DNA of 64,000 nt, from assembly GCA_001574975.1 (NCBI GenBank), contig KQ965804.1, forward strand, positions 185,331 to 249,330, read 5' to 3'. Under the pieces are notes generated by a model that was not told where the DNA came from, made no database searches, and saw only the letters and a list, made by a program, of their open reading frames with translations. Positions 1 through 64,000 of the stretch are shown here, in pieces (within the stretch, counting starts at the first letter, position 1; the number at the start of each line of letters is the position of its first letter). Both the position numbers and the translations under genes were made by a program. The DNA is from Gonapodya prolifera JEL478. Its lineage: Eukaryota > Monoblepharomycota > Monoblepharidomycetes > Monoblepharidales > Gonapodyaceae.

Positions 1-1
1 T

Positions 2-211
2 GGGGCGGGATTCTCGCCGGGACTGTCGGCTTACACCCCAGGGCCTCAACGGCAACGTGGGTCGTCACTGGTGGACGGAGGAGGTGGTCCATTCGGCGCC
101 TTCTCATGGGACGCACCGGAACGGACACAAGCGGACAGTGGGTCGCCGAAAAATGACAATAGTGGTGGCAGTGTGCAGCCTCCTGCCCGGACATCTTCGC
201 GGGATAGATAG
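2..211 (+). CDS. C-terminal tail of a gene cut by the window edge
   Basis: Frame 2 is open from the first bases to a TAG at 209-211 and encodes about 69 residues. They are rich in Gly, Ser, Pro and Arg, a typical disordered C-terminal tail with no recognisable domain. The frame is convergent with the Sla1-like gene, whose stop is at 425, leaving about 210 bp of shared 3' flank. I cannot say which gene this is. An open 210-nt frame in GC-rich DNA could also be chance, so confidence is modest. Confidence 0.4.
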   Translation, partial: GAGFSPGLSAYTPGPQRQRGSSLVDGGGGPFGAFSWDAPERTQADSGSPKNDNSGGSVQPPARTSSRDR

Positions 212-424
212 GGGCGTATCGCCTGTAGCGTGTCAAAAACCACACGTAGATGCGTTATTATTCGCGTGAAATACTAGTTTATTATTTTTATTGATGAGAT
301 TCCCAGATTTGAACAGATCACACCACAACAAGCACATTTTGCGGGTGCAAATGAATTACGCATTTAGTAATTACGGTGACATCACCAAATCAAATAAATC
401 ACACAACGATAATTACAAAATAAT

Positions 425-3400
425 TCAGTCCGATGTGCGTAACGCCTCCTCAACAACCCGCTCCAGTACTTCAAAGACTCCTCTTCCTTTGAGGCTTTCT
501 CTCGACCGGCGCGTTCTCGACTCTTCGAATCCAAGGTCCCAGATCATAACCATGCTGATAGGGTCCTCCCAAAGAAGTCGTAACAGAGCCTCCCTCGATA
601 CTGCCCACCGTTCCGCTCCAACAGCTGGGTACGTAGACGCCAAACGATCCGACAATGCTGCGTTGCGACCCCGTTGTTCCTTTGGGGACGTGGATGACTC
701 TGTGACGTCCACACCTGCACCTCGCCAAATGTCCTTCACCGAAACCTCCGGACTCATGGCTTCCAGTCGCTGGATCAGAGTTTGTGCTGTCATATCACCA
801 CTTCCCCACGATCCACCCACTGACTTAGCAAGTGCCTCGCTCACAGCCCAAGCACGCTCTCGAGAGTGTCCTTGTTCCACCAGAGGCTCAATATATGATG
901 CCTGGAGGATCCGTTGCTCATATATAAACGTCAGCGCAGTCACTAAGGTGACCTCTTCGGCGAATCCGCGGCGCGGTTGTGGTGGCGCTCCCGCGATTGA
1001 ACACGAGCTGGACTGCCGAGACCCAGGGCCCCCAAGATGATTCCCAATGAAGCGGAGGATGCGCTTGAGTGTAGCGACCCCACGCGTAGGGAACTTGCTG
1101 AAGTCTAGATCTGGAGGATCAGATGGTGCCTTAAAGTGCCGCGGAGGCCGACCAGTTGGAGCACCAGCTGGACGTTTCCCAAGAAGGCCCTCGCGGTGCA
1201 GAAATCGCACCTCCTCTACGTACTCACGATCACCAACAATCATGTTGGATATATCCACAGAAAATTCCAGGTACACAAGTTCGTGTAGTTCCCGCAGAAA
1301 GGCCCAGCCGCCCCGACACCCCAAGAGGAACGCCTTGAATCGACCGCGAGCTTTTGGAGACGTGTCAGTCCAATTGCGTGGGTACAATGGGATGTATCCT
1401 GAGAATTCGAACATTAATCACTCATCGAGACCTTTGGAACACGTTGCAAAACATACCTGCTTCATATTCAGCCCGCACTTCAACGTACGCACGGTCTTTT
1501 GCGGTCAATTGCCTCATGGGTATCTCAAACTCTTCCTCTCCTCCCTTTCGTACCACCACGCGATCCCCCATGAGACTATCCTTGATAAATCGGATCCATT
1601 CCACCCGCATCGCATCCGAAGTCCCTTTCGCAAAGGTGTAAAGGACGGGATAAGGCGCTTGAGCTGCACCTGGGCGCATCAAAGCTGTTGTAACAACATC
1701 CTTTTCTTTTTGCACCGAAATGAGCTTTGGGGTCGTCGCAGTGCGCGGCGGGGCCGTTTCCTCCGCTAATTGCTCTCTGTAGTGTCTGGATAGCCAAATG
1801 GGCCGGACATCTGCGCGGCTGGTTGGATCCGGATCCAGATTAATGCCAAGGAACTTTGGGGCAACGGCGCCGGCTGCGGACGGCGCCCTTTGGCGTAACG
1901 CCATCAGGGTAGACTCGACGGGCGAAGTGATTTCGGCCTCATGCACGGGAGGACGGGAACCTTCCTTGACAACCGGTACAATCTTGATTTTTCCCGCCTT
2001 TACTTTGGTGAGGTCATTGACAGGCGCACTGGGCTTGACAGATCCTTCAAGGGATCGAGTGGGGGTAGGAACGGGAAGGGGAGTATCTTCAACAGGACTC
2101 TGAGGGTGACTTTCCACGTCATTTGGTAGTGCTGGGAGCTCAGAGTTGTTCGACTTGACTTGTCGAGAGGCATCTGTTCTCGCAGACGGTGGAGAAGAGC
2201 GGGAGCGAGATGTCGACTGGCCCCAGTCAGAAGATGGATTTGGAAGAGGTTTCATCGTATCCACATTGGGGTTCACTCGTGCAGCAGCAGATCGCATAGG
2301 TGGCAGCTGAGGTGGCGCGTCCATCACTGTCGCCGCGCCGGCCCACGCGTCCGAGTCCTTGCCTTTTTTACCAAACACATTGTTCATTTTCAACTTCCCG
2401 AACAGACCTTTCCGGCGACTGTCCGAGTCAGATGAAGGGGGTTCGCTTGGTGCTCCAATTGGAGTTGGTCCCCAATTAGCATTCGCGGTATCCCGAGACA
2501 AAAACGATCTTTTGCCACCCAAAGCATCGCTGTTAATGTTGGCAGGATTTGGCTTCATCCGAGGTTCCTTCCACGCCACCACGCGCAATCCGTCTGCAGG
2601 TGCGTAGCCCACCTCCACACCGCCATGGGGTCGATCTCGAGCACAACGCCAGCGTAACGGTTCGGTCGAGTCCAAAACGGAGACTATTTCGCCAGGGAAA
2701 GCAGCGAGTTCCGTAGGCGATGTGGGCATCATTGCACGGAGAACGGCGGCGGCGGCGGGGACAAATCCGGGAGGAAACGCATGCAGAGAGCGTGGAAGCA
2801 CTGGTACTGGTGCAGGCCTTGACTTGGAAGGCGTGGGGGGTGGTGCAGCCTAAGAAAGGGTGAGTTTAGTTGTCCATCAGTCCAAGAACTCTTGGCATGA
2901 CAGTCCAGTTTGTGAGTTCGATGGAGTACAAAGAGCACATTCCCACAAGCTTGTCCATGGTGAACAGATGATTCACGCACCTCGATGTTCTCAAGAAAAT
3001 TAGCTGGTATGATACCCCACTCCCGGATTATTGAGTTCTGGCCACCGCTTCGGCTGACAACCCACCACTCCAGCTGACCAGCAAGATGAATATGAAGTCG
3101 CTCGCCTCGGGTCGTGGATAGCTCGTCTGGGCGATTGGCAGAGTAGCGCCATTTGGTGGCACCGAATCCTAGGAGAGGGAGTTCCTCAATAAACTGGTGA
3201 ACAATGAAAAAAAAAGAGTTAATGACCCGAATCTTTCGGCGAACAACTTCAGAATCATCCTTGGTGACAAGAACTGTGCGGCATGTCTTCTTCGGACCCG
3301 AAAAGTGACAATCGGAACTCACATCCATTGGAATTGCTTTCATCGGTAAAAGCTCCGCATCTTTCTGATCACTGCTTTCCAAATCGTCCTTTGGGATGGC

Positions 3401-3597
3401 CCTTTGACATTGAAGTTGCAACATGATCATTGTACTATAACTTTCGATGGCTCCTTTTACACAACTCACAGAGCCCAACCTTTCCGTGGTGCATCGGTGT
3501 GTGTTACGTAGACAAGTTGTCCTTCCGATACGGAGAGATCTGTCTCCCCACGCCCAGTGAAGCTGGCAAGGACTCTCGAGCAGGACAGGAACCTCAT
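425..3597 (-). CDS. Triple-SH3 Sla1-like endocytic/actin adaptor
   Basis: Five exons fit on the minus strand: 3597-3470, 3401-3323, 3193-2981, 2849-1457 and 1398-425. They sum to 929 codons (928 aa). SH3-1 begins near residue 5 (VLASFTGRGETDLSVSEGQ). SH3-2 fills exon 3, with the DELSTTRGERL acidic/RT-loop pattern, a WW pair and the GIIPANFLE terminus. SH3-3 opens exon 4 after a proline-rich linker. A long Ser/Pro/Lys-rich region follows, then a segment resembling the Sla1 homology domain 1 (VVVRKGGEEEFEIP, then LTAKDRAYVE), then about 320 residues I do not recognise. Three N-terminal SH3 domains followed by SHD1 is the Sla1 order. Sla1 links cargo and clathrin to actin assembly at endocytic sites. 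The SHD1 call is moderate and the SH3 calls are strong. The ATG at 3597 was chosen because it sits just before SH3-1; an upstream in-frame ATG at 3771 would add a Ser/Arg-rich extension. The Sla1 C-terminal repeats are not seen. Confidence 0.72.
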
Positions 3598-3868
3598 TTG
3601 CGACGAGCGTTGAGCGTCCAATCTCGCTGAAGCGACAGCGAGCTGAAAGGATTTTCGCTGCGGAAGTGCAACTGTTGGGTGCAAAGTGGATTGTCCTTGC
3701 CAGAAGCTGCGGCGCAAGATCACATGGAACGGCCCCAACGACGACCTTGCTGCGAAATTATATAAATACACATATTCAGAAGAGAAACGAGGTAAGGTAT
3801 GGCACCGAGAACGAAAGTTTATTTGTGGTCAACCATTCATTAATCTTTCATGGCAACAGGAACACAAT

Positions 3869-5013
3869 TTATGCTCCTTTTACGACTTTGGTAGATGCTT
3901 TTCTTTCAGCGGATTTCAGGTGATTCCGTTCCCCTCCGAGGTTGGCCCCCGTCATGGGCGTTGACTCGCGGTCCCCAGAAGAGCCATCAGCTGACACCAT
4001 TCCACCTCCCGCTGTGCTATCTCCCGCTGTAACCTTCTTTGACTGAGCAAGTGCTTTGGTTCGATTAGACGCTGCTAGGTGCCCAGGGGCATTTGTGTTT
4101 CTAAATGGCGCATGAGCTCGAACTGCGTAGGAATGGGTTAGTTCAGATTAGCAACACCAATAGAGACACCATCGTTCGACTCGCAAATAGCGCACCAGTT
4201 ATCTTTTTAAATTCATATCCATCAAGCAGTGGAACATATGTTGGGGGGTCACTTTCTGTTTCAGCTGATGAGAGACGAAGTGAAACGTCGATGAGCACAT
4301 TCATCACTTTGAATGCCACTAAGAGCCTCACCTGCTACAGCCCGTACCGCGATGTAAGTGTCACGGTTATTCAAATATTTGTTTGCGTATTCTTTAGGAG
4401 GTCGGTTAACCAAGTCCAAAACCTCTCCACTCTCCGTTGCTAGATCCACCACTATATCTGCAACATTGATCCCCAAGGATTCAAGCACACTTTCAGGCGT
4501 TGGCGCCGGCGGAGGTTTCATTGGTGGTGGATTGCTTATTTGATCTGGATTTTTCAAAGTCCCGCGCCTTCCAGCAGGGCCGAGTCCAACAGAAGGAGCA
4601 GAGATCTGCTGTGCCGAGCTTCTTGGAGCAACCGTAGCCTGTATGGCGTGGTCTTTATTCGACAATGTTGTTTGAGTCGAGCTGCTCAGACCCCCAGCAT
4701 TGGATGCTGGAGGGTTCACGCTGTTATTGAGCTTCATTGTCGACGCAGCAACGGAGAGTACTGAACGCTCGGGCGAAAGTGATGGAGTTGGAATGGGTGT
4801 TTGCAAGAGCGCGGGATTGACAAGCGGTAAAATCGTTTTCCGCATGTAGCTCAGAAAAACGACATTGATGCAATCGGGATTGATGAGCCTTTCCTGGTTA
4901 TCTGTCAGGTATAAGATTGATGAATTGCTCAGAGGGACCGCGCGATTCACAGGCGTTTCAAGATCACAGAGATCCGCCATCGCACCTGCGAACTTAACAA
5001 CAACGAAAGACAT
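3869..5013 (-). CDS. CXorf65-family protein of unknown function
   Basis: Two exons, 5013-4332 and 4122-3869, sum to 311 aa. The beginning and end of exon 1 resemble the two halves of the short animal protein CXorf65. Near residues 28-55 the pattern DNQERLINPDCINVVFLSYM matches its 'DNQ.FLVN..C....L..YIR' start. Near residues 175-220 a DLATESGEVLDL ... EYANKYLNNRDTYIAVRA segment matches its 'DL.DE.G.....YA.KFL..R.TY' part. About 100 Ser/Thr/Pro/Asn-rich residues separate the halves, so the ubiquitin-like-sized domain seems to carry a large disordered insertion. The tail is basic and polar. The gene is divergent from OGG1. The 209-nt intron (4123-4331) is longer than most here, and its 3' border was chosen by reading phase. 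The biochemical role of the family is not known to me. The assignment rests on remembered family sequence and should be checked by profile search. Confidence 0.68.
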
Positions 5014-5225
5014 AACCGAGGAATTGTCGCTAGAAGAAGAGGGCCGCTTAGCCGCGTGAAGTGAAGGCAGATGGATTGACGGCTTTGGCCAACTCAAACT
5101 CTGTCTCTCAACACTTCACCGCAGCGAATATAGCCCGCAAAATACCCTTTACATCGGTGGCGCTTTCCCGCCTCTACCGCAATCTCTCCCCCCTCCGGAA
5201 AGCTGAACTCCGTCAAAGCGCTTTG
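5014..5225. promoter_or_regulatory. Divergent intergenic region, CXorf65-like / OGG1
   Basis: The CXorf65-like ATG (5013, minus) and the OGG1 ATG (5226, plus) are separated by 212 bp, which must hold both promoters and 5' leaders. In-frame ATGs exist on each side that would make the reading frames overlap (5097 minus, 5061 plus). I see no clear TATA box. This is inferred from gene layout only. Confidence 0.5.
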
Positions 5226-6651
5226 ATGTCTTCGAACGAATCCTGCGAACGTCTCTACCCCACACCATGGGCATCTCTCAACGCTCTTCCCGAAGAATTG
5301 CGCCTAGACACCACACTTCATGGCGCTCAGAGCTTTAGGTGGCGAAAAACGGAGGAATCGGAGTGGTGAGCACCTAGTTCGATGATGATGGTTGCACTGG
5401 AGTCTGACGATGGGTGAAGGACAAATGTTTTGGATGGAAAGCTCGTTTCTGTCAAGCAGACAGGTGAGCTGTGTTTTACGGTAGTGGGAGCAGCACAACT
5501 TTTCGTTGACCATCATGGATCCACAAGACAACGACGTTCTCTTCAGGACGTACAAGCCCCGCGAAGTTGCCGTCTCAGACACTTCAAAGGATTCTCAAGA
5601 TCTAAAATCTTATCTGCGGGACTACTTCCAACTGGACACGTCCCTTCAGGATCTCTACACATCTTGGGCCACCGCCGATCCCAACTTCCGCCGCGTTGGT
5701 TCGCAGAACGTGGCTTTCCGTGGAATTCGGGTCTTACGGCAACACCCCGTGGAGAACCTCATCACCTTTATTTGCACGAGCAACAACAACGTGGCTAGAA
5801 TAACTTTAATGGTAACCTTCACTGGTGTGATGATAACAACATAACACATTTTCCTGAAATTGAAGATCGTATCCAGGTGAACGCGCTGTGCCGCGAATAT
5901 GGTCCTGCCATAGGTGTTCCGTCACACGTCCCGGAAGATGAACCACCATTCCACGATTTCCCCGTCATCAAGACGCTCTCCGCGACTGATGATCTTGAAT
6001 CTCGCCTAAGAGAGCTTGGATTCGGTTATCGTGCCAAGTACATCACGCAGACCTGCGCCAGACTCTCTGAACACCCTGATCCGGAGGCGTACCTTCTTTC
6101 GCTCCGAGCACTGCCATATAAGGATGCAATTCAAGCATTGCTGGAGTTTCCTGGTGTAGGGCCGAAAGTTGCGGATTGCGTGGCGCTCATGAGCCTTGAC
6201 AAGCGAGAAGCTGTTCCTGTCGATCGCCACGTTTGGCAAATTGCCCTCCGCGACTACGGATTCACCATGGCAGATGAGATTGAGGACTATGTCAGTGGTG
6301 ATGGGGATGTCGAAGTCATCACCAATGGTGAAGTGACGCCTCGCAAACGTAAACGAAAGCCAAGTGGAAGCAAAGCGGCCAATTCCCCCGGGGAACAACC
6401 AAAGACGCTGACACCCAAGGTGTACCGACAAATACAGCAACATTTTCGTTCATTGCATGGCGAATACTGTGGCTGGGCACACTCTGTGAGTTTCCGACAG
6501 AAGGTGGTTGTTTCTTGACAAGAATGTCAACTTATTTTGGGCGATTCAGGTGCTCTTCACCGCAGACCTCCGTGCATTTAATGATCGAATAAATTGTGAA
6601 CTGGGTGGTGATATTGCGAGCCCGAGTAAGACACCAAAGAAGAGGAAATAG
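5226..6651 (+). CDS. OGG1: 8-oxoguanine DNA glycosylase/AP lyase OGG1
   Basis: Five exons, 5226-5365, 5420-5463, 5528-5811, 5877-6485 and 6550-6651, give 392 aa. The enzyme excises 8-oxoguanine opposite cytosine and nicks the abasic site in base excision repair. The N-terminal OGG domain shows LDTTLHGAQSFRW and the KQT strand. The helix-hairpin-helix/GPD core shows FRGIRVLRQHPVENL, FICTSNNNVAR, LGFGYRAKYI and GVGPKVADCVALM. The catalytic Lys is K253 in the hairpin and the catalytic Asp is D272 in VPVDRHVW. Their 19-residue spacing equals that of human K249/D268. The C-terminus keeps GWAHSVLFTADLR and ends in a basic PSKTPKKRK. A Lys/Arg-rich insert (PRKRKRKP) lies before the last conserved helix. 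Both basic stretches are plausible nuclear signals. An upstream in-frame ATG at 5061 would add 55 residues of mitochondrial-presequence-like composition. Confidence 0.95.
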
Positions 6652-6673
6652 AACAGGTCGCGAATCTCAATTA

Positions 6674-6892
6674 TTAAAATAAATAAGTATCAAGAGCATT
6701 GTATGCTTGTTGTACAGAAGGCAGAAATACTAACTTGAGACGTACACCTTGAAGGACTTGATCATCGATGTTGACCCGTTCACCCATAACGTTTTCAGGG
6801 CATTCTGGCACTAATAACGAATTACATGCCGATTGGGAGGAACGAACCCTGCCAACTAAACCCAGCAACGCCTGCAAGCGCTCACTGGGCAA
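6674..6892 (-). CDS. Possible small unidentified coding exon
   Basis: A short minus-strand frame ends in TAA 22 bp beyond the OGG1 stop. Its translation (for example LQALLGLVGRV, CNSLLVPECPENV, VNIDDQVLQ, VQQAYNALDTYLF) looks helical and protein-like, unlike the low-complexity antisense frames nearby. There is no in-frame ATG at its 5' end, so it would have to be the last exon of a spliced gene whose upstream exons I could not find between 6.9 and 8 kb. I do not recognise the family. It may be spurious. Confidence 0.25.
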   Translation of the reverse strand: MPSERLQALLGLVGRVRSSQSACNSLLVPECPENVMGERVNIDDQVLQGVRLKLVFLPSVQQAYNALDTYLF

Positions 6893-8641
6893 AAAGGCGA
6901 ATTTTCATATCTTTGTGCACTAGGAGAGGGACTGCTACCGCCCAAATGGCCGGCTTCACTTGTCTGGCAAACAAACATGCACTACACCTGCACCTGTCAC
7001 ACAACCCAAGAGCCGCGCCCCTCTTACCCTTTCCTATCGACGCCAGTGAGGGCAATGTGAAGGCAAGGAGGACGTAAACTCCTCATCACTTACCTCAGGC
7101 AGGCATTGGCCGCAGGTTTCCTGTTTGTGCACGAAAAGAGATGAAAAGCAATTCAAGTAGATCCTCCTTCCTTCTCCGTCTTACGTCTCGATACTTGTCG
7201 TTCAGCTCACACTTCCTGACGCTACTCCCCTGTCATACTTCTCTGTACCCCAAGATTAGCGAGTGGAAAGGGTGGCTGCCTTGTGGAGGACAACGGGATG
7301 TGACTCACTCTTCGAGATGGTGCACGTGATTGGAACCCATGGAGAAGTGTCTGCCTAGCTTAGTTTGCCAGTGGCGCTAATGTATCGCTTCAAAGCTTCA
7401 CAGCTTCACTATGTTCGGCCATTGAGATCAATCATGGGACATAGGACACAGGAAATGCCAATTAATTCCAGTTTTGTCTGTATTATTGGAGTTGTGCGAG
7501 AGAGTTGCAACATCTTCCGTGGAACAGTTCTCTCCTGTCGGCAGATCGTTTGCCAGGAGGTTTTAGAAGAGGAACCGAATCCTACGATGAGAACAGTTTT
7601 CGAAATCGTGGGATGCGTGGTTTCTATGTGCGGCTCCGATTGCATGTTAGATAGGATGCGATGGGACGTCGGACGGCGGGACTTGAAGTTGCGAGGACAG
7701 TGAAGGGGGAGCGCAACGAGCTCAAACCGAAGGAGGGTATGATGGGCCCAACGAGTAGGTGTCGTCCTCACCACGCCGGTCTCTTTTGGAAGCGGGCAAG
7801 AATGGGGTGTGAACGAGGGATGGCGAACTGTAACCAGATGTAATTGGGAGTGGGAAGTGGGGGCGGGCTCTTCCTCGAGGGAGACCGAAAATGCTTTGTG
7901 GGGGAGGGTTGAAAACGGACTCGGTGGAACGTTCGCGATAGATGGAGTGCAGTTGCGATTTGTGGGAGCAGTGAGTCGATTGTCCGTCGTCTTCAGTGTC
8001 TCAATACCTGACCATGACCTCGGTGGACCAAACCTTATTGAGTTAAACTTACAGGACACTACTTGAACGTTCTAGCTGGATGGACGAGATGGTTGATGGG
8101 ATGTCTGCATCTCTACTGGAGACGGAAGAATTCCTTGTGGAATTTGAATTCGGAAAAATTTTCCAGATACTTCTGGGGTGGATTGAATAATTTTTGGAAT
8201 GACGGAGAAGAAGGTCGAAATGGCTGGGGGTGGGCTTGCCAACTGGCCTCCGGTTGATGCCTCATGTTGTGCCTCCCGAACACACGGCACGAAGAGGATT
8301 GCACTGGAAGTGCGTGGAAAAAGAGCGATTCGGACGGACAGGAAAAAAATTGGAAGCGACCGGATCAAAACGGCTGGATTGAGAGCAGAAAGACGAAGGG
8401 AGTCGATGGGAATAGGAGGAGTGAGGGAATCGGTTGCTTGGGCAGTTGTGATCATTGCGGTTGGAGGAGTACTGGGAGAAGCTGGGGTTGGAACAGGAGT
8501 GGGAGGGCTAGGGAATCAAGGTGAGAGATTCGATTGGGTGGAACGAAGCAAGGCTAGGGAGAAGGCAGGAAGGCAGAATTATGTATTGATGGAGGATTGA
8601 AGAATGCAGTGAGTAGGAAATTGAGCTAGGAGGAAGAAGGC
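6893..8641. other. Gene-poor interval with strong purine skew
   Basis: No recognisable gene was found. The plus strand becomes markedly G/A-rich from about 7.5 to 8.65 kb (runs such as gggagtgggaagtgggggcg), with few C or T tracts. After about 8.84 kb the skew flips to C/T-rich. The open frames here, including a 216-codon minus-strand frame at 7409-8059, have antisense-like low-complexity translations and no domain pattern. The region may hold the promoter and leader of the downstream membrane SH3 gene. Confidence 0.5.
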
Positions 8642-11600
8642 ATGGAGAAACGGGAAAGTCTTTGTGGCCAGTGGCGGTGGAGTGGAGTGGAGATATTGGT
8701 CGCCTGCACCTCATGCCAGGCAAAGCATCGACTCAAGTCCCTGCATGCACTGACTTCACTCTACTATCACGACTTCGTGTGCGGCGCGCCAGGCGGAGTG
8801 TGTAATCCACCGGACTCCCTCATTGCCGACATCGCCTGTGGTGAGTTTGCTGCATCCCTCTCTTTTTGCGAGCCTCACCACTCTTTCCCTCGCTCACACT
8901 GCAACTACTCTTCGCTGCTTCAGTTCCACCTGGCTACATCTGTATGTCCCCCCGCCGCCTCTGCTTCTCCATCACCTCTTACTCACAACTCTCACACCAG
9001 TCCCCGCTTGCCCTTTAAATCCCCCTCCCTCTTTCATCCAATTCATACCCCCCACTGGATCATCTCCCGCTATTCCGCTATTCCTCTCTCCACCGTCGCT
9101 TCTTTGCACATTTCCCTCCTCCGTTTCACCCACATCAACCTTTGCCTCCGCCGCTTCCTCTTCGTCTCTCCCTACCATCTCACCAATTTCACCGCTTCAC
9201 ATCGGCACGGGAGCTGCAGCAGGAGGCGGCGCAATCGTCGCAGGAGGTAGCATCTGGTGGTGCTTCGGTTGTGTTTGGCGGCGACGAGCCAAACCTGCTG
9301 CCGCAAAAGAGGATCCTTCCGCTACAAAGTCGGCATCTTCTGCTGCATCTATTTCTTCGGTCGTCAGCAACACACCCAACCAGTCCGACAACAATCCCCC
9401 TGTTCATCTCGACATGCGAACTATTCCAGACTCTGGACGTCCTCCAGCCGGAGCCCCAGCATCGAACTACGCCAGCGGTAGCATTCTTGCGCCGACATCA
9501 ACCAGCTCAACGGAAGCGGCACCTCCGCCGGGCAATCCTGTTATCCCGAACGCCTCTTTCCACATCCCGCCGATCCTCAAAGATTCCAACCCGGTAACCT
9601 CCCCCACCCCCTTTCCCCCTGATTCTCGAACCGCACTCAACACCCCACAACCATCGACTCGAAGCCAAGCGTCTGCTGCGTTCACGGTTCCGGTGGTGGG
9701 CACTGTGGTTCTCACCGATGCGAAGAACCCTCGTGAAACCGAATTCGCGGTGGAAGCGAAGCATGAGGGTTGGGAAGGAGTGCAGGAGGAAGAAGTGAAA
9801 CCTGTTGCGGATGTGAGTGGTACGAATACGGGGGATTGGAATGTGTGTTCGGGCGCCGGCAGCAGCGGGGATGATCCGGGCACGGTGACACGACGAAACG
9901 GTCTGATGGAACTAATTTTTGGGGAGGAAGCTGGGTTTGGTTGTGTATTCGAGGTGGACAGAGATCGAGAAGTGTGCGGAAGCGCTTCACAGGAACCGTG
10001 GATAGATGACTCTTTCTGGACGGCATCGAGAGCGAAACTTGACGAAAATTGCAGAAGTGATGCGCGAGGGCTGTCTGAGAGTGTGCAATGCAAGCTTGGG
10101 GAAGTTAAATCTCGGGCTAACTACGTAACCCAATCTCCTCACTTCACCCCCACCTCGCCCCCCCCCCCCCCCCCCCCCCACCACCACTCCTCTCCCCTGA
10201 TTTCATCCCGCCTCTCCACATTTCAGCTTCCCCACTGGTTCTTCCTCCAACTCTCCGTGCCGTTGGGTAGGCATCGGGAACTGAGTGTGCCCTACTCAGG
10301 CAAACCCTGCATCGTTGATCGAGAGGTAAGGGGACCATCTTACCGACTTTATGGACATCCGCGCTCACTTCGACCCTGCAAATATCTAGTTCCAACCTAC
10401 GTCTTCAGACGAGCTCCGGGTAGCACCCGGGCAGTTTGTTCAGCTAAAGGTGGTGTACAGAGATGGCTGGGCGGTAGGAAGGAATTTGGACACAGGAGAG
10501 TATGGGGCTGTTCCATGGTGCGTATGCAGGCAGTAGGGGGGGTGGACGAAATGAACGAGGGAGGGGATCTCTGTCGAGCACCACATGTGGATCCAACAGG
10601 GAATGCCCAGGGCGGTGAACTCTCCGAGGCACCGTGGTGATGGGCTTGGTGAAAACCGGAAGAAGGGATCCTATTTCGATCGTGGTGGTGGCTGATAGTA
10701 ACCTCACCTCCTTGCTTCAAATCTTCCAACCTTCGTCTCCCCTCCCTCATTCACCCAGCGACTGCGTGCGTGTAGTGGAAAACCGACCTCTCGCATCTGG
10801 GAGCCGCTCCAATACTCGCCCTTCTTCGCATTGGTCCGGCGACCCCAACCAAGCAGCTGTGCGCAGCGACTTGGTCGCCGTCGAGAGGGCCCGATGGGCG
10901 AATGGGGGCAGAGGAGGCCAGGGCTGGTGGGGAGCCACAAGCTCCGGTTGGACGGGAGCCTGGCAGAATGGAAGTGGGACAGCGTGGGATGTGCGCGGGA
11001 TGCCTCGCGACGGAAACGGGGGGCCTGGGATCCAAAGTGGAGAACGGAGCGGGAGCGGGAGTGGGTACGTGTCGATGTCGAGTGGGGCGGGGAGTTGGGC
11101 ATTGTTTGGGTTTGCCAGGGGTGGGAGGAGTGGAAGGAGTGGGGTCAGTGGTGCCAGTGGGGCGGGGGTTAGTTCCAAGAGAAGTTGGGGCGGAAGGTCG
11201 GACGGGGAGAGGAGCTGGGTGTCGCAGGCGACGGCAATTGCGAACAGGCAGATGTCCCATTTGAAGTACCAGGTGGGCGGAAAACTTCTTTTGCTCCCTC
11301 GGTGGGAATTTTACATTTTTTAACCGTAGCAGCAATCGCCTCCGGGTTATGATGAGGCTGGTGGGCGTCCCGTGGCTCCGAGTCCCGTCCCGTCCCCCGC
11401 TCCATCGTCCTCAGACCTTCTGGCCAGCTCGAGTTTCCTTATGGCACTTCCCCCAAGTACCGCCGTCACTGAGGTACCCGTGTTCTCAGTGAAGATCACA
11501 CCGCCGCATGCACCGACGGATTTATCATCGGATATGGATGAGACTGCCATTGAGGAAAGGGAAACGTCGCAGGGTTGGCCCGAGGACACCAAAGTGGCGA

Positions 11601-12232
11601 TATCGCAGCGCAAGGACGATTCAGTACCCCCTCTTCGCCGCTACGGAGTACCTGCCGTGGGACTTTCTCCCGCAGAAAGGAACTGGCAATTTACTCCGAC
11701 GCAGTCGCCTGGTGCAACAGGACTTGCGGCCCCCGTGCTGCCCTCCCTTCCCCAGATTCCCGACGTCGTTGGCGCTCGTACAGCGTCTCTGGAGGCGAGC
11801 ATGCTTGTCTTCAACGAAACACCCACGGCGCTTTACCCGCAACAGCGTATCTCGGAATCACCTCCGCAACGCGCTTCCTCTTCCATCCGTTCCGACTTGG
11901 CCTCAAATGGTAGCGTCTCGGTTGGTGCTGTACCAACCAAAGTGACCCCGTTGGTGCTTGGAATGCAGGGGCCCAAGCAGAGTGTTCCCGTTATACCCGA
12001 CACGGTGAAATTGGGTGTCGTTGCCGTGCCCATCACGGAAACCATAAAATTAGGGGCAGGGGGGATAGGGGACATCAAAAGTGGCATTAATGGGATTCCT
12101 ATGCCGATGCCGGCCTTGGTATCAGACAGGGTCGGAGATGTCGCGGTACCGAAGATACCACAAACCGACGGACAAGGGAGGACACCCTGGGGCGAACGTA
12201 CAACGAGTTTGCAGCCTATGATGTCATTGTGA
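8642..12232 (+). CDS. Single-pass membrane protein with cytoplasmic SH3 domain
   Basis: The 3' half is well resolved: an exon ending at 10325, the SH3 exon 10390-10517, then 10759-11272 and 11333-12232. Spliced together they give an SH3 fold: PCIVDREFQPTSSDELRVAP, GQFVQLKVVYRDGWAVGR, NLDTGEYGAVP, then CVRVVE. A Gly/Ser/Trp-rich stretch, a PPGYDE motif and a Ser/Thr/Pro-rich tail follow. Upstream, 9210-9290 encodes a hydrophobic Gly/Ala/Ile/Trp segment followed by WRRRAK, a single transmembrane helix with a positive cytoplasmic flank. Before it lies a Ser/Pro/Thr-rich stretch and perhaps a Cys-containing ectodomain (about 8.7-9.0 kb: CGAPGGVCNPPD, then a GTGAGT donor at 8840). The layout of a secreted Ser/Thr-rich head, one membrane helix and a cytosolic SH3 recalls fungal membrane sensors and scaffolds. 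I cannot name an orthologue. The true start, any signal peptide, the exons before 9.1 kb and those between 9.9 and 10.25 kb are unresolved. Confidence 0.6.
10158..10179 (+). repeat. 22-nt poly-C tract
   Basis: An uninterrupted run of 22 cytosines followed by cca triplets lies within the membrane-SH3 gene. The tract is probably intronic, in the polypyrimidine part ahead of an acceptor near 10229. Homopolymers of this length are prone to sequencing error, so reading frames across it should not be trusted. Confidence 0.9.
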
Positions 12233-12349
12233 TTGGATTTATGTAAACATAACATACCCACTGATTAAAACAAAAAGGAAAGCAAACTATTTATTATGTA
12301 ATACACATTTCCAATTTTCTCATTCCTATCACATCCCATTCCTATTCAG

Positions 12350-14134
12350 ATGGTAGCCCCGCTCACCCGGAACTCTTCAGCAAAAAGGAAGGCCACTGCC
12401 ACCATGCCATCCCGATCGTCAAAGCCTGTAAACCATCGGGTGAATGGCGGGGTCGCTCTGTTCGTCGATCCCGAAGTTGCATCTCCGGACGCTTTGGGGG
12501 CACAGGGCGGAAGCGTGGCCAAGGAAATAGCTGTGGCAGCGAGGAAGGACTACGTTGATGTGGCGTGAGTTGGTTTGAGAGGTTCTGCCACGGTACGAGA
12601 ACAACTTTATTCAACACTGGCTTGCTCCAGGCCATCAACGATGAGAAAGAACCTTCCACTATCAATTTCACAAATGCCACGATATAAGGGAAAGAAAGTT
12701 ACGAGAGCTCAACTGGATGAGCTGGAAATGGACGACAGCGATGTCTCGGACAGTGAAGTGGAAGAGAGTGGTGGTGGGGAAAGTGATCACACGAGAGACA
12801 GTGATGATGAGTCTGATGAGGATGGTGAGGATGACGAGGATGACGAGGATGGAGAGGATGGAGAGGACAAGAATTATGGTGAAGATGACGTTGGGTTTGA
12901 AACGGGGGAGAGCACTACAGAGAATGAACCATCTGCTCCGAGCTCGGCAAAGAGGAAACGCTCGAATGGACGAAGTGACAAAGACAACATTTCGGCTCCC
13001 AAGAAGAAGAATCGATCGAACGCTATGGACACAACAAAAGACCCAAGCGGCGCAGAACCTGCTCACGTCCGGAATCACCTGTCCCTTCTTGAAGCCTTAC
13101 TGGAGTACCGCATTGTTGCTCAGCGAGCGCTCTCACTGGTTGGAAGACTTCCTCCGCCATCACTTTTTCCAGCTTACTCCCAACTAGCAGGCTCAGGGGC
13201 AGAGGAAACTCGATTGAATGCTGTTCAACGTGTCGTATCATCGATTGAAGGATTGATTACTATTCGGCGGTCCCTGTTGTCGGAGTTGCCTGTTGGCATT
13301 TCGGGATTGGCACTTCCAGCACCACCTGCTGATAACGATGACCTCGATCGTTTGCGGCAACATCTGGCCTCGTTGGACGATGCATTTAAGCCTTATCGCA
13401 CGTCGGAGCTCCGAAAATGGGATCAGCGCTCAACGGCCTCCGCGATCGCCTCAAAGGGGATCGGGGGGCTCACCTCGGGTTTGAAAATCTTCGGAAAGAA
13501 AGAGCAAGGAGGTGTAGTTGAGAGGATCGACGCTGCTTTGGCTGAACGTGAAAAGCTTCTTGCGAAAACGAGAGTGAGAAGGGAGGGACAAGACACAGGG
13601 CTTGGAAGGCTGGAGGATACACAGGTACGAGCTCACAGCGCGTTCCGTAATGATAAACTTGTCTAATCTCTTGGTGTATTACCATCAAGCTGGTTGTAAA
13701 TGCTGGAGATTCGAAAGCACAGACCGCGACCGATCTCAATCTCTTTGATGATGCTGAACTCTACTCCTACTTACTGCGAGACCTAATTGATCGGAAGTCC
13801 ACAGATGGTGCTTCAAATGAACGTAAGTTGTCACGTCAGTGCTGCTTGTTTGGAGTGTTTTCCGCCTTGTTTAATTAAACGCACCCCTTTAGTCGCATCC
13901 ACTCTTGCGCTCAGTCGACCAGCGAAAGTATCGCGACTAGGTGTAGACAGGAAAGCTTCGAAGGGACGAAGGCTCCGATACAAGGTTCATGAGAAGTTGG
14001 TTGGCTTCATGGTTCCGCGGGGTGATGACGCAAATGTTGAAGGTTGGGATTGGGTTTCCAGGACATTGTTCGGACAAGGAAACAGCAAAACCGACATGGT
14101 GGACTCGGTCGATGGTCTCAAGGTTATCGGATAG
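12350..14134 (+). CDS. BFR2: Ribosome-biogenesis factor Bfr2/AATF (Traube)
   Basis: Four exons, 12350-12564, 12631-13624, 13690-13822 and 13893-14134, give 527 aa. The family acts in the nucleolus in the early 40S/SSU processome steps (Bfr2-Enp2-Lcp5 module in yeast). The N-terminal DYVDVAPSTMRK motif is created exactly by the first splice. A long Asp/Glu/Ser-rich acidic tract (about residues 95-170) is followed by basic KKKNR. The AATF leucine-zipper region (LEALLEYRIVAQRALSLVGR) and FGKKEQGGVVERI follow. The TRAUB domain then shows LFDDAELYSYLLRDLIDRK and VDRKASKGRRLRYKVHEKLV with GFMVP. A later in-frame ATG at 12404 is an alternative start. The 3' neighbour gamma-adaptin starts 255 bp on. 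Confidence 0.93.
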
Positions 14135-14389
14135 ATTATATCCATTTGTATTGTCTTGGGGTTAGTTAGACTGCAATCGGAGAGGAAATTATGTGTTCGG
14201 TTGAATACGTGTTGTTGCAAGTTTTCATACCATACTGACTAGTCTTGGTGACATTTCATTTGGGTGCCTATCCAAAGCGACCGCGTCAGCAGCGCGTGTT
14301 TCTCACGTTGCCCATCGTAAACCAACTTGGCGCATCATTCGCCAGTCCTCTTGTTACGACCTCTCTCTTAACGTTCAGCCATCACGAAC

Positions 14390-17300
14390 ATGGCGAGTTC
14401 TCCAGTCTCGACAGCGGCCAAGGGGATGCAAAACATGTTCAATCAGATTGAAAAGACAATTCAGACAATTGGAATCCTTCGGTAAGCTCGATTCCGTGCT
14501 TGTAACTGTAATTACTGTTCAAGAACGGTACGCCGGCGTATGAGACATTACTCCCGTCCTGGAAGACGAAAGAGTCCCGGAGCTGCTACGAAAATAGAAA
14601 CAGATGATACTCTGGGATGGCTGGAAGTGTATGAGGTTCTAGTGCTCGGTGGAAGGACCGCAGTGACCATGTTTCGGACAGCGTGGTGACGCTTCACCGA
14701 AGGAGATGAGCCCGTGTTGCAGACTAGGGTCTGAGTCAAGGAAATATTCAACGGGAGATTAAGTGCCTGTGGGACGTGATACGTGCTCAAAAGGTGTTAT
14801 TAAAATTTCACTTCCCAACTAACTTGTCTTCTTATTTTCTGCACAGGCTCAAAGACCTCATCAAAGCAGTCCGTGCCTGTAAAACGGCCGCAGATGAGCG
14901 TGCCGTGATAGCGCGCGAGTCGGCCTTCATTAGGACACAATTCAAGGAGGAGAACGTTGAAACGAGGGGTGTGAACGTAGCAAAGCTCCTTTATATTCAC
15001 ATGCTGGGCTATCCAGCCCATTTTGGTCAGATTGAATGTCTTAAGCTTGGTGAGCCTCGGAGCGCAATGCGTATCAAATGGAGTTGCAATGGATACAACA
15101 CTACGGGCGATAATGTCTGAGGGTCTACTTCAACATCGCTTTTTTCGTTTGCTCGGAGCAGCTCTGAACTGTCTGCTGATTTACCTTCTCTCTCAGTTGT
15201 TTCACCTCGTTTCTCTGATAAGCGGCTTGGTTACCTTGGTATCATGCTATTGCTGGACGAGAATCAGGAAACTCTGACTCTTGTGACTAACTCACTAAAG
15301 AATGACATGAACCACCCCAATATGTACGTCGTTGGACTCGCCCTCTGCACCTTGGGAAACATATCTAGTCCGGAAATGGCGAGAGACCTCTCTGCGGATG
15401 TGGAAAAGTTACTCGGAAGTTCGAATGCCTTTATTAGGAAAAAGGTAAGGTCTCGTTGATAACCGAGTTGTGCGAAGAACTCTAAGGCTTTGTCATCATT
15501 CATACGACGCAGGCTGCCCTTGCTGCATTGCGAATCGTGCGAAAAGTACCCGAGTTGGCCGAGAACTACTACCAGCGATCGAAGACTTTGCTTGGGGAGA
15601 AAAATCACGGAGTTCTTCTCACTGGCGTAACGTTACTCACAGAAATGCTCAGAATGAGCCCAAACCTTGTGACCGATGCCCGTTCTGTAAGTTTTGTTCC
15701 GATGCTCCTATGTACCTTGAATCTGCTCAAAAAGAGGTTTCTCTCGATACTTGTAGCTCGTCCCCCAACTTGTTCGCCACCTCAAGAATCTTGTTACGGC
15801 TGGATTTTCCCCAGAGCACGATGTTTCGGGTGTCACCGACCCGTTCCTTCAAATTAAAATTTTACGGCTGCTGAGGCTTTTGGGGAACGGAGACGGGACG
15901 GCCAGCGAGCAGATGAACGATGTTTTGGCGCAGGTGTGATTCGTGTTCGTGAAGTTTTAATATCCCGTTGTGCTTAATTTCTTTAAAAAGGTCGCGACCA
16001 ACACAGAGGGCTCAAAGAATGTCGGGAACTCAATCCTGTATGAGGTTGTTTTGACCATCATGAACATTCAGAGCGAAAGTTCTCTGCGTGTGCTCGCAAT
16101 TAACATTCTTGGTAAATTCCTAAGTAACAGAGACAATAACATCAGGTCAGTTCGAGACAAAAAGCGAAAACGTTGTTGGAGCTGAAATTATGTGTTGCAG
16201 ATATGTTGCCCTCACTACCCTTGCAAAGGTTCAATCAGCTCCTGGGGCAGCTCCTTCGTCCGACTCTTCTGCGCTTCAGCGTCATCGATCCACCATTCTT
16301 GATTGTCTTCGGGACCCGGACATTTCGATACGTCGCAGAGCGCTCGAGCTGTCCTTCCAATTGGCGAATGCTCAGAACATTCGTGTTCTAGCTCGGGAGT
16401 TGCTGTCGTTCCTTGAAGTTGCGGAGGGGGACCTCAAAGGGAATGTTGGGGCAAAGATCTGCGAAATGGCTGCGTCTTATAGGCCCAATCGCCGATGGGA
16501 GATTGACACTGTTTGCAGGGTCCTTAAAGTTGCTGGCGGGTGAGTGAGAGAACAGACTTTCTGTTGCACCAGTCGCCTCACGTCTTATCTTTCTTTGCGT
16601 GAAGATACGTGGAACAAGATGTCGTTAACGATTTCATCAAAACTGTGTCAACGGCTCCTACCGAATTGCAAGCGTACACAGTCCGGAAACTTTACTCCTT
16701 CATTTCGAAAGGTGGCGATTCAAATCCCCTACTACAGCAGGAAGGTCTTGTTCTCGCCGCAATTTGGTGTATTGGGGAGTACGGTGAGGTGCTCGTGTCA
16801 GGAAGCACGTCTCCTGTTGTGGAGAGTGCTGAGGATGACGATAAAGAGGATGCAGCTATAGCCCCCTCAAGCGAGAAGGAAGTGCTTGATACATTGGAAG
16901 CGGTTCTTAAGGGACCACTTGCAACTGACGCGGCCAGGGAATACGGTGTCACTGCCTTGATGAAGTTGACGAGCAGATTCAAAGGGAACGAAGAGTAAGT
17001 GTTAATACTTCTGATGCAGTAAATACCAAGATTCTGATGAAGGTATCTATTATGGACAGTCGTATCCGTGCTCTCATATCTCGCTATCGCGCCAACATAG
17101 ACGTCGAAATTCAACAGCGGGCTAATGAGTACCTCGCACTTTTCAACTTCGATAAGACCACCCGCGATGCCGTCTTGGACAAGATGCCAGTACTGGAGAT
17201 CGCTCTTGCAGAGGAGTCTCAGAAAGGGAAAGGGGAGCCGATGGATAAGGCAGCAGTGGCTGCCGAGACGAAAGCTCCAGGGGCGCAAACAAATGGTGTT

Positions 17301-18436
17301 AGCGGGGGATTGCTTGGAGGAGATTTGTTGGGTAGCACTGTCCCTACTGTTGCTGCTGGTGCTACCGCGGGGGGATTGGATGTCCTTACCAGTTTATTCG
17401 GTGGTGCAGGTGCCCCAGGGACACCCTCCGGAACGACAGCAAAGAGTCCCTCCGATAACGATGTAAGTCGTTGATTGTCCATCCGTTTAGTTGTTTCACA
17501 ACGAATTGCATGTCGTGCATAGCAACTCCTCGATCTTTTTGGAGCTGGCCCGTCAACAACTGGTGTCGCTATGGCATCCCCAACAACTCCCGTGGGAATG
17601 CCCATGATGGGTGGCCTCGTCCCAACAAGTTCCCCCACAACAACTGCTCCTGGAGCAAAGCCTGCGAGCAATGTTGATCTTCTCACCGACCTCTTTGGGG
17701 GTGCTTCTCTTGGACCTCCGGTGGCAAAGCCTGCAATCGCTACAGCTCAGCCGCCGTCAAAGCCTGCGGATCCGTTCGCAGGCCTTATGGGTCTACCCAC
17801 CAGCAATGCTTCGGGTGTATCACAGACCTCGCCCACATCAATAGCTCAACCATCGCTCTTTTCCGCTCTCCCTACGTCATCGCCTCCTGCCTCTTCCACC
17901 AGCGCGCAACCGTCACTTTTCGGGGGAATCTCAATGGGTGCCGTGAACCCCGTTGGTACGGTTGCCTACAGTAAAAATGGACTTACCATCGCTCTTAATG
18001 CGACTCGAGCACCCGCTGACCCAAACAACTCAGTCAATATCAACGCGGACATAAGGAATGTGAGCGCAGCACCCATCTCTAATGTTCAGCTCCAAGTCGC
18101 AGTTCCCAAGGTTTGTTCTTTTGATATGGAGTTTGAGAACCTCGTGAATCATCGTTTATTGTGGGTGCCTTTAGACACTTAAAATCCAAATTCTTCCACC
18201 CTCTTCAACTCAACTAGCACCGGGTGGTACGATAGCTCAATTGTTCGTTGTACAGAACCCGACAAAGGTGAGGCACTGCGGAGATAATCTGTTTTGCTCG
18301 ATCACCCTTATGAATCGTGCCGCTGCACTAGGTTCCCATCAAGTTGCGACTGAAAGTCGCGTATTCCGCAACAGCAGTTCCACCAGTGGATGAAATTGTC
18401 GACTTTGCTTTTGCCGATGGAAGTTTATGGGCTTGA
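14390..18436 (+). CDS. APL4: AP-1 clathrin adaptor subunit gamma
   Basis: Twelve exons sum to 988 aa: 14390-14481, 14847-15049, 15197-15444, 15513-15686, 15757-15933, 15991-16145, 16201-16539, 16605-16994, 17060-17462, 17523-18110, 18175-18267 and 18332-18436. Gamma-adaptin is a large subunit of the AP-1 coat that sorts clathrin cargo between trans-Golgi and endosomes. The trunk shows family signatures in order: [102 protein letters not shown] and [15 protein letters not shown]. The Ser/Pro/Gly-rich hinge carries clathrin-box-like LLDLFGAG and LLTDLFGG. The C-terminal ear begins at [11 protein letters not shown] and ends LWA. The first intron (365 nt) is long for this window and separates a 30-residue N-terminal extension from the canonical trunk start. 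Confidence 0.96.
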
Positions 18437-18481
18437 AATGTACAAAAACAATACAGAAATAGGGTGCTAAAAGTACCAAGG

Positions 18482-19100
18482 TTATTTCTTCGTTTCCGAG
18501 TTGGTTTCATTTTGACTGGGCGCTCCTGAATCGCCTCTTCTTCGTGATTTGTACAGCTGTATCGATCGTGGGAGGGAGGGAAGTAAAACGGTTTCGCACA
18601 CGAATTGATGTAACAAACCTCCTCCGTTTCCGCCAGTGATGGTAAGAACTGGATGGGATGACGCGAGTACATTGGCCTGTCAGTGAGCAACGTTTGAGTC
18701 GCATACCAAACCAATTGCGTATGATTCATCTCACCAAGGCGGAATAGTGACCTCCAGGTCCGAAAATAGTTGACGATTGCATATTGAAATCACCAGGGTC
18801 AAAAAGGAAGAGTGTTTGGATCAATGAAAAGCAACAATTGGGTCAATGAATGCTGGCAATATACCATCAACGCACCAATGCAGTTACGACACCCCCCGCC
18901 AACAAGACAAAAAATCCCGTTTGCAGTGAAGATTGCGCGAAGCCAATGAGGAAGCCCAGGACTCCGCTGGCGACAAGAAGGTAGTGCGCGAGGTTTTCCG
19001 CCAAGCGTTGGCCCTCGAAGTCCTACGGAGGATGCAGCGGAGAGGGACATAAGTCATCGTCGGTCAAGTTGACGAACGAGGAGACAAATCTCACAATCAT
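18482..19100 (-). CDS. SPC1: Signal peptidase complex subunit 1 (SPC12)
   Basis: Five exons sum to 100 aa: 19100-19095 (six coding nt, ATG ATT), 19022-18876, 18751-18735 (17 nt), 18676-18619 and 18556-18482. The protein is a small accessory subunit of the ER signal peptidase. It shows DFEGQRLAENL just after the start, a first membrane helix (LLVASGVLGFLIGFA), a second helix (FFVLLAGGVVTAL) and then IPPWPMYSRHPIQFLP. That last segment matches the family's 'LPPWP.YRRHPL.WLP', and is joined across the 17-nt microexon. The C-terminus is basic and polar (YKSRRRG). The reading phase closes exactly. The gene is divergent from CMC1 and convergent with gamma-adaptin; their stop codons are about 45 bp apart. 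Confidence 0.88.
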
Positions 19101-19210
19101 TGCAAAAATTATTGGATGAGAGCTGAGAGGGAGAGGGCAACTGTGGTCACTCATCGATCACTCACGAAGAGTAATGCGTGTCACCTTTCCTTCTCTCGAG
19201 CCCGAGTTCC
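19101..19210. promoter_or_regulatory. 110-bp divergent promoter SPC1/CMC1
   Basis: The two ATGs (19100 minus, 19211 plus) leave only 110 bp for both promoters and leaders. I see no obvious TATA box; a purine-rich gagagggagagggc tract sits in the middle. Both neighbours are housekeeping organelle genes, so shared constitutive control is plausible. This is inferred from layout. Confidence 0.5.
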
Positions 19211-19814
19211 ATGGCCACAGACAATCAGCACGATGGAGACTCAGGTACGCAGAGCTATTTCTAAAAAGCATTGGCGACCCCGCGATCGCAGGCTCACAAA
19301 TATGTTTCCTCCCAAAAGCCCTCGCCGACTTGAACCACCGACACGTCGAGCTACCACTCACGATGTCCGATGAACATAAAATACACGACAAGTTCACTGC
19401 CTATTCCCGGGGAATGTGCCAACCGGAGATTGCTGGTGCGTGTGGAATTCGGATGCGAGTTCGCCAATGAAAGTCTCACCACATTCATGTTCACGCATTA
19501 GAGTTTTCAAAGTGTTCGTCTACGCGGACATGGTCGGTGATGTGGGCGTGTCGAGACCAACGAAACAAAATGATGGAGTGCGTGCGGGCACAGTATGTGA
19601 TATCTGGACCTTATCATCCCATTTTATCAACTTTGTCTTACACGCCAACTCCATGCCGCACCTTTTTAGTGGTACAGATGAAGCACGTCTTCGCATTAGA
19701 CGGGAGTACATTGAAGAGAGGGAGGCAAAGTACGCAAAGTATTTGGAAGAGAAGGGAGTGGCAGGAGAGGAATCAAAATCGAGTTGGAACCCCATGGGCC
19801 AGAAACAAATATGA
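19211..19814 (+). CDS. CMC1: Mitochondrial twin-CX9C protein Cmc1
   Basis: Four exons, 19211-19244, 19319-19435, 19502-19592 and 19670-19814, sum to 128 aa. Cmc1 is a copper-binding intermembrane-space protein needed for cytochrome c oxidase assembly. The spliced product shows the HRHVE element typical of the family. The first CX9C is C-QPEIAEFSK-C, formed across intron 2, and the second is C-RDQRNKMME-C. The spacer carries RTWSVMWAC, and the C-terminal helix is RIRREYIEEREAKYAKYLEE. Both nine-residue spacings are exact, which strongly supports the splice choices. The last codons (PMGQKQI, stop) lie in a sequence duplicated just downstream. Confidence 0.9.
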
Positions 19815-19988
19815 GTTAATGTACTTATATAGATTTTGCATAAACGTCGAGGGGTGTAGCATGTGATGATAGGTGGAGTGAGAGATGTTTTAATTTTCAC
19901 TTCCCATGGGCCAGAAACAAACATGAGTTAATGTACCTTTTTGATTTGCATAAACGTCGAGGGTGGAGTGAGAGATATTTTCACTTCC
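19791..19988 (+). repeat. Imperfect direct duplication at the CMC1 3' end
   Basis: Copy 1 (19791-19902) starts at cccatgggccagaaacaaat inside the last CMC1 codons. Copy 2 (19903-19988) repeats cccatgggccagaaacaaac, the TGA stop, gagttaatgtac, tttgcataaacgtcgaggg, gtggagtgagagat and ttttcacttcc. Copy 2 lacks about 26 nt. The duplicated block therefore contains the final seven or so codons plus the proximal 3' UTR. Confidence 0.9.
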
Positions 19989-20017
19989 GCATTGAACAAC
20001 TTGAAGTCATAGGGAAT

Positions 20018-20235
20018 TATCGGAAGATATGGCAATACGTGTACAGATATAAAGTAATACTAATAATCTCGATAGTGAATCATCTCATGTTTGACTATCG
20101 GAAGATATGGCAATACGTGTACAGATATAAAGTAATACTAATAATCTCGATAATGAATCATCTCATGTTTGACTGAGGTTCGGTAATACTAATAATCTCG
20201 ATAATGAATCATCTCATGTTTGACTGAGGTTCGGT
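20018..20235 (+). repeat. Tandem 78-bp and 51-bp repeats
   Basis: Two 78-bp units in tandem (20018-20095 and 20096-20173) differ at one visible position (gatagtgaat versus gataatgaat). The last about 41 bp of the unit recur a third time inside a 51-bp block starting tgaggttcgg (20174-20224), and that start then repeats at 20225-20235. The array is A/T-rich, lies between the convergent CMC1 and OPT genes, and creates a spurious 81-codon frame at 19931-20176. Confidence 0.92.
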
Positions 20236-20452
20236 TGCCCACCTGAAACAATATTGGCAAAGTTTCTCGGCCGCTTTTCAGACGATTTTGCGAAGTGGCA
20301 TATATGAGCGACAGTTTCTTCAAAATTACTGGTAAATCCAGTTACAAAGCGGTAAAAATCGCAAGTATATATAAAGCAACCAATAACTAGGCCGTCAACG
20401 GAACGGCATCGCACCAAAGTGGCGCATCGACGATGTTTCAGGTTAGCATAAT

Positions 20453-23400
20453 TTACGGAAGAGCGCAGTACTCGAGAGTCAAGCCATTCTCGTCGGTGTT
20501 ACTAGTACGCGACGAGAAGATTGAATACGAAAATCAGCAAACCAAAACTCGATATGTACTCACGGGTTACCAAAGTAGAAGTACGGGAAACCCGCGTTCT
20601 CTCGAGGTAATAGAATGGCCAGACCGATAAACAAGAGCGACAAGATTGTTCCGGAGTCGAGGGCAGCGGAGAGTACGTAGTTGTACTCCTTCCACCAGGT
20701 CGGGAAGCGCTTGCGGATGTAGTGGTTGAAGAACACTCCGATGGCACCCCATGTGAACTTCGCAAAGGAATACGAGTCAGTCTTTTAAGTCAGTTAAGCA
20801 AAGGACTGTGGATACTCACGAAGTTGACTGTGGCTGCCGGGGGGAGGATACCGATACCGTTGAACATGACAGGGACATTCACGTTGTCCCAGCCGAAGTT
20901 GGGGTACTTCTGGTGGAGGAGATAGAAAGGAATGGGGGCCTGGACGAAAATTTGTTAGTACATTGGGATATACTTGACGGTACTTATACTCACAAGGACG
21001 CCGATAAGCCAGAACCAGTTCAGTGCCTGATAGTCAGATCCAGAGCCGAACATGCGGGCAGGTCCGATAACTCCCCAAACAATAGATCTGAAGGAAAAAC
21101 GTTATCGCGCGCCGTCGATCTATGGTATATGAATGATACTCACGCAGTGAAGAAGACTTTCACGTTGGGGAGGGTGTAGTTTCCGAACGCTCCCTGTAGT
21201 CACGAACGTGTTACAGTAAATTGCAAGACAAACTGAGCAGATATTTAACTCACATTAAGAACACCAACATCGTCGTCCTTGATGATGTTTCTGGAAGAGA
21301 GGATCGAGATTAACTAATGCGATAGTGGTAGTGAGCGTTGGATTACTTACGTGAAGATGGAGTCCATGACAGCGTAGTTCACCAAGCCGGAAACAACAGT
21401 ACCGGAAACTGAAGACCACTACATTAGAATCTCAGTAATCCAAAAGTTGATCGATGGTACCCACTCTGAGCCCAGAAGAGATCACGAGGGGGGATCTTCA
21501 TGTACATTCCAAGCTTCATGTCCTGAAGGAAAGTGACGGCCTGGTATTGAGAAATGTAACCGTAGGTCTTGAAGAGCACTGAAATGGAAGTGACGATAGA
21601 TCAATAACGAGGTTGAATGACAGCGAGGCTTTCCATTAGCTCACCGTTGCAAATGGGGCGGCCGGGCAGAATGAAACCAATGACAAGCTCAGTGATGATG
21701 TTGGTGCCGGGAAGACTGCATTGAAAAGATTGTAAGTCTCCGAGTGCACGAAGATTAGGCGATTGTGCCTACATGTTCGTTGTGGCGCAGATGATACCAG
21801 TGGGGATAGTAAAGAAGACACCCATACCAAGAGCTAAAAGATAGAACGTTTCCAATTTTAGACTCCGCAGTGACGAATAAATCAATCTGCTAACTCACCG
21901 AAGATAAGAGCCCACCACGGCATCTCGGTAGGCCAGTACAGGACTACAAACATACTGACGGCTGCAGTGACGAGGAAGATTGCGCCGAACCACCAGTTCG
22001 GCACAGTTGGGTATGCTTCCATTAGCTCGTTGTGGATGTCACCCTGAAGAACGTGACCATGAACACCTATTTTTACGAAAGTGGAGTACTAAATGACTTA
22101 CGTCCTCAGTGCGGGATGCACGGTATCGCTTGACAATCTCCTTTCCGTGCCAGAGGGCAACGTGCATGATTGTGCAAGTAAGAGCAGCGAAACCCATTCC
22201 GTACTAAAAAAATAAAGTACTCGGAATCAGATCAATGTGGCACAAAAAACAAGAGCCGCATTGCTAACTCACAGCGAGAGCGAAGAAAATGGAAAGGTGG
22301 AGCTTGGAGTAGTTGTTGTACTTGTCCTCGTCCAGGATCTTCTCCGGGGTGAGGATGCTCCTCACGTTGTACCTCGCAGCCTCGACTGTACCGTCGTCGT
22401 TTTGGAGGAGAGCGAACGATCCGGATGCGGCGATGGGGAAAAGCTGAGCGTTCCACACATTCTTGTAGTACATGGCGGGAACAACGACCCAGGCGGCGAA
22501 GGCAACACCGACACAGACGTTGATGAGGACCGAGGTTGGGTACATAAGAGGGCTGTACAAGAAAGCAGTGATGGTGGCCCAGTCCAGAGAGAAGTTCAAC
22601 ACTCCAAGTCCAGAGAGTCCACTTCCAATGTTTCCAACGAGTGTGCTCGATTGGTTGAACCAGCACATAATGGAAATGGAAGTCAGGACCTGAAGCAATC
22701 AAAATGAGAATCGAGTCGTGCGGAAAGCATTGCTCGAACTCACAGGCATGATCAAACCAGGGAGGAAGTACCAAACAAAGGCAGTGGCTGTGACGATAGT
22801 GAAGAACTGAAGACACAATGAGATCTTTGCAATGACAAAACCACGAGGTGTAAACTTACCTTCAGATGAACTCCCATGCGAGACTCGTATGACTTCTCGT
22901 GAAGAGTTTTGAACAGCTATGTTTTGCGGACGGAAAGACCGTGAGCATTGCTTGAAATCCTCGCAAGGACTTTGTGCACAACTAACCGCGACAGTGGGCA
23001 AGTTGGTAGGCCACCACATGGATGGGGGTTCAACCAGGATGGCACGGCCAAGACCGGCCATTCCGTATCCAGCGATTTGGGTCTGATAGGGAAGCCAATT
23101 AGGAAGTTGTCTCACAAAGTATTAGTGATCACAACTCACAGTGAGAATGAGGAGGATGCCATAAGCGGGTCCAAAGTTCTGCTTGTAGAACAGACGTTGA
23201 ATTCCGAGAATGTCGGTAGCGTAGGCGGATTGGAAACCGGCGTTTGCGAACTGAAGTAGAACTCTGGGTAAGCTATCGGACCATCAGTTCCGAGTAATCG
23301 AGACCACTCACAATGGTGATAAGAGCGTGCTCTTTCATCTAGAAAGATCAAAAAGGAATGATCAGTTGAATTCGCTGGAACTACAGTCGTTGAAGGCCTC

Positions 23401-24037
23401 ACGTTGAAGGGACCAGGGTTGAGCGAGAATTCACCAAGGTAAGGCACTTTGACTCGGTAGTCGGGTAGAGTGTACTCCATTGCCTTTCCCATGAAGCTAC
23501 ATTGTGGAACGATGATTAACAATCGAGTTTACCGAACGGGAGGTCATGATGACTCACAAGGCAAGCAGTGCACAAGCAATCTGACCGAGAACGATTGGGG
23601 TCGATGTGAACCTAGCCCAGACGATCGTATGAAGCGATTCCGTAGGTGTGTTCTTCCAGTAGCGATTCTCACCAGAAGTATTGATTGACACCGGCAACCA
23701 CCACCGCCCAAACGACACCCAGAACAACAGACCGGAAACTCCAGCAAGGCATCGACGGGCTGGAGAAACGATGAAACCAGGTGAGAGACTGCGGAAAAAA
23801 CCAAGAGACAACTCCATAACGCACTCATCGGTTTCAGGTACAGTCGCGCCAACTTCGGGAATGTGCGATTTGCTGAAAGAAAGTGAAGGGGCGACACGAG
23901 GTGAAGCAACCAACAACAGCAAACCAAGTCCGCGGGACGAACCTCTTGAACTCGACCTCGTCGAGCTTCTTCTCGATATCCTTCTCCTTGTCGATCTCCA
24001 TTACCCCGAGGGGCACTGTTTCAGCTTCCGTCGCCAT
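20453..24037 (-). CDS. OPT-family oligopeptide transporter
   Basis: Twenty-three exons close in phase and give about 737 aa: 24037-23943, 23872-23825, 23759-23673, 23611-23558, 23496-23403, 23338-23312, 23250-23140, 23082-22987, 22916-22860, 22806-22744, 22689-22273, 22203-22102, 22043-21899, 21833-21773, 21715-21645, 21578-21465, 21408-21351, 21290-21254, 21193-21144, 21087-20994, 20939-20820, 20758-20564 and probably 20470-20453. This is a plasma-membrane proton-coupled importer of small peptides (Opt1/Isp4 family). The acidic N-terminus leads to [17 protein letters not shown], then many hydrophobic segments. Signatures include [86 protein letters not shown] and [10 protein letters not shown]. 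Exons as small as 27 nt encode single loops. The last exon (YCALP, stop) is a guess; everything upstream of FYFGNP is firm. Confidence 0.93.
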
Positions 24038-25714
24038 TGAGTGTCACCACGCGATGGGTTGTGGATGTGGAAAAGTCTTCGGATGGGCACGATCGTTTCG
24101 TGTTTTTGAAGTGGGGCCGCTTCAATGCGGGGCCTACCGGGCCTGCCAAGAAAAATGAAGGGATCCTTTTTTTTTTTAAATTCTAGGGTCGATGACCAGG
24201 GTGATCGTGACAAAGGCAAACGTTGTCTGGAACAGGTGGATACCAGAACGTAGAGAATTCTTTGATCGCTGTACGGAAAAGAGAGAGTATATGAATTATC
24301 GAGCTTTCATTAGAGGCGGCGGAACCTGAGAGGAACCCTCACATTTCAGTGTGGCGTAGAGAAATTTCAAACAGTTCCAAATCGCTGGGAAGTTCCCCCT
24401 ATCACACAATAATCGAACGAACAATGTAAGCGCCTCGAAGTGTTCTTCAAAGTTGAGTTTAAATCACAAATTTCACGTCTACTTTATCACATGTCTCACT
24501 CTCCTTCATCTAATTTCCGAGCCGAGTCGGCCGTGCCCTCATTTATTACCAACGCCCTTCCTCCTTCCCCAGTTTTACCTGCCGCCGCCTGAGTTTTATC
24601 TTATCAGTTCGTTCTCCAATGCGAACCTACCGCTCAGGTACACCATACCTCACCGGGTTCTTGGCGATTCCAACGATTGAGACGTGGACACACCGTCAAA
24701 ACTCGTCTCAAGACCACCACCGCCGGGGTGGCGAGCTCATCAATGACTCACGGTATCACATTCGGAGAGGAACCGCATCTGTGCGGGACATGGAAATGGA
24801 GACGAACCTGCCAAGCCAAAGGAGCTCAACTGTTCATCATTGCGGCACAGTGCTTCCCGCGGAGCAGGAGCTGGGCGGACCTTCTATGACCGCACCCGGT
24901 CGCAATGAAAGCGTGGTCTTGGTGTCCTTGATGTGGAAGCTATTAGAATGAAAATGCTTCAAGGCATTTCTGGTCTTGTGCGCTAAACGAATCGAATTCG
25001 ACTGCCGCGACTGAATTCTACGAGGGCTCTGCCGTAAGAAAGTGTGCTCTTTTGTGTTGTTTGAAGGCACTCTAAATGCCGCAGAAGTAATGAAGCACAG
25101 CAAAAAACTCAATAAACTGAACTTGTTTAGGGTATCTATGACTCACAAGCAGTCAAAGCAAAGGCCGGAGGGAGCTGCCCCGCGGAGGATGCATTCGGGC
25201 TTCGGCAAAAAAGTGAGTCAACAAAGTTTATTTTCCTGGAGTCATTATTTCTGAGATTTTCCCGCCCAGCACGAAAGCGACCGCCAGCGTACCGAGCCGC
25301 CAGACCGCCCACTTCACCACGCCACATTCTCGGGACTGTACGGAGCGGAACTGAAGCTCCCTGTGATTGCCGCGGTGTGGGCAAGTGAGATCACTCTCTC
25401 CCATAGGGGTGGGTTGTATGGCATCCAGAGAGGAAGTGATGGGTTGACACAAAGAACATACGATGTAAAGACGTAGCAAATTTACTACTTCTTGATTTCC
25501 GAACACGGAACTGACAATCAGAGTGAAAAGCAAAATATGATGCTGCAAAGCAACAGGACATCCTTCGCCGACGACGGTTCGCCCCCATATTGTAGGAGTA
25601 CATGGAACACATCGTGGAATCATATATATTCAATTGATTTAAATTCAGGTGGTGCTGCCCTTGCGTTACATGTTGCTTTGGACACACCGAACTCTCCACA
25701 CAGGTCCACACAAG
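24038..25714. other. Intergenic region between OPT and CKAP2-like genes
   Basis: The 1.7-kb divergent spacer holds no frame with a recognisable domain. A 9-nt poly-T lies near 24.17 kb, and several short open frames have no coding pattern. Promoters and leaders of both flanking genes must lie here. Confidence 0.5.
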
Positions 25715-28305
25715 ATGAAGACTGCAAAACCGGGCGGCAACAACGCGATCTCTGAGACCGATGCGCAGGAGAGGCGGCGCCTGCAGCTGGAGGAGTGGAA
25801 GCGAAGGAAGGAGGGAGGGATGGGGGCGGCGCCAGCGAAGAAAAGGTGGGCATTTGCATTGGGTTCCATCGCGATGCTGTTTCCGCCCAGAGCAGGCGCG
25901 ATGGCGCGCGGGGGTGGACGATGCGCTGAAATGGTCAACTGGATGGGCGGGAAACGCTTGAGTTCCCCATCGCCGCCGTCCGCGCCGATCGCGTCTCATG
26001 TTCTTTCTTCCCCTCTTCCAACGCCACTCGCATCACAGCACGAAGATAGCCGCGCCGAAAGTATCGCTATCGGTTACTGCCTCCACGTGTAAGAGGAACC
26101 TAATTTCATCACCGACTCCAAACCTCACTTAGCAACTCTCATTCCCATAGCAACTGCAGCTGCACCTTCCCGACTAATCCGAGGCAAGGAGCCCGCTGCT
26201 AAAGCTCAGCCCCCTCCACCGGTGCTTAAAGTTCAGCCTCCGACAAGCAAACGACCCGTCATCACCGCCACCACGACCCAACCCCGCAGCAAAGTTCCCC
26301 AAGCGACAAGGCCTGCGAACACCCGCATTCCTTCCATATCAGCAAAGAGCTCAGTACCTCGCACGACTGTGATTCCTGGCTCCAGCTCTACGAGCAAAGC
26401 AGAATTGTTGTTGGATTCCCTTCATCAGCGCCCCGCCGATGGCCTTTCTCTTGTTCGAAGCGAGTGCGCATCTGCGTTCCCTGCTTTTTGTTTTTTTGGG
26501 GGGGCGCGCTCACTGCAAAACCTTACTTCATAGTTTCCATGTCCACTCCTCCGCTGAAGAGCACACAAGTGTATCTGGAGAGGCCGAACCAGTACAACAT
26601 AACACTATGGACCACGTTATTGCCATCGACCACGGGAAAGCAGATATGATCGAGCTCGACAGAACCGTGGGCCATGCTGCGAGCTCATTTTCGGTGTCGC
26701 GGGTGGATGACGAGAAGAAACTGGCTTCTTATTGGATGCTTATGGCTGCACGCGCCTGGGCGACGGGAGACATGGTAGAAGGGGGACATGCCCTCACCGA
26801 AGCGTTGACTTTTGGGGCTGAGGTGAGGCCAATATTCTACATTGTGAAAGATTTTGTTCACCTTGACACCTGTCATGTAGCCCAAGGAACACATCGAAAT
26901 GATGCTTGAAGTACTCCCAACTGCCCGCCAAGAGGCATCTATCTCGCACCTAAATGCATCATTGCCTGACATTCCAGTTGCGCCAGAAGAGGCATCGTTC
27001 TCTTCCCTAAAAGAGTCCCGGTTGGACCTTCGCAGTGCTCGCCACGACGCTTCCCTGTGGGACCTTCCAAGCAATCACCACGACGAGTCTTTACCACCAC
27101 CCGAAACAACGCACAATGATCTTCCTTCAGCTGCAGCACAGTTGCACACGGCTCCGCTGGCTGACTCCATGGAGCTTCATTCGACACCCAAAGAGTCCCC
27201 TATACCTCAAAATCAGCATGCAGAATCTGCAATGGACTCACCACGCTCGCCAACCACCCGATTCCTCCTGGAAGACAGGAAACCCTTTGGTGATCTCACC
27301 ACATCCTCGCTGTCCCCAGTTCGAGCAACGGAAACCAACAACTTTGGCCACTTTGCCGTGATGCGGTCCGGCAATGCGTGGCGACACTCGGTGGATCTTG
27401 TTGAGGAGGAAAAGCACCTCTCCTCGCCCGCGTGGAGGACAACGACCCGAAAGATGGACATGTCGCCGGAATCTCCACAGAGCCCTCCCTTGCCATCATC
27501 GTTTGTCGTTGAAACAAGCACATCAGTGAGGTCCCGAACGCCGCTTGGGAATCTCGGGCTGGACGTTCGGGCTCTTGCGCCGCGAACGACACCAAGTCGA
27601 AGGAGGCTCTTCCAACCTCCGGAGCTCGTGGAGAAGCCCGATCGTCGGCGCTCGGAGGCCGTCAGGGAGATTGGGAAGCTTCTTGGCGAGATGAACCTGA
27701 GCAAATCTCCGGTTCAGGAGTACGTGCCGCCAACTACTCCTCGCCTCAAACGAGAGATCGCCAGCATCACACCCGGATTTCTATCCGCCAAAAAGCCGCT
27801 GTTACTTCCGGACGATATGGTTCCAGTAAAGTCCCACCCAGAACTTGACGGTAGCAGCGTTACGGTGTTGACTCCTGTCCGAGCAAAGCCAAAGGAGAGG
27901 GATGGTGAGTTCTCAAATCTGCTCCATGAAACCAAGGTACTGACTTGATCTCTTCGCTTTTCAAGCTTTGGGTGTGCCCATGTACGTTACTCAGGTGCGC
28001 CGTTCCCTGCGAAACTTGCCCACCGATGAAGGGAAAGACGATGGAATGTACGGAGATGAGAACGATCCCGAAAGCTATGGAAGCCCTCAGAACTCGATGA
28101 CGCGTATGGCCGAGACTATGGATCAGTCACGAAAGCTTCAGAAGTTGATGGAGGAGAATTCCTATGCGTTCAAACCAAACAGGGTGAGTTGATCGTCGCC
28201 ACCACGTGACACCCATTTGCATCACAAACGGCTGTCGAATACATTGTTTTTCAGGCTATTGATCAAGAAGAAAGTCTGGCAATGCTTCGAAGTCAGCTAT
28301 TATGA
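25715..28305 (+). CDS. CKAP2-family cytoskeleton-associated protein
   Basis: The ATG at 25715 opens an exon with SETDAQERRRLQLEEWKRRK (ends about 25845, GTGGGC donor). This matches the 'EDRRKQLEEWQ..KG' motif of vertebrate CKAP2/CKAP2L. After an unresolved junction, a basic Ser/Pro/Thr linker runs to 26463. Later exons are 26534-26822, 26881-27904, 27966-28183 and 28255-28305. They encode ASYWMLMAARAWATGD ... ALTFGAEPKEHIEMMLEVLP, matching the CKAP2 C-domain helical block 'YW...A......GA.P..E.R..+..IL'. Then come a Ser/Pro-rich region, TVLTPVRAKPKERD, VTQVRRSLRNLP and SYAFKPNRAIDQEE, matching 'LTPVRRS.R' and 'DAFVCRPN'. CKAP2 proteins bind and stabilise microtubules and spindle poles. The order of three separate motifs makes the homology convincing. 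The intron between 25845 and about 26160 is unresolved. Confidence 0.75.
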
Positions 28306-28371
28306 TAAATTACAAGTATTAATTTGGTGAAAACGAGGTGTACATTTTGTGTTGCGTAAGGAAAGGGCTTT

Positions 28372-30724
28372 CTACTTTTTCCCATTGAGCGTTTCATCCA
28401 TCTCCTGCATCAACTGGATGAATTCGGCGTCTTTCATTGTCGGATCTTGCAGGAATTGACCAGACGTATAGCTGGACGACTTCCTTCTCTTGATCGCCTT
28501 GCCAGAGGGCAAGCCACTTGAATTCATTGATTCCTCTTGTAATAAGTGGATGTCGGTGCCTGAAATAGCAAACACTTCCAATGCCGTCACTTCAAAGGGG
28601 ACCACAAAGTCCTTGACCAGGTGTTCGGCGGTTCTGGCATTCGATGCAGCACCCCGTGTACGACTAAAAGCATACGTTGGTGGCGTCGATACTTGAATTG
28701 GGTATTGTTGGTAGTATCCAGATTGGAGGGTCTCGTCGAGCAAGATTCGAGATTCCTTGATGCTGTCATGAGTCGCACCTCCACCGAAAGATATCCCGTG
28801 AGGCCCAAAATGTGCGTATTGTGTACTTTGCATCGTTGAATGGAACACCTGAAAAAGAACGGGCTCAGATAGTGCATCTTCGTGTACAAGTGTCCCCAAA
28901 TGTTACCTCGAAGTAAGGTTGAAGCTCAAAAATAAAACTCTCCTCCGATCCGAAAAACCCAGTCTTGAGCTCCTCCCAGATCGTGGGAATGTATGCACCA
29001 ATAATAAGTTCTTCTGATGCAACCGTGCCCACGGTAAGCGACTTGTTCGCTTTGCACTTGATGAGCATCACAGTTGGCGTCGCAGATTTGAAGACGTGGT
29101 CCTTGAACATCTGAAGTGAGAACCCGTGGTGATTTCCTGAGTATGTGAGCTTCCAAAGAGCTTGGAGGTTCTGGGACGAATGACGGTAGCTTTTCTTCGC
29201 CGCGGATTCGGGCACAAATGTTGATAGCTGCCATGTAATGAAAGGGTTAAGAATCGCCGTAACTGCGTCCAGACACCAGATCACCGGGAGAACTGGCTCA
29301 GCTGAGATGTTGAGGGCTACGTTTGCAACAAGCGTCGCGGAAGCATTTGGATCGAACGCGATAGCATTCCCTTTCGATCGGAGGTCATTGTCAGGAACTC
29401 CAAAAAGAGTGGTGCAAGTATCTCGAAGAAAGGTGCCCAGCCCAGTTGGGAGATGTTGTGCCTGCATCGCGACCCATTCACGAAGATGCTGGAGCTTCAA
29501 CGTATCACTATCCGCGAAGCTGGACGGCGCACCGTTTCGGCTAACCATCCCATTTCCGGTATATCGAAAGACTTGGTCCACAGTACGTTCGATAGCGTCA
29601 GGTGGAAAATAGCTTCCGGGTGGTTCTGTTGACGGCGCCGTTTCCGCATTAGATGTCCCCGGAACATTCAAGGCAAGGTGTTTCAATGCCGGAACAGTAG
29701 CCCCGGAAGGATTGTGAGGAAGTCTTCCGTATTGCTCATTGAGAATCGCAAACTTGTTCACGCGAAGGTTTGCCAACACTTCAAACATCTTGATCAGGTC
29801 GGCCCTGGGAATGACGCATTTCTCGTCTCCTGGCTGCTCGGAAGACACTTTCTCGGACAGCACCACCACTGTAGGAGCACCCATTGTTTTCCTACGCTGT
29901 GTCGCTACCCTTTTGGCAGTGTGAAAGTTCAGGACTTGGCGCTTCTCGATCTCGGTAAGAAGTTGTACACCGTTGGCTCCAGAGTTTGAAGTTATGACCT
30001 GTGTCCCAACATCCTCCAATTCAAGCTGAGACGAACTCATTCGGCGAGTTTGGGGGTTGCGAGTGTTCCTGCTATCGGAATGTGTCTGCTGCGGGTTCGC
30101 GCGATTTGAAGAGAGCCCGATACTGTGTGAGAAGGCGTCCAGCATCTGGAATAACACTTGCTCTGGCTCGTCGACAAGAACATATGACACCAGCGCATGA
30201 AGAAACCTGTGGTAATCCAAGCAATCGTCGGGCGCGGCAAAATCGGGATGAAAATGTCGAGAGTGCTGAGTAAATGCTAGCCAGATCCTCTCAAAAGCAG
30301 CCTCTGGAATGTCGAGATAATCCTTCGAGGCAGGAATTGGATTGCAAAAGAAACACTTGCCCACAAAGTCACAAATGACTTGCCTTAAATGCGCTCTTAA
30401 GCACTGTAAAGTTCTTTTCGGGTCGCTCGGATATTGATCTCTTTCGCCCAGGGGTGATCGCTTTTTTGACATCATAGTAGTTTGACAACGTTGTGATGAC
30501 ACGAACGCCAAAACAGAGCAAACGAGCTCACGTCGGAGATCTTCCTTCCTGTTGCAAAGCCAGTTAAAGATCAATCGAATGGTTCGTCTTTCGGTCGCTG
30601 CAAAAAGAGATTCCAGCTGATCTGTACAAAGTGATATCGAATCTGGCGAATCCGCAGGCTCGTGGGAACTCTGTTTGCCTTTGTCTGATGCACCGAACGG
30701 AAAGCAGAAGCACAGCCCAGACAT
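28372..30724 (-). CDS. TLDc-domain protein, copy A
   Basis: Two exons, 30724-28907 and 28848-28372, give 764 aa. A TLDc domain occupies roughly residues 520-710: LWKLTYSGNHHGFSLQMF, IIGAYIPTIWEELKTGFFG, SFIFELQPYFEVFHSTMQ, HFGPHGISFGGGA, LLDETLQSGYYQ and a final FEVTALEVFAIS. The family includes oxidation-resistance protein OXR1 and the V-ATPase/mTOR-linked mEAK-7. The N-terminus is short and Cys-rich (MSGLCFCFPFG), possibly a lipid-anchoring site. A helical region follows (LESLFAATERRTIRLIFNWL; DYHRFLHALVSYVL) that looks like the EF-hand-like N-terminal half of mEAK-7-type proteins. The middle has several low-complexity inserts. The ATG at 30724 was chosen because it aligns with the start of copy B; an ATG 18 bp upstream is in frame. 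The gene is convergent with the CKAP2-like gene. Confidence 0.85.
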
Positions 30725-30832
30725 CTTCCAACGGTTTCGCAATATGAAAAGGAGAATGAATTTCCAAAGCTATTATACACTTCGCTTTTTGGGGGTCGAA
30801 CAATGCTAATGATCACGATCGGTTAATAGATT

Positions 30833-33266
30833 TTAATGCTCCCCAGTTCCTGCAAGGGTGTCCTCCATTTCTTTCATAAATTGAAGGTAGTCGGCATCAG
30901 TTGTCGGCTCTGTGTCGAATGCGGGCATCCTCATGGATGACCGACGCCTCGCATGGGACGGTTCCTCCTTCGCGGCTCCCGGGTCCATTGCACCAATCGC
31001 GTATACTTCGAGATCAATCACATCAAATGGTACAATAAAGTCTTCCGTTCGGTGTCCCGTGGATGTGACGATATTTCGGGTGCGACTGAACCGGTAGGTT
31101 GGTGCAACGGAGACTTGCACTGGATGCTGTTGGTAAGTTCCAGACTGCATTGTCTCATCAAGAATTATGCGAGCTTCTTTTTGCTTTTCAGCAGTAGCTC
31201 CGCCCCCAAACGTCACCCCAGAGGGTCCAAAGTGTGCATACATGTTGTTTTGCATCGTCGTATTAAGAATCTGCACGGAGTACCGAGTGACATTGAGCAG
31301 TGCCAACTGAAATCAATGGACATTGCAAGCTTACCTCAAAGTAAGGGTGCAATTCGAAAATGAAGGCTTCCTCATTCCCGAAGTATCCGTTCTTCACTTC
31401 TTCCCAGCCAGTTGGCACATAAGCACCGATTGTTATTCGCTCAGATGTTGGTGTCCCAGTGACTTTTCCCGACTTCGGCTGACCATTGATAAGAACAACG
31501 GTCGCTGTGTTCGCTTTGAACACGTGATCTCGAAACATTTGTAAAGAGAACCCATGATGGTTACCCGAGTAGATGAGTTTCCAATTGGCCTGCACAGTCG
31601 TTACATACTTCAGAGACTTCTTTGCCGCAGTTTCGGGGATGAACGTAGACAGTTGCCATGCAACAAAGGGGGTGACCGCTGTTGGCCGCGCATCCATTGA
31701 CGTAAGCACAGGCAAGATCTGCTCTGAGCACATGTTTCGGGACAAGCGAGCAATTCGTGTCATTGACGCCCGTGGATCAAACTGATCACCTCCACTCTTG
31801 TGAAGGATGTCATACTCGGGCACGGCGAAGAGGGTCATGAAGTTGTCTTGCAAGAACGTAGCGAAACCCTCGGCGAGTGTCGGAGCTTGGAGCGACACCC
31901 ACTGGCGAAGCTGTGACAAAGTGATAGTCTCACTGGAGCTGAATTCCGCGGGTGCTCGGACATCCAGACCTGGAGAGTAACGTACAAACCGGAAGACTTG
32001 ATCTGCGATTCCAGTTACTGCCTGCCGAATATAGGCGATTTGCGAAGCCACTGGGTCCTGATCACCAGACGCACTTCCGGAAGCCACGGAAGTCTGTGCC
32101 GGTCCCGTGTAGTTTGGCGTCAGCAACCAGGATGGCGCAGATGTTCCAACCGACGAGGTCATATGAGGACTCGTTGGAACCTTTCCGTACGCACGATTCA
32201 CCAGACCAAACTTGCACATTCGCATTGTTGCCACGGCCGTGAGGATGCGACACAGTTCGCCGTGACTGATCGTGAAGGCTTCGTCGCCAGGCTTCTCAGG
32301 AACAATCTTCTCGCTCAACACAACCACGAAGCTCCCTGCCTTGATACTCTTCATCCGCATCTGAATGGTCTCCTTCTTTTTCTTTCGCCCGAGGGTAAGT
32401 CCCTTCCCGATTTCATTATCAAAGACGCGGCGGCGTGCGAGTTCTTTCATAAGGATAACTTGAGGCGTGCTATCGCCACCGAGGTTCGGAACCACGTTGA
32501 GCGACAAGGAGGAGAGCGACGACTGCTTGTTCCGCCGCAGCGTTCCCATGATGGAGCTTTTCCGACTGGGCGAGGTCGACTTGCTGGCGCCGCTCTCCTG
32601 TGCGTGACTGCTGCTGTGCGAGAATGCGTCGAGCATCTGGAACAAGAGCTGCTCGCCCTCTTCAGGAAGCACAAAGGTGGCGAGGGCGTGCAAGAAGAAG
32701 TGGTAGTCCACCTCGTTGGTGCCAAGAAGGTGGTTTGGGGGTGTTGTGTGGAAGTGAGATGCATGGCTGCCTCGAAAAGCGGACCAAACTTGGTCAAATA
32801 TGGCAGAGGGGAGTTTGAGGTAGTCCTGTCATTGATAGATACGTGCAGCGGTGCGACATGTTTGGAAATGGATGGCACCGCAACGTTCAACCACCACCCA
32901 TGGCATCCTCACATCTAGAACATCCTTCAGAACAACCACTCCAGTCTTCTCTTTCCCGGACCCGATCGTCGCCGGGGGCTTCCTCGCCAAGTCGTTGGGG
33001 TCGGCACTAGGCCTCGCCGATGCCCTCCTTGACAGCCCTGCGACGGGGGTCTCCCTTGCCGAGGGGATCTGTCTGAGGGGATCGCCGACTCTGCGCGCCG
33101 AGAGCCAGTTGAAGAGGAACCGGATCGTGCGCCGATCTCCGGCGGAGAAGAGCGATTCCAGCTCCACCACGCATGCCTCTTCGATCGTCGGCTCTTGGTT
33201 ATCCGGCTCGACGGCGGCGGGTTCGTCAGGAGAGACTTTGGATGAGAAGCAGGAGAAGCAGGACAT
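30833..33266 (-). CDS. TLDc-domain protein, copy B
   Basis: Three exons, 33266-32913, 32825-31335 and 31270-30833, give 760 aa. This is a paralogue of copy A with the same architecture: Cys-rich start (MSCFSCFSS), helical block (LESLFSAGDRRTIRFLFNWL; DYHFFLHALATFVL), a QVFRFVRYSPG region, then TLDc (NWKLIYSGNHHGFSLQMF, TIGAYVPTGWEEVKNGYFG, FIFELHPYFEILNTTMQ, HFGPSGVTFGGGA, FDVIDLEVYAIG). Both copies keep an intron immediately after PYFE, so the duplication postdates that intron. Copy B has an extra intron after the N-terminal helical block. The two genes lie head to tail with about 110 bp between them. Function is inferred from the family only. Confidence 0.85.
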
Positions 33267-33547
33267 GGGATGTAAGGTGAGAACTGAGAACAGGGAGTGA
33301 TGAGAGGGTGATCGCCCGCGGCTGGGAGACCAGGACGCCGTTCGATGCCTGCGGTTGTGATTGCTAGCAATGTGTGCTCGATCCGATCGGACACTGGCAA
33401 GGGGATTGAACGGATTGAGGCTTGGCAAAGATCCTTGCTTTGATCGCAGGCAGCACATGACACGACAACGAACAGAACGCTTTTTCTTTTTTGATATCGA
33501 TACATGATGCGATGCTTCCTGTGGAATCAAATCTCACTCCACCCGAC

Positions 33548-34795
33548 TTACTTCTTCTGTTTCTTGCGGGTCCCGCCTTCTCCTTCCTCCTCCAAGTCAA
33601 GTTCCGGATCTACAAAGGCATTTCTGCAAGTCAGATACGATACTTGCTCCGTTGAGTTCTTCCACTTACATCTGCGAAACACTCCGTCTTCGTTGAAAGG
33701 CAGGCATCGTTCTGACTCGCGGTATGCCTTGATGTTGGGCCGGGCAAGGACAGCATCTCGAAGGGCGAGAATGAGTGGGGTGGACTCGGTCGCACGCTTG
33801 AACGCGACGGGGAAGGCGTACTCTTTAATGGTGAGGAGCGAATGAAGGTAAAGATGCCGTATAGAAGCGAATGATAAAATGCCATTTGGACGAGAGACAT
33901 ATAAGTGAATCGATGACCGTGAGCGAACGAGGGAATAGATGACGGTGAGCAAACGAAATAGATGCCATAGGATAGAATGAATAGATCGTTGAGGCTGAAT
34001 AGGAACCATTTGACTCCTTCACTTACCAAGCCCGAGGAGAGTATGCGCGAGGGACAGGTCGACGTAGCAAAATCTATCTGCAGCACCGAGGAGGTACGGG
34101 CCCCGGGAGTGGGCAACCTGGCGTTCGAAAAAGGAGAGGAACTTTGGGATCCGGTGTGTACAAAAGTCGTGGGCACGGCGCTTGGCCTCGGTGAGCTGGT
34201 CCTTGTAGTAGAGCGAGACAGCAATCGGGTGGTGCGTGTCGTGCGCTGGAAGTACAGGGAAGTTGAGGTGTTTCCAATGGGGGAGATTAAGACATTCGTA
34301 GGAAAATAAGACACTTACTCTCGGCAACAAAGTCTGTGATTAAACACTGCAGCTGGTTCGCCACATCGAGCGTGTGTTCGTCTGCATCGGGCACGAGTTT
34401 ACCCAGGTTCCGTTTCGCGAGTGCGAGCAGAATGTTTGAAGTTTGGTAAAGCAGCTTGCCATCAATAAAGAGTGCGGGCGGCGCAAAGACGGGGTTCTGG
34501 TTTGTGCTGTGCGGCGCGGTACCCTGAAGTATGTATCAATCACAGCGTTGAGTTCATATGGTTGCTCCCATCATCCGGACTTGTTACCAATCAGCGAACC
34601 GCGATCGGCTGTACAAACCTGCAGCAGAGCGTAGATGGCCTGTACGCCGCCCCCGTTTTCATCGCGTGCAATGTCGTAGTAATCGATCTGGGCTTCTTCG
34701 AGGGCCAAGCGCACAAATTCTCCCCGACCTGGGATATTTGGCCAGTAGTATAGAGTTGTCGATGCCGTCTTATCGTGTGCAGCTACGCCTGCCAT
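33548..34795 (-). CDS. Glutathione S-transferase
   Basis: Five exons, 34795-34619, 34523-34319, 34245-34027, 33822-33670 and 33609-33548, give 271 aa. The thioredoxin-like N-domain begins TLYYWPNIPGRGEFVRLALE, which has the catalytic-Tyr/'GR.E..RL' arrangement of sigma/alpha-like GSTs. The glutathione-binding strand PALFIDGKLLYQTSNIL follows, with Gln-Thr-Ser in place of the usual Gln-Ser. The all-helical C-domain includes LYYKDQLTEAKRRAHDFC, YLLGAADRFCYVDLSLAHTL and the ARPNIKAYRESER end pattern. The C-terminus carries an unusual acidic then basic tail (LEEEGEGG, then RKKQKK) that could act as a nuclear signal. It conjugates glutathione to electrophiles. Subclass is uncertain. Confidence 0.88.
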
Positions 34796-35155
34796 TCGGA
34801 TGGTGGAAAGGTCAGAGGGGGACCACCAACGAAAGGACTTTGGTGGGGCTTACTTCGGTCACGCGGGTTGGTCAGGCGCTCCTTCTTCTTCGCTTTTGCT
34901 GCAGCCCATCAGACCGACGCAGACACTCGGGCGCACATCGCCGCAGCCAATCGCCTGCACCGGATCTCCCTCGCGTGGACTGGCGCCCTGCTCGTGGACG
35001 CGAGGTGGCGAAACCCTTGGACCTTCTGTTACCTTCAAAGACAACGCCACATCCCTTTGCTGCAACCTGGTCTCTTCTTCGACATAGTCTGCCTTTAGTT
35101 TCGCAGCGTCCCGATCGCCGCTCTCCGAATCTTTTCTCCCCTGTTTTTACTCTCG
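34796..35155. promoter_or_regulatory. Divergent spacer GST / ankyrin-MYND gene
   Basis: The GST ATG (34795, minus) and the ankyrin-MYND ATG (35156, plus) leave 360 bp for both promoters. No distinctive element was recognised. The plus-strand part nearest 35156 is C/T-rich, as expected for a fungal leader. Confidence 0.45.
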
Positions 35156-38100
35156 ATGGGCTCAGAACCTCCACCAGTCGAACCCCGCATCCACCCTCTC
35201 CCCTCCCTCGCGCCTCTTTCCCGCTCGCCTCTCACGCTCGCAAAGGGCGCTGTTGTTTATAAACACTCGCTGGGGCGGGTGGGAATCGTCGCAAAGAGAG
35301 ACCCCGATCACGACGGGTTTCTCTGTGTCTCGGCTGACACACACACGTTCCACATCAGACCACATTTGCCACACTCCTTCATCATTCTCAGAGACCCCGA
35401 TGGAAAACCCGTCACGCAGAGCTCGTCCCGTGGTCACCCACCTCCTTCTGCTCCTTCCTCGGCGGCCTCGGATGCTTATCCCCCACCTCCAAAGGGCATT
35501 TCAGACGAAGATCTGACCCTCCTTCGCGACTCGCTCGACACATACCTGTCTCGCGCCGAAGAGCTCGGTGGGAACACGGATTGGCTTCGCCATGTCTGGA
35601 CCTTGGAGGAGGACGGCGCGGACGAGCTCAAACCCGAAATGGTCTCGCTCGTTCTTCAACTTGGTGCCGGAAGCTCAGGATATGGTACGTATCATATCGC
35701 CTGGAGTGGGGGAGAGTGGGGGCTAATGGTGGGGACTGTCCACACAACGAGCGGACTGAGTACCGAGCACATAAACAAGCGGACTGAGTGTTAGGACTGA
35801 GCCCAAAAACGGGCGGATTGAGGGTGAACACTGCAAACACACAGGAGCGAAGCCGGGATGGATTGTCAGCTCTGTATCGTAATTTCCTTCGAGCATGGAC
35901 CTACTTAATCACCCAAATCAAATGGATTACTCGACACCGGCACTTTTAAACTTTGAGGAAGAAGGGTGAAGAAATAGGACTATGCCGGGATGAATCGGGA
36001 AGCTAGCCTCTAGCAACGAACTACCTTGTCCGAACATCGGCACGGCCCGCCCCCTCAAAACACTAACGTTCGCCTCTTCCAGGTGCCGTATCGCGCCTCC
36101 TGGCCGTCAACGCCGCCACCCCCGACCCGCCCCTGGCCCACATTGCCGCGCTCAATGTCGACCGCCGCATGTTGGAACTTTTGTTTCAGTATGGAGCCCA
36201 GGCGGACGAGGCCTATTTCATGCCGGTGCGTTGAGGCGATGCGCACGGAGGCGGGATGGGGCCGGCGTCGGAACGGGGGACTTGCGTTGCGGCGACGTGG
36301 CAGGATTGTTAGGGTGGTGGGATGGTTGTGGCAGGGTGAAGGGTTAAGGTGGGGCGACGCGGGAATGGCAAGAGATATCGAAGAATTGGGTGTACAGGAC
36401 GATGCCCAGGCGTTGAGGTGACAAGGCGAGGCCGACAGGGGGAACGTCACAATGGCGGGGACGTACAATGGGAAGATGTCCGAGAGAGTTGTGTGCAGAA
36501 GACGCCGCCAAAGCCTTTTCTAACGTCCTCCTTCTTCGACTTCCACATCAGGCGTTTGATGGATGCACCCCGCTGCAAGTCCTCGCTGGTCTGTGCGAGC
36601 ACAAACTGCTCGGTCCTATCTTTGAAGCGCAGGGCGTCGCCGCCGCTGCAGGGCACCCGTCGGGTATTGCACCAAACGCCGTCCCGGCCGAATTTCTCAA
36701 GTGCGCCGTGGGACTTCACCGGAGGGAGGAGGTCGGGTGGGTCTTGGGCGCTCCGCCGAACCAGACCACTCGGGGAGGCGTGAGTGAAAGCGAAAGGAGG
36801 AGTTCTGTCACCCCAAGTCCGCCGCCGGATGCTGATGATCTGGCAGCCTCATGGCCATTCTATCCTACAATGGTCGACCTCGAGCCCGTCGTGAAGCCGC
36901 CGCGAGACCCCGTGTTCTTCCCGCCAACGACGAGTTTTGTCAACGGTGCGTATCCTCCGTCGCCCAATTCTGTCCTCGGCAGCTCCCCGGGAACACTTGC
37001 CCCGCCCCCCCACATTCCCGGATCGCCGCTTGTGTCGTCGGGGTCTGTGAATCCCGCACGGTTCCACCCTCCCCCTTCCCCTCGATTGCAACCCACACTG
37101 CACACCCCCGCTCAATCTCAACTGGCCCACTCGCTCCTCCGCGAGCGGCGCGCCGCGCTGCTTGACTGCGCCCGCTTGTTACTCGCCGCTGGGGCCAACA
37201 CGGCCCATGTCAACGACTTCGGCGTCCCTGTGCTTCACTCGGCCATGGCGTCCAAGAACGACGATCTCTGCATGCTTCTTGTAGAAGGGCCGTCCTGGCC
37301 CTGGTATGAGTTGCCAGAGACCGTGGGCAATCCGCTTCACGGGGTTGCTGTCTGGGGACCGTTTTTAGCAAAGACGACGGCGGTGGTTGTAGGTAGAGTC
37401 GCAAAGATGGATGAAGAGACCAGGAAGAAGACTTTGGAGATGGTGGATAGGGATGGATTTTGTCCATTGCATAGGGGTGAGTGATCAGTGCAACAACAAC
37501 AAACAAAACGTTTCTGCTGTGAAAGCGCGCCAACACCAGACGTCTTATACTAATTTTCTTCCCCTTTGCCTTTTATGCTATTGTTTCTCTGTGGCTGCTT
37601 CTTCAACGTCCCAGCTGCGATTTCCGGCAACTACGAGTTCGTCAAGACCCTTGTCAACGATCTCGGCGCCGATCCCAACATCCCAACTGGAACCGACGGC
37701 GCAAACCCACTCATTCTCGCCGCTACATTTGGTCACCCACGCACCGTGTCTGCATTGCTGGAGCTTGGTGCTGACATCGACATAGCCGATGATCGAGGGT
37801 GGACGGCCGCAGACGTTGCACACGGACTTGAATACTCGGAATGTCTCGCTTTGCTGGTGGAGGCCGGAGGGGAGGCGGAGACTGCAGGTCCTGGTGGATT
37901 GTACCACTGTGGAAATGTTGCTGGCGGGTGTACAAAGGTGGAGGAGACGCGGAGTGAGTTTCCCCGGTGCAAAAAGTGCGAAACGCGGCGATACTGCTCG
38001 TATGAGTGCGGGAAAGAGGTGAGTCGAAGTCAGCGTTGCCGCGATGATCATGCAAGACCTGAACGGTGGTTGTAGGATTTCTACGTGGGCTCTCATAAAT

Positions 38101-38303
38101 TAATGTGCCGAGGCGATAAGGGCATGGGCCGCACAATACATCAGCGACCGGCGACGTCGAGTGACAACCATGGGGCGGTTGGGTCGACACCACCTGTTGC
38201 CATTCCTCCAGCAAATCTTGTAGTTGGGAGTGGAGGGAGTGGACCAGGCTCATTTGGAACGTCGTTCAGCCTCCTCAATTTGGTCGAGATAAAGAAATCA
38301 TAG
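35156..38303 (+). CDS. Ankyrin-repeat protein with C-terminal MYND zinc finger
   Basis: Five exons, 35156-35684, 36083-36225, 36552-37476, 37615-38018 and 38076-38303, give 742 aa. The N-terminal 180 residues are unrecognised, starting with a beta-rich YKHSLGRVGIVAKRDPD stretch. Ankyrin repeats follow in two blocks: residues about 180-260 (PPLAHIAALNVDRRMLELLF, YGAQADEA, FDGCTPLQVLAGL) and 440-620 (LLLAAGANTAHVNDFGVPVL, DRDGFCPLHRAAISGNYEFV, LGADPNIPTGTDGANPLILA, GADIDIADDRGWTAADVA). A proline/serine-rich spacer lies between them. The MYND finger at the end has YHCGNVAGGC, CKKCETRRYCSYEC and a splice-joined DFYVGSHKLMC, giving all Cys/His zinc ligands. Ankyrin-MYND proteins are usually protein-protein adaptors; no specific partner can be inferred. 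Confidence 0.85.
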
Positions 38304-38399
38304 TGTTTCATAGTGTTTGATAAATCCAATTGAATAGTACTATATACAATAATCGGCTCCCGGCTCTGTCGTTTGTATTACCACGCTCATGGACCCAAA

Positions 38400-41300
38400 A
38401 TGTCACTAAGCGGCTGGATAAAATCATTTTCGTCCTCTACTGGGGCAGAGACCCGACGGAGCTCCACCCAGGGTGCCGCTAATTCGAGCGGATGGTTTGG
38501 AGGAGGGGGGCAAGCGGATCCATGGACAGGATACTCTGGAGGAAATTGGAATGTTAGACAGCTTCTGATAGGGACGCTCGAGGCGACGACTGAAAAGGTG
38601 TGAATGAAATGCTGGTATCGTGGAATGGATATGGAGCTCTGGGTCTCTGTAGGATCAAAGTCTAGCTCTTTCGGAGCTCCTCCCCCTATTTGTCGATACG
38701 TTTGCGGATGCTTCTCAGAAAGAGATCGAGAACAGGTACTTTGTGACGGTTTCGTTGTGATCGCCCTTGAGACTGAAGGCGTTTACGTGTAGCTGTGGGA
38801 CTTCCGACAATCTCCACAAGTTCGCCAGCTTGTGTGGTAGGAAGCTCACTGGAGCTCTAGCAGATGTTCTGGACACGCCTGATAGACGCGAAGCAAGTTT
38901 GAGTGGGTCAAATATCGGCTCGACCACATGTCAAATAATGAAACACATCCGGAAGGCCTTCTCCACCGACTACGACCGTCGGGGCCCTTGTATCATCTAT
39001 TGAGAGCACTGGAAGTGCTATCAAAGGCTTATGTGAGAAAACTCGAAAAGTGACTCCCCAATTAGACAACAATTTCTTTGCATTATTGGCTCCCCTGCAG
39101 GATATCACAGGAAGCGCTCTCGCTAAAAGCAAGGCCCTAAATGCTTTGTTACACTCGTACACCCTACTGGCTACTGGACTACCACCTGACCTCCGGAGCG
39201 TGCCTCGCAAGATTCCTGAGCAGGTCCCCCCTCACGGCATTGGACACACAGCACCACATCCCCGATTCCAATCAGTACCGCCGAACATATCACCTTCTCT
39301 CATGACCTCGCAACTACCTGCTAGACGACCACAATCTCCCGTTTCACCAACTCAGGGGCCCACAGCCTTAGCAACCGCTAACCGTTTTCGAACAGCTTCG
39401 GACCGCCTTCCTCATTCGGGAGAGTTGAAATCATCTGGACCTCAAATTGAATTTTTTGAGTCTATTGACGGAGGTGCGAAACGGGACCGAACATCGGAAG
39501 ACAAAACTCGCTCAGGATCACCTCCAACTGATCAGAACATTATGACGCCATCGGATGTGCTTTCCACCCAGAAAACTCTCGCAAGTATTCTGAAGAATAT
39601 AACTTTGTCTGGTGAAGCAACGAAGGAACTCCTTGGGTTCAGCCATGCTGCTGAAGTTCGGCCTGGTCATGGATCTGATGTTTTGGTACTTTTTCAATTG
39701 CTTGAACGAACAACATATCTTGTGGAATGGAGTCGCGCGTTCAAGCTCGGTGCTGTTTTGATATTGCAAGGAATAATTAAAGCACCTATGGCAGAACCAC
39801 GGATTGCGTTATGGACAGCTCTTCATGGGTGGGGCACGATGAGAATCATTGCGCAAGCAATACGTAATCATGCACTCGAATTCAATCGAGTGAACCAAAA
39901 CATAAGCACTTCCTCCTACAACATTATTGAAACGCAAGGAGACACCACCATTGGTCAGCCAATACCAGGCAATGCCACCATGCAGGACATATGCGCCATT
40001 GTTGGACTCGTAGTTGAGGTTGTGCGGGAGAGCACCAAATCTGGATCGACTGCATTAGAAGATTTCCGAGAGGTGAAGGGGTATGACGAATTGGAGGAGC
40101 TTGCGCGAAGCTTACCCAACGACAAAGAGAAAGTAGGTGCTGAACCCATGTCACATCTGCTGCGTCGCCAAATAGTTCACTTATTTTCGTCCGAAATCAG
40201 GTGATTCTGCTGGATAGTTTGCATGAGCTACTGGTTGTGGGATCCGAGGAACCAGTTCCTACGTTTTCGTTGTCTCCATACCAACATATCGATTTTCGTC
40301 TTCCAGTTGGCGCGTCTAGTTCCGCCTCGCTCCGAAATCCAGAGATGCTCGCACTGCTGACGGGGATACTTTTAGATCCATATCACCAAGAAGTCACCGC
40401 CACACCAACAATGGGGAAAGATAGACATGCGGGGAACGGAGAATCTGAATCAGTGCGATCATACATTTGCAATTTGCTTTCAGGATTTGTCAGTTCGTAC
40501 CCACTGAATTACTTCCTCGCGGAAAAAGCCGGGATATGGCTCATTCTGGCTGAAAAAATTGATGTGTTGGACGAACGTTCCCAACGACAAATTCTTCAAA
40601 TCATAGTTTATGCTATGAAAGACTTGAACTACGTCCCCTTTCGCGAACTAGCATGCTTATGCACCCATTTTCAAGGTGGGCTCGACTGATTGAACCTGTT
40701 CGCACGTTACGGCGAGAACAGCGCATTCTGCCTTTGAATCGACCAAATCATACTTTCATTTGCAGATTTATCGCAGTCTCACGTCGCAATCCTGATCGCT
40801 GAGACATTTTTAGAACTGATGTCGTGCTCCAGTCGATTCAAAGATGTTCTTCGTGAAGTAGGCTTTCTGAATGTTCTCTGCAGCTTTGCTCAAAACATGG
40901 CAAGCGTTCTGGTTTCAGTGCCAGAAAGTACTGAAAAACACGACACGCAAATGCCAAGTGGGACAAGCTCCGTGTATCCTGATGAGAGCGCTACAACAGA
41001 TGTTCATCTGGAGACAAGCGCTCACAGCGTCACATTATCGATGACGGCTCATTTCGTCACAATGATGAAGTGTGCAACGACTTTGGTGGCTGATAATCCC
41101 GAAAATGCGATGCTCTTCCGGAAAGCATCGAAAGGGTAGGTCGTCCCATTTGAAGTAAAGCAAACGTGCCTTTTAATAGTTCAAGCGCAGAGCACTTTTT
41201 GACGTATTGCGAGATGAACACTTGCGAATGGCTTCGCTTGACGTGATCCGCCAGTTGATTGCGACTACTTGTAACTTCGCAGGTTCTAGACGCACACTAG

Positions 41301-44300
41301 GTGACCCAGGGGATGCCTTAGACCCTCTTGCCTCTAGAACGTATGAGTTTGCGAGGCTTCTTGAAGTTCTCGAGCAATCAGATCCACGAATAAAGCACGG
41401 CGAAGCTGGAAGATACACGGCACGTCAATTGGAGACGCTCGAAATGAAGATAGACACACTGAAAGTGGGTTACTCTCTTTATGGTGAACACCGCTTTCAG
41501 TTTAGACGTTGATTCACCCACGCTTAGGTTGTTAGAGATGTCCTGATTCTCTCACCACTTTTGAGGGACACGTTCCGTGATAGCGGAGGCTTTGTGTCTT
41601 GTATATCTGTGCTCGCGGGACTGGAGAAAATGTTTAATTCTGTGAATGATAACACGACAAGTTCAGGAGGCGAAGAAACAATGCGTCTTGAAGTCTGCAA
41701 GGAAGTTGTACGATCTACGTTTGCCGTTCTTATTGAAAGTATTCGTGAATCCGATACAAATCGAGTTTTCTTCGGGGACCAGATTGGATATAGCAGCCTA
41801 GAACAGACTGTCCGACTGATGGGAGTTCTCAGTACCCCTTCTTCTGGACTGATTGCCGGAAGTTTCCTCGCATTGGCCCTTGAGAATGCGGAAGTCATCG
41901 ATCTCTTCATATCCGACGAAACAGATGAAGGAAACGAAGAAGACGGGATTTTGGGGAGGTTTCTTGCACAATCCCAAAACAAAGATGAAACATCGACGCA
42001 GCGGAGGAGGAATTCACATACTTCCTCTATTTTAATTCGCAATCCTAAAGCGATCTTCCACTTGCTGCGACTGCTTCCAGAGCTTCGCGATACGGGCAGA
42101 ACGTTAGCAATCGATATCCTGGGGACATTTCAGGAATTGATAAACCTCAGTCAATGGAATCTGATAAAATTTAATTCAGAAAACATTTTGAGCTTATTGC
42201 TTGACTGGTTCTGCACTCCGCTTAATGATTTTACTCAGATTTTCCCACAACCTGACAATTCTGACATTCGCAATGCTCTGAAGCTTTTGATCAGAAGTCT
42301 ACTTTCCGTTGGGATTACAGATAGTGCTTTGAGAAGCCTCTTTGAGAAGATGTCTCCTGAAGCATCGAACAACGCATCGGAAGATACACATGATATAATC
42401 CTTCATGGGTTAAAGCATGGCCGAACACCTCCTCATGTTCACATAGATACTCGCGCTGGGGACACACCACGTCTTTCCTTATATGGCATGGATGATATCA
42501 TTATGCTACCTCCCAACGGATGGAGCTTCTGTGGATGGTATCAATTCAAAACGCTTGGGAAAGGATCGGCAGTATCATTGCTGTCGATAAATGAGGCGGA
42601 AAGTGGGTCTCCTGTTCTTCGTATCCATATGGAGGGGAGTTTGCAAAAGCTTTCAGTCACGATTGGCAAAACTGTGATGCGATTTGACGGCTTTACGTTC
42701 CAATTGGGGCTGTGGTATCACATTGGCGTTGTTCATTCTAAATCTCGAATCGCGCTTTTGTCCAGTACATTAACTCTTTATGTCGATGGAATCATGGCCG
42801 AGCAGATGAAATGCTCCTATCCAAATATTGCTCTTCAGGGTCCAAAGCTCAGGACATTCATTGGATCTGAATTCTCACCACTCGAGGCGTCAGCGCACCA
42901 TGTATGGAATGTTGGAATGACGTATCTAGTACACGATGTTCTGGATTCTGACTCGATAAATGTTATGTTCTGTCTCGGTCCGCATTATCGGGGTATGTGA
43001 CACTTGACCTGCATTTACGTGAACTTCGTCATAAAAGTCGTTATCCAGGAAATTTTCAAGATAACCTAAGGAAATACCAGACATATGAAATCCTGGATAG
43101 CGTGAACTTGGATAGCGTTAATAGATTTGACGATTCGAAGTGGGATATTGGTCACCTCGCACTCGCTGGCGCAGTCATTCGCGTTGCAAGTCAACCCATC
43201 GTTGAAGATCATATCACTTTTGCGCTGTCTGCATCAAGCGTAAAGGAAATTCGAATAGGGAAGACTGGAGGATTTCATGGACACACAAGCTCATTTGCAT
43301 TAGTAATCCCTGACTCTTCAAAGTCAAAGATTAGTGCCCTAGGTACTAGTCGAATCCTCGAACTATCTTCCATAAACAACGTTGCTGCCGTGCAGGGTGG
43401 TGCATTGGTTGTGAACCCAAACGGAATGGCAGATGGAATCTGGAAACTTGGAGGTTGTGCTCTTCTTCTCAGGTTTGTAGAGCATGCCAAGGTACTTACT
43501 AGCGCTTCACGATTTGGTGCCGTGACGAGAAAAGCTCATGATCTCATTATACTTCCCACCAAATAAGGCCGCGAGCGACTTACAACAGGCAGTTGAGATG
43601 TTTGTTGAAGCGGTTCGTTTCAACTGGCGACACACGGAAGATGTTGAACGAAGTCATCTGTACGAGACATTTGGGTTGATTCTGAAGCGGAAAATGTCCA
43701 TTATGTCGGTAAAAATATTGGATACTTTACTTCTTCTGGTAGGACGAGTTCCATCACTGCCAAAGTAAGTGGCTGAAAATATGGCGACCATATCTTTTTT
43801 AACATTTCAAATCTATTAATTTAATAGCGAATGTGTTCTAGCGAACAGTAAGTCCAATGCATATTTGACATTGAGACGGTATCGATTGTTTATACTGTTA
43901 TAAATAGCGCTTGCTTATCGTTTCCTATTTCTCGACTTTGAAATGTGGCGAGGAGCCGCAATGGAAGTACAGCAAAAGCTATTGGAACAGTTTTCATACT
44001 TCATTGTGGAAAGTCGCAAGCGGGCGTTCAACATTCGTCGACTTTCTAAACTGTACTTGGTAAAACGGCTCCTAATGGCCCTAAGGACGGATGTATTTTC
44101 TCCTTCGCATTTACCTGAAGTGGTTCGTATTTTGCGGATCATGCTCCAGACAAGTTTCAGTGCAGACGCAATTCGCAGCATTGCAACATTCTTGATGGCA
44201 TCACTCCCAAGAGGTGAGCAAGTAGCCAGTGTATTTTTCCAACGCAATAATGTAAACGGCAATATTTACAAAGACCAAAGCATGGATACTCTGGATGCAA

Positions 44301-47300
44301 CGAGAGGCAAACCAGATTCAAGGTCACTGCGATCAGGCATCAGAGAGGTTCATAATTCATTTGAGCTTCTCAGGGATGCTCGATCAGAGGTCACGGCGTC
44401 TGAGGATGCTGATGCGAGTCTGCTCCGTCGAACGCGAATCACGCTTTTGGAGATGCTCACAGACATTGTGTGCGAGCCTGGAAACGCTGCTTTTGCGACT
44501 GCCTTCGCACAAACAATTACCGCGCGCTGGGTACTTCTGTTTTTAGATGAGCGCCTGGATAAGTGGACCATTGTTCTTGCAACACGTATGATTGCGAAAA
44601 TACTCGGCACACAGGGACCAAAGTACATAGAGAGATTTCGGACCACGACACAAGGATTTACAATTATGTCGTACTTATTGGAAAAGCACTGGAACGTAAC
44701 ACAAGTGCATCACTCCATGCTTGCAATAGCTTTTGGAGTCGACATATCTGACATACCCGTCTCGTCCAATGTTGACCTTTACACCTTACTCACTTTCTAT
44801 CGGCCGGATCCTCGCAAGGGACGCTTGTTCAGTCTCGACGGACTCTTGTGTGTTGCTGGCATTCTGAAACAGGCTGTGAAGGTAGTAATGACGGAAAGTA
44901 AAAAAGAGCCTCGGGATGAAACTTCAAATGCAGGTAATTCTCATACTTCTCACAACTCACAATCAAGTGACAATTAACACACCCATTATCATAACAAAAG
45001 GTGCGCAAAACCTTCGAGAAATTGCGAACATGATACAAGTGTATTTTCATGCTCTTGGGGAACTGTATTCCATTTCCGACGATATCAAAGAGCTATTTAG
45101 CAAACAAGAAGCCCTCGATGCTTTTGTTTCCATCTTGTTTCCGCTCATTTGTGAAGGATCAGAGCCATATAGTGCCACTGCAGAGCTTCAAACAACAGAA
45201 ACTGAGCTTTTGGAGACCGGAAACGAAGATGGACTCTCATTAAAAAAGCATGATTCCGAAGTACCTTCCGATGTTCACGGAGCTGACCCCCGAAGCAACG
45301 TAATGAATGATAGTTCATCGAAGAAAGTTCTCCCTGAAGAGTCAAGGAAGGCATCTGATGAATTCACAACAAGGCAAGTCTAGCAAAGTTGGCATCATTA
45401 AATCAGTCTGACCTTGATATCTTCGATCTTCGCTATTTTAGCTCAGCATTAGACCCCGCATTAGCGAAAACGGACATCGAGGGCCTCAAAAACTCGTCAC
45501 TGGAAAGTGCCCTAGAATATATAGTGGGAATGGCGGTTGAATCCATCGTCGGAGACTGGAAGCCACTCACAGTGTTAGAGTCAGTCTTAAGAGTACGTTT
45601 CCGATGTGCTCTTCTATCTTACGATTTCACCCATTGCGTACTACGTTTTCCAGGCAACACCCCCCGCACGCTACGCCGAACGTGTACGGTTTCGAGTTTT
45701 TCTACTATCTCACATCATTCAAGAGCTGCGAAGCGCACTGCAGCTCCGGCAAAGAGTCTTACACGATCCGATTAAAATTGCGGCAGTGGCTCGCTTTGTT
45801 AATCTCTTGGTAGATCAACTTTATGTTGGTGAGTTTCAACTCTTTGCATCGTGCCCATGAAGTGATTTTCAAATTAACGAGTGATGCACGTTTTGGAAGG
45901 TTGGTTGGCTGAGTGTGCCGATTCGATTCAGGACCTGATTGTGTCTATTGTTGAGACCGTTTCTTTGATTGATCCTCGGCCCGGCAAGCCTGAACTACAA
46001 GAGCTGTACCCCCCACTAAATAGGGTCATTCTCTTCAGGTTTCACAGCGAAAGCAACAAATCGGAATTTGGGGTTCAATCCTTGATTGATCGTTTATTGT
46101 ATCACCAAAAGGTGATATTAAGTAACCAGAACAATGATTCTGACTTCTTCGCAAGTCTTATACATCATCTTTGGAAGCTGCTTCTTGTTCCAAACACCGA
46201 AGAGATGAAAACTGCACTCTTGAATGTGTGGAGGTTGATTCTTTTGCAGAAACCCCAAGAGTTAGCCGCAATGCTGAAATCAAAGAACAAAGGCGTGGAG
46301 TATCGAGAGCTTGTCGAAGGATTCTCAAAAGTTCTGGAATTGGTGAGAACCACACTGCAGTGCGATAAAAATTGATGTACTCTGACGACGTTTCATCATC
46401 AGGACGCCAATGCGTTTCTTCAGTGGGTCGAAGCGTATAAAAGCGTGCTTTCTGGTGTTTTCGAAGAAGGAGCCACGCGCATCTGGGAGAGTCATCTCGC
46501 TTGGGAACTGAAATCCTCCAAGGACTACGTAAAGGGGTTGACCTTGAAGCGCGAAAGCAAATTAAAACGCTTAGAGAAAACGGATAATTCGAACGCCGTA
46601 TTAATTGCGAAGTACGCGAATCGGACTCAGGTGTGGATTGCCGACGTCCAGGTATGTGTAGTCAGTCCCGTCTCTTACCAAGGTTATTGACAAATCGTCT
46701 GTAGGAGAACGAAGTACTTCGCTACCGACGCTTTGCTCAGGATTACTTTGATACTTCTTTGTTCATTGAAGAGGACTGGAATAAGCTTGTTGGTGAAACT
46801 GTTAGCGAACGTGCTATTTGGGGAGCACCATCGAGTTTGTCAGCACGTTGGAAACTGGGTAAGTGAAGCCTTTTATCTCAGAAAATGAGAGATTGCTGAT
46901 TCCTGGGGGATGAAGACTTCACGGAAGGACCCCTTCGACAACGTAAAAAGCTGAGATTGAACTTTGACAAGGTTAAAGAGCTCGGTGTTCCACTGAAGAT
47001 GGCCGCTTCTGATAGCGGAACCACTTCACGGGGTCTTCCGACTAATGGTAGGAATGCTTTTCGATCACCACATTCTTTGAAAAGATGTTCAGTATCATCC
47101 TAAAAGTGAAACACACAGAAACTGGCGAACGTATTCGCCAGGTCCACGTCGATGCGGAATACTTCGGAGATGATGCAGAGGCGGTGAACATTGCGGGTGA
47201 GTCACAATGTTGCATGGTGCTAATTGAATCTGCCTGATATTCAGATACACAGAAACAGCTGTTGAAGCAAATTTTGTCGGATTAAATGCTACAACAGCTC

Positions 47301-50300
47301 AAAATTCGGTCGATCCACGTTTGGGCGGGGAGGCTCAGCAGAATCCCCAACAAGATTTCCCTTCCAGACCAGAGGAGTCTCCTCACGTTGCTGGTGACAA
47401 TGAGGATGGTCACACCGGAGATAACTCTACAAATTTGGCTTCGGACGATGACAAAAATAGGAAAGTAGCACGTCTCTTGGATCCAAATGATCTCGTTGTT
47501 GAGTCATACAACTCGGCTCGCGTTCTTGGGTTGGATATTTGCGGTATGTTAAGCTTTCAGGTGCCGTAACTTGCAATAATCTGAACCAAATTACAAAAGA
47601 GGGACTTCTTGTGATATGCAAACACAACATTTACTTGATAGACAACTACATCCGACGTTCGGACGGCGAACTGGATGATGTTTCCAACGTTTCACCTGAG
47701 GTAGGCACAAAGTCTCGATCGAATCAAGCCGCCAATATTAGAAACGCCACTCCACTCCAGCAACGTAACATATATAATGTTATCTTAAAGGGAAAAGTTT
47801 TCGGACCAGCAGATTTGAAGCATGAGGCGCGGAAATGGTAACTTCTTTTGCATTTACATCTAGTTTTTACAGAAAACAAAGCAGAACCACTTCCAGGGCG
47901 TACGAAAGCATCAAAGAAGTTCACAAGAGAAAGTTTCTTTTCAGAAATGTCGGGCTTGAAATCTTTCTCGTGGATGGCCGCAACTTTCTCATTACATTGG
48001 ATGCAAGAGACAGAGAAACGGTTTATAATAGGTTGTTGTCGAAAGCTACCGCTGCCGCAGCCACCGCAAACGAAAATTTGGTCAATGAGGACCAGACCAT
48101 GGGATTGAAACTGCAAAGCATCTTCTTTGGAGCGTCCTCGCTGGTTGAATTGACTTCACGTTGGGAACGAAGAGAAATTTCAAACTTTGAATATTTGATG
48201 CGTCTTAACACCTTGTCAGGCCGAACCTACAATGACTTGACACAGTATCCAATATTTCCGTGGGTTCTTCGAGACTATACAAGTTTGGAAGTGGGTGCTT
48301 TGATTCCTTGTCAACAGGACCTGTCACATGAGTTGTCCCTCTAGCTCGATTTAAGCGACCCGAAAGTGTACAGAGATTTATCAAAGCCAATGGGTTCGTA
48401 ACCTGCGTCAAGTGTTTACTAATCATCCATCTTCCTAACCCATTTCGGACGTTTCCATCGTGCTCTTTTAAGGCGGTCAAGATGCGGATCGTGCTGGTGA
48501 GAGTTCTTTTTTCGCTTCGTCTCTCACCTCTTGAGGGTCGATCGGATGACGGTATATTAATTGAATTGTAGAGGAATTCCGTGAGAGATATGACCATTGG
48601 GAAGACCCTGACGGAAAGGTGTGATTGATTTGTTGTTACGATATTGTTTTTGGTTGCAATCCTATTGACCTCTCCTAAAATCGAATGCGCAGCCCGCTTT
48701 CCATTATGGAACACACTACTCCTCCGCTATGATTGTGTGCTCGTATCTTTTGCGGCTCGAGCCTTTCACACAGCAATATTTGAAACTCCAGGTTTGTATC
48801 ACACGTTCTGAGACGTCAAACTGCACCTCATCTGAAACTCATTAGGGAGGGCACTTCGATCATGCAGATCGCTTGTTTCATTCGGTTTCGTATGCGTGGG
48901 AGTCTGCATCCAAGCTTAACACTACGGATGTACGAGAGCTGATCCCCGAGTTCTATTATCTCCCTGAGTTTCTCATGAATATGAACAAACATGACTTCGG
49001 TACGTTATTTCTCTCTTTCATATACCTGGCTCTTCTTACCAGTGTTGACATAACAGGGACTCGACAAACGGGCGAGATTATAGATGACGTTCTACTCCCT
49101 CCTTGGGCAAAGGGTAGTCCAAAGGTCTTCGTAAATCGAATGCGCGAGGCACTGGAGTCGGACTACGTTTCGGAGCACCTTCACGAATGGATTGACCTTA
49201 TATTTGGTTTTAAGCAAACAGGGGAAGAGGCGGCCCGATCGTTGAATGTCTTTCACTACCTATCCTACGAAGGCGCTGTAGACATTGACGGAATTGCGGA
49301 CCCGATTGAAAAGCAGGCGACAATTGGAATAATCAACAATTTCGGCCAAACTCCCCGCCAATTGTTTCGGAGGCCACATCCAAAGAGGCATCCTCCCGAC
49401 CCCGCCGATGCATTTTTCCGCATTCACACACATTCAGAGCTTCTGCTCCAATCCATGTATCCTATCCAAGACATTCAACAACCAATTGCAGCCATTCAAC
49501 TCAACAGCGACAAAATCACTGTCCTTGGGGCGTCTCGCGCGCTTATTCCACCACAATTCACGAAATTTGTTGAGTGGGGATATCCGGATGGAAGTGTCCG
49601 GCTTTGCAATATAAACGATGACAGGGTTCTGGGTATATTTGAGTCGATGCACCTTGGGGCCGTTACATGTGCTCAATTTGCTGACGAAGAAACCCTGATC
49701 ACTGGCGGTACCGATTCGGTAGGTCGTAATTATTCTCGTTGGGTACTTCAAACTCTTATTTTACGGACAAACCAGGTATTATGTGTTTGGAAGTTGCGAA
49801 AGATTCAAGGCTTGGATTTCGTTCTCGCCCAAAGTCTTCGAGGCCATCGATCATCCGTGTCTTGTTTGTTTGTATGCCACTCATTCAGTACTATTGTCTC
49901 GGGATCCGTGGAGGTGAGTTTTCCGCAGTCTCAGTGGTTATTCGCATATCTACAACTCAAACGCTTTGTAGGATGATTTTGCGATAGTATGGGATCTCAA
50001 CCGGATGAAGTACGTTCGGAGTTTACCAAACGAAAAAGGTATCCAAGCGGTATCAATGAATGAGTCGACGGTGGGAGATAATGTAGATTCCGCGTAACTT
50101 CCCACACTGTAACCTTTCTCATCTCTTCAGGGAGACATTGTTGTATGCTCTGGCACCACCATCCGAGTGTTCACCATAAATGGGGATCTGTTGCTATCGA
50201 AAACCACATCACCACAGTCAAGTGATTATATTATGTGTTGTGCTATCTATACCAGCGACGATGAAAGAGGAGGCGACTGTGTTATAACCGGTCATCGAAA

Positions 50301-51008
50301 AAGTGGCATACGACTGTGGCGAGTGGTACCGGAGTCATCTCGTGACTCGAGCAATTCAATTGGTATAAATCCTGGTGAGATTATGCGACGTGGGTTTGTG
50401 ACGACATGATAAGCAAAGTGACGTCACAAATATGACAGGGGTGCGGTGGGAATTGCGGTTGTTGAGATCCCTTGAGTACAAGGTTGACTCAGCACCCATA
50501 ACATGTGTGAGTCCATCGTTGTCTCGACGATACTTGCTCAGTGGCGATGCAAAGGGCCGCCTCTTCGCTTGGACGTGAGTAAAAATTGTCGTATGGTTGA
50601 AATACTTGCTCAATGGAGTTCGTTTCCTCAAACAGGCTGGCCGATGGCTCTGGAACAGAAGTGCACTGGCTTCGTATGTATTATTGTGATGCATTGTCTT
50701 CGTGTGTCGACATTACACTCGCCGTTTAGCTAATTCGGAAGTATGCTTGGGATGTGGGCGTAAGTTTGCACTTATTGGAAGATTAGTTGAAGGCAAACTT
50801 CACTGCGCCCAGTGCGGGGGTATATTCTGGTGAGTTACTGTTGGGAAGCTTTAGTGCTACGTTTTTTCTGACGAATGTTTGTTCCGAAAGCTCTCAATGT
50901 CTGGAAACGATGGGAGTCATGGATCGAACATGTCGTCTTTGCGGCGGATGCTCGAATCATCTGTTGCGCAACGCCGGAGGGTTGCGAGGATTTGGGTCCA
51001 GCGGGTAG
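38400..51008 (+). CDS. ALFY/WDFY3-type BEACH-WD40-FYVE protein
   Basis: One long gene of about 3,400 residues with at least 33 exons. From 40132 onward every junction closes in phase, for example 41528-42992, 43908-44933, 47897-48290, 49057-49718 and 50891-51008. The order is: an Armadillo-like N-half with family segments ([27 protein letters not shown]); a concanavalin-A-like lectin domain near 42.45-42.9 kb ([31 protein letters not shown]); a PH domain (47.3-48.0 kb; [39 protein letters not shown]); BEACH (48.1-49.4 kb; [61 protein letters not shown]); WD40 repeats (49.6-50.6 kb); and a C-terminal FYVE-like finger with CLGC, HCAQC, CSQC and CRLC pairs. BEACH plus terminal FYVE is the ALFY/WDFY3 arrangement, a selective-autophagy scaffold. 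The exons between 38.6 and 39.1 kb are unresolved. Confidence 0.88.
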
Positions 51009-51104
51009 TACACGTAGAAATTATTGACATGATAACATGATCACACTGACACGAGGCGGCTAAACTTGCTCATGCTGCTAGTCTGACCACAGTACGAGCA
51101 GCCC

Positions 51105-54100
51105 ATGCCATCAGCACTTCCATCGACGATGCTCCACGCGGCAGATTGTCCCGCCTGCCCACCTTGTTTCAACTGCCATTTGCCTGCATTCAGCTGCAGC
51201 CACTTCGCTGAATGCTCCCCTTTTGACGGCAACTGCGAATGTCCTCCCGGTTTCGGTGGTAATGACTGCACTTCGCCTTGTGAGCTCCGCTAAATATCTT
51301 CAAAAAAAACGACGTCGAGTACCCCTAGTTTTGCCTTGCTAACGTTGTTTTCTTACGATGTGCGTCAGTGTGTAACTCATTGGCGGACGGTGCTCGCAGA
51401 GTACCTCGACCTCCTGACAGTCGATCTTGCGAATGTTCAGCAGGATGGAGTGGCATCAACTGCAATGGTATGAGCATGTCAAGTTTTCCACTACACGGAA
51501 TCGCTGATTCTTTCTATCAGTTTGTGAGTTGGATGACGTCTGCTCTCCACTCGTACCGGGCGGCGAAGGGGCTGTGTGCTACCAAGGAATACGCGCCATC
51601 AAAGAGCAGTATTTGATGTGTGATGTGACAAGTGTGTGTCGCTCGTTTATTCATGATGTACCCTACTTACCGCTGCCGCCGTCACCTCCGTCAGACACTC
51701 CAATTCAGAAACAGCTCCCTCCGGATCAACCACCTCAGGTCACAGTAACATATAACGCCACAAGCGGTCAAGGTACTTTTCAATTCTGGGCCGGTGAGAA
51801 GGAGAGTTTCTACTGTCAGCTTTTGGATTGTGAAACAACGCAAGGTGAACAGTGCTACTCTGGGAGCCGTAGCTATTTTCTCATTTTCTCATCGTTTACT
51901 GGACAGCGGACTCGTACTACTCGAACTCCACTCAGTATGACTGTGCGCAGGTCCGATGCCAATGTATGCCAGGCAGGTTGCTTTGTGGCGAAGATGGTTC
52001 AATTGGTCAGTGGTGTCGTTTATCCAACTTTGAACCTCATACCAATACCACTCTGCCATATTCTTAAAGATATTACCGATTTCCTATCTGAGGAGGTCAA
52101 AGGACCGGGGAAGTTCAAGTGCACTGAGCGTGAGGGAGTGGCTGGGAGAACTTGCTCATTTGAAGGTACGTTCATCGCTTCGAGCGCCACGAAGAAAATA
52201 GAACGAGAACGCACATCCAAATCCAGAACCCGCAATGAACGAACTTATCACGGACTTTTTTGGAGACCCATACATCACCTTGTCCTGCACGTCAGGGTCA
52301 TGCCTCCACCAAAGCCAGCTGCCTGGCTACATTATTCCAGAACCATCGAAGTTTGGACGAGCTTTTATGATTGCTTCCATGGTTGCCGCTTTTGCGGTCG
52401 TACTTGTTGTCATTGGTGGAGTCCTTCTCGTGTCTCGATACCAAGACTTAAGAGCGAAACGAAAGAAGATCAATAACCAATACGAGCAGCTGCTTGCGTC
52501 TCTTTTGGGAGAGGGTGGAGGAAGCCAACTGTCGTCGAGTGAAGAAGAAGAACTTCGGCGGGCGCTGATGATGGCTGGGCATAAATCGATGTCCGTTTCG
52601 TGGAAAGGCGTATCTTACTATGTCCAACCTAATAAGAGGGCACGGAATAATGGCGCCTCAACCGGATCTAGGAGCGAAAATGCTGGAGTTGGAATGTTGT
52701 CATGGCTCCGTCGGGGAACCAACCACCCACTGACCAACAATGGACCGATCGCACTTCCTGATGGCGACGATGATGATGAGCCTTCTGAAGCCGTCACTAT
52801 GGAACACTCGTTACAGGAAAGGCTCATTGACGATCGCGGCCATTTGACAATTTTGGACGGAATATCTGGGTGTGTTGGGGCTGGTGAAATTTGTGCCATT
52901 ATGGGTGGGTCTGGAGCGGGTAAGACCACCTTCCTCGACATTTTGGCACGTCGACACAAATCTGGCGTTGTTACGGGAGAGATTCTCGTTAACGGTGCGA
53001 GCATGCCACTGGAGGAGTACAAGCGATCTATTGGCTTTGTTGACCAAGAAGATACTTTAATCGAAACTCTGACTGTGCGGGAGACTATAACATATTCAGC
53101 TCTACTAAGACTCCCTCGGGATATGAGTAACGAGGCCAAGCAATTCCGTGTTCGGGAAACTATGGTGGAACTTGGGATATTGAACATCGCTGATCGCAGG
53201 ATTGGTGGTGCCGGGAATCGGGGAATCTCCGGAGGGGAAAAGCGACGTGTTTCCATCGCATGCGAACTTGTTACTTCTCCCTCAATACTGTATCTGGATG
53301 AACCAACAAGCGGTGCGGATCGATCGATCATTTTTACCTGCGTGATAAACAGAGCAATGTTTCGTATTACAGGCCTTGACTCCTTTAACGCGTACAATGT
53401 CATCGAGTGTCTCGTCACGCTGGCGCGGAACTACCGACGAACCGTTATACTTACAATACATCAGCCACGCTCAAACATTTACGCTTTATTCGACAAATTA
53501 GTTTTGCTCGCGAGAGGCAAGTTGGTCTATTCAGGTCCAGCGCAAGATTCTGCCATCAAGCACTTCTCTCGCTTGGGCTTCCAATGCCCAGTCGGATTCA
53601 ATATGGCGGATTACTTCGGTACGCCCCTAATCGCCTCTCGATGGAACTTTCAACAAACCTAACCCGACATTATTTTGCACAGTGGACTTGACGATGCACG
53701 TCATGGCTGTTGATTCAACAACCCCTCGCACCCCCGTTGACCACTCGGATGACAGCGGCATGACGTCGACATTCCCAGGAAATTCTTCAGTGGATCAAAC
53801 AACAAATACCTCGCTTCCGCGTTCTGTGAAGGCAATACAGGATGAGAGGCTTTTTACCCCACATCAAGAGCGAGACCTTTCACAGGGTATCACTCAAGGA
53901 TCCAGTTCGGAGTCTCTTGATCCTGACGGAAGATCCTCATCTCAAAATGGAGTCAAAAGTGCATCCCCCGCTGTCAAGCGGAGAGGTGACGGCTTCTTGA
54001 ATGACTGGAAGGCTACAACAGATCATCTCGCATACCTCGTTGATGGATTCAAAGCGTCGGAAGCTTTTCGGTCGCTGGAAAGAGCTATTGCTGTTGAAGT

Positions 54101-55285
54101 TTCGGCCTCTCGGGGACATAATCCTCCACATGTTGCAGAAAGCAATTGGGGAATGCCAGAGATTCTTGAAGATCGTGATTCCAGTGAATTCAGGGGGGTG
54201 GACTGGAAAAAGCGTGCTACGTGGTGGACACAGTTCACGATTTTGTCGGGCCGTACGTTCAAGAATATGTACAGGAATCCCAATCTTCTCCTGGGTCATT
54301 ATGCCGTTACTCTTCTTGTTGCGAGTGGGTAGCTTGACTTAAGTGCAGAATGGACGAACTCAAATGTTGCTTGGACGTGAAGTACTTTGTGGGGCCTTGT
54401 TTTGGCAGGTTTCGAACGATCTGGCAGGGTTTCAGAATCGCCTCGGGTTCTTTTTCTTCGTGTGCGCCCTCTTTGGGTTTAGTTGTATGAGCTCTATACA
54501 GGTGAGCAGTTTTGTGATAGAACTGGATGTGATATTTAAACGACGATCCGATCGAAGGTTTTTGCAGCTGAACGGATCATCTTCCTACGAGAACGGGCAA
54601 ACCGGTACTACTCTCCCATCACATACTTTGCAGCCAAAGTCCTTTTCGACATCGTGCCTTTGCGTGTCCTTCCTCCGCTTACTTTGGGACTTATTGTTTA
54701 CCCAATGATTGGTTTGAGATCAGAGTCCCTGGTCTACTTGCTGAAGTTTCTACTTGTTCTTATACTGTTCAATTTAACGTCAGCGAGTGTATGCCTCGCT
54801 ATCGGAATCATAGTGCCGGAGATTGGCCTTTCAAACCTTGTCAGCACTCTTGTGATGCTCTTTGCGATGCTCTATGGCGGGCTACTTCTCAACAAAGGTA
54901 CGAATCTCCTTCTCTCAGCCTGCGCCACATTGTTTTAAGTGTCTGTGAACATAGCGACTGTACCAGCTTATTTGGGTTGGCTCAGGAACCTGTCGTTTTT
55001 CAATTTTGCCGTTGAAGCACTCATCGTCAATGAGGTGAACGGCTTAACCTTGGTGGAGGATAAGTTCGGTTTGAAGATCAATGTGGGTCTTTTACCTCAT
55101 AATTTTCGCGATACCTGAAGTGAAAGACAACGGGCATGTAGGTTCCTGGCGCAACAATTTTAGAAACGTTTGCGTTCAATGCTCTCGGATACTGGGGAGA
55201 TGTGATAAAACTTGGCGCTTATTGGTGCTTGATGATGATATTAGGGTTTCTCTGGTTGCAATTTCGAGTCAAAGAGAAGAGGTGA
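51105..55285 (+). CDS. ADP1: Adp1-like ABCG half-transporter with Cys-rich ectodomain
   Basis: Thirteen exons sum to 1144 aa: 51105-51279, 51369-51467, 51521-51631, 51695-51844, 51907-52005, 52070-52165, 52227-53312, 53373-53618, 53683-54324, 54383-54501, 54558-54897, 54955-55082 and 55142-55285. The Cys-rich EGF-like head matches yeast Adp1: [50 protein letters not shown] membrane helix follows at about residue 290. The nucleotide-binding domain has Walker [10 protein letters not shown], signature [15 protein letters not shown], Walker [11 protein letters not shown] and H-loop IHQPRSN. A long Ser/Thr/Asp-rich linker leads to ABCG membrane segments ([70 protein letters not shown]). Substrate is unknown for the family. 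No clear signal peptide precedes the first Cys motif, so a short upstream exon may be missing. The 63-nt intron 51632-51694 is stop-free and in frame. Confidence 0.94.
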
Positions 55286-55385
55286 TGAATTAAAAGGGGA
55301 GCGGGAAGTGTGTTTGTTGTGTCTAGTTAACTTTAATAACATACCCTCACAACTCTCCGAGTCCCTCCGATTCGCTCCACCACTT

Positions 55386-58300
55386 ATGGCACCTCCCCTT
55401 TCACTGAAGATTGTAGCGGGAGGATCCATCTCACAAACGAAGACGTTCCAGGTTCGTAGTTTTCGGTCATCGTGGATAATTCATCGGCAAACGTAACGCG
55501 AGATTGCACTGTGCTGCTCGCAGTTCGCTGGCGACACATCTGTACATGAGGCTTGTAGAGAAATTCGAGAACGCTTAGGGGACTTCACTGGAGGACAAGA
55601 CCATGGTCTCTATCATCCAGACACCAGACAATGGTTAACACCCAACCGCGTTCTGGACTATTACAACTTGAAGTCAGGCGATGTTTTAGAATACAAGAAA
55701 AAGACACGTCCTCTAAAAGTCAGGCTCGTCGATGACACAACGAAAACAGTGTTGATAGACGAAAGCGCCTCAGTAAAGCAACTCGTGGAGTACATCTGCG
55801 ACAAAATAGGTGATTTTCTTCGTATTGGGACTATATCAAGCCTGCCAACATTTGGGTAACGCGATTCCTTCGATCCAAGGGATTGCCAATCCTGACGAGT
55901 ACTCCCTACAATGTGACGTTAAATCAACTTCTTCGAAAAAAAGTAATGAAACACTTTCTCGTCGCGATAAGCGGGGGAAGGGATCTCTGGAGGACCTTTC
56001 TGAAGAAGGTACATTGCGCCCGACCTTTTGTCTTGCACCTCTAAGACGGTCGCTTCAGGTCGATGGCTCTTACCGGAAAAGTGCCTTGCAGAACAAGGTG
56101 TCGCCGACACAGATGCTGTCATGTTGAAAAAGAAGTTTTTCTTTTCCGACCAAAATGTTGACAGAAACGATCCTGTGCAACTGAATCTTATATACAATCA
56201 GAGCAAGGAGGCCATTTTGCAAGGGAAGTATCCGTGCAACCCAGATGAAGCCATTCAGTTTGCGGCGCTGCAAGCCCAGGTTCAATTTGGAAACTATGAG
56301 CCAGAGAAGCACAAAGTTGGGTTCTTGAAGTTAGTTGCAACCCCCATCCACTCCTTCGATTATTTTCTCATGGTTTTGTATTTGCAGAATGAAAGAGTTC
56401 TTACCGGATGAATACCAAAAAGAGAGAACTTTTGATAAACGAATTGTGGCCGAACATCAAAAACTCCATGGGATGTCTGAACTGAATGCCAAATTCCGAT
56501 ATGTCCAACTTTGTAGAAGCTTGAAAACGTATGGTTTTACCTTCTTTGTGGTAAAGGTGGGTTTCAAATGAAGTTGCAACACACGGCAATAATCCGCGAG
56601 TAAGAACTTTGGCCCAAACTTCTAGGAAAAACTAGCAAAGAAAAACAAAATTGTTCCTATGCTGCTCGGCGTCACAAAAGAATCCGTTGTGCGCCTTGAC
56701 GTGGAGACCAAAGAAGTTATTAAATCGTGGCCAATCTCGCAACTACGGAGATGGGCTGCTTCGCCAAACAGGTGAGTTTTTCTGAAGAGCTTTTGTTCCG
56801 CGGCAGCTTATGCAAACTTTGTGAAGCCTCACTTTGGACTTCGGCGATTACGCTGATGCATATTACTCGGTGCAAACAAATGAAGGTGAAGCTATATCTT
56901 CACTAATTGGTGGTTACATCGACATCATACTCAAGAAGAGAAAGGACGCTGAGCGCTCCGTGGAAATCGAAACAGAGGAGATGCCAATTACAGAAGAGTA
57001 TATGCGTCCTGCTCGGGCAAACATCATCAATATTCATCAGGGTTCGTCCCTTAAAACGGCTGATCAAGGAATCGTTCCAGTTCAAGCCAATATTAGCGCT
57101 GCAGCCATGGCAACAATGCAAGCTGGGAAGGTTGCTGCCAACTATCTCGCATTCGAATCTACTGGCAACACTGCCACTCTTGCTGAAGTCCATGGGGCCC
57201 AGCAAGCTTGCTTGCAAACAATCACAAATGGTTTTGCAGTTGTACAATCAGCTGCAGTCGATCTGACACTACCTACTCAACTTCCTCCCTTAGGTGACGA
57301 CATCGAATCGCAACAGTGGATACAACAAACGGTTGATGTAAACGGAGAAAATATTGCTGCACTAATATCAGCGCATCTTGCAGCAGCAGCTTCTGTGATA
57401 AACCATACTGGGTTAGATTCTGCGCACATTGACTACGACAGCTTAGCAATTTCCGTGGCGACACTCGCATCTAATCTTCCTCAGATCACACACGCCATGA
57501 AAATCGTCTCAGCTCTATCAAGTAATGCTGATGAAGGTCAGCTGCTAATGGATGGAGCTCACCAATTGGTTAAAGCTACTCAAGATTTTCTTGAGGCGAC
57601 GCAACTTGGAGTTTCAGGGGATGGGAACCGCATTGAACTTTACCAAACTGCACAAAAACTTGGTGCAGTTTCCGTTACAGTTTTATCTCAATTGCGGGTG
57701 CTTGACATCGATGAAGAATCACAAGCATCTTTGAGAAATGCAGCTAAGGCTATTGCTGGTGCAACTGGTTCCTTAGTGGCTGCCGCGAAGCTTGCTGCAA
57801 GTGCCTCCGCGAATGCACTTCAGGGTGACATAATTCTCCAAGAAGCACGAAAATGTGCCAACTCTGCAGCTATGCTCGTAGCCGGCACAAATCTCATCGC
57901 TCCTGTGGTGGGGAATACAGTTGCCCTTGAGCAAATTGTAGATGCAACATCATTTTTGCGAGAATCGGTTGCAATGCTGATGGAAAACGCGCAAGACACT
58001 GGCCAAGGTCCGATCTCCAACCTGATAAGCGCTGCGTCTGGAGTTGAATTTGCGGTTTCATCTTTACTTCAGGAGGCTCACAGCGGCGGTAAATTTTCAA
58101 AACAAACGACATTGGAGAAGGAATTCAATACCTTCATTGACGTTGTCCAGGGTATGAGAGAGCAGATTGGAAATTCTGAAATGTTGGTGCAGAAAGCTCG
58201 AGAAATCACTGCTTGTAGCACTAGCCTTGTTGCATTGTTGAAAGCCGATGGAACGGAATCACTGGATGAAACTGAACAACAACATTTGGTTCAGGCAAGT

Positions 58301-61300
58301 CTTGGATCTTTCGTCGTGTTTTGTTATGCGTTTGTGACTGGTTTGAATCAATTCACAGGCAGCAAAGGTTCTTGCAGATGCAACGGCGACAATGATTCTC
58401 ATTGCCAAGGATTGTGTCCGACTTCCAGCGGATATTGGAAGGCAGCAGGCTTTACGAGATGCTCTTGATGTAATGCAAACATGTGCCACTAGTGCCGTGG
58501 CGAGAAAACTTAAAGACAGTGCATTTGATCGATTGGCGAAAGCGTCACGGAATGCCGTTGCATCAGTTACACAACTCACGATGGCAGCAGAAGGAGCGGC
58601 GATCTCAAACAGGAATCAAACATCTCAACTTCAGCTCAATCAAGTTACTAAAATTATATCAGAGATGTCGCCATCCATAATATCAGCAGTGAGGGCTAAT
58701 AGAAGAGATCCCACTGATTCTACTCTTCAAGTCGATCTCATCGCAAAAGCCAAGTCAATTGTTGCACCGGCATCGAACTTGATAGCTGCTGCAAAAACTG
58801 CTGCGACGACTACAGGTGACGGTTCTATACAGACGCAATTAGTTTCGTGCGCCAAGCAGACAATGAATGATCTCAAGGCATTGAAAATGACCCTCGACCT
58901 GGCAGAGGTTGCAGTCAAAGGTTCCGAAATCACCGATGCGATTTCCACAATAAATGAAGTGCGGAAATACTTTTTGTCCGGAGACCTGCCACCACTTCCC
59001 ACTGCAATCGACTCTAGGTTGGCAGAAAAGACCCTTATTGAAATCACAAAAATGCTTGCGAAAGATTGTGAGCTTCTACTTTCATCTATCACTCAGGTAA
59101 GTTTTGCAGATATTAAAGAGTTTGTTTGTGACTTGAATCTGTTTGCTTTACCTGCTCATTTACACCCGCAAAACCATTCATAAGGATGGCACTCCTTCAT
59201 TTGCAGCTGCAAGAGACTTGTCCACAAATATTAGAGCGTTGCAATCACCAATCCAAGTAACTGCCGGTTTGTTGTCAAACGATGAAAGAATCGGCGTCTT
59301 CAAAGGTGCAGCAGCAGTAGCAAACGCCGCAGAAATAATGCTGAGATTATTTCAGGAGGCTAGCGGTAATGCAGTAATTGATCAAGATTTGATGCAACGT
59401 GCAGCAACAGACTTGAATGACAACCTACAATCACTTCTTACTCTTATGCCGACGCCTCGTCAATTGGAAAATATACAAGCAGATATTAAAAGTTTATCCG
59501 TATCTGACAACAACACCATCGAGACTGGAGGTTTGACCAATAAAGAGGTTCGGGCAAAAGTTTCGTCATCTGCTGCACTCCTTATTCAAGGGGCAAATGC
59601 TCTGGTCACTGCTGGTGGAAACAATGATTTGCAGGAGATAACCCGGGCAACGAAAGATTTTGGCCCGCAGTTCCAAGTACTAGTTGATGCCGTGAAGTTG
59701 ACCTCCCTCCTCAGTAATGATGCTGATACTTCGTCATTACTGGACAGCATGATAAAGGATTTGGTGAAGACAACCAGTGATCTTCTTAGTGCAGCAAGAG
59801 TTACAGTGATTTCTCCTTCTCCATCACAAGATCACCGCGGTGATTTGGTTACTGCAGGACAAGCTGTTGCAGAAGCCATTGGTGCTTTGCTTTCTGCAAC
59901 ATCTGCAGCAGGACCTGCAATATCAGCATGCAATTCATGTTTGAGTAACATTGCTACGGCAACAAGCAGACTTGCAAATATTGATGAAGTGCCTTCAGTA
60001 ATAGTTACATTTTCTCAGATATCGGGTGCTATTAAAGTTTCAACAAAACAGAGCGCATCTGCAATTAGTTCCATTTTGAAGTTGACCTCAGAGAATGATG
60101 AAGAGGCACTCTCCTTGGCAATTGCAGAGTTTGGGCAATCCCTGCTTCAAATGACAGATGCAACTGTTAAGATGGCATACCTTGTAGGGACAATGGACCC
60201 ATTGTCAGTTGCTGGCCAGTCTCCAAAAATTGATATATCAAGATTTATGGCTTACATGAAATCAATAAAAACAGCCACGGACGCATTAGCACATGATAGT
60301 CCACACCAAGCTAGCATATTAAATGCTGCAGCAGTGATTGCTAAGAATACATCTGCTGCTTGCAATGCATGCAAGGAAATCAGTCAAAATCCCCAGCTTT
60401 CAGGCATTGCTCAAGGAGAGTTCACGCAGTATGCCAAAACAATTGCTGCAGTCACCAGTGGGCTCGTGCCCAAAATGAAAAGGTACGCATTGTCTTTGGA
60501 CAAGCAAAGCCAACTAGACTGCGGAAGTGCTTTGGAACCACTGCAAGAAGTTATTGAGTCCTTGTGCTCCTATGTGAAGCAACCTGAATTTTCAGGAAGA
60601 GCACCAAAATTATCTATTGCAGGCCGAGCAGCACAAAAACCTTTCATTGAAAATGCCACAAAGGCACTCACAAGTGCTACTGATTATGTTAACACCATCC
60701 AATACAGCTTGGAGAATGAGGGTGTCCCTGAAAGATCAGCACTTATTGCTAAAGGTCGAGTAGTGGGAGACAGCATTCGTGCAATTTCTCAAATTATTTC
60801 TACTGGAGTTCCTGGGCAGAAGGAATGTGATGAGGCTATTCACCTTGTCACTAATTCTTTGGCTGATATTGATGCATTGTTGGTAGAACTTGAGGCTTCT
60901 AGCACTGACATATATCAGGGAAAACAATTAGATCAATGCTCAAAAAAATGCAAGACTATCAGTGATGCTGGGAAGGTTATGTCTTCATTGTGTGAAGTCC
61001 TTGTCAAAACAGCCAAATCTAATGCAGTCGAACTGGGTCAAAGTGCATCTCAAGTACCACAAAATTTTTGCAAAGTATGTGAGCAATCATGTTAAAACTA
61101 TGTTACTTCTTATCTGATTTGCTTTTAAAGATTGCGTCACTGACAATGGATCTTGCTTCTTTGATGAAAAATGACAAAAGCTACAAACAAATACTTGAAG
61201 CATTAAAAGATCTAGCAGAGCAGCTCACATCACTGTTGAATGTTTGCAAACAAGCTGCTGGAAATGCAGAATATTATGACGCACATGATCAACTGGACAG

Positions 61301-63572
61301 TGACCTCATCATGTTGCAAGAAGGGGTACGAAAGTTCATAAATACTCTTGATGTAGAGAATCTCAATGCATCACCAGAATTTGCTGCTGCCATTGATCAG
61401 ATTGAAACACAGTTACCAGGTATTTCAGAACATGTGCCTGTGGATTCCCCGTATCAGCAGTACTCTGCAGAAGTTGAAAGAATTGGATCTCAATATTTGG
61501 AAATTGTTCGAAACATGGTCAAATTACGAAATGGGAATGATTTTGCTGCAATAGCCAGCCGTATAGGAGAAACATTCTCTGAAATCATCTTTGCTGTCAG
61601 AGCTGCTAGGACTTCAGCTGATGATTCTGAAACCAAGCAAAAATTAGAAATGTCTTCACTGGAACTTGCAAACACTTCTATCAAGGCTTTAGAGACTCTT
61701 CGAATTGCTAGCAAAGATGCTGAAACATTTGCTGCAACAAAGACAAAGCTATCCATTGCTGCAAGAGAACTCTCAAGTGCAACAAAGAAACTAATGCAAA
61801 TTGCACATGATGGTGCAAAGGGAGCAAACATTTGTCATGACATAGTGTGTAAAATTAATGAACACCTCTCTGATCTAGAGGCCACAGTTATGTTTGCCAA
61901 TGCAGGACAGTTGGATGCAACAGAAGAAAATGACAGCTTTGCCAAACACAGAGATGAATTGTTGGCTGCTGCAAAATCTCTTTCAGACACTGTCAAAGAT
62001 TTTCCAAATGCTCTTGATGGCTCCCAAGATGCTTTAATTCAGAATGTACAGTCAGCCAGCAATGCTTTAGATGATATCCTATGTGTTGTTAAGAAAGCTG
62101 CTACCTCTGTCAGCTCTGGGGAGAGAGACTTACAGCTTAAGTTGTTGTCAGCAGCTCAAGATGTTGCGTCAAATCTTGCGTCTCTCACTTCTGCTGTCTC
62201 TGTATCATATGGGAAGGGAGAAGAGTCTACAGAAAGAAAAGAGGTTGACAGTTGTCTAAAGCACCAAGTTGCATCACTGATGGAGCTTATTAAAGTTACC
62301 AAGGTAATTGGCGAAACATCTTCAAAAGGTGAAGCCAAACTTGCAAAGATCAGAGAGGACATTGAGGGTGCAATAAATGAATATGACTCAAAAATCAATA
62401 CAGAAGAAAGAGCACTTCCAGTTGAGGTAGTGGAAAATGCAAATCAATTTGCAAAAGCTGCAGCATATCTTGTCTCAGTTGTGTCATCTGGACAGCAGGA
62501 CAACTTTTATGCAGCTACAGGAAAGTTTGGAAAAGAGCTGTGTTCACTCATTAAATCTGCAAAAGCAGCTGTATCAGGTGCACCAAATGGCATTCAGATT
62601 GAAATGTCACAAAATGTAAAGCAAGTTGCAAAGAATGGGATTGATCTTGTGGAGAAAGTTGCAAAGGTTTTGGTCACTCCAACAATGAAGACAAAAAATG
62701 AGCTCAATGGTGTTGCCAAGAGTATAGTGTCTTCAGTGAACAGCCTAGTTAATGCAGCCTCTCAGCTTGTACCAGAAGGATATGTTGACCCTAATGACCC
62801 TAATGTTATTGCAGAGCATGAATTACTCATTGCTGCAAGTGCAATTGAGGCAGCAGCCAAAAAATTATCAAGCTACCAACCAGTTGCTGCAACATCATCA
62901 GAAATTGTAGATGTTGACAATATGTCCTTTAATGATGTTATTCTTCAGGCTGCAAAAGCAATTGCTGCGGCAACCAGTGCCCTTGTGAGATCTGCAACAA
63001 GTGCCCAGCGTGAAATCATGGCATCTGTGAATGGTAAAATGGCAAAAGGAAAAATGTATCATAGTGATGGTACATGGAGTGAGGGCCTTGTTTCTGCTGC
63101 TAAAAATGTTGCAGCCCATGTTGCTGATCTCTGTGAGGTTGCCAGTGTATCCCACATTGAGGACAATAAAAGAGAGAAGGCTCTTGCTGCTGCAAAGGGT
63201 GTCAATGCTGCCACAGCACAGCTGCTGTCTGCTGCACAAGTGAGAACAGATGCCACAAGTAGCACTCAAGTACGATTAAAAGCTGCCGGAAAAGGTGTTA
63301 CAAATGCCACAGAGCAACTTGTCAAGGCAGTGGAAGAATCTTTACTTTTTGTTGACAAAGTTGACACAACTGCTCTCAAAGCAAAAGACAACAGTACAGG
63401 CACAAGAGTTGCTGAATTTGAGGCTCAAGCAAGCATAATTAAGGTGAGCATCATTCTCAACCACTCTTTGTAATCATGCTCATATTTCATAATAAAGATG
63501 GAGGCTGAGCTTACCAAGGCTCGACAACGACTTCTCAATATAAGAAAAGGAAAATATGGTGGTGCCAAATAA
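55386..63572 (+). CDS. TLN: Talin
   Basis: Eleven exons sum to 2516 aa, close to the about 2540 of animal talin: 55386-55451, 55524-55809, 55880-56008, 56059-56329, 56388-56556, 56626-56771, 56827-58294, 58359-59096, 59185-61074, 61131-63443 and 63498-63572. The N-terminal FERM head shows F0 (YYNLKSGDVLEYKKKTRPLK), F1/F2 (RWLLPEKCLAEQGV, KKKFFFSDQNVDRNDPVQL, GKYPCNPDEAIQFAALQ, YVQLCRSLKTYG) and F3 (LLGVTKESVVRLD, IKSWPISQLRRWAASP, LDFGDY). About 1,900 residues of Ala-rich helical-bundle rod follow. The I/LWEQ actin-binding module lies at about residues 2320-2510 (NDVILQAAKAIAAATSALV, YHSDGTWSEGLVSAAK, LTKARQRLLNIRKGKYG). Talin couples membrane receptors to actin. From about 60 kb on, base composition changes sharply (see the separate entry). 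Confidence 0.96.
58295..58358 (+). other. Likely GC-AG intron in talin
   Basis: The frame must shift between 58.29 and 58.37 kb, and the family sequence is restored by removing 64 nt with borders CAG|GCAAGT and CACAG|. This gives LVQ-AAKVLADATATM. GCAAGT is the classical GC-donor consensus. A GT alternative three bases downstream (donor GTCTTG at 58298) with acceptor at 58363 would also keep the frame, with one residue changed, but its donor is poor. Confidence 0.65.
60061..63471. other. CpG-depleted, TpG/CpA-rich half of talin
   Basis: Direct reading shows long stretches with no CG dinucleotide on either strand: about 61702-62166 (465 nt) and 62313-62966 (654 nt). Upstream talin exons, for example 57.06-57.36 kb, have roughly ten CGs per 300 nt. 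Alanine is encoded mostly by GCA and GCT, and TGCA is very frequent. The change falls inside one uninterrupted coding exon (59185-61074), so it is not a gene boundary. Confidence 0.85.
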
Positions 63573-64000
63573 TTTTAGTTTTTATTTATTACAATAATAG
63601 TATTGAATTCTCAAAAGTGGCAATAATAGGTTACTTCATCTTGGGAACATACCCAGAGGAGAAAGTCATTTCAAAGTCCCAGTGGATATTCTTCTTATTT
63701 CTGCTTTACCTTGTGAAATGTTGGATTGTACTTGTGACCACTGTAGGTAGTGTCTTGAAATTGTTGCTGCTCAGATAATCATAATATTGTCTCTGATCCA
63801 TTTATATAACCTTTAAAAATTTACTGTTACATAAGTACGTGAATTAATTATTTCCACAATATAAGTAACACTACTGCAGGTCATGTTGACACAATCAAAC
63901 CTTTCATGCTACACAACCTAGGTGAGCTGCACGAGCCTGTAAACTGCAGGAACGTGTATATATATGATCAAACATACATAATATGTTGTAGCGCACACAG
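63573..64000. other. A/T-rich 3' flank of talin
   Basis: After the talin stop, 428 nt of A/T-rich sequence hold no open frame of note. Possible polyadenylation-type AATAATA/aataatag elements occur at about 63592-63628. No further gene start was seen. Confidence 0.6.

Follow-up and report, generated by a model that had tools for sequence, protein, structure and literature searches.

CpG erosion in the 3' half of a talin gene beside a repeat at a contig end in Gonapodya prolifera

In Austropuccinia psidii, the loss of CpG from transposons is ascribed to historic deamination of 5-methylcytosine (5mC); the repeats are described as hypermethylated, and RIP is thought unlikely (PMC12774611). DNMT1 enzymes of the Masc2 type have been linked to a CpG signature in transposable elements (PMC4352252), and 5mC in Spizellomyces is reported to be confined to transposons (PMC12695648). 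Talin is known outside animals in zoosporic fungi, with a Spizellomyces match listed (PMC5042518).

The locus described here lies at the end of contig KQ965804.1 of Gonapodya prolifera JEL478. The window, defined as the whole 64,000-nucleotide stretch that was analyzed, ends where the contig ends. Near this end is a talin gene with a CpG-eroded 3' half, a stretch of single-copy DNA that bears the signature of repeat islands found elsewhere in the genome. The part of the literature on such CpG erosion that was surveyed held no description of a sharp CpG edge within an exon.

The talin gene and its CpG edge

The talin gene (55386..63572, forward strand) was delimited by eye, with its ATG, introns, and stop set from the reading frames and GT..AG borders. 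It has Pfam matches to Talin_middle, Talin_R4, Talin_VBS2, IBS2B, TLN1-like_RS, and I/LWEQ, and its protein is collinear with talin-1 (6r9t 1119-1738, then 1758-2496). The head was read by eye except for an IRS/PTB match (Pfam), and the last exon (63498-63572) was likewise read by eye. The reading frames of the eroded half remain open. A genome search with the DNA of 59700-63600 returned a single match, the talin stretch itself. No second talin copy was found, as middle-exon residues of talin and the desert DNA each lead to one place in the genome. Rfam and tRNA scans of the 64-kb window gave no matches.

The CpG observed/expected ratio (o/e) per kb is 0.65-1.24 across positions 1-59,000 and 0.58 at 59-60 kb. 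Between 60 and 64 kb the successive values are 0.25, 0.24, 0.10, and 0.24, below the upstream range. None of the 119 500-bp bins in 1-59,500 falls below 0.5 (minimum 0.55), and the bins starting at 59751 to 63501 have a CpG o/e of 0.05-0.39. The TG+CA o/e climbs to 1.5-1.6 in this CpG-poor end. A preliminary description of this DNA had reported a TG/CA excess here, along with CG-free runs of 465 and 654 nucleotides; both observations were confirmed, the runs lying between the CGs at 61,701 and 62,167 and at 62,312 and 62,968. The CpG-eroded segment (59736..63905) is composed of the 3' coding half of talin, the last introns, the last exon, and the 3' flank, so that low CpG persists past the stop codon toward the repeat and the window end.

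A single-change-point likelihood places the change in talin at position 59,736. Upstream of it, 0.29 of the synonymous sites retain CpG and downstream 0.04, compared with an average of 0.42 in other genes of the window. The 2-log-unit support interval (59718..59868) lies within one exon, which extends from about 59.17 to 61.07 kb, and the fitted sigmoid scale is 0.42 kb. The edge had previously been put in mid-exon at 60.06 kb. The mid-exon placement holds, but the measured position is ~59.74 kb. CG frequency elsewhere had been called ordinary, which is true of the upstream window but not wholly of the 5' part of talin (56060..59735). This part is mildly reduced, with CpG kept at 106 of 371 synonymous CpG-capable sites, compared with 412 of 974 in the control set of seven other window ORFs, which possibly include short introns (p = 3e-6). 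A Pfam scan that covered six of the control ORFs, all except 53,631, gave a match for each.

Specificity of the loss

Third-position C before G is present at a level of 0.39 in the other ORFs, 0.29 in 5' talin, and 0.04 in the desert. The corresponding values before A are 0.60, 0.58, and 0.60, and third-position C before A, C, or T in the desert is about equal to that of upstream talin. Both strands are affected alike in the desert: third-position C preceding G survives at 10 of 258 sites, and third-position G following C at 9 of 190 (p = 0.65). A loss that is CpG-specific and strand-symmetric fits 5mC deamination and is grounds for rejecting amino-acid content, a differently composed copy, and RIP of the CpA type. 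The last of these, the type found in Pezizomycotina, is rejected on the unchanged third-position C before A.

Protein-changing CpGs are spared in the desert relative to synonymous ones. CGN accounts for 11 of the desert's 30 Arg codons and for 132 of 178 among the controls (ratio 0.49), and synonymous CpG sites are down to 0.10 of the control, a measure not quite the same as the Arg-codon ratio. The concentration of the loss at synonymous sites would result from purifying selection on the talin protein.

The desert coding sequence (3,639 nt) contains 30 CpG. Simulation with amino acids fixed (2,000 draws) gives an expectation of 233 ± 11 with the codon usage of the seven other ORFs (lowest draw 195), 170 ± 11 with that of 5' talin (lowest 137), and 86 ± 8 with the desert's own (lowest 58). 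The own-usage expectation still exceeds the observed count because codon junctions are also depleted. The simulation thus refutes amino-acid content or codon preference alone as the cause. Part of the difference between talin and the other ORFs is non-CpG, as G-ending codons without a C before the G are lower in talin (0.41 vs 0.54).

The repeat at the contig end and CpG-poor islands

A solo-LTR-like repeat begins about 334 bp 3' of the talin stop codon, and the contig end follows. The contig breaks off within this 241-bp repeat, and the feature (63906..64000, forward strand) comprises the last target-site base and the first 94 repeat bases. This terminal piece recurs at 96-100% in at least 39 other places (355 candidates, of which 40 were scored), and the family has over 40 near-identical copies. 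The complete unit is 241-242 bp long. Both flanks could be read in 11 of the fetched copies; inspection by eye shows 5-bp target-site duplications in 8 of them and none in L014, L036, and L038. The eight copies with the duplication are single units. Repeat copies end in TG..CA, also by eye. The 241-bp repeat therefore shows the signs of a solo LTR, TG...CA ends and a short target-site duplication. No partner contig across the break was found among the matches listed for the repeat (40 scored candidates).

In 13 young repeat copies, changes are ~9.5-fold more frequent at CpG bases than at other bases (p = 0.002; 4 and 8 events). Young copies have lost about 5% of their CpGs (4/78; interval 1.4-12.6%), and talin has lost about 90% of its synonymous CpGs. 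By CpG loss, and with the same rate assumed, the talin stretch is ~44 times older (roughly 17-160 by arithmetic from the 4/78 interval), and the LTR-like insertion is rejected as the cause of the erosion. Since the LTR family is too young, we infer an older methylated island beyond the contig break.

In the flanks of 13 repeat copies, 10 of them chosen by hand rather than randomly, 35 of 46 readable 500-bp bins are below 0.5 CpG o/e. On the upstream (talin-side) flank, only 13 of 21 readable bins are this low by hand count. The background is 0/119 in the window before 59.5 kb, 6/195 in other C74 sequence, and 0/19 in readable spread samples. Some copies lie beside fairly CpG-normal DNA: L037 (0.85 and 1.13), L038 (0.91), L036 (0.84), L014 (0.79), and L031 (0.53 and 0.87). 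Repetitive DNA makes up all or part of each of two CpG-desert stretches that were examined (C74:147.75-150 kb; C38:243.0-244.5 kb), and a scan of 20 ORFs from repeat or desert loci gave RVT_1 in 2. CpG-poor DNA is associated with the sampled copies of this transposon-like repeat. The loci read comprise 196,136 letters of the 47.6-Mb genome, including some N and ~7 kb within the window (L001 and L012); a further host gene with a CpG edge inside it was not found in them.

Explanations and comparison with known systems

An exon-by-exon genome search for PF00145, in which introns could hide further copies, gave three matches at two loci. The C14 locus contains methylase pieces with DNMT1 as their best PDB matches, two sub-threshold BAH matches, and an RFD domain match at C14:450,057. 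The other locus is DNMT2-like. SRA domains are encoded in the genome, as is a fungal-type Zn2Cys6 domain (one match). A search for zf-CXXC gave no match in this genome and none in the control genomes. Judged by these domains, the genome encodes a DNMT1-like methyltransferase, and predicted machinery for maintenance methylation is present.

The 3' end of talin is probably the edge of a methylated repeat island, in which CpGs have decayed to TpG/CpA with the protein held by selection. The genome would consist of a genic compartment, where CpG is normal, and repeat islands, where CpG is methylated and decayed; the 3' end of talin would adjoin an island that the assembly does not cross. Methylation would have spread from this island, located past the contig end, and 5mC would for a long time have extended over the final ~3.9 kb of talin, with a more or less fixed limit within an exon. 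The remainder of the gene may have been methylated at a low or occasional level. Methylated CpGs in talin would have become TG or CA, with purifying selection preserving the protein. Deamination of 5mC, one candidate of the preliminary description, is supported by a loss that is CpG-specific and strand-symmetric, that spares replacement sites, and that occurs in a genome encoding a DNMT1-like enzyme. The data favor a cause absent from that description, namely that the gene ends beside a repeat, where the contig breaks off, and that the repeat islands of this genome are CpG-eroded.

The talin methylation edge may have been stable for a long time. A further reading, tentative and rather doubtful, is that a methylation border was long fixed inside one exon of a conserved gene with an intact frame, with the 3' half in permanent repeat-type methylated chromatin and the 5' part mostly open, so that the CpG profile would be a fossil of a stable heterochromatin edge in the middle of a transcription unit. 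Such an edge, if true, would allow one to ask what halts the spread of methylation within a gene. If the island explanation is true, repeat methylation can mould codon choice across kilobases of an intact gene, an effect strong yet local in talin, and CpG profiles could serve as a sequence-only marker of heterochromatin edges for genomes without methylation data.

A CpG-directed, RIP-like premeiotic mutation of repeats, leaking in bursts into the adjoining single-copy gene, is an unlikely explanation. RIP leakage to single-copy DNA near repeats has been reported (PMC2973834), CpG-biased hypermutation in Rhizoctonia is commoner nearer repeats (PMC4014442), and the Zn2Cys6 domain is of the fungal type. 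However, none of the three PF00145 matches (DNMT1-like and DNMT2-like) is a RID-type enzyme, although introns could hide one from an exon-wise search. The desert is also single-copy and ~4.2 kb long, compared with a cited Neurospora length of at least 930 bp (PMC2973834), and spared replacement CpGs with open frames better fit gradual loss under selection. The RIP-like process proposed earlier thus fails in its CpA form and keeps this small probability in its CpG-directed form.

Methylation of the talin gene body itself, biased to the 3' end and independent of any island, is quite improbable. It would suit a CpG edge within the gene, and in Cyanophora some expressed genes are reported to gain methylation toward their ends (PMC12344493). 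Against it, the rest of the window has no such drop, low CpG runs beyond the stop codon toward the repeat, and the CpG-poor stretches examined elsewhere are repeats. General gene-body methylation of the animal or plant kind is rejected on the 0/119 bins, the remaining genome having been sampled only.

That a differently composed copy replaced the 3' half, or that the region is misassembled, has very little probability despite the abrupt boundary and nearby contig end: non-CpG third-position choice is alike in both talin halves (p = 0.62 and 0.36), the searches found one genomic place each, the protein is collinear with talin-1, and the 3' flank carries a repeat native to this genome. The gene conversion suggested earlier falls on the same grounds. 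Amino-acid make-up does alter CpG opportunity, and talin differs mildly at non-CpG G-ending codons, but amino-acid content or codon preference alone is scarcely credible when even the desert's own usage predicts nearly three times the CpG observed.

The protein resembles the talin of zoosporic fungi in its middle, vinculin-binding, and I/LWEQ domains; that account, in the part available, has no composition or methylation aspect, and CpG erosion is the feature here (PMC5042518). The Masc2 and Spizellomyces systems share with this locus a DNMT1-like enzyme as main candidate, the CpG context, and transposon targeting. That work, in the portions available, treats transposons and no gene cut by an edge, and the present enzyme is likened to theirs as DNMT1-like only (PMC4352252, PMC12695648). 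As in RIP leakage in Leptosphaeria and Neurospora, a repeat mutation signature spills into adjacent unique DNA; RIP there acts at CpA and yields alleles with stop codons, whereas this talin has an open frame and unaltered CpA (PMC2973834). Rhizoctonia solani AG8 likewise shows CpG to TpG change that includes coding DNA and is commoner near repeats, but as heterozygous SNPs genome-wide rather than as a sharply bounded domain close to saturation (PMC4014442). In Austropuccinia psidii, CpG loss is also attributed to 5mC deamination and the eroded compartment is transposable elements; coding sequence there is hypomethylated, unlike the ~3.6 kb of intact coding sequence here, which on sequence evidence is eroded as far as repeats (PMC12774611). 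The erosion process is known; its ~4 kb reach into an intact conserved gene, ending in mid-exon, is unusual.

The talin gene and its CpG-poor 3' part

One talin gene occupies 55.4-63.6 kb of the window, with the gene ends placed by eye. It opens with an N-terminal head, closes with an I/LWEQ C-terminus, and has a short last exon. The rod aligns collinearly with the talin-1 of PDB 6r9t, which we take to be the human protein. A protein search of the 47.6-Mb genome with a 652-residue talin frame across the CpG boundary recovers that frame alone, and a DNA search with nucleotides 59,700-63,600 likewise matches just this stretch.

The CpG observed/expected ratio is about 1 across the bulk of the window and falls to 0.05-0.39 in the 500-bp bins starting at 59,751 to 63,501. 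For the 840 synonymous talin sites at which CpG is possible, a model with one change point places it at 59,736, with a retention of 0.29 upstream and 0.04 downstream (log-likelihood -314.7, versus -367.0 with no change; support 59,718-59,868). A two-step model (0.29, then 0.10 beyond 59,736 and 0.026 beyond 60,528) fits somewhat better, with a log-likelihood of -310.3. With the exons read by eye, the coding part of the desert accounts for about half of talin's coding sequence. It contains 30 CpGs, versus 233 ± 11 predicted from control codon usage. The desert noted in the preliminary description is real and its edge is mid-exon as described, with the start moved from 60,061 to 59,736. Arginine CGN codons in the desert are retained far more often than synonymous CpGs, as expected if the talin protein has remained under selection all along.

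The loss is CpG-specific. Where a codon ends in a pyrimidine and the next base is G, C makes up 0.39 of these third positions in seven control ORFs of the window, versus 0.29 in the 5' part of talin and 0.04 in the desert. The corresponding shares are 0.60, 0.58, and 0.60 before A, and 0.37, 0.33, and 0.34 before C. Before T they are 0.49, 0.36, and 0.34 (control versus desert, p = 0.013), a small difference common to the desert and 5' talin. The two strands have lost CpG equally (10 of 258 and 9 of 190 retained). For codons that end in G and lack C at position 2, the frequency is 0.41 in the desert, versus 0.54 in six control ORFs (p = 3e-5) and 0.45 in 5' talin (p = 0.36). This mild preference extends across the whole talin gene, and it counts against explaining the contrast between talin and other genes by CpG alone.

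Elsewhere in the window, two TLDc-matching frames (28868-30769 and 31266-32828, minus strand) are neighbours and possibly a tandem pair. Two overlapping, near-perfect tandem repeats with shared sequence (78 bp x 2 and 51 bp x 2) lie at 20018-20235.

The terminal repeat and other CpG-poor DNA

The window ends where its contig (C74) ends. The last 95 bases occur at 39 other places at 96-100% identity among the best 40 of 355 candidates, and a second search adds further copies among the matches listed. The full unit is 241-242 bp. It looks like a solo LTR, because it ends in TG...CA and a 5-bp target duplication was seen by eye in 8 of 11 fetched copies whose two flanks are readable; the duplication was absent, by eye, from the copies at loci L014, L036, and L038. 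At L020:2029-2054, 26 aligned bases from the start of the unit are present alone, with a single N in the same 500-bp bin, and the end of the locus truncates a similar short match at L013:3071-3095. The left end of C74 (1-1000) is CpG-poor and carries an 82-83% relative of the repeat. A fungal Zn2Cys6 binuclear cluster domain (L002:1754-2599, minus strand) lies near that end and suggests that the genome is fungal.

In the flanks of 13 fetched copies, 10 of them hand-picked for position inside contigs and not a formal random sample, 35 of 46 readable 500-bp bins have a ratio below 0.5. On the flank corresponding to talin the hand count is 13 of 21. Such bins number 0 of 119 in window positions 1-59,500, 6 of 195 in ten other stretches of C74, and 0 of 19 readable 500-bp samples spread out at round coordinates, also no formal random sample (one further sample was N). 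Several young copies adjoin fairly CpG-normal DNA. Among ten contig starts, three consist of N throughout, four are CpG-normal, and three are CpG-poor in whole or part.

Genome searches with two other desert stretches show them to be wholly or partly repetitive. Talin is thus the single-copy member of the three deserts tested for copy number, with the signature of the repeat compartment. One of the two repetitive stretches lies in an internal CpG-poor part of C74 with a sharp edge (L009:7500-10000; C74:147.5-150 kb), and its terminal ~550 bases recur in five more copies at 90-92%. A domain scan of 20 ORFs from repeat-bearing and CpG-poor loci gave a reverse transcriptase match in two, no domain match in 17, and a weak D5_N match in one. 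The last is a 360-aa frame in CpG-poor DNA next to a repeat copy (L031:1710-2789, minus strand; 22.1 bits versus the Pfam cut-off of 22.4, E = 2e-4).

Methylation genes, timing, and proposed origin

PF00145 has three matches at two loci in the genome. The DNMT1-like gene (C14:450057-453975; L016, L017) comprises an RFD match that precedes the first methylase motif by ~2 kb, two BAH matches, each scoring below Pfam's cut-off, and methylase motifs; its best PDB matches are to DNMT1. The DNMT2-like gene is at C12:392011-392250 (L018). SRA matches are found on four contigs.

In the 13 repeat copies, 4 of 156 CpG bases carry a transition, versus 8 of 2,977 other bases (p = 0.002). As far as these small counts go, hypermutability of CpG is therefore of recent date or still active. 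CpG loss is ~5% in the repeat copies versus ~90% of synonymous CpGs in talin; the erosion of talin thus long predates this repeat burst.

Methylation-linked CpG decay at the edge of a repeat island is the probable origin of the 3' talin desert, with the methylation itself predicted from sequence. 5-Methylcytosine deamination, one of the candidates first proposed, is kept in this narrower form by the CpG-specific loss on both strands; gene conversion and a RIP acting at CpA are rejected, and a CpG-directed RIP-like process is the less likely reading. Given the older talin erosion and the CpG-normal DNA beside several young copies, the repeat would have come late into a domain already methylated, or to its edge. 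This domain would extend beyond the contig end.

Comparison with known systems

CpG methylation is reported on transposable elements, without gene-body methylation, in Acanthamoeba and Cyanophora (PMC12344493), and on both transposable elements and gene bodies in Amoebidium (PMC11244446). Transposable elements of a rust fungus have reportedly lost CpG through 5mC deamination (PMC12774611), and CpG signatures are described alongside a Masc2-like DNMT1 (PMC4352252). Leakage of RIP into unique DNA is reported (PMC2973834), with a similar trend in Rhizoctonia (PMC4014442). One point in the literature runs against methylated zoosporic fungi in general; Spizellomyces, reported to have 5mC confined to transposons (PMC12695648), is a counter-case. 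On this comparison, each single element of the talin case is already known. What is unusual is that ~3.6 kb of coding sequence, still intact, is eroded almost to saturation, with a sharp boundary inside an exon.
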